Shown here: positions 1 through 42,955 of the stretch, in pieces
Layout: each line of letters starts with the position of its first letter
How positions within the stretch are numbered: the stretch's first letter is position 1
From: Gallionella sp.
Lineage (GTDB): Bacteria; Pseudomonadota; Gammaproteobacteria; Burkholderiales; Gallionellaceae
Assembly: GCA_030653355.1 (NCBI GenBank)
Contig: JAURZN010000052.1
Location: forward strand, 1-42,955
Direction of reading: 5' to 3'
Length of the DNA: 42,955 nt
Notes under the pieces: generated by a model
What the model was told of the DNA's origin: nothing
The model's database searches: none
What the model saw: only the letters and a program-made list of their open reading frames with translations
Program-made: the position numbers and the translations under genes

Positions 1-2
1 TC

Positions 3-443
3 GCCTTCAACGTGTTGCCGCAGATTGATGTGTTCATGGAAAACGGCTACACCAAGGAAGAAGTGAAGATGGTCTGGGAAACCCAGAAAATCATGGAAGA
101 TGATTCGATAGTGGTGAACCCGACCGCTGTACGCGTGCCGGTGTTCTATGGCCACTCCGAAGCTGTGCACATCGAAACACGTAGAAAGATTACAGCAGCC
201 GAGGCGCGCGCCCTGCTGGAAAAGGCGCCGGGCGTGGTCGTGATGGATGAGCGTGTGCCGGGCGGCTGGCCAACTGCAATTGATGCGGCAGGCACGGATG
301 CGACTTACGTGGGGCGGATACGTGAGGATATATCGCATCCCATGGGGCTGGATATGTGGGTTGTGAGCGATAACGTGCGCAAGGGTGCTGCCTTGAATAG
401 CGTGCAAATTGCCGAAATACTGATCGCAGAATATCTGAATTAG
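3..443 (+). CDS. asd: Aspartate-semialdehyde dehydrogenase, C-terminal part
   Basis: The reading frame is open from the window's left edge and ends at TAG 441-443, so only the last ~147 codons are present; the catalytic Cys lies outside. The enzyme reduces aspartyl phosphate to aspartate semialdehyde in the cytoplasm, feeding lysine, threonine, methionine and diaminopimelate synthesis. The segment YGHSEAVHIET matches the family's substrate-binding region, in which the His acts as base, and SDNVRKGAALNSVQ is the conserved C-terminal helix that contacts NADP and the active site. The GTG at 12 is an internal valine, not a start. Placement directly before fimV is usual in betaproteobacteria. Identification is firm; the true start cannot be seen. 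Confidence 0.93.
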   Translation, partial: AFNVLPQIDVFMENGYTKEEVKMVWETQKIMEDDSIVVNPTAVRVPVFYGHSEAVHIETRRKITAAEARALLEKAPGVVVMDERVPGGWPTAIDAAGTDATYVGRIREDISHPMGLDMWVVSDNVRKGAALNSVQIAEILIAEYLN

Positions 444-525
444 TTTGCTCTTGGGCTCTTGGGGCTTGTCCTGATGGCTCCGTAATGATACTTTTGTCGC
501 CAATACATATAGCGAGGCAACCAGC

Positions 526-3270
526 GTGCGTAAATCACTGTTGAAACAAGCAGCCCTTCGATCAGGCGGACTCACACCTTCAGATAGCCCAAGACTCATG
601 CTGAAAATACTGAGTGTAGCCGTGGGTCTGACGCTGGGCACTCTGGCACATGCCGTGGGTCTGGGCGGCATCAATGTGGTTTCTGCGCTGGGTCAGCCGC
701 TGAAAGCTGAAATCGAACTGCTCGCAGTCAGCAAGTCGGACAAGCCCAGCCTGGTTGCGCGTCTCGCTTCACCCGACGCCTATAAGGGCGTAGGTCTGGA
801 ATATCCCTACGGCGTTAAATACAGTTTTCAGGTTGAAAGTCGTGCGAATGGCGCGACCTACCTCAAGTTAAGCAGCAATCAGGAAATCAATGACCCTTTT
901 GTCAGCTTGCTGGTTGAGTTGTCATGGTCGTCGGGCAGATTAATGCGCGAATATACTTTTCTGCTCGACCCGCCCGGCTATGTTGCGGCCCAACCCGCGC
1001 CTGAAACAGTGCAAACTGTCTTGCCGGCAGTGGTGTCGCCTGTCAGGCTGACGGCGATTCCCAAGAGCTTGGAAGAGGCTAAGCCGGTTGCCAGGTTTGT
1101 TGAACAGTCTGTTGAGCGACCCGTTGAGAAACGGGTCGTTGCCGCACCCGCTCGGGCTGAAAAAGCCAGCGTGGAGACGGGTGAAATTACCGTTCAACGC
1201 GGCGACACCTTGAATAAAATTGCTGCGCGCAGCAAACCGGACGACGTCAGTCTGGAGCGCATGCTGGTCGCGCTGTATCGTGCCAATGATGATCAGTTTG
1301 ACGGCAAAAATATGAACCGCATTCAATCCGGGAAAATCCTGCGCATGCCGGATCAGGATGAAGTGATGAATGTGGCTCAGTCTGAGGCGGTTCAGGAAAT
1401 ACGCGCTCAGTCAGCTGACTGGAACGCTTATCGCCAGAAGCTCGCCGCAGCGGCTGCAACAAGCCGCCAGAATGAAACAAGCCGGCAAGTTGCTACCGGA
1501 AAAATCAGCGGTTCGGCTACCGATAAAACACCGGTGACTCATGAATCAGCCAAGGAAGTGTTGCGTTTATCCAAGGGCGAATTGCCCGGAGACAAGGCGG
1601 GCGCAGCAGGCCGTGCTGCACAGGACAAACGTAATTCCGCCGAAGAAGACGCGATTGCAAAAAGCAAGGCTGTCGAAGAAGGCAAGGCACGCGCTGCGTT
1701 ACTGGAAAGCAACCTAAAGAACATTGAGCGTCTGGCACAGCTAAAAGCTGAGGCTGCGGCGCTGGTTGCGGCCGCGTCTGTGGAAGGTGCCGCCTCTTCG
1801 GTTGCCAGTGAAGTTGCAGCAGCCAGTGAAGTCGCGACGGTAAGCGCGGTTGAATCTGCACCCACAGTGGCCGAAGAGCCTGCATTGCTGGATCAGTTGC
1901 TGGCTTCTCCGCTCGTAATGGGTATAGGCGCGGCTGTGCTGCTTGCGCTGGGCGGTTTGGGTATTGCGCTTGGTCGTCGCAAGCAGTTGCCGGCGAAGGC
2001 CGCTGAAGCTGTTGATACTGAGGGTGCGAAAACAGGCCATTTAACCAGTCCGGTTGCGCCTTCTCCCGATACCGGCGACTTTACGGTGCTCGCCGGTCAG
2101 GCAGAAGAGACTCCGCTACAGCCCGAGGATATTGATCCGATTAGTGAAGCCGAACTGTTCCTGAATTTTGGCCGCGATGAACAGGCAGAAGAGGTATTGA
2201 AAGACGCGATATTGCGTACGCCTGACAACCATCAGTTACATTTGAAATTGTTGGGTATTTACGCTAATCGTAAGGATGCGGCCGCCTTCTCGGTTGTCGC
2301 TATGCAGTTACATGGCACTGGAGATGCCGACGCGATGCGGCAGGCTGCTGAAATGGGCAGGAAGCTGGATCCGGATAATCCGCTGTATGCCGAAGACGGC
2401 TCCGAAAAAACTGTTGCCGAGGAGGTTGTTTCTGAAGAATCCGGCGTGGAACAGGCCGGTGATGAAGAAGCGAGTATTGAAGAAGCGGGCAGTGCTACCC
2501 TGTTGAGCCCCTCGTTCGGCGTGGAGGAGGCGCTTGCCGCACCTGAAGAGCTGTCTTCGGCCGACGAAGAGGTGGCGGACTTGCAAGCTGCGGAGCACAC
2601 GCCGGATCAGGCGGGTACGATAGATTTCGATGTAACTGCCGCGCCCGTTGAACAAACGGCTGCAGTTGATTTTGAAGTGACAGCCATGCCAGAAATTACC
2701 GAGCAGGTAGAATCGGTCGATTTCGATGTGACCTCCACCCTGCCTTTGTCAGGCGCAGCCGAGGAATTGGATATGGATGTCTCCGGGAAGGAAACGGAGA
2801 TAGCTGAAGTTGAACAGCAGGAAGTGGCATTGCCGAGCCTTGATGATTTGATTTTTGATGTCACACCCGTCTCAGAAGTCCAGAAAGAAGCCAAGGCCGA
2901 GACCGCCAGCACGGAAAACGAAGGCGGCATGGAATTTATGCTGGACTTCCCGATGGATGACATAGCAGAAACTCCGGCCTCACCTCCTCAGGTTATTGAT
3001 CTGGCTGATATCAGTCTGGATATGGATGATGCAGTCGAAGCTGCCGGCAAACCTGTGGCAGAGGTTGCAGCCGGCACGCCGACAGCAGAGGTTAAGCCGG
3101 TTGAGAGGAGTGAGCAATGGCATGAGGTCACCACCAAACTGGATCTGGCAAGAGCGTATCAGGAGATGGGCGATGCGGTAGGCGCGCGTGAAATTCTCGA
3201 TGAAGTTGTGCTGGAAGGTGATGAGGCGCAACAGCGTGAGGCGCAGTTAATTATCAGCCAGTTGGGATAA
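526..3270 (+). CDS. fimV: FimV-like polar hub / peptidoglycan-binding protein
   Basis: A 914-residue inner-membrane protein of the FimV family, which organises type IV pilus/twitching machinery and polar complexes. In order: a signal sequence ending in LAHA near residue 43; the conserved FimV N-terminal domain (from GLGGINVVSALGQPLKAE, ~45-150); a LysM domain (~219-275, from VQRGDTLNKIA); an Ala/Lys/Glu-rich, probably coiled-coil stretch (~290-440); one membrane helix (~457-482); a TPR-like part (~540-615); a long acidic region with three near repeats of the type [IV]DF[DE]VT (~700-745); and the short conserved FimV C-terminal domain (LDLARAYQEMGD, ~868-912). The GTG at 526 has GAGG nine bases upstream. 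ATG 598 would also give a normal signal peptide but lacks a visible ribosome binding site. The gene ends in a strong terminator. Confidence 0.9.
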   Translation: MRKSLLKQAALRSGGLTPSDSPRLMLKILSVAVGLTLGTLAHAVGLGGINVVSALGQPLKAEIELLAVSKSDKPSLVARLASPDAYKGVGLEYPYGVKYSFQVESRANGATYLKLSSNQEINDPFVSLLVELSWSSGRLMREYTFLLDPPGYVAAQPAPETVQTVLPAVVSPVRLTAIPKSLEEAKPVARFVEQSVERPVEKRVVAAPARAEKASVETGEITVQRGDTLNKIAARSKPDDVSLERMLVALYRANDDQFDGKNMNRIQSGKILRMPDQDEVMNVAQSEAVQEIRAQSADWNAYRQKLAAAAATSRQNETSRQVATGKISGSATDKTPVTHESAKEVLRLSKGELPGDKAGAAGRAAQDKRNSAEEDAIAKSKAVEEGKARAALLESNLKNIERLAQLKAEAAALVAAASVEGAASSVASEVAAASEVATVSAVESAPTVAEEPALLDQLLASPLVMGIGAAVLLALGGLGIALGRRKQLPAKAAEAVDTEGAKTGHLTSPVAPSPDTGDFTVLAGQAEETPLQPEDIDPISEAELFLNFGRDEQAEEVLKDAILRTPDNHQLHLKLLGIYANRKDAAAFSVVAMQLHGTGDADAMRQAAEMGRKLDPDNPLYAEDGSEKTVAEEVVSEESGVEQAGDEEASIEEAGSATLLSPSFGVEEALAAPEELSSADEEVADLQAAEHTPDQAGTIDFDVTAAPVEQTAAVDFEVTAMPEITEQVESVDFDVTSTLPLSGAAEELDMDVSGKETEIAEVEQQEVALPSLDDLIFDVTPVSEVQKEAKAETASTENEGGMEFMLDFPMDDIAETPASPPQVIDLADISLDMDDAVEAAGKPVAEVAAGTPTAEVKPVERSEQWHEVTTKLDLARAYQEMGDAVGAREILDEVVLEGDEAQQREAQLIISQLG

Positions 3271-3287
3271 TGGATTATTTTTGCACT

Positions 3288-3320
3288 ACGGCAGCTCTTT
3301 GGTGAGCTGCCGTTTTTTTT
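3288..3320 (+). terminator. Rho-independent terminator after fimV
   Basis: A 10-bp perfect stem (ACGGCAGCTC, 3288-3297, with GAGCTGCCGT, 3304-3313) with a six-base loop is followed by a run of eight T. It separates fimV from the next gene, whose ATG lies 13 bases further on. Confidence 0.9.
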
Positions 3321-3332
3321 GGAGCGACGTGC

Positions 3333-3938
3333 ATGAAGTTACACCCCGCTACGCAAATATTGATCTGGTGTGTGCTGGTGGCCGCAATGCAATTTCTGAC
3401 GCCCGCCACATTGCTGGTGACCGGCGCCCTGGTGCTATCGCTGGCCTTCGCGCTGTCCAGTCACAAGTTCGTCCAGTTGGTGCGGCGCACGCGCTGGATC
3501 TTGTTTTCATTGTGGCTGATATACGCCTACAGCACACCGGGGCAAGCTGTATGGGATGCACCGTTCAGTCCCAGTCTTGAAGGCTTGCTCGATGGCGGTT
3601 TGCAATTGATGCGTTTGCTGGTTGCCTTGGCTGGTCTGGCGATATTGCTGGATAGGCTGCACAGGCAGCAGCTGATGGCTGGTCTGTACAGTCTGTTTGC
3701 GCCGCTGGAATGGCTGGGGCTGTCGCGTGAACGACTGGCCGTGCGGCTGGCGCTGACTTTGCACTATGCCGAAGTCGCGATGTTGCGCGAAACGCGCAGC
3801 TGGCAAGACTGGCTGTACAGCCTGTTTGAGCCGCACGGGGAAGTGACTAAATCCATGGAGTTGCCGGTGTATCGTTTTGCACGCCTTGATGTGCTGCTGC
3901 TGGCGGGCGCGCTGCTGTTGCTATGGCTGGCGGTCTGA
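3333..3938 (+). CDS. CbiQ/EcfT-like membrane protein
   Basis: A 201-residue, very hydrophobic protein with membrane segments around residues 8-40, 52-66, 90-108 and 182-200. The region RRTRWILFSLWLIYAYS followed by a cytosolic stretch with REr-type charged positions (LSRERLAVRLALTLHYAE) resembles the transmembrane (T) component of energy-coupling-factor transporters such as CbiQ. That match is from general pattern only; no ATPase or substrate-binding partner is next to it, so a transport role is an inference. GGAG at 3321-3324 precedes ATG 3333. Its TGA overlaps the start of truA (TGATG), which suggests coupled translation. Confidence 0.6.
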   Translation: MKLHPATQILIWCVLVAAMQFLTPATLLVTGALVLSLAFALSSHKFVQLVRRTRWILFSLWLIYAYSTPGQAVWDAPFSPSLEGLLDGGLQLMRLLVALAGLAILLDRLHRQQLMAGLYSLFAPLEWLGLSRERLAVRLALTLHYAEVAMLRETRSWQDWLYSLFEPHGEVTKSMELPVYRFARLDVLLLAGALLLLWLAV

Positions 3939-4702
3939 TGAGAATCGCGCTGGGAGTGGAATACGACGGTCGCCCCTATTGTGGCTGGCAGAGTCAGGCT
4001 GAAGGGCAGACCGTGCAGGACGCGATGCAGGCTGCGTTGAGTCAGATCGCAGGTGCGCCGATTTCGGTCATTGCCGCAGGGCGCACTGACACCGGGGTGC
4101 ATGCGCTGGAACAGGTGATACATTTCGATACGCAGGCGGAGCGTCCGTTGACGGCCTGGGTGCGTGGCGCGAACGCGCTGTTGCCGGACAGCATCGCGGT
4201 GCGCTGGGCGCATCTTGTGCCGGACGAGTTTCATGCGCGTTGTTCGGCGCACGGGCGCAGCTATCGCTATCTGCTGATCAATCGTCCGGTGCGCCCTGCA
4301 ATACAGGCAGGGAAAGCAGGTTGGTTTCACGCGCCACTGGATGTGGCCGCGATGCAGGCGGCGGCGCAATGCCTGCTGGGCGAACATGATTTCAGCGCGT
4401 TCCGCGCTTCGCAATGTCAGGCCAAGTCTCCGGTCAAGACATTGAATAAGCTGGATATTTATCTGGACGGGGAGATGCTGGTGTTCGATGTCAGCGCCAA
4501 TGCATTTTTGCACCACATGGTGCGTAATCTGGTGGGTTGTCTGGTGTATGTCGGCAAGGGTAAGTATCCGCCGGAATGGCTGGCCGGGGTGCTGGAAAGC
4601 CGTGAGCGCAGGCTTGCCGCGCCGACCTTCTCGCCTGATGGTTTATACTTGCGCCGCATTCAATACGATGCGAAGTGGGGCTTGCCGCAAAGGCAGGACT
4701 GA
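3938..4702 (+). CDS. truA: tRNA pseudouridine(38-40) synthase TruA
   Basis: TruA converts uridines 38-40 of the tRNA anticodon arm to pseudouridine in the cytoplasm. From ATG 3938 the protein has 254 residues, the usual family size, and begins MRIALGVEYDG. The catalytic Asp is D51 in AAGRTDTGVHA, and the conserved AFLHHMVRNLVG segment follows near residue 190. A start at 3923 is open but would add five residues and overlap the previous gene further; 3938 uses the TGATG overlap. The last codons (PQRQD and stop) lie inside an inverted heptamer repeat, so the original C-terminus may have been replaced by a few residues. Confidence 0.95.
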   Translation: MRIALGVEYDGRPYCGWQSQAEGQTVQDAMQAALSQIAGAPISVIAAGRTDTGVHALEQVIHFDTQAERPLTAWVRGANALLPDSIAVRWAHLVPDEFHARCSAHGRSYRYLLINRPVRPAIQAGKAGWFHAPLDVAAMQAAAQCLLGEHDFSAFRASQCQAKSPVKTLNKLDIYLDGEMLVFDVSANAFLHHMVRNLVGCLVYVGKGKYPPEWLAGVLESRERRLAAPTFSPDGLYLRRIQYDAKWGLPQRQD

Positions 4703-4819
4703 GGATTGAGGACTGAGGACTGAGGACTGAGTATGGATGAACGGGATGTTGTTAAAGCGCAAAATGTGGAAGCGGGAGTCGGGTTTTCTCAATCCTCGAT
4801 CCTCAATCCTCAATCCTGC
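4693..4819. repeat. Inverted heptamer repeat spanning truA end and trpF start
   Basis: The left arm (4693-4724) is built of GAGGAYT-type 7-base units. The right arm (4788-4819) is its reverse complement, with 28 of 32 positions agreeing when compared by eye. The 63-base centre holds the trpF start codon. Short tandem heptamers of this kind resemble the STRR repeats described in filamentous cyanobacteria; the paired, inverted arrangement suggests a small hairpin-forming mobile or miniature element. Confidence 0.75.
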
Positions 4820-5464
4820 AGGGTCAAAATCTGCGGTATCACCCGTGCCGAAGATGCACGGGCTGTGGCGATGAGTGGCGCGGATGCAATCGGCCTGGTG
4901 TTTTATGAAAAAAGTCCACGTCATGTCAGTATCGTTCAGGCCGCAAAACTGGCGGCCGCGCTGCCGCCCTTCGTCACCGTGGTCGGGTTGTTCGTGAACG
5001 CCAGTGCAGAAACGGTGCGCGAGGTGCTGGCGGCCGTGTCGCTGGATGTGCTGCAATTCCACGGCGATGAAGCCCCCGAATTCTGTGAGCAATTCCATAA
5101 ACCTTATCTCAAAGCAATCCGCGTCAAAGCCGGGGTGGATTTGTTACAATGCGCGGCGCGTTTTCATACCGCTCAGGGTTTGCTTCTGGACGCGCATGTG
5201 GAAGGGATTCCGGGTGGCACCGGAGCCAGTTTTGACTGGACTTTGATTCCCGAAAAAATGCCGCTGCCTTTGATTTTGTCAGGCGGGCTGAGCGTTGAAA
5301 ATGTTGCCGCGGGAATCAGACAAGTACGGCCCTATGCGGTAGATGTATCGAGCGGTGTAGAGGCGGGCAAGGGAATGGACACACTGAAGGGTATAAACAC
5401 CCTGAAGGGTGTGAAAGACGCGGCGAAGATCGCCCGTTTCATGCAAGAGGTTAAAAGTGTATAA
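4733..5464 (+). CDS. trpF: Phosphoribosylanthranilate isomerase
   Basis: TrpF is a TIM-barrel enzyme of tryptophan synthesis that rearranges phosphoribosylanthranilate to CdRP. The family core starts RVKICGITR at residue 30 (catalytic Cys in KICG); the later motifs [21 protein letters not shown] and DVSSGVE are all present. The family normally starts at or just before that first motif, so the first 29 residues are extra and are largely encoded by the inverted heptamer repeat; no alternative ATG or GTG with a ribosome binding site is seen closer to it. Near the C-terminus a short duplication (DTLKG, NTLKG, 5378-5414) is also inserted before KDAAKIARF. The TAA overlaps the trpB GTG by eight bases. 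Confidence 0.92.
5376..5415 (+). repeat. Tandem/inverted duplication in the 3' part of trpF
   Basis: Two near copies of an ~18-base unit ending CTGAAGGGT follow each other (around 5384-5396 and 5400-5412). The second contains ACACCCTGAAGGGTGT, which can fold on itself. The reading frame is kept; the encoded [11 protein letters not shown] is not part of the normal TrpF C-terminus. Confidence 0.55.
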
Positions 5465-6652
5465 CTATCCAGACAGTACGGGTCATTTCGGCCAGTTCGG
5501 CGGCATCTACATGGCGGAAACGCTGATTCCGGCAGTGGAAGAATTGCGTGTGCAGTATCTGCGCTATCAAAACGACCCGGAATTCAAGGCTGAGTTTGCC
5601 TACGAATTGAAACATTATGTCGGGCGTCCCAGCCCGATTTATCACGCCAAAAACTGGTCCGACCGGCTGGGCGGTGCGCAGATTTACCTGAAGCGCGAAG
5701 ACTTGAATCACACCGGTGCGCACAAGATCAATAATGCCATCGGCCAGGCCTTGCTCGCAAAACGCATGGGCAAGAAACGCGTGATCGCCGAGACAGGCGC
5801 GGGCATGCACGGTGTGGCGACGGCTACCGTGGCCGCGCGTTTCGGTATGGAGTGCATCGTTTACATGGGCGCGGAAGACATACAGCGTCAGTCGCCGAAT
5901 GTGTACCGGATGAAATTGCTGGGCGCGACGGTAGTGCCGGTGGAGAGCGGATCGAAGACGCTCAAGGATGCATGCAACGAAGCGATACGCGACTGGGTGA
6001 CCAACGTCGAGAGCACTTTTTACATCTTCGGCACGGCGGCAGGCCCGCACCCTTATCCGATGATGGTGCGTGATTTTCAGTGCGTGATAGGCAACGAAGC
6101 CAAAATCCAGATGCCGGAAATGATTGGTCGCCAGCCGGATGCGGTGATCGCCTGCGTCGGCGGAGGTTCCAATGCTATCGGCCTGTTCTATCCCTACATC
6201 GAGGAAAAAGACGTGCAGATCATCGGCGTGGAAGCGGGCGGCTACGGCATCGCCAGCGGACAGCACGCGGCGCCACTCACCGCAAACGCCAAGGTGGGCG
6301 TGCTGCATGGTAATCGTGTGAATCTGATGCAGGATGAAAACGGTCAGATTACCGAGACCATTCTATTTCTGCCGGTCTGGATTATCCCGGTGTCGGCCCT
6401 GAGCATTGCTGGCTTAAGGAAATCGGACGCGCGCAATATGTCGCGATTAACGATGACGAGGCGATGCAGGCATTTCACGATCTGTGCCGCTTTGAAGGCA
6501 TCATTCCCGCGCTCGAATCCAGCCATGCGCTCGCGCATGCGGCGAAGATTGCGCCTGGAATGAGTAAAGACAAGGCCTTGCTGGTCAATCTGTCCGGTCG
6601 TGGCGATAAGGATATCAATACTGTGGCACGTCTTTCGGGGATTGCGCTATGA
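5457..6652 (+). pseudogene. trpB: Tryptophan synthase beta chain, frameshifted
   Basis: TrpB condenses indole with serine using PLP. GTG 5457 overlaps trpF by eight bases and has AAGAGG at 5445-5450. The PLP lysine is K90 in [10 protein letters not shown], and the Gly-rich phosphate loop [10 protein letters not shown] is intact. Around 6357-6360 the frame breaks: GAGACCATTC stands where the family has Thr-His-Ser (GAGACCCATTC), i.e. one C is missing from a C run. Reading on in the -1 frame restores [16 protein letters not shown] and the normal C-terminus ending LSGIAL at 6652, giving ~398 residues. The uncorrected frame stops at 6563 with 368 residues and a nonsense tail. Either a real one-base deletion or a sequencing/assembly error; intact trpF and trpA favour an error. 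Confidence 0.88.
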
Positions 6653-7449
6653 GCCGTATTCAAGCAACGTTTGACGCGCTCAAGCAGCAAAACCGCCGCG
6701 CATTGATTCCGTTCTTCACCGCTGGAGATCCGCATCCGGCGCTCACCGTTCCGTTGATGCATGCCATGGTGGCAGCGGGTGCGGATGTGATTGAGCTGGG
6801 CGTGCCGTTCTCCGACCCGATGGCCGACGGCCCGACCATACAGCGCGCTTCGGAGCGTGCGCTCAAGCAGGGCATGTCGCTGCGCGGCGTGCTGGATCTG
6901 GTCGCCATATTCCGCCAGCAGGACAATCGCACCCCGGTGGTGCTGATGGGCTACGGCAATCCGATCGAGGCGATGGGCTGGGATGTGTTCGCGCAACGCT
7001 GCGCGGAGGTGGGCGTGGATGGCGTGCTGACGGTGGATTTTCCGCCGGAAGAGAGTCACGATGCCTTCGAACATTTGCAAGGCCACGGCATTGATCCGAT
7101 CTTTCTGCTGGCACCGACGACTGAAGACGCGCGCGTCGAACAGGTTGCAAAACTGGCGCGCGGCTATGTGTATTACGTTTCATTGAAGGGCGTGACCGGA
7201 GCGGGCAATCTCGATCTGTCTGCCATCGAGCAGAAGCTGCCTCAGTTGCGCAAACATATCAAGTTGCCTATCGGCGTGGGTTTCGGCATCCGCGATGCAG
7301 TGACCGCGCAGGCGGTGGCGAAGCTGTGCGATGGCGTGGTGGTGGGCAGCCGCATCGTGCAGGAAATCGAGAATTCGAATGACGCGACAGTGATCGCCAA
7401 TGTCAGTGCATTGGTCAATGAATTAAGGCTGGCAATCAATCAGGCCTAA
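6649..7449 (+). CDS. trpA: Tryptophan synthase alpha chain
   Basis: TrpA cleaves indole-3-glycerol phosphate to indole, which is channelled to TrpB in the alpha2-beta2 complex. The protein has 266 residues, a normal length. The catalytic acids are E49 ([11 protein letters not shown]) and D60 ([10 protein letters not shown]); PFFTAGDP near the N-terminus and PIGVGFGI in the phosphate-binding loop are typical. The ATG overlaps the trpB stop as ATGA, showing the trp genes form one operon, and accD follows 10 bases later. Confidence 0.97.
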
Positions 7450-7459
7450 AGGAGATAAC

Positions 7460-8341
7460 ATGAGCTGGTTCCAAAAATTATTACCCCCGAAGATCAAGCG
7501 CCGTGTAGGCGAAGCCAAAAAAAACGTGCCGGAAGGCCTGTGGAGCAAGTGCCCCTCCTGCGAGACGGTACTGTATCACTCTGATTTACTGAAAAATTTG
7601 GGTGTATGTCCCACATGCAGTCATCACAACCGCGTTTCCGCACGCTGCCGTCTGGACTGGTTGCTCGATGCCGAAGGACGTTTTGAAATCGGCGCCGAGG
7701 TTCTGCCTGTGGATACGCTTAAGTTCAAGGATCAGAAAAAATACTCCGACCGTCTCATCGCCTCGAAGAAAAGCACGGATGAAGATGATGCGCTGGTGGT
7801 GATGCAGGGCAATATACGCACTGCGCCGGTCGTGGTCGCGTGTTTTGAATTCAGTTTCATGGGCGGTTCCATGGGTTCGGTAGTCGGAGAGCGTTTCGTG
7901 CGCGGCGTACAGGTCGCGCTGGAGCAGAAGTGCCCGTTCATTTGCTTCTCCGCCAGCGGCGGGGCGCGCATGCAGGAAGGCCTGTTGTCGCTGATGCAGA
8001 TGGCCAAGACCTGCGCCGCGCTGACGCAACTGTCCGAAGAAAAGCTACCTTTCATTTCCGTGTTGACCGATCCCACCATGGGCGGCGTGTCCGCCAGCTT
8101 CGCCTTCATGGGTGACGTGGTGATTGCCGAGCCGGGCGCACTGATAGGCTTCGCCGGTGCGCGCGTGATTCAGCAGACCGTGCGCGAAACCCTGCCTGAC
8201 GGCTTTCAGCGCGCGGAGTTCCTGCTCGAACACGGCGCGGTGGACATGATCATCGACCGCCGCGAGATGCGCAATCAGTTGGCGACGCTGACCACCTTGC
8301 TGACCAAAAAACCGGCTGTTGCGGAGGCCGAAGCGGTCTGA
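7460..8341 (+). CDS. accD: Acetyl-CoA carboxylase carboxyltransferase subunit beta
   Basis: AccD forms the carboxyltransferase with AccA and makes malonyl-CoA for fatty acid synthesis. The 293-residue protein has the four-cysteine zinc ribbon C31-C34-C50-C53 ([10 protein letters not shown] ... CPTC), followed by the crotonase-like carboxyltransferase domain with [13 protein letters not shown] and [18 protein letters not shown] at 7448-7454 marks ATG 7460. Its position between trpA and folC is the common betaproteobacterial order. A candidate terminator lies directly after the stop. Confidence 0.97.
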
Positions 8342-8342
8342 C

Positions 8343-8368
8343 GGACATGGCAAGTTGCCCTGTCCTTT
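8343..8368 (+). terminator. Candidate terminator after accD
   Basis: An 11-bp stem with one mismatch (8343-8353 with 8355-8365) and a one-base nominal loop begins two bases after the accD stop. It is followed by TTT and a pyrimidine-rich stretch rather than a full T run. Confidence 0.5.
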
Positions 8369-8597
8369 CCCTCCCCTTAATCCTCTGGTGGGACTACTGA
8401 TAAGGCTACTCAATTCTGGCTAAGTGCTAGACCAAGCTATCATTGATAGCCATTCGACTAAGCTATCGAAGACGATAGCAAAGTCGCTGCTTATCCCGCA
8501 TGGGGTAGAGGAGCCAAACAGGGTGCAATAGGCAACGGGCATTGCACCGGATGTACCCGATTTGGTGCAATGCGCTCCGCTTATTGACTACATAGAT
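8369..8597. repeat. accD-folC intergenic region with tandem hairpins and GGTGCAAT repeats
   Basis: No gene is seen here. Two hairpins of related sequence stand close together: GCTATCATTGATAGC (8436-8450) and GCTATCGAAGACGATAGC (8462-8479). Then comes an inverted pair GGTGCAAT (8522-8529) / ATTGCACC (8541-8548) and a third copy at 8564-8571. The last group resembles widespread short intergenic repeats of proteobacteria. A promoter for the folC-dedD-cvpA-purF group may be here, but I could not point to one. Confidence 0.6.
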
Positions 8598-9866
8598 ATG
8601 CCTATTACTCTGACCGATTGGCTCACTTATCTCGAATCACTACATCCCAAGACCATTGCGCTCGGTTTGACGCGGGTGGCCGAGGTTAAACAGCGGCTGC
8701 ATCTTGACGCGGATTTTCCGTTGATTGTGGTTGGCGGCACCAACGGCAAAGGCTCGGTGTGCGCGATGCTGGAATCCATCCTGCATGCAGCCGGATACCG
8801 TGTCGGCTGCTATACCTCGCCGCACCTGCTGCACTACAACGAACGCGTGCGCATAGACAAACAACAAGCTTCCGATGAGGAGTTGTGCGCATCATTTGCG
8901 GAAATTGAACATGCACGCGGCGATATACCGCTTACTTATTTTGAGTTCGGTACGCTGGCGGCGATGCAACTGTTTATCGATCATAAGGTAGATGTCGCCA
9001 TTCTTGAGGTGGGGCTGGGCGGCAGGCTGGATGCGGTGAATGTGTTTGATGCTGATTGTGCCGTGGTGACTTCGGTGGATATCGATCACACCGATTATCT
9101 GGGCGAGACGCGGGAAGAGATTGCCTTCGAGAAGGCGGGGATTTTCAGGCAAGGCCGTGTAGCGATTTGCGCGGACAGCGATGTGCCGCAGACGATACAC
9201 GACCATGCGCAGGCGATCGGTGCGGACTTGTGGAGCATAGGGCGTGAATTCGGTTTTACAGCGCATCAGGGGCAATGGGATTATCGCAGCAAGGCAGGGT
9301 CGCGCAGTGCGCTGCCCCATCCGGCCTTGCGCGGCACGTTCCAGTTGCACAATGCGAGTGCCGCGCTGGCGGCGCTGGATGCGCTGAAAGAAAGGTTGCC
9401 GGTGAGCATGGCAGCGATACGTCGCGGATTGACAGAAGTGCAACTGGCAGGACGTTTCCAGTTCGTGCCGGGCAAGCCGCAATTGATCATGGATGTGGCG
9501 CATAACCCGCATGCGGCCCGTACGCTGGCGCAAAATTTGTCCGGCTTGCCGCCTTGTCCGCATACTTATGCCGTATTTGCGATGCTCAAGGACAAGGATA
9601 TGGCGGGCGTGGCGGCGGCGATGGATCCGCATATCAATACCTGGCTGGTGGCCGGTATAGCCGCGCCACGCGGTGCCAGTGCTGAAGAATTGGCCGATGT
9701 GCTGCACCTTGCCGGGGTGCGCGGCGCGGTCATCCGTTTCCCTGATATTGCCGCTAGCGTCGCGCATGCCTGTGACGTGGCAGGCGAAAATGATAGAATC
9801 GTCATCTTTGGATCGTTCTACACCGTAGCGGAAGCTCTGCTGGTCAGAGGCGTGCGCGTGGTATGA
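8598..9866 (+). CDS. folC: Bifunctional dihydrofolate/folylpolyglutamate synthase
   Basis: FolC adds glutamate to dihydropteroate and to folates, using ATP, in the cytoplasm. The ATP-binding loop is VVGGTNGKGSVCAMLE (~34-50), and the Mur-ligase-like motifs LEVGLGGRLDAVN and VDIDHTDYLGETREEIAFEK follow; the C-terminal domain has MDVAHNPHAARTL. From ATG 8598 the protein has 422 residues and starts MPITLTDWLTYLESLHP, as the family does. A TTG start at 8562 is open but lies within the GGTGCAAT repeat and adds 12 unrelated residues, so it is not preferred. No strong ribosome binding site is visible before 8598. Confidence 0.95.
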   Translation: MPITLTDWLTYLESLHPKTIALGLTRVAEVKQRLHLDADFPLIVVGGTNGKGSVCAMLESILHAAGYRVGCYTSPHLLHYNERVRIDKQQASDEELCASFAEIEHARGDIPLTYFEFGTLAAMQLFIDHKVDVAILEVGLGGRLDAVNVFDADCAVVTSVDIDHTDYLGETREEIAFEKAGIFRQGRVAICADSDVPQTIHDHAQAIGADLWSIGREFGFTAHQGQWDYRSKAGSRSALPHPALRGTFQLHNASAALAALDALKERLPVSMAAIRRGLTEVQLAGRFQFVPGKPQLIMDVAHNPHAARTLAQNLSGLPPCPHTYAVFAMLKDKDMAGVAAAMDPHINTWLVAGIAAPRGASAEELADVLHLAGVRGAVIRFPDIAASVAHACDVAGENDRIVIFGSFYTVAEALLVRGVRVV

Positions 9867-9932
9867 ACGATTCCTGTCTGCATAAACTGATTTTCAGGGC
9901 GGGCGGGGGATTTATTTTGGCGGGATCGGTTA

Positions 9933-10556
9933 ATGGCTAAGCAAGGTACGGAAGAAGAACTGAATATCAAGCGTCGTGCGCGTCGTCGTCTGATCGGTGC
10001 GATTGCGCTGGCGCTGGCGATAGTCGTGATTTTGCCCATGGTGCTGGACAGTGAACCCAAGCCGAGCGGGCAGGGCATTGAATTGCGCATTCCGGCTGCC
10101 GATAAGGCGGGTGAGTTCGTTCCCGATGTTCCGGTGTCCGAAGTGGTGGAGGCGAGCGCAGAATCAGCTGTTGTCGTCAGTGCAGGTTCTGAGGTGATCG
10201 CCGTCGTTCCGGTCGAAAAATCGCCTGCTGCGCAGCCCGTTGCTTCAGGTCATATCACCAAACAGGAAGTTAAAAAACAGCCCGCTGCCACACCGGAGTC
10301 TGAGGTCGTGAAGGCCGAGGTCAGGCCAACGGAGGCGGCAAACTATGCCGTGCAGGTCGGCGCCTTCTCGAATGCAGCGACGGCGACGCAGGAAGCGGAT
10401 AAATTGAAGGCGTGGGGCTTCAAGGCCTATACCGAATTGATCAGCGGTACCACGCGGGTACGTGTCGGGCCCTATGCGGATCGCGACAAGGCGGAAAAAG
10501 TGCGCTTGTTGTTGGAGAAGCGTGGCTTGCATCCGGTTATAACGGCGCTTAAATGA
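9933..10556 (+). CDS. dedD: SPOR-domain protein (DedD-like)
   Basis: A 207-residue bitopic inner-membrane protein: a short basic cytoplasmic N-terminus, one membrane helix (~19-38), an Ala/Val/Glu/Lys-rich periplasmic linker and a C-terminal SPOR domain (~134-206, from NYAVQVGAFSNA to TRVRVGPYADRDKAE). SPOR domains bind denuded glycan strands at the division septum, so a role in cell division is likely. It lies between folC and cvpA, as dedD does in many proteobacteria, and its TGA overlaps the cvpA ATG (ATGA). Confidence 0.88.
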   Translation: MAKQGTEEELNIKRRARRRLIGAIALALAIVVILPMVLDSEPKPSGQGIELRIPAADKAGEFVPDVPVSEVVEASAESAVVVSAGSEVIAVVPVEKSPAAQPVASGHITKQEVKKQPAATPESEVVKAEVRPTEAANYAVQVGAFSNAATATQEADKLKAWGFKAYTELISGTTRVRVGPYADRDKAEKVRLLLEKRGLHPVITALK

Positions 10557-11047
10557 CAGGGTTCGATTATGCTGCCATAGGCATTATGCTGGTGTCGTTG
10601 TTGCTGGGATTGTGGCGCGGTCTGGTTTATGAGGTGTTGTCGTTGCTGGGTTGGCCACTGGCGTTTGTGCTCAGCCGGATGTTTGCAGCAGATATCGAAC
10701 CGTTGCTGCCTATCAGTCAGGAGGCAGCCCGTGTTGCGTTAGCTTATGCACTGGTGTTCATCGCAGCCTTGATCGTATGGGGTATGCTGGTCTGGTTGTT
10801 TGCAAAACTGATCAAGGCGGTTGGTTTGGGCGTGCTGGACAGTGTGCTGGGTGGTGTGTTCGGATTGTTGCGCGGCGTGCTGGTGATACTGGCCTTGGTA
10901 TGGCTGGCGGGCATGTCGGATTTGCCTGATCAGCCGCTGTGGCGCGAGGCGCAATTCAGCCGGGTGGCGGAAGATGTCGCTATGCAGACAAAAGTATGGT
11001 TGCCGGACAATATTGCCGAGCGCATACATTATAAAAATCGTATTTAA
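10553..11047 (+). CDS. cvpA: CvpA family membrane protein
   Basis: A 164-residue protein with about four membrane helices (~5-25, 30-45, 64-90, 100-125), matching the CvpA (colicin V production) family in the motif LLGLWRGLVYEVLSL near the N-terminus and in GGVFGLLRGVLV. Its biochemical role is not settled; the gene is regularly found just before purF, as here, with purF 16 bases downstream. The start overlaps the dedD stop. Confidence 0.9.
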   Translation: MTGFDYAAIGIMLVSLLLGLWRGLVYEVLSLLGWPLAFVLSRMFAADIEPLLPISQEAARVALAYALVFIAALIVWGMLVWLFAKLIKAVGLGVLDSVLGGVFGLLRGVLVILALVWLAGMSDLPDQPLWREAQFSRVAEDVAMQTKVWLPDNIAERIHYKNRI

Positions 11048-11063
11048 CTATTAGGAAATAAAC

Positions 11064-12590
11064 ATGTGCGGCATTCTCGGAGTGGTCTCATATACGCCAG
11101 CTAACCAGCTTTTATATGACGGCTTGCAGGTATTACAGCATCGAGGCCAGGATGCCGCCGGAATTGCGACCATGGATGGCGATACCATCCATCTGCATAA
11201 AGGCAACGGCCTGGTGCGCGATGTATTTCGCACCCGTAACATGCGCGCCTTGCAGGGCAATACGGGTATTGCACATGTGCGTTATCCGACCGCCGGTTCC
11301 GCAGTGGATCACAATGAAGCGCAACCCTTTTATGTAAATTCACCGTTCGGCATCGTGCTCGGACACAACGGCAATCTGACCAACGCCGAAGAACTCAAGA
11401 AACAGCTGTTCGTGCAGGATTTGCGCCACGTCAATACCAACTCTGACTCGGAAGTGCTGCTGAATGTGCTGGCGCATGAGTTGCAGGCTAAATGCAAAGG
11501 CTTGCGCCTGGATACGGAGACTATTTTCTCCGCTGTTTCCAGCGTACACCAGCGCTGTCGCGGTGCATATGCGGTGGTGGCGATTATTGCCGGTTATGGC
11601 TTGCTGGCGTTTCGCGATAGTCACGGCATACGCCCGCTGGTCATCGGCGTAAACGAAACCGAATCAGGCACGGAATATCTGATCGCTTCAGAAGGCGTTG
11701 CATTGGATACGCTGGGCTTCAAATTCATGCGCGACATCGCGCCTGGCGAAGCCGTATTTGTGGACTTCGATGGACAGCTGCACAGCAAGCAGTGCAGCGA
11801 TAACCCCGTGTTAAATCCGTGCATATTCGAATATGTTTATTTTGCCCGCCCGGATTCGGTGATGGATGGCGTGTCAGTGTATGAGTCGCGTCTGTATATG
11901 GGCGAGTATCTGGCCGACAAGCTGGCACGCACCTGGCCGGAGATAGCCATCGACGTGGTCATCCCGATTCCCGATTCCAGTCGCCCCAGTGCACTGCAAC
12001 TGGCGAATCATCTGAACATTCCATTCCGCGAAGGTTTTGTAAAGAATCGTTATATCGGACGTACCTTTATCATGCCGGGACAGGCGCTGCGCAAAAAATC
12101 AGTGCGTCAGAAGTTGAATGCCATCGGTGTCGAATTCAAGGGCAAGAACGTATTGCTGGTGGACGATTCCATCGTGCGTGGCACCACCAGTCGCGAGATC
12201 GTGCAAATGGCCCGGGATGCGGGGGCGCTGAAGGTGTATTTCGCCTCCGCAGCACCGCCGGTACGTTATCCCAATGTATATGGCATCGATATGCCCAGCC
12301 GTGCCGAATTGATCGCAACGGGGCGCAGCGATGAAGAAATCTGCCGCGAAATCGGCGCGGATGCATTGATTTATCAGGATCTGGAAGATTTGAAGGCGGC
12401 CGTTCGCAAGGCTAATCCTGAAATCATGGATTATGAGTCTTCCTGTTTTGACGGAATTTACATTACCGGTGACATTACACCGGCGTATCTGGACAAGATC
12501 GAGCAGGGGCGTGCGGGCGGCAAGGCAAACAAAGTTGTCGATGATGATCAGATGGAACTGGAACTGGCAATGAGTGCCACTTCGATGTGA
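11064..12590 (+). CDS. purF: Amidophosphoribosyltransferase
   Basis: PurF catalyses the first committed step of purine synthesis, PRPP plus glutamine to phosphoribosylamine. The protein starts [10 protein letters not shown], so Cys2 becomes the N-terminal nucleophile of the glutaminase domain; [10 protein letters not shown] and [12 protein letters not shown] follow. The C-terminal phosphoribosyltransferase domain has the PRPP loop [14 protein letters not shown] (~362-375) and [10 protein letters not shown]. At 508 residues it has the usual length. AGGAAA at 11052-11057 precedes the ATG. The pathway partner purL is also in this window, ~10 kb downstream. Confidence 0.97.
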
Positions 12591-12594
12591 TTTT

Positions 12595-12632
12595 GTAGGC
12601 TGGGTTAGCGCAGCGCAACCCGGCAGGGCAAG
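12595..12632. repeat. Palindromic intergenic repeat between purF and metZ
   Basis: The segment GTAGGCTGGGTT followed by AGCGCAGCGC and AACCCGG can fold as GGGTT/AACCC around a GC-rich loop. Repeats of this appearance are widespread between genes of environmental proteobacteria; I recognise the type but cannot name a formal family. Confidence 0.6.
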
Positions 12633-12646
12633 GGGGATTTAATCAA

Positions 12647-13819
12647 ATGAACGAAGAGAATTATCAGCCTGAAACGCTGGCGGTGCGTGCAGGTACGGTG
12701 CGCAGCCAGTTCGGCGAGCACAGTGAAGCGATGTTTCTGACATCCAGCTTCGTGTTCGACAGCGCTGCACAGGCGGCCGCCCGTTTCATCGGTGAGCAAC
12801 CCGGCAATATCTATTCGCGCTTCACCAATCCCAGCGTCACGATGTTCGAAGAACGTCTTGCCGCGCTGGAAGGGGCGGAGCAATGCATCGCCACCGCATC
12901 CGGCATGGCGGCCATACTGTCGTGCGTCATGGGCGTGCTCAAGGCGGGCGATCATATCGTCGCGTCCGTCAGTCTGTTCGGCTCTACGGTGAATCTGTTC
13001 AATAACGTCATCAAGAAATTCGGTGTCGAGACGACCTATGTTTCCGCCACGGATGTGGCTGAGTGGCAGGCCGCAGTGCGACCCAATTCGCGTCTGTTTT
13101 TTCTGGAAACGCCGTCCAATCCGCTCACCGAAATTTCCGACATCGCGGCGATTGCCGCCGTGGCCAAAAACTGCGGCGCACTGCTGGCGGTGGATAACTG
13201 TTTCTGTACGCCTATCTTGCAACGCCCGATGGAAATGGGGGCGGATATTGTGATTCACTCCGCCACCAAATACATCGACGGGCAGGGGCGTGTGCTGGGC
13301 GGGGCGGTGCTGGGCAACAGGAAAAATCTCGAAGGCGTATACGGCTTTTTGCGTACCACCGGCCCTACCATGAGTGCATTCAATGCATGGATATTCCTGA
13401 AAGGCCTGGAGACGCTGAAACTGCGCATGGATGCGCACAGTGCCAATGCGCTGGAACTGGCCAAGTGGCTGGAGGCGCAGCCCAATGTGGCGCGGGTATT
13501 TTATCCGGGCTTGCCGTCGCACCCGCAACATGAATTGGCGATGCGCCAGCAGAAAACAGGCGGTGGCATCGTGTCTTTCGAGGTGAAAGGTGGTAAGGAT
13601 GCCGCATGGCGCGTGATCGACGCAACCAAAATGCTCTCGATTACGGCTAATCTGGGTGACACGCGCACCACTATCTGTCATTCCGCCAGCACCACCCATG
13701 CGCGCATCAGCCCGGAGGCGCGCGCGGCGGCAGGCATCACGGATGGACTGATACGCATCGCTGTGGGCCTGGAGGCGGTGGTGGATATTCAGCACGATCT
13801 GCGCGGCTTGGCTGGCTGA
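12647..13819 (+). CDS. metZ: O-succinylhomoserine sulfhydrylase (MetZ-like)
   Basis: A 390-residue PLP enzyme of the Cys/Met metabolism family. The PLP lysine is K208 in HSATKYIDGQG; YSRFTNPSVTMFEERLAALE and FFLETPSNPL are family motifs. The sequence and its position after purF match MetZ, which makes homocysteine from O-succinylhomoserine and sulfide. Cystathionine gamma-synthase or an O-acetylhomoserine sulfhydrylase cannot be fully ruled out without alignment. A purine-rich AAGGGGGA lies at 12630-12637. The next gene begins two bases after its stop. Confidence 0.88.
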   Translation: MNEENYQPETLAVRAGTVRSQFGEHSEAMFLTSSFVFDSAAQAAARFIGEQPGNIYSRFTNPSVTMFEERLAALEGAEQCIATASGMAAILSCVMGVLKAGDHIVASVSLFGSTVNLFNNVIKKFGVETTYVSATDVAEWQAAVRPNSRLFFLETPSNPLTEISDIAAIAAVAKNCGALLAVDNCFCTPILQRPMEMGADIVIHSATKYIDGQGRVLGGAVLGNRKNLEGVYGFLRTTGPTMSAFNAWIFLKGLETLKLRMDAHSANALELAKWLEAQPNVARVFYPGLPSHPQHELAMRQQKTGGGIVSFEVKGGKDAAWRVIDATKMLSITANLGDTRTTICHSASTTHARISPEARAAAGITDGLIRIAVGLEAVVDIQHDLRGLAG

Positions 13820-13820
13820 G

Positions 13821-14312
13821 ATGGATATCCTCGCCGCACAGGCAGGAGGGTTGCTCAAATCGCACGGGCTGATGCTGGCGACGGCGGAATCCTGTACCGG
13901 CGGCGGTGTGGCGCATGCGATTACCGAAATAGCAGGCAGTTCGACCTGGTTTGAGCGCGGGTTTGTAACTTATTCCAACCTGTCCAAACAGGAGATGCTG
14001 GGTGTGCTCGATGCGACGCTGGACCGTTATGGTGCGGTATCCGAGGCGGTGGTGCGTGAGATGGTGGAAGGTGTATTGCATCACAGCCACGCACAGCTGG
14101 CACTGGCGGTCAGCGGCATCGCGGGTCCGGGTGGAGGAACACAGGAAAAACCGGTAGGCACAGTTTGGTTTGCCTGGGGGATGCGGCACGGGGCTATCCA
14201 TGCGCAGCGCCATCAGCTTGCCGGAAACCGCGCTGAAGTGCGTTCGCAGGCGGTGCGCATCGCGTTGCAGGGAATAATAGATTTGCTCAGCCAGCGCACA
14301 GAAACAGCTTGA
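13821..14312 (+). CDS. pncC: Nicotinamide-nucleotide amidohydrolase (CinA C-terminal family)
   Basis: A 163-residue stand-alone CinA C-terminal domain. PncC deamidates nicotinamide mononucleotide to nicotinate mononucleotide in NAD salvage. The family signatures ATAESCTGGGVAHAIT (catalytic Ser), FVTYSNLSKQEMLGV and AVSGIAGPGGGT are all present, and the length agrees with the single-domain form. It starts two bases after the metZ stop and is probably cotranscribed with it. In many proteobacteria pncC precedes recA, as here. Confidence 0.95.
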   Translation: MDILAAQAGGLLKSHGLMLATAESCTGGGVAHAITEIAGSSTWFERGFVTYSNLSKQEMLGVLDATLDRYGAVSEAVVREMVEGVLHHSHAQLALAVSGIAGPGGGTQEKPVGTVWFAWGMRHGAIHAQRHQLAGNRAEVRSQAVRIALQGIIDLLSQRTETA

Positions 14313-14532
14313 GTCGATTGCTCGCGCGCAGGCGCGGAGATTGCGGAGTCAAAACAATCTCTTGCTACGTGCATCAATCGAACAGACAGGTTGAGATTAA
14401 TCGCAACCATCTGTATCTAAAGTATTTTTGTTTATTTCTGTATAAAATACTGATTTTGAATCTGACGATCAGCTTTTGATTCAGATTCTCCGCCGAGTTC
14501 TCCGCGTCCTTACGTGATAAATTTTTTCAAAA

Positions 14533-14574
14533 AGAACGTTCGTTCTGTTCAAGCGTGCATGGGTATGCCATAAT
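14533..14574 (+). promoter_or_regulatory. Candidate recA promoter with a possible LexA operator
   Basis: AGAAC-GTTC-GTTCT (14533-14546) is an inverted repeat of the form AGAAC-N4-GTTCT. It overlaps a weak -35 (TGTTCA, 14546-14551), spaced 17 bases from a -10-like CATAAT (14569-14574), about 30 bases before the recA ATG. recA is usually SOS-regulated, so this is a candidate LexA site. However, it differs from the CTG-N10-CAG box common in this class, so the assignment is tentative. The rest of 14313-14532 shows no gene. Confidence 0.4.
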
Positions 14575-14603
14575 CCGCGCACAAATTTCTAAAGGATAAA
14601 AAA

Positions 14604-15665
14604 ATGGACGACAATAAAAGTAAAGCACTCGCGGCTGCACTGAGCCAGATCGAGAAGCAATTCGGCAAGGGTTCCATCATGCGCCTCGGTGAAAACGAAG
14701 TGGCGCAGGATATACAGGTGGTTTCCACCGGTTCGCTGGGACTGGATATCGCACTTGGCGTAGGCGGTCTGCCGCGTGGACGCGTGGTCGAAATATATGG
14801 TCCGGAATCATCCGGCAAGACCACGCTGACGTTGCAAATTATCGCCGAGATGCAGAAGCTGGGCGGCACGGCGGCGTTTATCGATGCGGAACATGCGCTC
14901 GACCCGCAATATGCGCAGAAGCTCGGCGTCAAGGTCGAAGACCTGCTGATCTCGCAGCCGGACAACGGCGAGCAGGCGCTGGAGATCACCGACATGCTGG
15001 TGCGTTCCGGTTCGGTGGATGTGGTGGTGATTGACTCGGTTGCCGCGTTGACGCCGAAGGCGGAAATCGAAGGCGAAATGGGCGACGCGCAGATGGGCTT
15101 GCATGCGCGTCTGATGTCACAGGCGCTGCGCAAACTGACTGCGAATATCAAGCGCTCCAATACGCTGGTGATCTTCATCAATCAGATCCGCATGAAGATC
15201 GGCGTGATGTTCGGCAATCCTGAAACCACTACCGGCGGCAATGCGCTGAAGTTCTACGCTTCGGTGCGCCTGGATATTCGCCGCACCGGTTCGATCAAGA
15301 AGGGCGACGAAGTGATCGGCAATGAGACGCGCGTCAAGGTGGTGAAGAACAAGGTGGCGCCGCCGTTCAAGGAAGCGCGTTTCGATATCATGTTCGGTGA
15401 AGGCATCTCCCGCGAAGGCGAAGTCGTTGAGTTGGGTGTGGAGCATAAACTGGTGGAGAAATCCGGTGCCTGGTACAGCTACAAGGGCGAAAAAATCGGC
15501 CAGGGCAAGGACAACGCACGCGAATATCTGCGCGAGCATCCTGAAATTGCCTTTGAGATCGAGAACCGTGTGCGCGAAGCATTGGGCGTAGCCTTGCTGG
15601 ATGCGGGCGGGAAGCCAGGCAAGAAAGCCGCTGCCAAGGCGAAGGTCGATGAGGAAAAAGCCTGA
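14604..15665 (+). CDS. recA: Recombinase RecA
   Basis: RecA forms filaments on single-stranded DNA, drives strand exchange and triggers LexA self-cleavage. The 353-residue protein has Walker [10 protein letters not shown] (66-74), Walker B-type [10 protein letters not shown], the loop 2 region [15 protein letters not shown], and the usual Lys/Asp/Glu-rich C-terminal tail. AAAGGA at 14591-14596 sits eight bases before ATG. recX overlaps its 3' end, the standard arrangement. Confidence 0.99.
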
Positions 15666-16134
15666 ATTAAGTCTCAGGGCGCGGGCCTTGCAGTATCTGG
15701 CGCGGCGTGAGTACAGCCGCGCGGAACTGGCCGGCAAGTTGCGCCCTTATGCTCAGATCGAGGATGATTTCGAGCAGTTGCAGCCCGTCGATCTGGATGC
15801 CTTGCTCGATGATCTGACTGCGCGCGGCTGGTTGTCCGATGCCCGTGCCGCGACGCAACTGCTGCACGCCCGGCGTCCGCGCTTCGGCGCGCAGCGCATC
15901 ACCCACGAAATGCGTCAGAAGGGTATCGGCGATGCGTTGATAGAGCAGGCGCTGCCCGTGTTAAAGGAAACTGAACTGGAATCGGCACGCGGCGTGTGGC
16001 AAAGAAAATTTGGCGTGCTGCCGCAGGATGACAAGGCAAAAGCCAAACAGATACGATTTCTGCAATCGCGCGGCTTCGGTTTCGACGTGATTTTCAAAGT
16101 GTTGCGAGATGCAGAGACAGATCAGGTCGAGTGA
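15649..16134 (+). CDS. recX: RecX regulatory protein
   Basis: RecX caps and limits RecA filaments. From ATG 15649 the protein has 161 residues and begins with the family's N-terminal helix ([19 protein letters not shown]); [10 protein letters not shown] and [15 protein letters not shown] are typical three-helix repeat motifs. A longer open frame to 15601 runs through recA sequence and is not the likely start. The 17-base overlap with recA suggests coupled translation, fitting a low RecX to RecA ratio. Confidence 0.93.
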
Positions 16135-16309
16135 ACGCGGTTGCGGGCGAGATTTGTGTTTTCTATGTGCTGATCGATTCCGGGCGCACCCCATAAAAAC
16201 TGTACATTTTGCTCGTTTCGGGTAAATTGCAGCATTTGTGCAACACAACGGAACTTGTCCGATGATTGCTTATCTGACAGATTTTTTTAATTCCTAAAGG
16301 GAAAATATT

Positions 16310-16831
16310 ATGACGCAGTATAGCAAACGCATGGTGATCGTTCATTGGCTGACTCTGATATTGCTGGTCGCAGCCTGGTTTCTGGGTGAATCGGTGCATG
16401 ATCTGAGAAAATCTGAGGAGGGTGCGACTCTGGCTGGCTATATTGCGCACGCACTGGTGGGCGGTGCCGTGCTGCTGCTGACGGTCATGCGTCTGTTATT
16501 CCGCAGCAAGGACGGCGTGCCTGCACCACTGGGCAACACTCTTATGGATAAAGTGGCCAAGGGCATACAGCATCTGATGTACCTGGTGTTGTTCCTGCTG
16601 CCGGTGAGCGGGATGATGCAGGTCCTCACCAGTGACGTGAGCAAGGCATTGCTGGCAGGGGATGCGAGTCTTTTGCCGCAGAATTTTACCGGTGTGTCTG
16701 CCCTTGAGTTTCACGAAGTGCTGGTTACCGTGTTGATCGTATTGGCAGGCCTGCATATTCTGGGTGCGCTCAAGCATCAGTTCATCTCGAAAGATGGCCT
16801 GATGGAACGCATGATGTTGCGTCGCAAATAA
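16310..16831 (+). CDS. Cytochrome b561 family protein
   Basis: A 173-residue, four-helix membrane protein (helices ~10-28, 42-62, 85-105, 128-150) with histidines placed for two b hemes (H14, H47, H88 and H145-type positions). The opening YSKRMVIVHWLTLILLVAAW is typical of the prokaryotic cytochrome b561/YodB group, which carries electrons between quinols and periplasmic or other acceptors. The physiological partner is unknown. It stands alone: 175 bases without a gene precede it and a terminator follows. Confidence 0.88.
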   Translation: MTQYSKRMVIVHWLTLILLVAAWFLGESVHDLRKSEEGATLAGYIAHALVGGAVLLLTVMRLLFRSKDGVPAPLGNTLMDKVAKGIQHLMYLVLFLLPVSGMMQVLTSDVSKALLAGDASLLPQNFTGVSALEFHEVLVTVLIVLAGLHILGALKHQFISKDGLMERMMLRRK

Positions 16832-16852
16832 GCCAATTCGGCGAAATGAAGG

Positions 16853-16877
16853 AAAGGGCACTGCGGTGCCCTTTTTT
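16853..16877 (+). terminator. Rho-independent terminator after cytochrome b561
   Basis: The stem AAAGGGCAC (16853-16861) pairs with GTGCCCTTT (16866-16874) around TGCG and continues into a T run. Confidence 0.88.
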
Positions 16878-16977
16878 ATTGGCGTCAATTGAGCATCAAG
16901 TTGCATGGCCTATCCGGCTTGCTGGTATATTCAGGCTTCTGGCAGGTGGCGCTGCACTGAAAATATAGGGGAAGGCA

Positions 16978-17394
16978 ATGGCAGTTTACATATACTGGTT
17001 TCTGTTGGCTTTGGTATTGCTCGGACTGGAAATGGCAACAGGCACGTTCTATTTGCTGGTGCTCTCCATTGCGATGGCTGTAGGGGGGCTCGCCGCCTTG
17101 CTGGATGCGGGTGTCGCATGGCAATTGACGCTTTGTGCGCTGGCGACGGTCGTCGGCACGATGGTTTTGCGTTTATGGAAAAATGCTCACCTCAACAAGG
17201 TGGCTGATGCCAGTCTGGATGTCGGGCAGCCTGTGCAGGTAGAAACGTGGCACGAGAATGGCACAGTCCGGGTTTTATACCGTGGGGCTGCGTGGGATGC
17301 AGAGCCTGAATCTGCCGACATGCCACGCGAAGGAATGTTCTACATCAAGGAGATGCGCGGCTCCAGTCTGGTTTTGACGCATCGCAAACCGTAA
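16978..17394 (+). CDS. NfeD-like membrane protein
   Basis: A 138-residue protein with two to three membrane helices (~4-22, 26-45, 48-66) and a C-terminal soluble OB-fold of the NfeD type (VGQPVQVETWHENGTVRVLYRGAAWDA). Short NfeD proteins are regular operon partners of SPFH proteins and are thought to help organise membrane microdomains. The SPFH gene starts 17 bases downstream, which supports this reading. Confidence 0.87.
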   Translation: MAVYIYWFLLALVLLGLEMATGTFYLLVLSIAMAVGGLAALLDAGVAWQLTLCALATVVGTMVLRLWKNAHLNKVADASLDVGQPVQVETWHENGTVRVLYRGAAWDAEPESADMPREGMFYIKEMRGSSLVLTHRKP

Positions 17395-17411
17395 CACCCT
17401 AAGGAGGAAAC

Positions 17412-18317
17412 ATGGAAATCTCGTTGCTTATACTGGTCGCTGCCATTATTTTTATTGTCAAGGCACTCAAGGTGGTGCCACAGCAGCATTCATGGGTGGT
17501 CGAGCGCCTGGGGCGCTTTCATGCGGCGTTGTTGCCGGGGCTGAATATCGTCATCCCGTTTATTGATCGGGTTGCCTACAAGCACATGCTCAAGGAAGTC
17601 CCGCTCGATGTGCCCAGCCAGGTCTGCATTACCCGGGACAATACGCAACTGACGGTGGACGGCATTCTGTATTTTCAGGTGACCGATCCACGGCTGGCTT
17701 CCTATGGCACCAGCAATTACGTCGTGGCGATTACCCAGCTTGCACAGACGACTTTGCGTTCCGTCATAGGAAAGATGGAGCTGGACAAGACTTTCGAGGA
17801 ACGTGACGACATCAACCGCGCCGTGGTTGCGGCACTGGATGAAGCCGCTACCAGCTGGGGTGTGAAGGTGTTGCGCTACGAGATCAAGGATCTGACCCCG
17901 CCCAAGGAAATTCTGCATGCCATGCAGGCGCAGATCACCGCCGAGCGCGAGAAACGCGCCCTGATTGCCGCCTCGGAAGGGCGCAAACAGGAGCAGATCA
18001 ATATTGCTACAGGTGAACGTGAAGCCTTTATTCAGCGTTCCGAGGGTGAGAAGCAGGCGGCGATTAACAACGCACAGGGTGAGGCGGAAGCCATCAAGGC
18101 GGTTGCGGCGGCCACCGCCATGGCCATTTCTCAAGTCGCGCTGGCCATCCAGTCTCCCGGAGGCATGGATGCGGTTAATCTCAAGGTGGCGGAAAAGTAT
18201 GTGGAAGCATTCGGCAATGTGGCCAAGGAAGGTAATACCTTGATTCTGCCGGGTAATCTGGCGGACATGGGCGCGATGGTGGCCACGGCGATGAGCATAG
18301 TGAAGGCGCAAAAATAA
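17412..18317 (+). CDS. SPFH/band 7 (stomatin/slipin, QmcA-like) protein
   Basis: A 301-residue protein with an N-terminal membrane anchor (~3-18) and an SPFH domain opening with VPQQHSWVVERLGRFHAALLPGLN. A long Ala/Glu/Gln-rich coiled coil (~175-235, with EREKRALIAASEGRKQEQIN) and a short hydrophobic C-terminus follow. Such proteins form membrane-bound oligomeric cages and often associate with proteases or NfeD. AAGGAGG before ATG 17412 is a near-perfect ribosome binding site, suggesting strong expression. Confidence 0.93.
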   Translation: MEISLLILVAAIIFIVKALKVVPQQHSWVVERLGRFHAALLPGLNIVIPFIDRVAYKHMLKEVPLDVPSQVCITRDNTQLTVDGILYFQVTDPRLASYGTSNYVVAITQLAQTTLRSVIGKMELDKTFEERDDINRAVVAALDEAATSWGVKVLRYEIKDLTPPKEILHAMQAQITAEREKRALIAASEGRKQEQINIATGEREAFIQRSEGEKQAAINNAQGEAEAIKAVAAATAMAISQVALAIQSPGGMDAVNLKVAEKYVEAFGNVAKEGNTLILPGNLADMGAMVATAMSIVKAQK

Positions 18318-18611
18318 CGCATATACAAGGTGGCAACTTCGCAGCTTTGAGATATCTAATCCGGCGCGAACCGGGGCGTCACGCTAATGCGTATTTTTGT
18401 TTACCCACAAAATCTGTGGATAAGGTTGTGGGTACTTATGTGGGTACACGCGCTAAGCATATGCTCTTTAAGGGCTTTAGCCCGGCTGCCTGTTTTTTGG
18501 CGTGTATATGTTTGCTAAAAACGGCAGTTCAATCTGCGGACAACTGCTTTTTGTAGGTTGATGTAAATTAGTCGTTGCTGAGGCTGGCGTGTGACTGCTT
18601 GGCAGGCAGAG
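18318..18611. repeat. Intergenic region with TGTGGGTAC repeats
   Basis: No convincing gene lies in these 294 bases between two operons that converge. TGTGGGTAC occurs at 18427-18435 and 18439-18447, with a near copy on the other strand at 18401-18409. Clustered repeats like this are often found at attachment regions of tyrosine integrases. A single TGTGGATAA (18415-18423), equal to a consensus DnaA box, lies between them. I see no integrase or tRNA nearby. Confidence 0.4.
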
Positions 18612-19511
18612 TTAAAAAATGCTGCTCTGCAATACCCGGCCGATGCCGCCCAGGGCACCGAAGAATAGGGTCAGATGTGCCCAGGCCCAGAGCAGGTAGC
18701 GGCGCGACAGCTTCTCCGGGTTGAGATTACTGATCAGGAGTAATTTGCCGTCGCGGGGCATGCCGATAATGTGCATATCGGACAGCGCGCCGGCTTGTTG
18801 CTGCGTGATGGCCAGCTCGCGTTTGGCGGCTTGCCGGGCGAGCAGCCATTCGTCCATGCTCAGCTCGCCATCCTTGTTCAAGTCAAAACGTTGGTGCAAG
18901 GCCGGCATGTCTTTTTTCCATTCTGCCAGCAGCGCGCCCAGATCGGCGCGGCTGGCGCTTTCTATCATGCCGCTCTGGGTGCGAAACTCCCCGAGGACAT
19001 AGATGTTGTCATTTTTGATCAGCTTCCATTCGGTGTAGCGATGATTCCCTTCATGCCAGCGATCGCGGTGCTGTGTTGTTATTTCGGCTTGTTCCGGGTC
19101 GACCACGCACAGTCCGCTGTCATCGCGCAACTGGAACGAATCCTGGCTCTCTCCACTGTCCTCCGTGACCCATTTGTTTCTTGAGGTGCGGCGCTCGACC
19201 TTGTAGCGATACCACAGACAGGGAAGTCGCCTCAGTTGGCTTAGCAAAGGCGGCTCGCCGAAGGGCTCGCCCCGCCCCGCCAGTTCCACATAGCCCTGGG
19301 CGGCGGAGGCGATTTTGGATGTAGGGGTATCACGAATCGCGCGCAGCCTGTTCAGCGACGAGAGCCAGGCGAACACGCTGATTATCGCCATGAGCGTAAG
19401 GCAATACAGCCAGCCACTGCGCGATTCCAGCCGGAAGCCGACGAGCAGCAGCAACAGCTGCGCGCCGGAGGTGATGAGCTGTACATAGCTGCGGCGCAGG
19501 GAAGCCAGCAT
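18612..19511 (-). CDS. GIDE-domain membrane protein with EF-hand
   Basis: A 299-residue protein with two N-terminal membrane helices (~10-28, 32-48) and one or two C-terminal ones (~272-296). The middle (~80-180: LSQLRRLPCLWYRYKVERR, SGLCVVDPEQAEI) resembles the GIDE domain (the membrane part of MULAN-type E3 ligases), which in bacteria is typically paired with LemA. A single EF-hand-like loop, DLNKDGELSMDEW (~210-222), suggests calcium binding. No RING domain is present, so a ligase function is not implied. It follows lemA by six bases on the minus strand and is the last gene of the block. Confidence 0.78.
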   Translation of the reverse strand: MLASLRRSYVQLITSGAQLLLLLVGFRLESRSGWLYCLTLMAIISVFAWLSSLNRLRAIRDTPTSKIASAAQGYVELAGRGEPFGEPPLLSQLRRLPCLWYRYKVERRTSRNKWVTEDSGESQDSFQLRDDSGLCVVDPEQAEITTQHRDRWHEGNHRYTEWKLIKNDNIYVLGEFRTQSGMIESASRADLGALLAEWKKDMPALHQRFDLNKDGELSMDEWLLARQAAKRELAITQQQAGALSDMHIIGMPRDGKLLLISNLNPEKLSRRYLLWAWAHLTLFFGALGGIGRVLQSSIF

Positions 19512-19517
19512 GGGGGA

Positions 19518-20084
19518 TTAACTGAATAGCGATTTCATGTCCACATCGGCCTTCTCGCTGCCGGAAAATTCCAGCAGCGGTTTGGCTTGATAGCTGAACA
19601 TATTGGCGATCAGTGTGGCGGGAAACTGTTCGATGCCTACGTTGTAGATATTGACCGACTCGTTGTACAGCTCGCGACGGTCGGCAATGCCATTCTCCAG
19701 GCCGGTGATGCGCGTTTGCAACTGCATGAAGTTCTCATTGGTTCTGAGTTCCGGATAGGCTTCCGCCACGGCAAATATGCCGCCCAGTCCGGCGCGCAAC
19801 ATGTCTTCCGCCTGGCCTAGTGCGCCAATGTCCTGACGTTCGCGTGCGGATTGCACTTGTGAACGCGCTTCGATGACTTTTTGCAGCGTGCTCTGTTCGA
19901 ATTCCTTGTATTGCTTGCACACTTCCACCAGCTTGGGCAGTTCATCGTGGCGCTGCTTGAGCAACACGTCGATATTAGCCCATGCCTTGGACACCGCATG
20001 TTTGATGTTGACCAGATGGTTGTACAGGCTGATGCCGTAGAAAATGACCACGGCTACCAAGCCAAGAAAAATCAGTGTGCTCAT
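19518..20084 (-). CDS. lemA: LemA family protein
   Basis: A 188-residue protein with one N-terminal membrane helix (~3-20) and a helical-bundle domain. Motifs YNHLVNIKHAVSKAWANIDVLLKQRHDELPKL and NENFMQLQTRITGLENGIADRRELYNESV are characteristic of LemA, split here by the family's coiled region. Its molecular function is unknown. It sits between the SIMPL and GIDE genes, a known association that suggests a joint envelope role. Confidence 0.93.
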   Translation of the reverse strand: MSTLIFLGLVAVVIFYGISLYNHLVNIKHAVSKAWANIDVLLKQRHDELPKLVEVCKQYKEFEQSTLQKVIEARSQVQSARERQDIGALGQAEDMLRAGLGGIFAVAEAYPELRTNENFMQLQTRITGLENGIADRRELYNESVNIYNVGIEQFPATLIANMFSYQAKPLLEFSGSEKADVDMKSLFS

Positions 20085-20111
20085 GTTCGCTCCTTGTGGC
20101 TGACTAAGACT

Positions 20112-20780
20112 TTACTGCAATTCAATCGTGCCGCTGACCTGCACCGTCATGCGCGATTCGCCACCGGCAAACTCCGGCGCCGGTATCGCGCTGTCTGACA
20201 GGGCGGAACTGCGCATCATCGGTGGTGGCATGCCGCCGCCGCGGTTGATGGAGAAACGCACGATCTTGTAAGATTTTGCGCCGACGGCGGTCTGTATCGC
20301 TACGGCGCGGTTCTGAAAGGCTTTGATAGCGACAGAGATCAGTTCATTCTCAATCTGACTGCGGGTATCCGGTGCGATCGTGAATTCCACGCTGCCCAGT
20401 TGCAGCGTGGATTGCAACTGCATGATCAGCTCGCCCGCAGCCTTGAAATCGCGGCTCTCCAGCTGAATCTCGCCATGTCCGCGCCAGGCGCTGATCTGAT
20501 TGTTTTTTCCATACACAGGATAGGTGCGCTGATTGCCGCTGCGGGTCTTGACGGTAGCGAACGAGGCAGACAGTCTGAGTGCGCTGTTCAGTGCGGTATT
20601 GAGCTGCTGCGCGACATGAGACGGCTGTTTGTCCTGAATATCCGCGCTCAGGCGGGTGACCAGCAGGTCATTGGCAACTTCACGCGCGGCTTCGACCTGA
20701 AAATCCACGCGGTTATAGGCTTCGGCATGGGCCGAAATGCCGAAAGATAAAAGACTGCACAGCAAGATGATACGTAGCAT
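20112..20780 (-). CDS. SIMPL domain (DUF541) exported protein
   Basis: A 222-residue protein with a cleavable signal peptide (~1-20, ending HAEA) and a SIMPL/DUF541 fold covering most of the rest. Recognisable parts are ANDLLVTRLSADIQDKQPS, YPVYGKNNQISAWRG and the C-terminal beta strand MTVQVSGTIELQ. It is probably periplasmic. Its function is unknown; it is 27 bases upstream of lemA and likely in one operon with it and the GIDE gene. Confidence 0.85.
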   Translation of the reverse strand: MLRIILLCSLLSFGISAHAEAYNRVDFQVEAAREVANDLLVTRLSADIQDKQPSHVAQQLNTALNSALRLSASFATVKTRSGNQRTYPVYGKNNQISAWRGHGEIQLESRDFKAAGELIMQLQSTLQLGSVEFTIAPDTRSQIENELISVAIKAFQNRAVAIQTAVGAKSYKIVRFSINRGGGMPPPMMRSSALSDSAIPAPEFAGGESRMTVQVSGTIELQ

Positions 20781-20842
20781 GGCTCTCTCCCGAAGTGAGT
20801 GTGTATGCTAAAACAAAAAACATCCGTATTGTATTTTTCTGG

Positions 20843-21598
20843 TTATATAACCAGCGTGTTGTTCGCGCAGGTCTTGGCCTGTGCCAATCGCGCCAGCGTC
20901 GGCAGCAGGTTCAGGCCGGTTTCTTCCCTGAAGGCCTCGGCATTTTCTTTTAGATCGTCCAGATTAATGCTGACAGTCTCGCCCTCGGCGGCAAAGGCAA
21001 TGGTATTGCCGCTCTCGCAGGAAGGGAATATCAGCGCGCGTCCGTCGAAGGCATCGTGAATATGTGTGAAGCCGCCCAGCACGCCTTTGCATAGGCCGAG
21101 CAGATTGACCGCCATGATGCCCTGGTCGCTTAAGCTGCTGCGGCAGGCCTGATAGAAAGGCAGGCTGTTCAATTCGCCGGGGTGGGCGTGTACGTAGAAA
21201 CCATCCACCAGAATCAGGTCGAATTTTTTGTCTGTGCCGAGCACAAATTCCGCGCCGCAGCCGACCACCAGATGGATGCGTTTATCATCTTCCGGCAGCT
21301 TGAAAAAATGTTTGGCAGCGGCGACCACGGCCGGTTCTATCTCGACGATGGTCAGATGCGCCAGCGGGCGGTAACGATAAAGGAATTTGGTCAGCGAGGC
21401 TGCGCCCAGGCCGATCAGCAACACCTTGCGCGGCCAGCGCGCCTCGTCGCGTAGCAGCAGGCTGGCCATCATTTCGCGGGTATATTCCAGTTCCAGATTC
21501 CACGGGCGGGCAATGCGCATCGCGCCTTGTACCCAGCTTGAGCCAAAATGCAGATAGCGCACGCCGGCTTGTTCAGAGATGTCGATAGGTGTGGTCAT
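20843..21598 (-). CDS. Spermidine synthase-like methyltransferase fold protein
   Basis: From the ATG at 21598 the protein has 251 residues and begins MTTPIDISEQAGVRYLHF. It has a Rossmann core with VLLIGLGAASLTKFLY, LTIVEIEPAVVAAAKHFF and DLILVDGFYVHAHPGEL, as in spermidine synthases and related SAM-binding proteins. Whether it makes polyamines is not shown. The start is supported by an ATGA overlap with the nnrD stop. A longer frame from 21646 would translate the heptamer repeat (PLTTHHLPLTTH) and is probably not used. On the minus strand no clear ribosome binding site precedes 21598, so translation may depend on nnrD. Confidence 0.82.
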   Translation of the reverse strand: MTTPIDISEQAGVRYLHFGSSWVQGAMRIARPWNLELEYTREMMASLLLRDEARWPRKVLLIGLGAASLTKFLYRYRPLAHLTIVEIEPAVVAAAKHFFKLPEDDKRIHLVVGCGAEFVLGTDKKFDLILVDGFYVHAHPGELNSLPFYQACRSSLSDQGIMAVNLLGLCKGVLGGFTHIHDAFDGRALIFPSCESGNTIAFAAEGETVSINLDDLKENAEAFREETGLNLLPTLARLAQAKTCANNTLVI

Positions 21599-22476
21599 GT
21601 GAGTGGTAAGTGGTAAGTGGTGAGTGGTGAGTGGTAGGGTGTCCATATATTTAAAAGTCGGCGCGCCTGATCGGTGACTTCCGTGGCGGTCATGCCAATG
21701 GCGATGCCCTGTGCTGCCAGTGCGTCGCCCGCCGCACCATGCAGGTGTACCGCCAGCAACAGCGCGTCATCAGCGCTCAGTCCCTGTGCGATGAAGGCGG
21801 CAATCATGCCGGTCAGCACATCGCCCATGCCGGGGCCGCTCATGCCGGAATTGCCGGTGGTGTTCACGAACATTTGTCCGTCGCGGGTGATGCACAGGCT
21901 GTCGGCGCCTTTGAGCACCAGTGCACAGCCAAACATGAGATTAAGTTTTTGCGCGGATGCTGTGCGATCCACCTGTACTTCTGCGCTGCTGCAATTGAGC
22001 AATCGCGCGGCTTCACCCGGATGCGGCGTGAGTACGGTTGCGCTGTCGCGTGCCCGCAGCAGGGTGTGAAGGTCAGGACGTTGCGCGAGAATATTCAGCG
22101 CATCCGCATCCAGTACCAGCGCGGCCTCGCTGTGCAGCGCATCGTACAGTCGTTTATGTGCGGTCATGCCGCGCCCCATGCCGCAGCCGATTGCCAGTAC
22201 GGTGCAGGGCGGTAGTGCCGCTGCTGCGTCATGTATCATCAGTTCCGGCTGCATGTAATCCACTGAATGGGCGTTGTCCGTCAGCAGGCCTACATGCACG
22301 CAACCCGCGCCCAGCTTGAGCGCGGCGCGAGCCGCCAGCAGTGCCGCGCCTGTCATGCCCGCCGCGCCGCCGATGACGCCCGCCGTGCCAAAATTTCCCT
22401 TGTGACTGTCGTGCGGGCGCGCCCTCAGTCGTGAGGCGGCCTGTTGCTGCGTGATGACGGTAATCGATGAACTCAT
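21595..22476 (-). CDS. nnrD: ADP-dependent NAD(P)H-hydrate dehydratase
   Basis: A 293-residue YjeF C-terminal-type (ribokinase-like) enzyme that repairs hydrated NAD(P)H. Motifs are KGNFGTAGVIGGAAGMTGAA near the start, LTPHPGEAARLL and the catalytic GNSGMSGPGMGDVLTG near residue 215. The N-terminal epimerase domain (NnrE) is absent, so this is the single-domain form. The normal protein would end near LLNIW; the last ~14 residues (TPYHSPLTTYHLPLT) are encoded by the heptamer array and look like an added tail. Divergent from purL, with 74 bases between. Confidence 0.92.
   Translation of the reverse strand: MSSSITVITQQQAASRLRARPHDSHKGNFGTAGVIGGAAGMTGAALLAARAALKLGAGCVHVGLLTDNAHSVDYMQPELMIHDAAAALPPCTVLAIGCGMGRGMTAHKRLYDALHSEAALVLDADALNILAQRPDLHTLLRARDSATVLTPHPGEAARLLNCSSAEVQVDRTASAQKLNLMFGCALVLKGADSLCITRDGQMFVNTTGNSGMSGPGMGDVLTGMIAAFIAQGLSADDALLLAVHLHGAAGDALAAQGIAIGMTATEVTDQARRLLNIWTPYHSPLTTYHLPLT
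21599..21633. repeat. Heptamer array (GTRAGTG)5 at the nnrD/methyltransferase junction
   Basis: Five consecutive 7-base units GTGAGTG or GTAAGTG run without interruption. They encode the C-terminal tail of NnrD and lie directly upstream of the next gene's start on the minus strand. The unit length equals that of the array at truA/trpF although the sequence differs. Confidence 0.85.
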
Positions 22477-22511
22477 GGCGTTCTGTAGCGAATGTTAGTG
22501 GCAGGGCATAG

Positions 22512-22517
22512 TATAAT
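22512..22517 (+). promoter_or_regulatory. Candidate -10 element for purL
   Basis: A perfect TATAAT stands 34 bases before the purL ATG in the 74-base divergent gap to nnrD. No good -35 box is seen at the expected distance, so only the -10 is called. Confidence 0.4.
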
Positions 22518-22550
22518 CGCGTCCCGAATTTTATACTCACCGTCACCGTC

Positions 22551-25500
22551 ATGTTCAAAGTCTCTGTCGGCAGTTCAGCCCTATCTACATTTCGTCTGGA
22601 AAAATTACGCCTCGCCCTGAGCGCCGTCGCGCCCGAGGTCGTTGTCATCGATGCGCGCCATTGCTATTTCAGCGCGCTGCAAGGCGCGAAGCTGGACCGC
22701 GCGCAAGCCGTTCTGCTGGACAAGGTGCTGGGTCTGGGTAAATCGGCGGACGAACCCGCGGGCGAACGCGTGCTGGTAGTGCCGCGTCTGGGCACGATTT
22801 CACCCTGGTCCACCAAGGCGACCGACATCGCGCAGCATTGCGGCCTGACCGGTGTGCAGCGCATCGAGCGCGGCGTGCAATATTACCTCGCGACCCGCAG
22901 CGGAAATGGGTTGAGTGAGGCCGAACGCGCCGCAGTGCTGCCCTTGTTGCATGACCGCATGACAGAGTCGGTGCTGGTCGCAATTGACGATGCGGCAGAA
23001 AAAATATTCGGTCACGGTGCGCCGCAACCGCTGGCCACGGTGGATGTATTGCAGGGCGGCTGCGAGGCTCTCGCCGCAGCCAACCGCGAAATGGGGCTGG
23101 CGCTGTCGCAGGATGAAATCGAATATCTGGTGGAAAACTTCCGCAAGCTGAAACGCAATCCGACCGATGTCGAGCTGATGATGTTCGCACAGGCCAATTC
23201 CGAGCATTGCCGCCACAAAATTTTTAATGCCGACTGGGTGATAGACGGTGTCGTGCAGGATATGTCGCTGTTCGGCATGATACGCAACACCCACAAAGTC
23301 AGCCCTGAGGGCACGGTGGTCGCTTATTCCGACAATTCGTCTGTGATTACCGGGGCGCGTATCGACCGTTTCTATCCGCGTGCCGACGGCAGTTATAAAT
23401 TCAGTGAGGAATTGACGCATACCCTGATGAAGGTGGAGACGCATAACCACCCGACTGCGATTGCGCCCTTTGCCGGTGCGGCGACAGGTTCGGGCGGCGA
23501 GATACGCGACGAGGGCGCGACTGGTATCGGTTCCCGCCCCAAGGCCGGTCTGACCGGCTTCTCGGTATCCAATCTGAATATTCCCGGTTTTGAACAGCCC
23601 TGGGAATCCTATAGCCCTCTCTCTAACCCTCGCCCGCAAGCGGGAGAGGGGGTGGGGGAGAGGGTTGCAAATCAATATGGCAAACCGTCCCGCATCGTCA
23701 CCGCACTGCAGATCATGCTGGACGGTCCGTTGGGCGGTGCGGCATTCAACAACGAATTTGGCCGCCCGAATCTGACCGGCTATTTCCGTACTTTCGAAGA
23801 AAACGTCGGCGGCGAGATGCGCGGCTATCACAAGCCCATTATGTTGGCGGGCGGGGTGGGCAGCATCTCGGCGATTCACACGCACAAGCACGATCTGCCG
23901 GTGGGCGCATTAGTGGTGCATCTGGGCGGGCCGGGCATGCTGATCGGTCTGGGCGGCGGTGCGGCATCGAGCATGGATACCGGCAGTAATGCCGAAAATC
24001 TGGATTTTGATTCGGTGCAGCGTGGCAACCCCGAGATGCAGCGTCGCGCGCAGGAGGTGATCGACCGTTGCTGGCAGTTGGGTGCAGATAATCCCATTCT
24101 GTCGATACACGATGTCGGTGCGGGCGGCATGTCCAATGCCTTGCCGGAACTGGTGCATGGCGGCGGGCGTGGCGCGAACTTTGAGTTGCGCAAGATTCCG
24201 CTGGACGAAACGGGTATGTCACCCAGACAGATATGGTGTAACGAATCGCAGGAACGTTATGTGCTGGCCATTGCGCCCGAGCGTCTGGATGAATTCCGCG
24301 CCTTCTGCGAACGTGAACGCTGTCCGTTTGCGGTGGTCGGCGTCGCCATCGAGGAAGACCGGATTATCGTGCATGACACCGAGTTTGATAACGATCCGGT
24401 CAACATGCCGCTGTCGGTATTGCTCGGCAAACCGCCCAAGATGACGCGCACGGTGGAGCGTGAAATACCCCGACTGGCGGCCTTCGATTCCGGGGCGCTC
24501 GACTTGCGCGAGTCCATCACCCGTGTATTGCGTCTGCCCGCCGTAGCCGACAAGACATTTTTGATCAGCATCGGCGATCGTACCGTGGGCGGCATGACCG
24601 CACGCGACCAGATGGTCGGCCCGTGGCAGGTGCCGGTGGCGGATGTGGCCGTCACGCTGATGGGTTTCAATACCCATCTCGCCGAAGCTTATGCGCTGGG
24701 CGAACGCACGCCGCTGGCACTGGTCAATGCTGCCGCGTCCGGGCGTATGGCCGTGGGCGAGGCGATTACCAACATCGCGGCGGCACGCATCGCCAAGATA
24801 GGCGACATCAAGCTATCGGCGAACTGGATGGCTGCAGCCGGTCATCACGGCGAAGATGCCGCGCTGTTCGATACCGTACGTGCGGTAGGCATGGAGCTGT
24901 GTCCTGACTTGGGTATCGGCATTCCGGTCGGCAAGGATTCTATGTCGATGAAAACCGCCTGGCAGGAAGGCGCAGAGAATAAATCCGTCACCGCACCGTT
25001 GTCGCTGATCGTGACCGCGTTCGCGCCCGGCATGGATGCGCGCAAGACGCTCACGCCGCAACTGTCTGCCGACCTCGACACCACGCTGTTGCTGATCGAT
25101 CTGGGGCAGGGCAAGAATCGCATGGGCGGATCGGCGCTGGCTCAGGTGTACAAGCAGGTGGGCGATGTCGCGCCGGATGTGGATTCCGCTGCGCTGCTTA
25201 AATCCTTCTTTGAACTGATACAGTCGCTTAATTCGGACAACATACTGCTCGCCTATCACGACCGTTCCGATGGCGGCGCCTTCGTCTCCTTGTGCGAAAT
25301 GTCCTTCGCATCGCACATCGGTCTGGATATCAAGCTCGACGAGATGCACGGCGATACCTTGCGCGCACTGTTCAACGAAGAACTCGGCGCGCTTGTTCAG
25401 GTGAAGAACAGCGATGTGGCGTATGTGCTGCAACGGGCGAATGACGTCGGGCTGAAGAGTGTGCAGAAGATCGCCACACCGAATCAGTGCGGCCTGATCG

Positions 25501-26477
25501 CCATAGCGCGCGGCAGCGACACGCTGTTCAGCGAAAGCGGCATGAACCTGCATCGTATCTGGTCGGAAACTACCTACCAGATGCAGAAGCTGCGCGACAA
25601 TCCGGATTGCGCGCAATCCGAGTTCGACCGTCTGCTGGATGCGGCTGATCCCGGTCTGCATGCCAAACTGAGTTACGATCTGAACGAAGCACCGGCAATA
25701 TTACGCAGCCGTCCGAAGATCGCGATCCTGCGCGAGCAGGGCGTGAACGGTCAGGTGGAAATGGCGGCGGCATTCGACCGTGCCGGATTCGCGGCGGTGG
25801 ACGTGCACATGAGCGACATCATCAGCGGCCGCGTCAGCCTGAGCGACTTCAAGGGCGTCGCGGCGTGCGGCGGCTTCTCCTACGGCGACGTGCTGGGCGC
25901 GGGCGAGGGCTGGGCGAAATCCATTCTGCTCAATCCGCGTGCACGCGACGAATTCGAAGCCTTCTTTAAACGCGACGACACACTGGCATTAGGCGTGTGT
26001 AACGGCTGCCAGATGATGAGCAACTTGCACGAAATCATCCCCGGAGCCGAAAACTGGGCGCACTTCTCGCGCAACCAGTCCGAGCAATTCGAGGCGCGTT
26101 TCGTGATGGTGGAAGTGCAGCCGTCGGCGTCGGTGTTCTTCGACGGCATGGCCGGCAGCCGCATGCCTATCGTCGTCGCGCACGGCGAAGGCTATGCCGA
26201 TTTTGGTAATGCCAAGCGTCTCAAAGCCGCGCAGGAACTGGTCACGCTGCGTTATGTCGATAATCGCGGCGCAGCGACAGAAACCTACCCGCTCAACCCG
26301 AACGGCTCGCCGCAAGGCATCACCGGCCTGACCACGCCAGACGGCCGCTTCAGTATCATGATGCCGCACCCCGAGCGCGTATTCCGCGCCGTGCAGCACT
26401 CCTGGCATCCGTCCGACTGGCAGGAAAACGGCGCCTGGCTGAAGATGTTCCAGAACGCAAGGAAATGGGTGGGTTAA
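22551..26477 (+). CDS. purL: Phosphoribosylformylglycinamidine synthase
   Basis: The large single-chain PurL (1308 residues) of purine synthesis converts FGAR to FGAM with glutamine and ATP. It contains the N-terminal PurS-like part, the linker, two AIRS-like synthase halves (with [10 protein letters not shown] and [20 protein letters not shown]) and a C-terminal class I glutaminase with the Cys in [14 protein letters not shown] and the His/Glu in [10 protein letters not shown]. In the first synthase half, residues ~353-373 (from [15 protein letters not shown]) are absent from family members, which run directly from FEQPWE to YGKP. The extra 21 residues match a palindromic DNA repeat at 23615-23664 inserted in frame. 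Everything else looks intact, so the enzyme may still work. Confidence 0.96.
23615..23664. repeat. Palindromic repeat inserted in frame within purL
   Basis: A ~22-base CT-rich arm (from CCCTCTCTCTAACCCTCGCC) is followed by CAAG and a GA/GG-rich arm that is its approximate reverse complement, ending GGGGGAGAGGG. The inserted length inferred from the protein is 63 bases. A relative of this repeat lies just after purL at 26479-26519. Confidence 0.8.
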
Positions 26478-26478
26478 T

Positions 26479-26519
26479 GATCCCCTCTCCCTTGCAGGGA
26501 TAGGGCTAGGGAGAGAGTA
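26479..26519. repeat. CCCTCTCCC-type palindromic repeat after purL
   Basis: CCCCTCTCCCTTGCAGGGAT followed by AGGGCTAGGGAGAGAG has the same CT-arm/GA-arm plan as the repeat inside purL, though its arms differ in detail. It begins two bases after the purL stop. Confidence 0.6.
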
Positions 26520-26555
26520 GAAACGATGAGGTGGCACCCACTGACGGAATAAGGG

Positions 26556-26583
26556 AAAAAGGCGATTGGGGGTCGCCTTTTTT
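26556..26583 (+). terminator. Rho-independent terminator downstream of purL
   Basis: The stem AAAAAGGCGA (26556-26565) pairs with TCGCCTTTTTT (26573-26583) around a seven-base loop; the T-rich side completes a typical terminator. Confidence 0.85.
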
Positions 26584-26590
26584 ATTGTGG

Positions 26591-26619
26591 TTGACCATAA
26601 GCACTCAACCGCATACACT
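26591..26619 (+). promoter_or_regulatory. Candidate sigma-70 promoter of the Phd/RelE-type pair
   Basis: TTGACC (26591-26596) and TACACT (26614-26619) are separated by exactly 17 bases, 28 bases before the antitoxin ATG. Confidence 0.6.
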
Positions 26620-26646
26620 TCAGCGTACATTATTCAGGACATAATC

Positions 26647-26904
26647 ATGAACGCTATCCATGCAGGAATCACCATCGGGGTCACCGAATTGCGCGAGTCG
26701 CCGACACGCATTCTCAAGCGCGCCGAAGATGAAGACCAGGCAGTCGCCATTCTTAATCACAACAAGCCTGCGGGTTACATCATTTCGCCAAGAATGATGG
26801 AAGCCATGCTGGATTCCATCGCTGAACGCATCGCCGAAAATCGTGCGAAGACTCGCCTCTCCACATTGAGCAAAGCACGTAAGGTCAAGCTGGATGACCT
26901 ATGA
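26647..26904 (+). CDS. Phd/YefM-type antitoxin
   Basis: An 85-residue protein with the Phd/YefM N-terminal fold (GITIGVTELRESPTRILKRA, VAILNHNKPAGYIISP) that normally binds DNA and represses its own operon, and a basic/helical C-terminus that would wrap the toxin. AGGA seven bases before ATG 26647 sets the start; a longer open frame from 26566 runs back into the terminator. The toxin gene overlaps its end by 11 bases, so the two are translated together. It is the usual antitoxin-first order. Confidence 0.85.
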   Translation: MNAIHAGITIGVTELRESPTRILKRAEDEDQAVAILNHNKPAGYIISPRMMEAMLDSIAERIAENRAKTRLSTLSKARKVKLDDL

Positions 26905-27175
26905 ACTCGCCATCCATCCCGATGCCGAGAAGGAATGGGCAAAGTTGGATGGCAGCATCAAACGGCGCTTCAAAGAAAAATTCGCCAAAGAACGCCTCAA
27001 ACATCCGCGAGTAGCGAAAGATGCGCTGCGCGAACTCCCCGATTGCTACAAAATCAAGATAACCACACCGCAGTTTCGATTGATCTACCACGTCAACGAT
27101 GCCAAGCGTTTATTAACCATCCTCTCAGTCGCATCCAGAGATGATGTGTATGACGAGTTGAAGTCGAGGCTTTGA
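26894..27175 (+). CDS. RelE/ParE superfamily toxin
   Basis: A 93-residue basic protein with the RelE fold pattern: YELAIHPDAEKEWAKLDGSIKRRFKEKF, ELPDCYKIKI, FRLIYHVNDAKRLLTILSVASRDDVY, split here among strands. The RLIYHV strand and the C-terminal basic/aromatic residues fit ribosome-dependent mRNA endonucleases of the RelE group. ParE-like gyrase inhibition is the alternative. Function is inferred from family only. Confidence 0.85.
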   Translation: MTYELAIHPDAEKEWAKLDGSIKRRFKEKFAKERLKHPRVAKDALRELPDCYKIKITTPQFRLIYHVNDAKRLLTILSVASRDDVYDELKSRL

Positions 27176-27201
27176 GGTAATTATTGGATAGGAAAGAAAA
27201 G

Positions 27202-27226
27202 GGCGACGGCTAAGTCGCCAATTTTA
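27202..27226 (+). terminator. Candidate terminator after the toxin gene
   Basis: GGCGAC (27202-27207) pairs with GTCGCC (27214-27219) around a six-base loop and is followed by AATTTTA. It overlaps the 3' end of the convergent lipoprotein gene. Confidence 0.6.
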
Positions 27227-28229
27227 TTAGTGGTCTGTCCCTGATTGTTCCTGATTGTTCCGAGCTGGTAATTGCCTGATAATTCGCTGCGCGTTCATCC
27301 AGGCGCGAGTTTTCCTGGTCGCTGCAATCAGGAATTGGTGGCCCTTCAATGCTATTTTTTAATCCGTTGGGTTCTGCTTTTGAAGCGCTCACCGTTGCTC
27401 TTGCTTGATCGCTGGAGATCGCGGATGGGCTGATTCCTCCGCCGGGCAGGAGTGTCTTTGCCGCATTCAATATGGCATCGGGACTGGGCGTCAGGCTGAT
27501 GAGTTGCCCATCCAGTACTCTCAGCGCGTTATTGCTGGCACTCCTGGCGGTTTGAGCCAGACTAGCGTCGTTCGATTTGGCGTTGCTTACAGACCATGTG
27601 GCTTTTTCATAGGCGTTATTTTGGTTGTTGAGTTTTGCAATGTTTGGCTGGCAATGGCAGTATGACAAGGGCGGAATCGCATTGAGGTCTTCGATGTCTC
27701 TGTCAATCTGGTACAGGGTGCGGCTGGCCTTGTCGTTGATGCAGGATAGCGCCTGAATTCCGGCCTGATAGATTTCTGTCTGTGCGATGGGTGCAAAGAG
27801 TGAAGAGCCAACATAGGTGGCACCCGAAGCAAGAGCCAGATTTTTCATCGCGTGCGCATGGCTGCCATAAAGCCCATATCCTGCAGCTGCCAAGCCCAAA
27901 CCGAATGTCGTTACCCCCAAGACCCGGTTGGTTTGCAGGCTGGAATTTCTCTTGCTTTCCAGGAGTTGTAGTTTTGCATTGGTTTCTTTAACAACAGCGG
28001 TTAATGCCGACATGTTTTTCGGTGCATCAGCCGTAATTTGATCTGGAGCCAGCATTCCGACTGTCGGATTGAAAAAGGTGCTGCAGCCCGTCATACAAAG
28101 AGACGTGGAGATTACAATTATCTTATGGAAATTGAAAAACGTTGGTTTGTAATGAATAAGTTGCCGAATAATCTGGCTGGTTTGGAATAGAACACAGCTT
28201 ACGGGTGAAGCCGATAAAATCGCAGGCAT
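27210..28229 (-). CDS. Putative lipoprotein of unknown function
   Basis: A 339-residue frame. A lipobox-like stretch, ISTSLCMTGCS, places a lipidated Cys near residue 48, which is too far from the first Met for a normal signal peptide. No ATG, GTG or TTG with a ribosome binding site lies just before HKIIVIS, so the start at 28229 is uncertain and may reflect a change upstream. After the Cys come a short hydrophobic Gly/Ala-rich stretch (~105-140), a CHC motif (~192-194) and a Ser/Ala-rich low-complexity C-terminus. The last residues are encoded by a segment sharing 12 bases (27230-27241) with the repeat cluster at 40729-40740. I do not recognise a family. Confidence 0.6.
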   Translation of the reverse strand: MPAILSASPVSCVLFQTSQIIRQLIHYKPTFFNFHKIIVISTSLCMTGCSTFFNPTVGMLAPDQITADAPKNMSALTAVVKETNAKLQLLESKRNSSLQTNRVLGVTTFGLGLAAAGYGLYGSHAHAMKNLALASGATYVGSSLFAPIAQTEIYQAGIQALSCINDKASRTLYQIDRDIEDLNAIPPLSYCHCQPNIAKLNNQNNAYEKATWSVSNAKSNDASLAQTARSASNNALRVLDGQLISLTPSPDAILNAAKTLLPGGGISPSAISSDQARATVSASKAEPNGLKNSIEGPPIPDCSDQENSRLDERAANYQAITSSEQSGTIRDRPLIKLAT

Positions 28230-28440
28230 GTTGTCCCCTAGATAATAGATTATTGGCTGGTTTTGTATATTGCAGGGTATGGTTGTAACCGTGGCCGGTC
28301 AATAGGCCAAACGGTCTATGTGCTTCAGGGGGCGTGTCATGATCGGTTTTCCTTGTTCGCTGGCGTAATCACCATTGCGCCAGCGCCTGAGTGGGCTACA
28401 CTTGCCTTTCCTTTTGAACAATACCGAGTGGAATATATCG

Positions 28441-29100
28441 ATGGAAAAAGATTTTTGGCTGGAGCGCTGGGAACGGGAAGAAACCGGGTTTCACCAGCAA
28501 GAGATTAATCCCTATTTGCGCCAATTCTGGCAGGAACTGCATCAGGTTCAGGGGGGCGAGATATTTGTGCCGCTGTGCGGTAAAAGTCTCGATATGCTAT
28601 GGCTCAGATCTCAGGGGTGCGCTGTGTTGGGCGTGGAACTCAGTCCTGTCGCGGTGCAGGCGTTCTTTGAGGAAAGCGGATATAAGCCGGATCATGGCGT
28701 TGGTGAAAAATTTGATTACTGCGAAGCGGATCGCATGCGCATACTGTGTGGTGATTTTTTCGACCTGAGCCAGGAGGACTTGAAAAAAGTACACTCGGTA
28801 TATGACCGCGCATCCATGGTCGCCTTGCCACCGGAAATGCGTGTACGCTATGTGCGCCACCTGGTCAGTGTCTTGCCGCCTGCAACACAGATACTGCTCA
28901 TCACATTAGATTACCCCCAGGCAGAAATGGACGGCCCGCCGTTTGCATTATCCGGCGGAGAAATCGAGGCGCTCTACGGTGAATACGCAGAAATTCGCCT
29001 GCTGGCGCAGTGCGATGTACTGGCGGGTAACCCGCGCTTTGCGGCGCGCGGCCTGAGCCGCCTGCATGAAAGTATCTTTTTGCTGACACTCAACGCGTAA
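28441..29100 (+). CDS. tpm: Thiopurine S-methyltransferase-like enzyme
   Basis: A 219-residue SAM-dependent methyltransferase beginning MEKDFWLERWEREETGFHQ, the N-terminal signature of bacterial TPMT. FVPLCGKSLDMLWL is the SAM-binding loop and GVELSPVAVQAFF the acidic loop after strand beta2. Bacterial members methylate selenite, tellurite or thiol compounds; the native substrate here is unknown. ATG 28441 gives the usual family length; the open frame from 28375 adds an unrelated leader. The gene stands alone between two minus-strand genes. Confidence 0.93.
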   Translation: MEKDFWLERWEREETGFHQQEINPYLRQFWQELHQVQGGEIFVPLCGKSLDMLWLRSQGCAVLGVELSPVAVQAFFEESGYKPDHGVGEKFDYCEADRMRILCGDFFDLSQEDLKKVHSVYDRASMVALPPEMRVRYVRHLVSVLPPATQILLITLDYPQAEMDGPPFALSGGEIEALYGEYAEIRLLAQCDVLAGNPRFAARGLSRLHESIFLLTLNA

Positions 29101-29116
29101 ATACAGGCCTTGCCGT

Positions 29117-29153
29117 CGGCATCACTTTGCCGGAACAAAATAGTGTGATGCCG
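29117..29153. terminator. Possible bidirectional terminator hairpin
   Basis: A 9-bp perfect stem, CGGCATCAC (29117-29125) with GTGATGCCG (29145-29153), lies between the converging tpm gene and the 953-residue gene. No long T run follows on either side. Confidence 0.45.
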
Positions 29154-29175
29154 GCCCATTTGAAAGCCGGAACAT

Positions 29176-32037
29176 TCAGAACCCGACCAGATCGTCGACC
29201 GGCAGTGCGAGCGGCGCGCCGGTGATGCGTTCCAGCGTCTTGCTGATGATGTCAATATTGTTGTCGAAGCCGCCATGCGATGCGCTTACGATCTTGTCGG
29301 GTTTATCGCTGCCGTTGCCACGCCGCGTGAGGATTTTATCTTCGTGGTGGACGGTAAGGCGACTCTTCAGTTTGCTGATTTCCGCAGCATTGCGCCAGTT
29401 GGTAAGGGCTTCAGCGGTGCTTGATGAACCGTTCCAGCCTGAATAATGCGGGTTGTAAACGTTTTCCAGGCCGAGGACAGGCATGCGTAAATCTGCCTCC
29501 AGCGCGTTGGAAACGAAGTAGAGCAGGGATTTCTGGTAGATATACGCCACATTGTCATCCTGCTCGCGCTGATCTGCCAGTATGTCCATATGCAGTTTTT
29601 TCATGATTTCGGCTTGGGGTGCATAGTGCCGGTTGGCAAAGGCGACGGTGCAAGCCGGTGCGTACAGATGGACGGATTTGACATGGTCTATCAGATTCTT
29701 CTGCGCCAGATTGCCGAGTAATCTGCCCAGGGCGATGGAGCCGGCGGAATGGCCCATGAGGTGTATCTCGAAGGCGTCTCCCCAGCTACCGGATAGCGAA
29801 CGCAGTGCTTCGGTCAGCAGGTCGCCGCCTCGTCCGCTGTCCGCCGCGAGTTCGGCGTTTTCCTTCATTTCGCTCCACAGCGGGCGAGCGAGTGGACGAC
29901 CTATGGTTTTTTCGATGACGGGATCGGTAATCTTGTCGTTCAGCCAGTCGCGTGCTCCCCCCGCTTTGCCTGCCGCGCCGGAAGCGGATTTATCCGCCAG
30001 AATGTTACCCAGCGATTCGAGCAGCCCACTCTTCCATATCAGGAACAGGGGATAACAGCCGTTGCCGAGGAAATAGCGTCCCATCGCCTGAGCCCGTTGT
30101 ATTGCGGCTTTTTCACTGTTGAGTCCGCCGTGTGCATAGATCACCAGACGTTTTTTCTCGTACGCGTTTTTCCGGAACCAGTCGTCCGGCAGAACGCACG
30201 CCTGATTCTGCAGGGTGCGCGTCACGCCATCCAGTTTGTCGTAGCGACTGACGCAGCCATTGTTGCCCAGCACGATGCTGTGCTGATAGGCTGTTGCTTC
30301 GTCCCACCAGTTGGCTCGGGTGGCAGCGGCGGCAGCGCCCGACACTTCTCCGCCGGCAAGGCGGCCCGAAACGACTCCCGGCACACCCATTGCGGCGACC
30401 CAGACGTCCATGGCATGCGTTATCCAGTCGGCATAGCTGATCACGGCGAATCCGCCGACGCCCCACTGATCGCCCCAGGAGTTCTGGATTACGAAGCCGA
30501 TGCGGTTGTAACCCACCAGCGCGAAGGCGTGCCCGCCGCTGCGTGAGGGATAGCCGTCATAGGCGATCACCGGGAGGGTGGCGTGGGAAGCAGGCGATTT
30601 GTCGCTGGTCTTGACCACATCCCATCCCTTATGGGTATAGGATGAAGCGTATATTGCGCCGACTTCCAGGATGGCTGCCTGCAAGTCGGTGATAGCCTGA
30701 GGGTCTATGCGGTAATATACCCCCAGCGTCCGTTCCGCCGCATCACTGTCCCAGCCGGATGTCGGCAGCGTGTCGTCTCCTCCGGCGTAAGGCCATATGG
30801 ATTCCAGGCAGACACCGTTGTGATACCAGCCCTTGAGCGCGCCCCGACAGCTTGAGCCGTCATAGTTCTCGCCCTCGTATTCATCGAAACGCCGGGCAAA
30901 TTTGTACAGCATGCGCGGGCTGACCGATTCGAGCTTTTTGGGCATTCCGGCAGACCGCCAGCGCAGGTAGTTGATCACGCAGGCCAGTCCGAAACCGGTG
31001 CATGCGCCTTCCTGACCCTGATCCAGAATGAGCCCGGCCTGGGTATAGCTGCCCATGAAATGCCGGATGTCGTCATCCGCTGGAAATGCCTGCGGCAGAG
31101 AATGCGGCGGCGGCATGTATTGCCGGTCGCGCAGATCTGCCGGGTCACGCGTTACATTGAGGGTTGCGCGCCGTGCCGTGACCGGAGCTGCTGCCCTGGC
31201 GCGCGCAGCGACGAGCGGTTGCGCGGCCCAGATTTTCTGCGCCATGCGGAAGGTTTCGGAAAAGCGCGCAAGCCCGTGGCTGCCGCCATTGACTACTTTG
31301 CGCGCTGCCTTCAGGTCGCCTTTGGCCAGCGCTTTGATCAGTCTGTCCCGGTGCGCATCAAGATAGGCGGCCAGCAGGCAGGCGGCCACTTCCGGCGCGC
31401 AGGCGCAATCCGGGTTGTCTGCCAGCGAAATATCGAGCAGCTTGCCGAATTTTTCGTAGTTATCCCGTCCGGTTAATTGTACAAAGCCCCGCCCGCGATA
31501 GCGCGCGCCGTCGCCTGAATTTTTGTTGCCCAGCTTGTATTCGTAGGCGCTGAAAGCGGCCTGTCCGGGCAGCGTATTAAAATGGGAAGGCAATTCGGCG
31601 ATGGGCACGAAACCCTCGGTCTCGGCGCGTATTGTGCCCAGCGCGGCGCTGATCATATTTGCATCGGTCAGGTTGAAGGCGGCCAGTGCAGCTGTCACAT
31701 AAGGCAGATTTCTGGAAATATTGGATGTCTTGGTATAGGGAAATAACTTGTTCACCAAGGCGCTATCGACGCTGACATCCAGTTTGCTGGCGGGTGTGAT
31801 GCCCAGAGCGGACAAGGTGCGCGGCCCGGCGATGCCATCCGCCACCAGACCCACGCCGGACTGCCAGGCCCGCAGCGCCGTCTGAGTGTCGGCGTTGAAA
31901 TCATCGCCAGTGGCCAAACCAGCATAAGCCGCTGCCCCTGCGCCCAGCGCTTTGCGCAAGGCCACTTTCAGCCCGGCGACATCCGCGCCGACGTTACCCC
32001 GCATCAGCAGTATCGTTTTGATGTCCACATTTGCCAT
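29176..32037 (-). CDS. Multidomain protein: PG-binding, GH19/lysozyme-like, papain-like peptidase and alpha/beta hydrolase
   Basis: A 953-residue protein without a signal peptide. Four parts can be read. (1) A PG_binding_1-like domain (~10-78; TQTALRAWQSGVGLVADGIAG). (2) A GH19/lysozyme-like domain (~90-270) with a probable catalytic Glu at 139 in TIRAETEGF and the RYRGRGFVQLTGRDNYEKFG segment. (3) A C1A papain-like peptidase (~300-550): oxyanion Gln Q340 and Cys C346 in LDQGQEGACTGFG, six residues apart as in papain, His H503 in GGHAFALVGYN, Asn N519 in IQNSWGDQWG. (4) An alpha/beta hydrolase domain (~625-945) with oxyanion loop YAHGGLNS, nucleophile elbow GHSAGS (S764) and a candidate His at 921 (SASHGGFDNN). 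All expected catalytic residues are present. AGAGGAAAA precedes the ATG. It is single and surrounded by unrelated genes. A secreted, envelope-degrading effector is an inference. Confidence 0.85.
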   Translation of the reverse strand: MANVDIKTILLMRGNVGADVAGLKVALRKALGAGAAAYAGLATGDDFNADTQTALRAWQSGVGLVADGIAGPRTLSALGITPASKLDVSVDSALVNKLFPYTKTSNISRNLPYVTAALAAFNLTDANMISAALGTIRAETEGFVPIAELPSHFNTLPGQAAFSAYEYKLGNKNSGDGARYRGRGFVQLTGRDNYEKFGKLLDISLADNPDCACAPEVAACLLAAYLDAHRDRLIKALAKGDLKAARKVVNGGSHGLARFSETFRMAQKIWAAQPLVAARARAAAPVTARRATLNVTRDPADLRDRQYMPPPHSLPQAFPADDDIRHFMGSYTQAGLILDQGQEGACTGFGLACVINYLRWRSAGMPKKLESVSPRMLYKFARRFDEYEGENYDGSSCRGALKGWYHNGVCLESIWPYAGGDDTLPTSGWDSDAAERTLGVYYRIDPQAITDLQAAILEVGAIYASSYTHKGWDVVKTSDKSPASHATLPVIAYDGYPSRSGGHAFALVGYNRIGFVIQNSWGDQWGVGGFAVISYADWITHAMDVWVAAMGVPGVVSGRLAGGEVSGAAAAATRANWWDEATAYQHSIVLGNNGCVSRYDKLDGVTRTLQNQACVLPDDWFRKNAYEKKRLVIYAHGGLNSEKAAIQRAQAMGRYFLGNGCYPLFLIWKSGLLESLGNILADKSASGAAGKAGGARDWLNDKITDPVIEKTIGRPLARPLWSEMKENAELAADSGRGGDLLTEALRSLSGSWGDAFEIHLMGHSAGSIALGRLLGNLAQKNLIDHVKSVHLYAPACTVAFANRHYAPQAEIMKKLHMDILADQREQDDNVAYIYQKSLLYFVSNALEADLRMPVLGLENVYNPHYSGWNGSSSTAEALTNWRNAAEISKLKSRLTVHHEDKILTRRGNGSDKPDKIVSASHGGFDNNIDIISKTLERITGAPLALPVDDLVGF

Positions 32038-32240
32038 TTTGTTTTCCTCTATAAAGGTGATTTAACAACCATAAACATTGAGTTAACCATCAGGACGGGG
32101 GGCGGAAGTCTGAGTTTGTGGCATTCTGGGCAATGGATTTGCTTTGCACAATAGGCCGGAATGCCTATGTATTCAGGCATAGGGATGCGGATTTACCGCG
32201 CTGAATCGCTCGATATAGGTGGAAGTGCGCAGGGGCGCGT

Positions 32241-32246
32241 TATAAT
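32241..32246 (+). promoter_or_regulatory. Candidate -10 element before djlA
   Basis: A perfect TATAAT stands 51 bases upstream of the preferred djlA start. No convincing -35 box is visible. Confidence 0.35.
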
Positions 32247-32296
32247 GTGTTCCCTTGTCGTGCTGGTTTTCGCTTAATTTTCATTCTGGAGTTGTC

Positions 32297-33070
32297 TTGT
32301 TTAAACTCATTGGTTTTATTGCGGGTTATTATTTTTTAGGGTTTTTCGGGGCGCTGCTCGGGCTGTTCGCCGGGGCATTTTTTGATCGCATCAGGGCGTA
32401 TGGTTCAGGTGCGATCAACCCCTTACAGAACGCATTGCGTCAGACCGTTTTTCTTGAGACGGTGTTCATTTCGATGGGCAAGCTGGCCAAGGCTGACGGG
32501 CATGTTTCTCAGGACGAGATCGCACATGTCGAGCAGTTCATGCAAAAACTGGGCATGACTGAGACGCATCGATCACAGGCTATCGCTTCGTTCAAACAGG
32601 GAGCTGCGCCGGATTTTGACATCGCGCCGACCTATCAGCGCTTCCAGGCTGTTTGCGGGCACACTAAGAACCTGAAGCAAATGTTGCTGGTTTATCTGAT
32701 CGTGATGGCGTTGGCGGACGGGCATTTCCATCCGGCGGAAGAAGCCTTGCTCACCGACATCGCCGCTCGCCTCGGCTATGATCAGGCCGCGTTCCGGCAG
32801 TTGATGGACATGGTGCTGAATCAATCCCATTTTGCCGGCGGGCAGGCCAGTGCCGCTGATGCACTGGACGATGCCTATAAGGCGCTGGGTGTCAGTAAAG
32901 ACAGCACGGATGCCGAGATTAAGCGCGCCTATCGCAAGCTGATCAGTCAATATCACCCTGACAAGCTGATCGGGCAAGGCATGCCGGAAGACATGATCGC
33001 CATGGCGACCGAGCAGGCCAAGGAGATTCAGCTTGCCTACGATATGATCAAGAAGAACCGTAACATCTGA
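32297..33070 (+). CDS. djlA: Co-chaperone DjlA-like protein (TerB and J domains)
   Basis: A membrane-anchored DnaK co-chaperone. From TTG 32297, with CTGGAG five bases upstream, the protein has 257 residues. It has an N-terminal Gly/Phe-rich membrane helix (~1-28), a TerB-like helical domain (~50-170; MGKLAKADGHVSQDEI, ALADGHFHPAEEALL) and a C-terminal J domain with the essential HPD in YRKLISQYHPDKL (~228). The open frame from 32255 adds 14 residues before the anchor and is less likely. DjlA lacks the Gly/Phe and zinc regions of DnaJ, as here. Confidence 0.9.
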   Translation: MFKLIGFIAGYYFLGFFGALLGLFAGAFFDRIRAYGSGAINPLQNALRQTVFLETVFISMGKLAKADGHVSQDEIAHVEQFMQKLGMTETHRSQAIASFKQGAAPDFDIAPTYQRFQAVCGHTKNLKQMLLVYLIVMALADGHFHPAEEALLTDIAARLGYDQAAFRQLMDMVLNQSHFAGGQASAADALDDAYKALGVSKDSTDAEIKRAYRKLISQYHPDKLIGQGMPEDMIAMATEQAKEIQLAYDMIKKNRNI

Positions 33071-33093
33071 GCACTTCCCTGCCGCCTTATTAC

Positions 33094-33126
33094 GCGTAGC
33101 GCAAGTACAGTCAGTGTGCGCTACGC
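33094..33126. repeat. Perfect 10-bp inverted repeat between djlA and rlmM
   Basis: GCGTAGCGCA (33094-33103) is followed, 13 bases later, by TGCGCTACGC (33117-33126). It lies between converging genes and may act as a terminator in both directions, although no T run follows. Confidence 0.5.
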
Positions 33127-33179
33127 AGCTGGTTTTGGGTCGCTATGCGAGTTGACAGCTATGCGAGTTCAGCAGCCTG

Positions 33180-34658
33180 TTAGCGGTTCTTGGTTTTGGT
33201 CAGAAATACGGTGATTTCTTCGCGGTCGTGGTAGAGCTGTTTCGCCATGAGTTTGTAACTGATGCCTTCTTCGTCCAGACGGCTGCGTATGCCGCCCAGC
33301 GCGGCATCCAGCGCGGTGACGCGCTGTTTCATCGGCAGCTTCAGATTGAAGATCGCGTGTTTGCACCAGCCTGCCACGAACCATGCGCCTACCAGTTCGG
33401 CGACTTTGGCGGGCTTTTCGACCATGTCACAGATCAACCAGTCCACCGCCTTGCGCGGCGCGAATTTAAAGCCATCCTGCCTGAGATGTTCGACCAGCGG
33501 GTGTTTTGCCAGCACGCCCTTCATCGGGCCGTTGTCCACCGCCGTGACGCGGATGCCGCGACTGACCATCTGCCATGTCCAGCCGCCGGGAGCGGCACCC
33601 AGATCAACTGCGGTCATGCCGGCGCGCAGCAAACGTGTCTGTTCGCTTTTATCCATGAACGTCTCGATGGCTTCGGCCAGTTTCAGCGTAGAGCGGCTCG
33701 GTGCTTCGGCGGGTATGGACTGACGCGCTATCCCCATCAGGGCTGCCGAGCTGTTGTAGGGATCGCTGCTGCCGATCAGTACGGAGGCTTTGTCGGGGAA
33801 GAAAATGTGCAAACGCGCTGATTTGACATCATCCAGCAAGCGTCCCTGTTCGCGCAGTGCCGTTTCCAGCAGGGGTTGAAAACGCCGTACGAAGGCGGAC
33901 AGGGTCTTGCCGTCGTTGGTGTCCGGGACTTCCAGCCACAGTGCGCCAAAATTTCCGGGCAGCGCGGCGATTGCGTTGAGTATCGGTGTCAGGCGGTCAC
34001 GATCCGGCAATGCATCTATGGTGTGGTGCAGGCGAATCAGCTGGCGCGCGAAAATCAGTTCACGGAATGACAGGGCTTGCTCGTTGAGTGTGACGACGGC
34101 GTAACCGCTGTTGTTAATGATGTCGGATTGTTCGGCGATGACAGGCTTGTGTTGGCGTGCCTGACGCAGCGTCTCCTGTGCGCAATCCTGCTCGAAGCCG
34201 GCACGGCAATACAGCAGCCATTGCGTGAGTGAGGGCGTTTGAGTTCCGGAAGTACGCGGTTTGGTCGCGTTTTCCTGTGCGGGAATAGTCGGCTTTGTTG
34301 AAGCGACATTCAGGCTCAGGAGTCGGGTTAGTTTGGTGCCGACGCGCCGCGGTTTAACCGCATTTGTCTCCACAGCCGCGTTACGTGAATTTTGTTTGCC
34401 CGGGGCTTTGGATGCAGCATGGCGCGGCTTGAGCGCATCACCCCGTTCGGGTGCGGGCATCTTCGCTGAACCGCCGCGCGGGTGTGGTTTTGCGGTTGTC
34501 TTGTCCGCAGCGCGTCGCGGTTTTTCGGCAACGGCTTTTACCGAAACCCTGCCTGTCTTTGGTGTCGTTTTAACTCCGGCACGACGCGGCTTTAGCGCAT
34601 CGTCCTTCGCGGAAACATCTCCCGGATTTGTCTTTTTTATCGTTTTCATGGCGCGCAT
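33180..34658 (-). CDS. rlmM: 23S rRNA C2498 2'-O-ribose methyltransferase RlmM with N-terminal extension
   Basis: RlmM methylates C2498 of 23S rRNA. The family core starts near residue 145 (LLYCRAGFEQDCAQETL), has the THUMP-like region and then the Rossmann methyltransferase with AVDLGAAPGGWTWQM (~360) and DWLICDMVEKPAKVAEL. The usual protein has about 350-360 residues; here about 140 extra residues precede the core. They are Lys/Arg/Pro/Ala-rich with repeated KPRRA-type blocks (LKPRRAG, EKPRRAA, LKPRHAA, VKPRRVG), so they are probably disordered and may bind RNA. Starts at 34658 and 34649 are both possible; neither has a clear ribosome binding site. Confidence 0.9.
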   Translation of the reverse strand: MRAMKTIKKTNPGDVSAKDDALKPRRAGVKTTPKTGRVSVKAVAEKPRRAADKTTAKPHPRGGSAKMPAPERGDALKPRHAASKAPGKQNSRNAAVETNAVKPRRVGTKLTRLLSLNVASTKPTIPAQENATKPRTSGTQTPSLTQWLLYCRAGFEQDCAQETLRQARQHKPVIAEQSDIINNSGYAVVTLNEQALSFRELIFARQLIRLHHTIDALPDRDRLTPILNAIAALPGNFGALWLEVPDTNDGKTLSAFVRRFQPLLETALREQGRLLDDVKSARLHIFFPDKASVLIGSSDPYNSSAALMGIARQSIPAEAPSRSTLKLAEAIETFMDKSEQTRLLRAGMTAVDLGAAPGGWTWQMVSRGIRVTAVDNGPMKGVLAKHPLVEHLRQDGFKFAPRKAVDWLICDMVEKPAKVAELVGAWFVAGWCKHAIFNLKLPMKQRVTALDAALGGIRSRLDEEGISYKLMAKQLYHDREEITVFLTKTKNR

Positions 34659-34730
34659 TGTGGCACAGGTTTGGGGGGTAAGCGTGAAGGTGGTAATATC
34701 GGCGACTATTTTTTTGTGGTTTTAAGGGTA

Positions 34731-35387
34731 ATGAGCAAGCGCTACGATTTGATTGTGTTCGATTGGGATGGCACGGTGATGGACTCGACGGCGATTATCG
34801 CAGGCTCGATTCAGTCCGCCTGTCGCGATCTGGGTTTGACGGTTCCCGACGATGAGACTGCGCGTCATGTGATTGGTCTGGGGCTGGAGCAGGCACTGCG
34901 CCATGCCGTGCCGGATGCGCCGGAGACGATGTATGCACCGCTGGTGGAACGTTACCGCCATTATTTTCTGGCACAGGATCAGGCGATACCTTTGTTCGAG
35001 GGCGCGCGTGAGACCATCGCGGAGCTGCACGAGGCGGGTTATGCGCTGGGTGTGGCCACCGGCAAGAGCCGTGCGGGGCTGGAAAGGGCGCTGGAATCCA
35101 GTGACATGAAGCGCTATTTTCACGCCACGCGCACGGCCGACCAGACTTTTTCCAAGCCGAATCCGGCGATGCTGTTTGAACTGATGGAAGAGCTGGCGGT
35201 CAGTGCAGAGCGCACGTTGATGGTGGGTGATACCACGCACGATGTGTTGCTGGCGCAGAACGCCGGGGTGGATGCGCTGGCGGTTGCGTTTGGCGCGCAT
35301 CCGCCAGCGCAATTGCTGGCATTGCAACCGCTCGCGCTGCTGGATGATTTCGTGCAATTGCGTGCCTGGTTCAAGGCCAACGCTTAA
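34731..35387 (+). CDS. HAD-superfamily phosphatase (phosphoglycolate phosphatase-like)
   Basis: A 218-residue HAD subfamily IA hydrolase. Motif I is FDWDGTVMDS with the nucleophile and acid/base Asp residues; motif II Thr lies in GVATGKSRAG, motif III Lys in SKPNPAML, motif IV in MVGDTTHDVLLA. Substrate is unknown; Gph and pyrophosphatase-like members share these motifs. AAGGG upstream sets ATG 34731; the open frame from 34671 is longer but overlaps a region without a ribosome binding site. It is 25 bases upstream of the S49 peptidase gene, a common pairing in betaproteobacteria. Confidence 0.87.
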   Translation: MSKRYDLIVFDWDGTVMDSTAIIAGSIQSACRDLGLTVPDDETARHVIGLGLEQALRHAVPDAPETMYAPLVERYRHYFLAQDQAIPLFEGARETIAELHEAGYALGVATGKSRAGLERALESSDMKRYFHATRTADQTFSKPNPAMLFELMEELAVSAERTLMVGDTTHDVLLAQNAGVDALAVAFGAHPPAQLLALQPLALLDDFVQLRAWFKANA

Positions 35388-35412
35388 CCGTTTAATTAAC
35401 TAAGGAAGCAAT

Positions 35413-36357
35413 ATGTCTGAACAGAATTGGGAACGCGGCGTGCTGGAGAAACTGGCGATGTCGGCGGTACAGGAGCAGCGTCGCGCGCGGCACTGGAGTA
35501 TTTTTTTCAAGGTGCTGACTTTCGGCTACCTGTTCATCATGCTGTTCATCTTTATGGGCTGGTTCGACAAGAGCGAAGCGGCATTGAGTGCCGGCAAGCA
35601 TACCGCGCTGGTGGATATGCAGGGCGTGATTGCGGCGGATAGCGTGGCGAGTGCCGATAATCTGATTCCCAGTCTGCAGGAAGCGTTTCAGGACAAGGGG
35701 ACGCAAGGGGTGATCCTGCGTATCAACAGCCCCGGCGGCAGTCCGGTGCAGGCCGGGCAAATCAACGATGAGATACGTCGCTTGCGCGCCAAGTACCCGG
35801 CGATTCCATTGTATGTGGTGGTCGAGGATATTTGCGCGTCCGGCGGCTATTACGTGGCGGCGGCGGCGGACAAGATTTTTGTCGACAAGGCCAGCCTGAT
35901 CGGTTCCATCGGTGTGTTGATGGATGGTTTCGGCTTTACCGGAACGATGGAGAAGCTGGGCGTGGAACGTCGGCTGGTTACCGCCGGTTCCAACAAGGGC
36001 TTCATGGATCCGTTCTCGACGGTACGTCCCGAGCAGCAGGAATATGCCAAACAGATGCTGGGTCAGATACACCAACAGTTCATCGATGTGGTCAGGCAGG
36101 GGCGCGGCAAGCGTCTCAAGGAAACGCCGGATACCTTCAGCGGTCTGGTGTGGAATGGTCAGGCGGGTGTGGCTATGGGTCTGGCAGATGGTTACGGCAG
36201 CGTGGAATCGGTGGCGCGTGATGTCATCAAGGCCGAGCATATCGTTGACTTTACCGTCAAGGAAGGATTCGCGGACAGGCTGGCGAAGCGCTTTGGCGCG
36301 GGCGTGGCGAGTGCGATCAGCTTTTCAACACAGAGCGGATTGGCGCTGCGTTATTAA
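35413..36357 (+). CDS. sppA: Signal peptide peptidase SppA-type (S49) serine protease
   Basis: A 314-residue short-form S49 peptidase with one membrane helix (~31-50) and a periplasmic catalytic domain. The Ser nucleophile is S143 in EDICASGGYYVAAAAD and the general-base Lys is probably K194 in GSNKGFMDPF, a spacing like that of Bacillus SppA. INSPGGSPVQAG is the conserved binding loop. Members degrade leftover signal peptides and other membrane peptides. TAAGGAAG precedes ATG 35413. Confidence 0.9.
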   Translation: MSEQNWERGVLEKLAMSAVQEQRRARHWSIFFKVLTFGYLFIMLFIFMGWFDKSEAALSAGKHTALVDMQGVIAADSVASADNLIPSLQEAFQDKGTQGVILRINSPGGSPVQAGQINDEIRRLRAKYPAIPLYVVVEDICASGGYYVAAAADKIFVDKASLIGSIGVLMDGFGFTGTMEKLGVERRLVTAGSNKGFMDPFSTVRPEQQEYAKQMLGQIHQQFIDVVRQGRGKRLKETPDTFSGLVWNGQAGVAMGLADGYGSVESVARDVIKAEHIVDFTVKEGFADRLAKRFGAGVASAISFSTQSGLALRY

Positions 36358-36384
36358 CAGGCCGGCAGTGTAGAATTTGCAGGC

Positions 36385-38895
36385 GTGAACGCTACCGATA
36401 CGGACGGTCTGAGCACAGCGCAGGCACAACTGCGCCTCGCCGAGTCCGGCTACAACGAGCTGGCCCCGCCGCGCTCACGGCGATGGCACACGATAACCGC
36501 CGAGATGCTGCACGAACCGATATTCCTGTTGCTGCTTGCTGCAGGCGGTATTTACCTGTTGCTGGGCGCAGTCTCTGATGCGCTGATGCTGCTGGGTTTC
36601 GTCGCGATTATTATCGGCATGACGGTGTTTCAGGCGTACAAGAGCGAACGGGTGCTGGAAGCCTTGCGCGACTTGTCCAGCCCTCGCGCAAAGGTGATGC
36701 GCGATGGCCGTCAGCAACGCATCGCCGGACGCGAAGTGGTGCCCGGCGACTTGCTGCTGCTCAGTGAAGGCGACAGGGTTGCGGCGGACGCCGTGCTGCT
36801 CAGTTGCAACGATCTGTTTGCCGATGAATCCCTGCTGACCGGCGAATCCGTCCCGGTGCGCAAACAGCCCGGTGGCGCGGACTCGACAGTACGGGAGCCG
36901 GGCGGTGATGACCAGCCTTTCGTCTATGCCGGCACGGTGCTGGTGCAGGGCAGTGGCATCGGTCGGGTCACCGCCACTGGGCGCGCAAGCGCACTCGGAC
37001 AGATAGGTCAGTCGCTGCAAGACACGCAAGGCGGCACCTCGCCGTTGCGCATCCAGACAGGCGTGCTGGTGCGCCGTCTGGTATTCATCGCGGCAGTGCT
37101 GTGCCTGACTCTGGTACTGATCTACGGTTACACGCACGGCCACTGGCTGAACGCGCTGCTGGCCGGAATCACTCTGGCGATGTCCACTCTGCCGGAAGAA
37201 TTCCCGGTAATCCTGTCGATATTCATGTCGCTGGGCGCCTGGCGCATCTCAAGGCGCCATGTGCTGACGCGGCGGCTGGATGCGATCGAGACGCTGGGCG
37301 CCACCACCGTGCTGTGTACCGACAAAACCGGCACATTGACCGAAAATCGCATGGTGATACGTAAGCTGTATGGCGACGGTCAGATGCTGGATGTGCATGA
37401 CCTGAACGCGCTGCCGGAACCCTGGCACGAACTGGTCGAATTCGGAATTTTAGCCAGCGAGCGCGAACCGTTCGACCCGATGGAACGTGCGCTGCATGAA
37501 CTCGGGCAACGCACCCTCACGGGCAGCGAACATCTGCATGACGAATGGCAGATCGTGCACGAATACAGTCTGTCTCCCGAGATGCTGGCGATGTCGCATG
37601 TCTGGCAGAGCGATGATCAGCCGCATCACAGCGTGGCCGCCAAGGGTGCGCCGGAAGCGATCATCGACCTGTGCCATCTGCCCGAAGAGCAGGCGCAGGC
37701 TATCGGACAGATCGCCGCAGAAATGGCCGGTCAGGGCTTGCGCGTATTGGGTGTGGCGCGCGCCATGCTGCTGCCGGGCGAGTCGTGGCCGGAACGGCAG
37801 CACGACATTGAATTCTCCTTCGTCGGTCTGCTCGGATTGCAGGACCCGCTGCGCGCCGATGTAAAAGAGGCCATAGAACAGTGTCACGCCGCCGGCATTC
37901 GCGTGGTGATGATCACTGGCGACCACGTTCGTACTGCACAGGCCATTGCACGCGAACTTGGCCTGCCGGCGAATCGGGTGTTGAGCGGGGCTGAGCTGGA
38001 CACGCTTTCCGATGCGGTGTTGCGCGCCCGGCTGCGCGAGGTGCAGGTGTTTGCGCGTATCGTGCCGCAACAGAAGCTGCGTCTGGTGGAAGCCTTCAAG
38101 GCCAATGGCGAAATCGTCGCGATGACCGGCGACGGCGTGAATGACGCACCCGCGCTGAAGGCGGCACACATCGGCGTCGCGATGGGCAGTCGCGGTACCG
38201 ATGTCGCGCGTGAAGCGGCCGGCCTGGTGTTGCTTAAGGACGACTTTGCCTCGCTGGTCGCCACGGTGCGGCTGGGGCGGCGAATCTACGACAACCTGCG
38301 CCGTGCGATGAGCTATGTGCTGGCGGTGCATCTGCCGATAGTCGCAATGGTAATGTTCCCCGTTCTGCTGGGCGAGCCGCTATTGTTGATGCCGGCTCAT
38401 ATCATGTTTCTGGAACTGGTCATCGGCCCCGCCTGCTCGATCTTCTTCGAAGCCGAACCCGAAGAAGCCAACATCATGCAGCGCCCGCCCAGGGCGGCGA
38501 ACGAAGTTTTGTTCGGCGGCAGGCAACTGGCATTCAGCCTGCTGCAGGGCGGCATCGCCGTCTGTGTCACCGTCGCGATCTATCTGTGGGCACGTTCGGC
38601 AGGCCATGACGATGACACCGTGCGTGCGCTGGTGTTCACGGCTATGGTGGCAGGCAACATCGCGCTGGTATTCGGCAACCGGACACAAAACGCGCCCGAA
38701 CTGGAAAAAAATCCGACGCTGCGCTGGATATTGCTGGGTACCGGCGGCGGACTGGCGCTGGTGCTCAGTATCCCGGTGTTGCGCGAACTGTTCCATTTCT
38801 CGGGTAGCCTGCCGCTGATGTTGTTCGCCGGTCTGCTCGCGGCGGGCAGCGTGTATCTGCTGGTCATGGCGGTGAAACCGGCCACGCGCGCATAA
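36385..38895 (+). CDS. Cation-translocating P-type ATPase
   Basis: An 836-residue P-type ATPase. It has the cation-ATPase N-terminal region, two helices (~45-82), the actuator domain with TGES (152-155), a membrane pair with the ion-site motif PEEFP (270-274), the phosphorylation site DKTGTLT with D313, KGAPE in the nucleotide domain and TGDGVNDAPALK in the hinge, then about six C-terminal helices. The order fits the P2 group (Ca2+ or other divalent cations). PEEFP replaces PEGLP of the sarcoplasmic type, so the transported ion is uncertain. The start is GTG 36385, 27 bases after the previous stop. Confidence 0.93.
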   Translation: MNATDTDGLSTAQAQLRLAESGYNELAPPRSRRWHTITAEMLHEPIFLLLLAAGGIYLLLGAVSDALMLLGFVAIIIGMTVFQAYKSERVLEALRDLSSPRAKVMRDGRQQRIAGREVVPGDLLLLSEGDRVAADAVLLSCNDLFADESLLTGESVPVRKQPGGADSTVREPGGDDQPFVYAGTVLVQGSGIGRVTATGRASALGQIGQSLQDTQGGTSPLRIQTGVLVRRLVFIAAVLCLTLVLIYGYTHGHWLNALLAGITLAMSTLPEEFPVILSIFMSLGAWRISRRHVLTRRLDAIETLGATTVLCTDKTGTLTENRMVIRKLYGDGQMLDVHDLNALPEPWHELVEFGILASEREPFDPMERALHELGQRTLTGSEHLHDEWQIVHEYSLSPEMLAMSHVWQSDDQPHHSVAAKGAPEAIIDLCHLPEEQAQAIGQIAAEMAGQGLRVLGVARAMLLPGESWPERQHDIEFSFVGLLGLQDPLRADVKEAIEQCHAAGIRVVMITGDHVRTAQAIARELGLPANRVLSGAELDTLSDAVLRARLREVQVFARIVPQQKLRLVEAFKANGEIVAMTGDGVNDAPALKAAHIGVAMGSRGTDVAREAAGLVLLKDDFASLVATVRLGRRIYDNLRRAMSYVLAVHLPIVAMVMFPVLLGEPLLLMPAHIMFLELVIGPACSIFFEAEPEEANIMQRPPRAANEVLFGGRQLAFSLLQGGIAVCVTVAIYLWARSAGHDDDTVRALVFTAMVAGNIALVFGNRTQNAPELEKNPTLRWILLGTGGGLALVLSIPVLRELFHFSGSLPLMLFAGLLAAGSVYLLVMAVKPATRA

Positions 38896-39093
38896 TCGCC
38901 GCTTGCACAGCGGGTGCAGAAAGCGCCTAATACGCCAATTCAGTTTTGGGTAAGGTCAGGTTGCCGGAAATTGCGTAAACGCGCACATGGCCCGTGGCGT
39001 CCGCCCCAAACTTCGATGCTGTTACTCCCCATGCCTGCGAGGATATTCAGGCATGGGGAGTGATCTCTTGCAGAATGACAGGAATTTGTCTGT
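38896..39093. repeat. Non-coding stretch with a perfect 14-bp hairpin
   Basis: No gene is seen. ACTCCCCATGCCTG (39024-39037) and CAGGCATGGGGAGT (39048-39061) form a perfect 14-bp stem with a 10-base loop, with no T run after it. It ends 33 bases before the group II intron 3' remnant, and may be part of the same degraded element. Confidence 0.7.
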
Positions 39094-39163
39094 TGAACCG
39101 CCGTGTACGACTCCGTACATCCGGTGGCGTGAGGGGGGCCGTGAGGCTTTTTTCTATTCCGAT
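39094..39163 (+). mobile_element. Group II intron 3' end remnant (domains V-VI)
   Basis: The segment from TGAACCGCCGTGTACGA through CTCCGTACATCCGGTGGCGT has the shape and conserved bases of a bacterial group II intron domain V, with paired arms around a small apical loop. It is followed by a domain VI-like GAGGGGGGCC...GGC and an end resembling CTATTCCGATT. No intron-encoded reverse transcriptase is upstream, so this is a truncated remnant. Recognised by pattern, not by covariance search. Confidence 0.6.
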
Positions 39164-39182
39164 TAGAAGTCAACCGTTTTAC

Positions 39183-39219
39183 TTGAAATCACTCCAATAA
39201 TGGTATATTTTCTATGCCA
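39183..39219 (+). promoter_or_regulatory. Promoter and possible operator of the BrnT/BrnA pair
   Basis: TTGAAA (39183-39188) and TATTTT (39206-39211) are 17 bases apart. The -10 lies within an imperfect palindrome TGGTATA-TTTTC-TATGCCA (39201-39219) that could be an autorepressor site. The expected transcript start falls at or next to the toxin ATG at 39219. Confidence 0.55.
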
Positions 39220-39482
39220 TGCGTATTTTTGAATTTGATGATTCAAAGAGTCAGGCGAATCTTTCCAAGCACGGGATCAATTTTATTGATGCACAGTTGC
39301 TATGGGACGATCCGAGACTATTGGAAATCCCGGCAAAAACCGAAGACGAGCCACGTTTTCTGGTAATCGGGCTTATCAATGTGAAGTACTGGTCAGCCGT
39401 TCTTACCTATCGGGGTGAAAATATCCGGCTTATTTCTGTTCGTCGATCACGAACTGAGGAGGTAACACTATATGAAAGCTAA
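39219..39482 (+). CDS. brnT: BrnT-family toxin
   Basis: An 87-residue protein with the BrnT pattern: FEFDDSKSQANLSKHGINF near the start (the DxxKxxxNxxKHGxxF signature), then LLWDDPRLLEI and IRLISVRRSRTEEV at the end. BrnT is a ribonuclease toxin with a RelE-like fold. The toxin-first order and the overlap of 11 bases with the next gene agree with known brnTA modules. The ATG has almost no leader after the predicted promoter. Confidence 0.87.
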   Translation: MRIFEFDDSKSQANLSKHGINFIDAQLLWDDPRLLEIPAKTEDEPRFLVIGLINVKYWSAVLTYRGENIRLISVRRSRTEEVTLYES

Positions 39483-39738
39483 TACATTCGACAACCAGTT
39501 TGATGAAGGTGCTGACATAACCGCATCTCTGGACTTATCCAAGGCAAAACGAGTGTTGTTGAATCCGAAACGCGTCAATGTCGATTTTCCTGCCTGGATG
39601 GTTGAATCTCTGGATAGAGAAGCCGGAAAACTCGGTATTACACGGCAGTCCATTATCAAGGTGTGGCTGGCCGAACGCCTGGAAGATTCAGCTTCTTCTA
39701 ACTCGCCGCTGAACCGGTCGCGCCGCATTGCGGCTTAA
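39472..39738 (+). CDS. BrnA/CopG-like antitoxin
   Basis: An 88-residue protein with a ribbon-helix-helix part: the strand RVNVDFPAWMVESLDREAGKL followed by GITRQSIIKVWLAERLED, split by a short turn. It would bind both its toxin and the operon operator. It overlaps the BrnT gene by 11 bases. The last ~12 residues (SPLNRSRRIAA) are encoded by the left arm and loop of a bulged palindrome, so the natural C-terminus may be shorter. Confidence 0.82.
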   Translation: MKANTFDNQFDEGADITASLDLSKAKRVLLNPKRVNVDFPAWMVESLDREAGKLGITRQSIIKVWLAERLEDSASSNSPLNRSRRIAA

Positions 39739-39770
39739 ACTCGATATACTCCGATACGGGCGCGCCGGTT
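39712..39770. repeat. Bulged inverted repeat at the end of the first TA pair
   Basis: AACCGG-T-CGCGCC (39712-39724) pairs with GGCGCGCCGGTT (39759-39770), leaving one bulged T and a 34-base loop that holds the antitoxin stop. The outer bases GCTGAAC and GTTAGCT only partly fit attC core boxes, so this is at best a degenerate attC. Confidence 0.45.
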
Positions 39771-39834
39771 AGCTTTACGTTGACCTCTCACACCAATAGG
39801 TGACAATAGGCACACATCGCAGTAAACTCGTCGT

Positions 39835-40128
39835 ATGAAACCATTTCGCTGGAATCCTGCTAAAAATGAGGCGCTGAAAGTTGGGCGTGGCATCTCGTTT
39901 GAGGTGATCGCACTTGCGATTGAGGCCGATGGTTTACTGGATGAATTACGCCACCCGAATATGGGGAAATATCCAAACCAGTCCGTTCTTGTCGTGGCGT
40001 TTGATAACTATGTTTACTTGGTGCCTTACGTTGAAGAGCCGGATCACTATTTTCTAAAAACAGTGATTCCAAGCAGGAAGGCCACCCGTGACTACTTGCT
40101 GAGGAGCAACCCTGATGAAAAAACTTGA
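39835..40128 (+). CDS. BrnT-like toxin of a second TA pair
   Basis: A 97-residue protein, MKPFRWNPAKNEALKVGRGI..., which resembles a widespread toxin family related to BrnT: WNPxKNexLK near the start, DELRHPNMGKYPNQ, and the end FLKTVIPSRKATRDYL. It probably acts on RNA, by family only. A weak promoter-like TTGACC (39780-39785) lies ~50 bases upstream. The antitoxin gene overlaps its end by 14 bases. Confidence 0.75.
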   Translation: MKPFRWNPAKNEALKVGRGISFEVIALAIEADGLLDELRHPNMGKYPNQSVLVVAFDNYVYLVPYVEEPDHYFLKTVIPSRKATRDYLLRSNPDEKT

Positions 40129-40438
40129 TGCATTTGAGAAAGAGCTTTTGGATGCCTACGAAAAGGGTGAACTCAAGTCCACCTCTCCGTCGAAAGCAAA
40201 ATTGGCAAAATTCAAAGCCGCCGCTACAGCTACTTTTATCAAAGAAAAGCGGGTCAACATTCGCCTGTCCACGCCCGACCTGATGGATATTCAAGCCCGT
40301 GCGCTCGAAGAAGGTATGCCATACCAGACATTGATCGCCAGCGTGCTTCACAAGTTTGTGTCCGGGCGGCTTGTAGAATCACCATCCAGCCTAACCCGAC
40401 ATTCAATCCGGACTCCGCAAAAGCGCGGAGCCGATTAA
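40115..40438 (+). CDS. CopG-like antitoxin of the second TA pair
   Basis: A 107-residue protein. The N-terminal half is acidic/helical (LDAFEKELLDAYEKGEL) and would bind the toxin. The C-terminal ribbon-helix-helix (KRVNIRLSTPDLMDIQARAL, EEGMPYQTLIASVLHKFVSG) would bind DNA. Related antitoxins end soon after GRLVE; here ~19 more residues (from SPSSLTRHSIRT) are read through an attC-like palindrome and stop within it. The toxin-first order matches the preceding pair. Confidence 0.75.
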   Translation: MKKLDAFEKELLDAYEKGELKSTSPSKAKLAKFKAAATATFIKEKRVNIRLSTPDLMDIQARALEEGMPYQTLIASVLHKFVSGRLVESPSSLTRHSIRTPQKRGAD

Positions 40439-40439
40439 T
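40389..40439. other. attC-like recombination site, interrupted by intron sequence
   Basis: GCCTAAC (40389-40395) fits the R'' core box RYYYAAC. Then ATT-C-AAT-C-CGG-A-CTCCGC (40401-40417) pairs with GCGGAG-CCG-ATT-AAT (40424-40439), leaving three single bulged bases on one side, the hallmark of attC hairpins. The matching R' box (GTTRRRY) is missing; intron-like sequence begins seven bases after the stem. Confidence 0.45.
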
Positions 40440-40446
40440 TTTACGT

Positions 40447-40525
40447 GTGTGCCGGGCATGGCACGTAACTATGTCGGTGAAAGTCCGGCAGCCAGGTTTT
40501 GCAGAGCCGAAGGCTAGCGGACCGA
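40447..40525 (+). mobile_element. Group II intron 5' end remnant
   Basis: GTGTGCCGGGCATGGCACGT opens with a GTGCC/GGCAC hairpin; next comes AACTATGTCGGTGAAAGTCC. This matches, position for position in layout, the intron 5' end at 42819. It breaks off into the repeat cluster at about 40525, so domain I is incomplete and no reverse transcriptase follows. Confidence 0.55.
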
Positions 40526-40808
40526 AATAGGCGAAATAGGGGACAGAAATAGCAGAAACGAAATAGGGGACAGACCAGACACAGAAATACAGAAATAGGG
40601 GACCCAGAAATAGGGGACCAGAAATAGGGGACAGACCACGGTTTTAATACAGAAATAGGGGACAGACCACGGTTTTCTAAGCTCTGCTAGGCTGCTCCCC
40701 TATCCCAGCAAACTGGTTGAAGGAAACCGTGGTCTGTCCCCGGTTTCCCCGATTGGGCCGCACAAACACGCACAGGAAGTTAATTTTGATGGTTTACAGG
40801 GGGCAAAA
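40526..40808. repeat. Cluster of GAAATAGGGGAC repeats with inverted partner
   Basis: Six copies of GAAATAGGGGAC start at 40533, 40560, 40592, 40607, 40621 and 40652. The last two continue into AGACCACGGTTTT. The reverse complement GAAACCGTGGTCTGTCCCC lies at 40723-40741, so the right part can form a long hairpin. The arrangement resembles REP/BIME clusters mobilised by REP-associated tyrosine transposases, none of which is seen here. No gene is seen up to 40808. Confidence 0.75.
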
Positions 40809-41783
40809 ATGAAAAAATGGTTCGTGTTTTTAGCAGTCATCACATTCTTGAGCGGCGCCTGCTTTGCACAAGACAAGCCGATGTCGAAGAAAGAGCAGCA
40901 GGCCAAGCAGAAGCAAACGAAGAAACAGCTCGCACCAATGGCTCTTGTCAAACAAGAGCCGAAGCAGCCGCCAGTTGTGATGTTTTCAATGGGTATGCTT
41001 GAAAGCGGACGCATTGATCCGGGATATATGGGCATCCCGGCTGCGGAAGCGATAGATGCAATAGAAAAGATAACTGGCGCTATGAAGGGTGAGTTTGAGT
41101 TAACCGCCGACTACAACGCTAGAGTATCTGAACTTTCAAGAAAGTTTTTGGGCGATTTTGGTGATGTTTTGGCTTTTACGGTTCCAGCCTCCAAGGGAAG
41201 AAAATATATCAATGGGCTGCAATACGAGTTCAATGCAGATACTGGTGATGTAAATTTATATGTGTTTCCCTCAGCAGAGTTGTACAACCGCAAATGGAAT
41301 GGAATCGGAGCGCCGGACTATGCCACCAATCCAATAGAAAGCCGGTGGATATATCAGTTTAAGTTAAGCACGAAGATTGATTTGAAGAGCACTTATCAGG
41401 GAAAAAATGCTTATGGTACGACTGTTTTGGTAGAAAAAACAATCATGTCAGAGCTTGGAATTGCAGCAAAAAACCTTTTTAATTCTAAAGATTACGTGTT
41501 TAAGAGTCAATTTAGGCTGGAAAACTCTCGGGCAGCGCAAGAATTGCCGGCGCTGAAGGTATTGATTGTTATGAAGTTGGCCGCTCCTCCCTTTGTTGCT
41601 TACAACTACAGCCATGTGGAGCCGAGGCATGACAACCCGGTCGATATTTCCGTTAATGAGAAATACTTGACGGGTAACGTGATTGGGATCGTCTTCTACT
41701 CTGGCCTGACAGGTGAAATATTCGCGCGGTTTCCAGAAACTTTTGGTAAGCCAGTGCCCGAAGATAAGCCGGTTAATCAGTGA
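40809..41783 (+). CDS. Exported protein of unknown function, partner of the TIR gene
   Basis: A 324-residue protein with a clear signal peptide (MKKWFVFLAVITFLSGACFA, cleaved near residue 20), so it is probably periplasmic. A Lys/Gln-rich linker (~22-50) precedes a domain without a family I recognise. Landmarks are GMLESGRIDPGYMGIPAAEA, a Glu/Phe-rich helical stretch (GEFELTADYNARVSELSRKF) and beta-rich segments. The C-terminus has NVIGIVFYSGLTGEIFARFP. It ends in GTGA, which is also the start of the TIR gene, so translation is coupled. Base composition is AT-richer than the housekeeping part, suggesting transfer. Confidence 0.8.
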   Translation: MKKWFVFLAVITFLSGACFAQDKPMSKKEQQAKQKQTKKQLAPMALVKQEPKQPPVVMFSMGMLESGRIDPGYMGIPAAEAIDAIEKITGAMKGEFELTADYNARVSELSRKFLGDFGDVLAFTVPASKGRKYINGLQYEFNADTGDVNLYVFPSAELYNRKWNGIGAPDYATNPIESRWIYQFKLSTKIDLKSTYQGKNAYGTTVLVEKTIMSELGIAAKNLFNSKDYVFKSQFRLENSRAAQELPALKVLIVMKLAAPPFVAYNYSHVEPRHDNPVDISVNEKYLTGNVIGIVFYSGLTGEIFARFPETFGKPVPEDKPVNQ

Positions 41784-42343
41784 GATTTGACGTGGCGGAC
41801 GATTTGGGAGCTTCAAAAAAGCGGATCGAGTTTTTCGTTTCCTATGCACATAGAAATCAGCAGCTTGCCGAGAATTTTATCGTAAAGCTTGTAGATCATC
41901 TACGCCCTTCGAAGGCATATGACTACAGACTTTGGATGGACTCTGGAATCATCCTCGGCGAGGAATGGGAAAAGCAAATCATTGAAGCAAGGGACAAATG
42001 CGATTTCGGTCTTCTCCTTGTCAGTCCAGCTTTTTTAGGGTCGAAGTTCATTGGTGAGAAAGAACTCCCTCATTTCGTTGGAAACAATCGCGCCCCTTCA
42101 ATTCCCGTCATGTTGCAGCCTGTCGATCTTGAACTTCACGATTTGAGGGGCTTGAAAGTGCTCCAGATATTTCGATTCACGGGCCTCCGCTTCAAGGAAC
42201 CACGTGCGTACGGAGAATGCAAGAGTAACGCAAGAGATGATTTTGTTCTCGCGCTATTCAGAGCCATCGAGGGAAAGCTCGCAGCAGCCTGCGAGCAAGA
42301 ACGGGGTCAGGTCTTGCAATCAAGCATCCAGCCTAACGAGTAA
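41780..42343 (+). CDS. TIR-domain protein
   Basis: A 187-residue protein that is almost entirely a TIR domain of the bacterial TIR_2 type. It shows the first strand IEFFVSYAHRNQQLAENF, DYRLWMDSGIILGEEWEKQI, CDFGLLLVSPAFLGSKF and then FIGEKELPHF, where E95 is the candidate catalytic Glu of NAD-cleaving TIRs. There is no sensor, transmembrane or second domain. Bacterial TIR proteins often act in anti-phage defence by depleting NAD or making cyclic ADP-ribose signals; that role is inferred here. The GTG start overlaps the previous stop as GTGA. The C-terminus (SIQPNE, stop) lies inside an attC-like site, as expected of a gene cassette. Confidence 0.85.
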   Translation: MRFDVADDLGASKKRIEFFVSYAHRNQQLAENFIVKLVDHLRPSKAYDYRLWMDSGIILGEEWEKQIIEARDKCDFGLLLVSPAFLGSKFIGEKELPHFVGNNRAPSIPVMLQPVDLELHDLRGLKVLQIFRFTGLRFKEPRAYGECKSNARDDFVLALFRAIEGKLAAACEQERGQVLQSSIQPNE

Positions 42344-42393
42344 GGTTAGGTCGTGATCGCGAAGCGAGCCACGATCTGAACCGTTTGTTGGAC
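42331..42393. other. attC-like integron recombination site
   Basis: R'' box GCCTAAC (42331-42337) and R' box GTTGGAC (42387-42393) fit RYYYAAC and GTTRRRY. Between them GGTTAGGTCGTG (42344-42355) pairs with CACGATCT-G-AACC (42370-42382) with one bulged G and one G-T pair. The tip can fold as TCGC-GAA-GCGA. The TIR stop codon (42341-42343) lies between R'' and the stem. The total of 63 bases is within the usual attC range. Confidence 0.58.
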
Positions 42394-42767
42394 GAGCCCA
42401 GCGATGCTGATGTGCATCTCGTTATGGAATATCTCTCTGACTGTGGCGGTGCAACCGGGGCGTGTTACTCGCTACACCCCAAAATCTACCGCTAAAAGTT
42501 ACCATTGCAGCAACCGATTGCGCTTAACCTGCCGTTTTAATGAATTTTCATTAAATTTCACCCTTTTGCAGGGCGAGTTTGTCCGCACCGGCCAGGCATG
42601 GCCGGTTAGGGAAGCGCTGATTTATTCGGTTTTGTCGTTGATGAAACTACTAGCCATTCTACTAAGCCACCATACAACGGTGGCAAGTGGCTGGTTATCC
42701 CGCGCATAAGTAGTGACTTTGCAATCGTTTTTTTGATTGCTTAGTCAATACTTAGTTGTTTCATCAG
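42394..42767. other. Non-coding stretch after the attC-like site
   Basis: I see no supported gene. Small hairpins occur: GCCACC/GGTGGC around 42668-42686, and GCAATC/GATTGC (42721-42740) with an internal T run. A 101-codon open frame here has no ribosome binding site or recognisable motif. Confidence 0.5.
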
Positions 42768-42816
42768 GCGGGAATCCAGTTAGATAAAGGCACTGGATCC
42801 CCGCTTTTGCGGGGAT
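42768..42816. repeat. CGGGAATCCAG-type palindromic repeat
   Basis: ATCCAGT (42774-42780) pairs with ACTGGAT (42792-42798), next to a CCCCGC-TTTT-GCGGGG hairpin (42799-42814). Repeats of this kind are common between genes in many proteobacteria. The group II intron starts five bases after the hairpin. Confidence 0.65.
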
Positions 42817-42818
42817 GA

Positions 42819-42955
42819 GTGCGCCCGTGAAGGCGCGCAAATAGCACGGTGCAAGTCCGTGTCGGAGTATGCCATATCTCCGTAGCTGAAGGTAACTGCG
42901 TCGTCGTGAGGCGGGGTGGGGAGCAACTGGAAGCGAACTGGCGGTCCGTAGTAAA
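42819..42955 (+). mobile_element. Group II intron, 5' part running off the window
   Basis: The sequence GTGCGCCCGTGAAGGCGCGC begins with the conserved GTGCG 5' end and a GCGCC/GGCGC hairpin, followed by AAATAGCACGGTGCAAGTCC and further domain I-like stems up to the window's end. The intron-encoded protein would lie beyond the window. Insertion directly after a hairpin fits class C introns. Confidence 0.62.

Follow-up and report, generated by a model that had tools for sequence, protein, structure and literature searches.

The window, i.e. the whole stretch of DNA that was analysed, corresponds to the entire contig C175 (42,955 bases), which belongs to a draft genome of 2.6 Mb that is 89% complete and distributed over 224 contigs. 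Near the right end of the contig, after genes for a peptidase S49 and, as read by eye, an ATPase pump, lies a run of small genes. It includes a BrnT/BrnA toxin-antitoxin cassette, a second and diverged BrnT/BrnA-like pair, and two genes encoding a predicted exported protein and a stand-alone TIR-domain protein (Table 1). The ORFs of this last pair lie where the original prediction had placed them, and they are coupled, as it had described, by a GTGA overlap of stop and start codons. Beyond the TIR gene the contig ends after 0.6 kb, in which a single 101-aa ORF without Pfam or NCBIfam match was found. The contig terminates (42829-42955) within a stretch resembling the start of a group II intron, which follows a terminator-like hairpin and matches Rfam group-II-D1D4-4 with an E-value of 0.75. 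The Rfam search of the window detected nothing at the gathering threshold, with sub-threshold matches to group II introns and miRNAs only, and a promoter scan of the plus strand from 40380 to 42500 found no site.

The GC content of the pair is 45-48%, compared with 53.6-62.6% in five other sampled genes of the window, as expected of acquired cargo. This argument is soft, because at third codon positions the pair (49-51% GC) differs little from an ordinary window gene at 526-3270 (54%).

Table 1. Position of the genes and sequence features near the right end of the contig.
Feature	Position	Strand	Basis or remark
Peptidase S49 gene	35413-36357		Pfam; left of the small-gene run
ATPase pump gene	36385-38895		By-eye reading; between peptidase S49 gene and small-gene run
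BrnT gene	39219-39482	+	First toxin-antitoxin cassette; Pfam BrnT, E 3.4e-24
BrnA gene	39472-39738	+	First toxin-antitoxin cassette; NCBIfam BrnA, E 5.1e-34
attC-A	39696-39784	+	End of first BrnT/BrnA cassette; R1 25 bits, E 6.3e-4
Diverged BrnT/BrnA-like pair	39835-40438	+	Second pair; both genes under Pfam gathering scores
attC-B	40389-40452	+	End of upstream cassette; R1 64.5 bits, E 1.5e-13
GTGTG-starting stretch like a group II intron 5' end	40444-40530	+	In attC-B R' box; by-eye reading, no Rfam match
REP-like repeat cluster (GGGGACAGACCACGGTTT, direct and inverted)	40523-40754		Just upstream of the exported-protein gene
Exported partner, 324 aa	40809-41783	+	Signal peptide residues 1-20; linker about 21-57; folded part 58-310
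Signal peptide codons (MKKWFVFLAVITFLSGACFA, cut before Q)	40809-40868	+	Predicted from hydropathy and likeness to homologue cut site
GTGA stop-start overlap	41780-41783	+	In-frame conservation in L030
TIR-domain protein, 187 aa, GTG start	41780-42343	+	TIR_2, ThsB, and SAVED_TIR matches
E95 codon of TIR	42062-42064	+	Glu at position of TIR-enzyme catalytic Glu
42-nt piece (REP-like GGGGTCAGGTCTTGCAAT and attC start)	42297-42338	+	Shared at 97.6% identity with a cassette end of C11 (L014)
attC-C	42331-42393	+	R'' GCCTAAC, R' GTTGGAC; contains TIR stop; last attC recognised before contig end
TIR stop codon TAA	42341-42343	+	Within attC-C

attC sites and the cassette array

The attC sites were searched with a covariance model, R1, built from eight sites of five genomes, namely the same-genus genomes G005, G007, G008, and G022, and the window's own genome (contig C11). 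In the stem of the model ten pairs show changes in both partners, compared with an average of 4.7 after shuffling, although the structure was derived from the same alignment. Across the whole contig, R1 ranked attC-B best and attC-A second best. Site attC-B is also identical at 54 of 58 positions to an attC of the array L018, and the end of the BrnA-like gene together with attC-B matches two places in that array at about 76%. The R' box of attC-B is damaged, with GTGTGCC in place of GTTRRRY, and the likeness to other attC sites ends at 40446, so that the cassette of the pair has a blurred 5' boundary. Three of the REP-like copies of GGGGACAGACCACGGTTT downstream of this box are located at 40626-40742, and two further contigs of the genome carry another four. 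Arrays of this kind are described in the available part of PMC7923331 as containing or adjoining group II introns, an insertion sequence, and BrnT/A genes.

Site attC-C was evaluated differently. R1, whose training set excludes the L022 sister of attC-C and which was built without sites of the attC-C type, matches only a 21-nt piece of it (minus strand 17.3 bits, E 0.046; plus strand 12.7 bits, E 0.61). By consensus and fold alone attC-C is weak, as the same filter admits three candidates on each strand of the 43 kb, and its single-strand fold has a z of -2.1. In the same-genus array L022 four attC sites follow the integrase gene, and the fourth of them (11354-11416) is identical to attC-C at 59 of 63 positions, with 95.5% identity over 67 nt. 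This near identity to an IntI-linked site, together with the two attC sites just upstream, shows that attC-C is a real attC, of a type other than that of R1. The sister site need not end its array, since a further R1 match (39.3 bits) is located at 13723-13795 of L022. The TIR stop codon falls inside attC-C, which agrees with the original observation of a stop codon within an attC-like palindrome; the ORF preceding the L022 sister site likewise stops within its attC, so that a stop codon in this position is not special. The 42-nt piece that overlaps the start of attC-C encodes the last codons of the window TIR ORF. Because this piece is common to the C11 cassette end, and the TIR of the second pair described below (L030) ends without it, the window TIR carries a borrowed tail of about 15 residues.

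Contig C11 possesses further cassettes adjoining chromosomal-type genes. The cluster with attC sites found there beside such genes (L014, 3160-4781) encodes, as read by eye, a ParE/RelE-type toxin-antitoxin pair and a 201-aa membrane-type protein. A full integron integrase is encoded in the same genome (G000:C111:321-1262), on a contig different from that of the array, and scores above the TIGR02249 cut-off; the IntI family search gave below-cut-off matches in 14 of 14 controls, and only matches above the cut-off were counted. As the two upstream attC sites end BrnT/BrnA-type cassettes and attC-C follows the TIR gene, the exported/TIR pair is, on this reading of the sequence, the last visible unit of an integron-type cassette array before the contig end.

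The exported protein and the TIR protein

The predicted signal peptide of the 324-aa protein consists of a hydrophobic segment within residues 1-23 with an x-x-A end (CFA before Q; TLA before Q in the L030 homologue). The linker that follows is rich in K, Q, and P and of low structural confidence. Beyond the signal peptide, a single segment of raised hydropathy was found (residues 246-264), which is mostly beta strand in the structure model. This model, made from an alignment of eight rows, is an alpha/beta protein with long strands (mean pLDDT 70, pTM 0.67). Foldseek found no PDB match of the model at E <= 0.001, and the best VIA-align match had a Z of 3.4 over 51 residues; the PDB rows were considered noise, which does not indicate a new fold. 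Pfam and NCBIfam gave no match above the cut-off, and PADLOC gave no match at all; side matches to Beta-Casp, Kdo, and fut_nucase in Pfam/NCBIfam were far under the cut-off and were dismissed. The protein weakly matches PHROG 13753 (E 2.3e-4), as do two of the eight members of alignment A5. The tblastn search of phage records gave no match for the exported protein or for three relatives of it. No conclusion was built on the weak PHROG match.

The 187-aa protein lacks a signal peptide by hydropathy. It had been described as a stand-alone TIR domain, and the TIR_2 family of Pfam bears this out (44.4 bits, gathering score 28, E 2.8e-11). In PADLOC the best match was ThsB (2.1e-7), followed by SAVED_TIR (9.6e-4), and in the PDB only 7uxr was matched, weakly (E 0.069; 0.26 with a profile). 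Residues E95 and S88 are invariant in all eight aligned TIRs (window, L030, and six others), and E95 aligns with a Glu of 7uxr that we take to be the catalytic one of that protein. The catalytic Glu on which the prediction had depended is thus kept, as judged by sequence alignment. The stretch EPRAYGECKS in the C-terminal part is identical in the window and L030 TIRs and absent in the other six. A structure model of the TIR from two rows was too poor to be of use (pLDDT 37). By analogy, the protein would be an NAD-cleaving or NAD-cyclising enzyme. Searched by tblastn, phage records gave no match for the TIR, and plasmid records gave matches in three, in which the neighbours were NB-ARC or restriction/AAA ATPase genes and not the exported partner. 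Among 100 relative genomes searched, three possess TIR relatives, all distant (27-34% identity), and none the exported protein.

The second pair and the wider exported family

The first lead to relatives of the exported protein was a weak relative in a plasmid record (Sphaerospermopsis, 26%), from which the two-row alignment A1 was made. The scan of a species-genome collection (84,980 genomes) with A1 yielded seven relatives among 93 candidate stretches. The closest was L030, from an uncultured betaproteobacterium; the other six belong to Geotalea, cyanobacteria (two near-identical copies), Sphingomonas, Rhizobiales, and Paludibacter, and at none of them was a TIR seen.

Locus L030 harbours both genes, in the same order and with the same GTGA overlap. 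The exported proteins of the window and L030 share 59.5% identity (55% over the whole length; dN 0.29, omega 0.13), and the TIR proteins 59.9% (dN 0.31, omega 0.11), the omega values being rough because dS is near saturation. The sequence comparison shows equal divergence of both genes and a low dN/dS. The motifs KGEFExTADYNAR and TYQGxNAYGxTVxVEK are common to the two exported proteins. At codon 52 the L030 TIR is interrupted by an in-frame stop, possibly an error of the draft genome; the partner ORF is open, and after the stop the TIR is 63% identical to that of the window, with no other decay. In the 9.8 kb covered at L030 no attC was detected with R1, but this model can miss other attC types and the contig ends about 0.3 kb past the TIR, so that the pair may lie in an integron there too. 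When 399 genomes of L030's order were scanned with the two close proteins, six genomes matched, among which the only close copy was L030's own (next best E 4.6e-9). This order is probably that of the window, since one match shares contig and coordinates with a genome from the scan of the window's order.

The wider family extends further. Among 399 genomes of the order, a profile of eight members detected it in 22, the window's own included, and among 297 of the Geotalea phylum in 2; the earlier two-row profile, run on 369 genomes of the class, had matched the window's own alone. Alignment A5 and a member from the order, L047, matched in hhalign with a probability of 96.5, linking the C-terminal parts. 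The family has a KGEFETT-type motif, and members read by eye possess an N-terminal hydrophobic segment. Peptide patterns detected close relatives in none of 39 stretches of genome contigs and gave nothing in viral contigs (exported protein 0/8, TIR 0/5, A1 0/600, A6 0/22).

When the window TIR was used as a phmmer query against 33 loci, the only TIRs detected were those of L030 and of the duplicate locus L037; the 29 other distinct places gave none. A single query can miss distant TIRs, and the flanks covered were about 1.5-8 kb long, shortened in places by the end of a contig (in L036, 0.3 kb downstream of the gene). Searching the genomes of the seven loci found with A1 gave a related TIR at E <= 0.001 in one of the seven, L030's own. 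The original prediction had named homologues of the exported protein that mostly lack TIR genes as evidence against itself. Such a pattern is not seen in the close subfamily (one of one with a TIR, L030) but is seen in the wide family (none of 29, within limited flanks), whose basic role is probably not tied to a TIR, as none was found beside its members. R1 likewise found no attC at 17 further loci and at L062, with the same proviso that the model can miss other types.

Some members show features of their own. At L062 (443-2037) a relative of the exported protein is followed 17 nt on by a 209-aa ORF with an RNSLVH motif, which resembles the Rx4-6H motif of HEPN proteins as given in the available part of PMC3710099. 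No match of this ORF was found in Pfam, PADLOC, or PHROGs, and its product is a possible alternative cytoplasmic partner. Exported-family proteins at L036 (4455-5768) and L049 (943-2121) have C-terminal extensions that look by eye like a TonB-type C-terminal domain; the extension-bearing member of L036 had no match in Pfam.

A possible defence role and comparison with known systems

The reading that we prefer, tentatively and at somewhat less than an even chance, is that the two genes together form a mobile conflict module, directed most likely against phages, within the cassette array of a chromosomal integron. Phages are taken as the likeliest target, since some integron cassettes are reported to act against them when expressed artificially (PMC12409362, available part). 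The TIR would be inactive until infection, and would then stop the cell by cleaving or cyclising NAD, while the GTGA overlap would keep its amount in step with the amount of the exported protein. The weakest step is the role of the exported protein, which would work at the envelope as a second arm. It might itself hinder phage entry; alternatively, its nascent or precursor form might hold the TIR inactive until export is disturbed. A periplasmic protein and a cytoplasmic TIR cannot touch, since their compartments differ. The relay from periplasmic sensing to the TIR that was initially proposed has no visible route, because segment 246-264 is mostly beta strand in the model and no membrane partner gene is adjacent. 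The TIR_2 domain with E95 and ThsB as its best PADLOC match, the attC sites on both sides of the pair, the upstream one damaged, the toxin-antitoxin cassettes, the integrase in the same genome, the rarity of both genes among relatives, and the recurrence of the pairing in a second betaproteobacterium speak for a conflict module. Against it, only one other pair was found, and the TIR of that pair has an in-frame stop; in addition, the plasmid TIRs have other neighbours, and no TIR was found beside members of the wide exported family.

The two genes could instead be independent passengers, a defence TIR and an unrelated envelope protein, which share a transcription unit and are co-inherited without acting jointly. 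The absence of a TIR beside the members of the wide exported family, the different compartments of the two proteins, and the report that several ORFs can share one cassette (PMC12409362, available part) agree with this. However, the pair, its order, and its in-frame GTGA overlap are kept in a second genome at about 60% identity with dS near saturation, and the divergence of both genes matches, so we consider this explanation rather unlikely. The 3' end of the TIR gene leads to another reading, in which a REP-like/attC piece has overwritten the end of the TIR cassette and its function is lost. The last TIR codons from a piece shared with another cassette end, the damaged R' box of the upstream attC, and the stop in the L030 copy point in this direction; nevertheless, the core of the window TIR is open and its dN/dS against L030 is low, and we hold such decay to be improbable.

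A toxin-antitoxin-like unit would consist of a TIR toxin that depletes NAD and a co-translated partner that keeps it harmless, as a precursor or via export. The neighbours in the array are two BrnT/BrnA-type cassettes, and toxin-antitoxin genes are described as typical of such arrays (PMC7923331, available part). The partner gene also comes first and is tightly coupled, and in L030 the TIR is stopped and the partner open, as expected if the toxin alone were lost. Yet the partner has a predicted signal peptide in both copies, and the L030 TIR shows no decay other than the stop; antitoxins, moreover, are normally cytoplasmic. This arrangement therefore seems very improbable. The least probable reading, a long shot, is an immune pair that reads secretion failure, in which the cytoplasmic precursor of the exported protein touches the TIR. 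A phage that collapses the membrane potential or blocks Sec would cause the precursor to pile up, and NAD cleavage would be released or triggered. The related exported proteins would then be a general family of export sensors set on different cytoplasmic killers, e.g. at L062.

Compared with known systems, the conflict module that we prefer is similar to Thoeris in its small TIR, in the Glu at the same position, in ThsB as the best PADLOC match, and in being a two-gene unit. Thoeris TIRs cleave or cyclise NAD (PMC12578639, available part). The pair differs from Thoeris, as no ThsA (SIR2-SLOG or Macro-TM) lies beside the TIR and the partner is exported and has no SIR2, SLOG, or Macro match. An assignment to Thoeris was rejected, because upstream of the TIR lie the gene of the exported protein and those of BrnT/A type, and downstream, up to the contig end, there is only the unmatched 101-aa ORF.

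Integron/CALIN arrays with toxin-antitoxin and defence cargo include the chromosomal integron of V. cholerae, a 'biobank'. The array in the window resembles such arrays in its attC sites, BrnT/A-type cassettes, compact two-gene unit, and integrase in the genome (PMC12409362, PMC7923331, available parts). It differs in the TIR and exported cargo, in the damaged upstream attC, and in the location of array and integrase on different contigs. TIR-domain proteins are also reported among the cassette cargo of plant-microbiome integrons, as predicted secreted effectors directed at the host (PMC11089894, available part), so that the presence of a TIR in a cassette is not in itself new. Both cases have a TIR in a cassette; here the partner, and not the TIR, has the signal peptide, and the available part of PMC11089894 makes no mention of a pair of TIR and exported protein. 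A search of titles and abstract beginnings in the open-licence literature also found no report of a cassette that combines a TIR gene with an exported partner; judged by this search, the novelty is the exported partner.

The KGEFETT-type exported family is alike in its N-terminal hydrophobic segment and C-terminal part, and differs in that no TIR was found beside its members at 29 places. Known TIR defence modules have cytoplasmic or membrane effectors. As far as its sequence indicates, the pair may be an undescribed two-part defence module; if this is true, a TIR coupled to an exported protein on an integron would be a new layout, a compact two-gene unit for envelope-linked immunity, and the nameless KGEFETT-type family would gain a first lead to its role.
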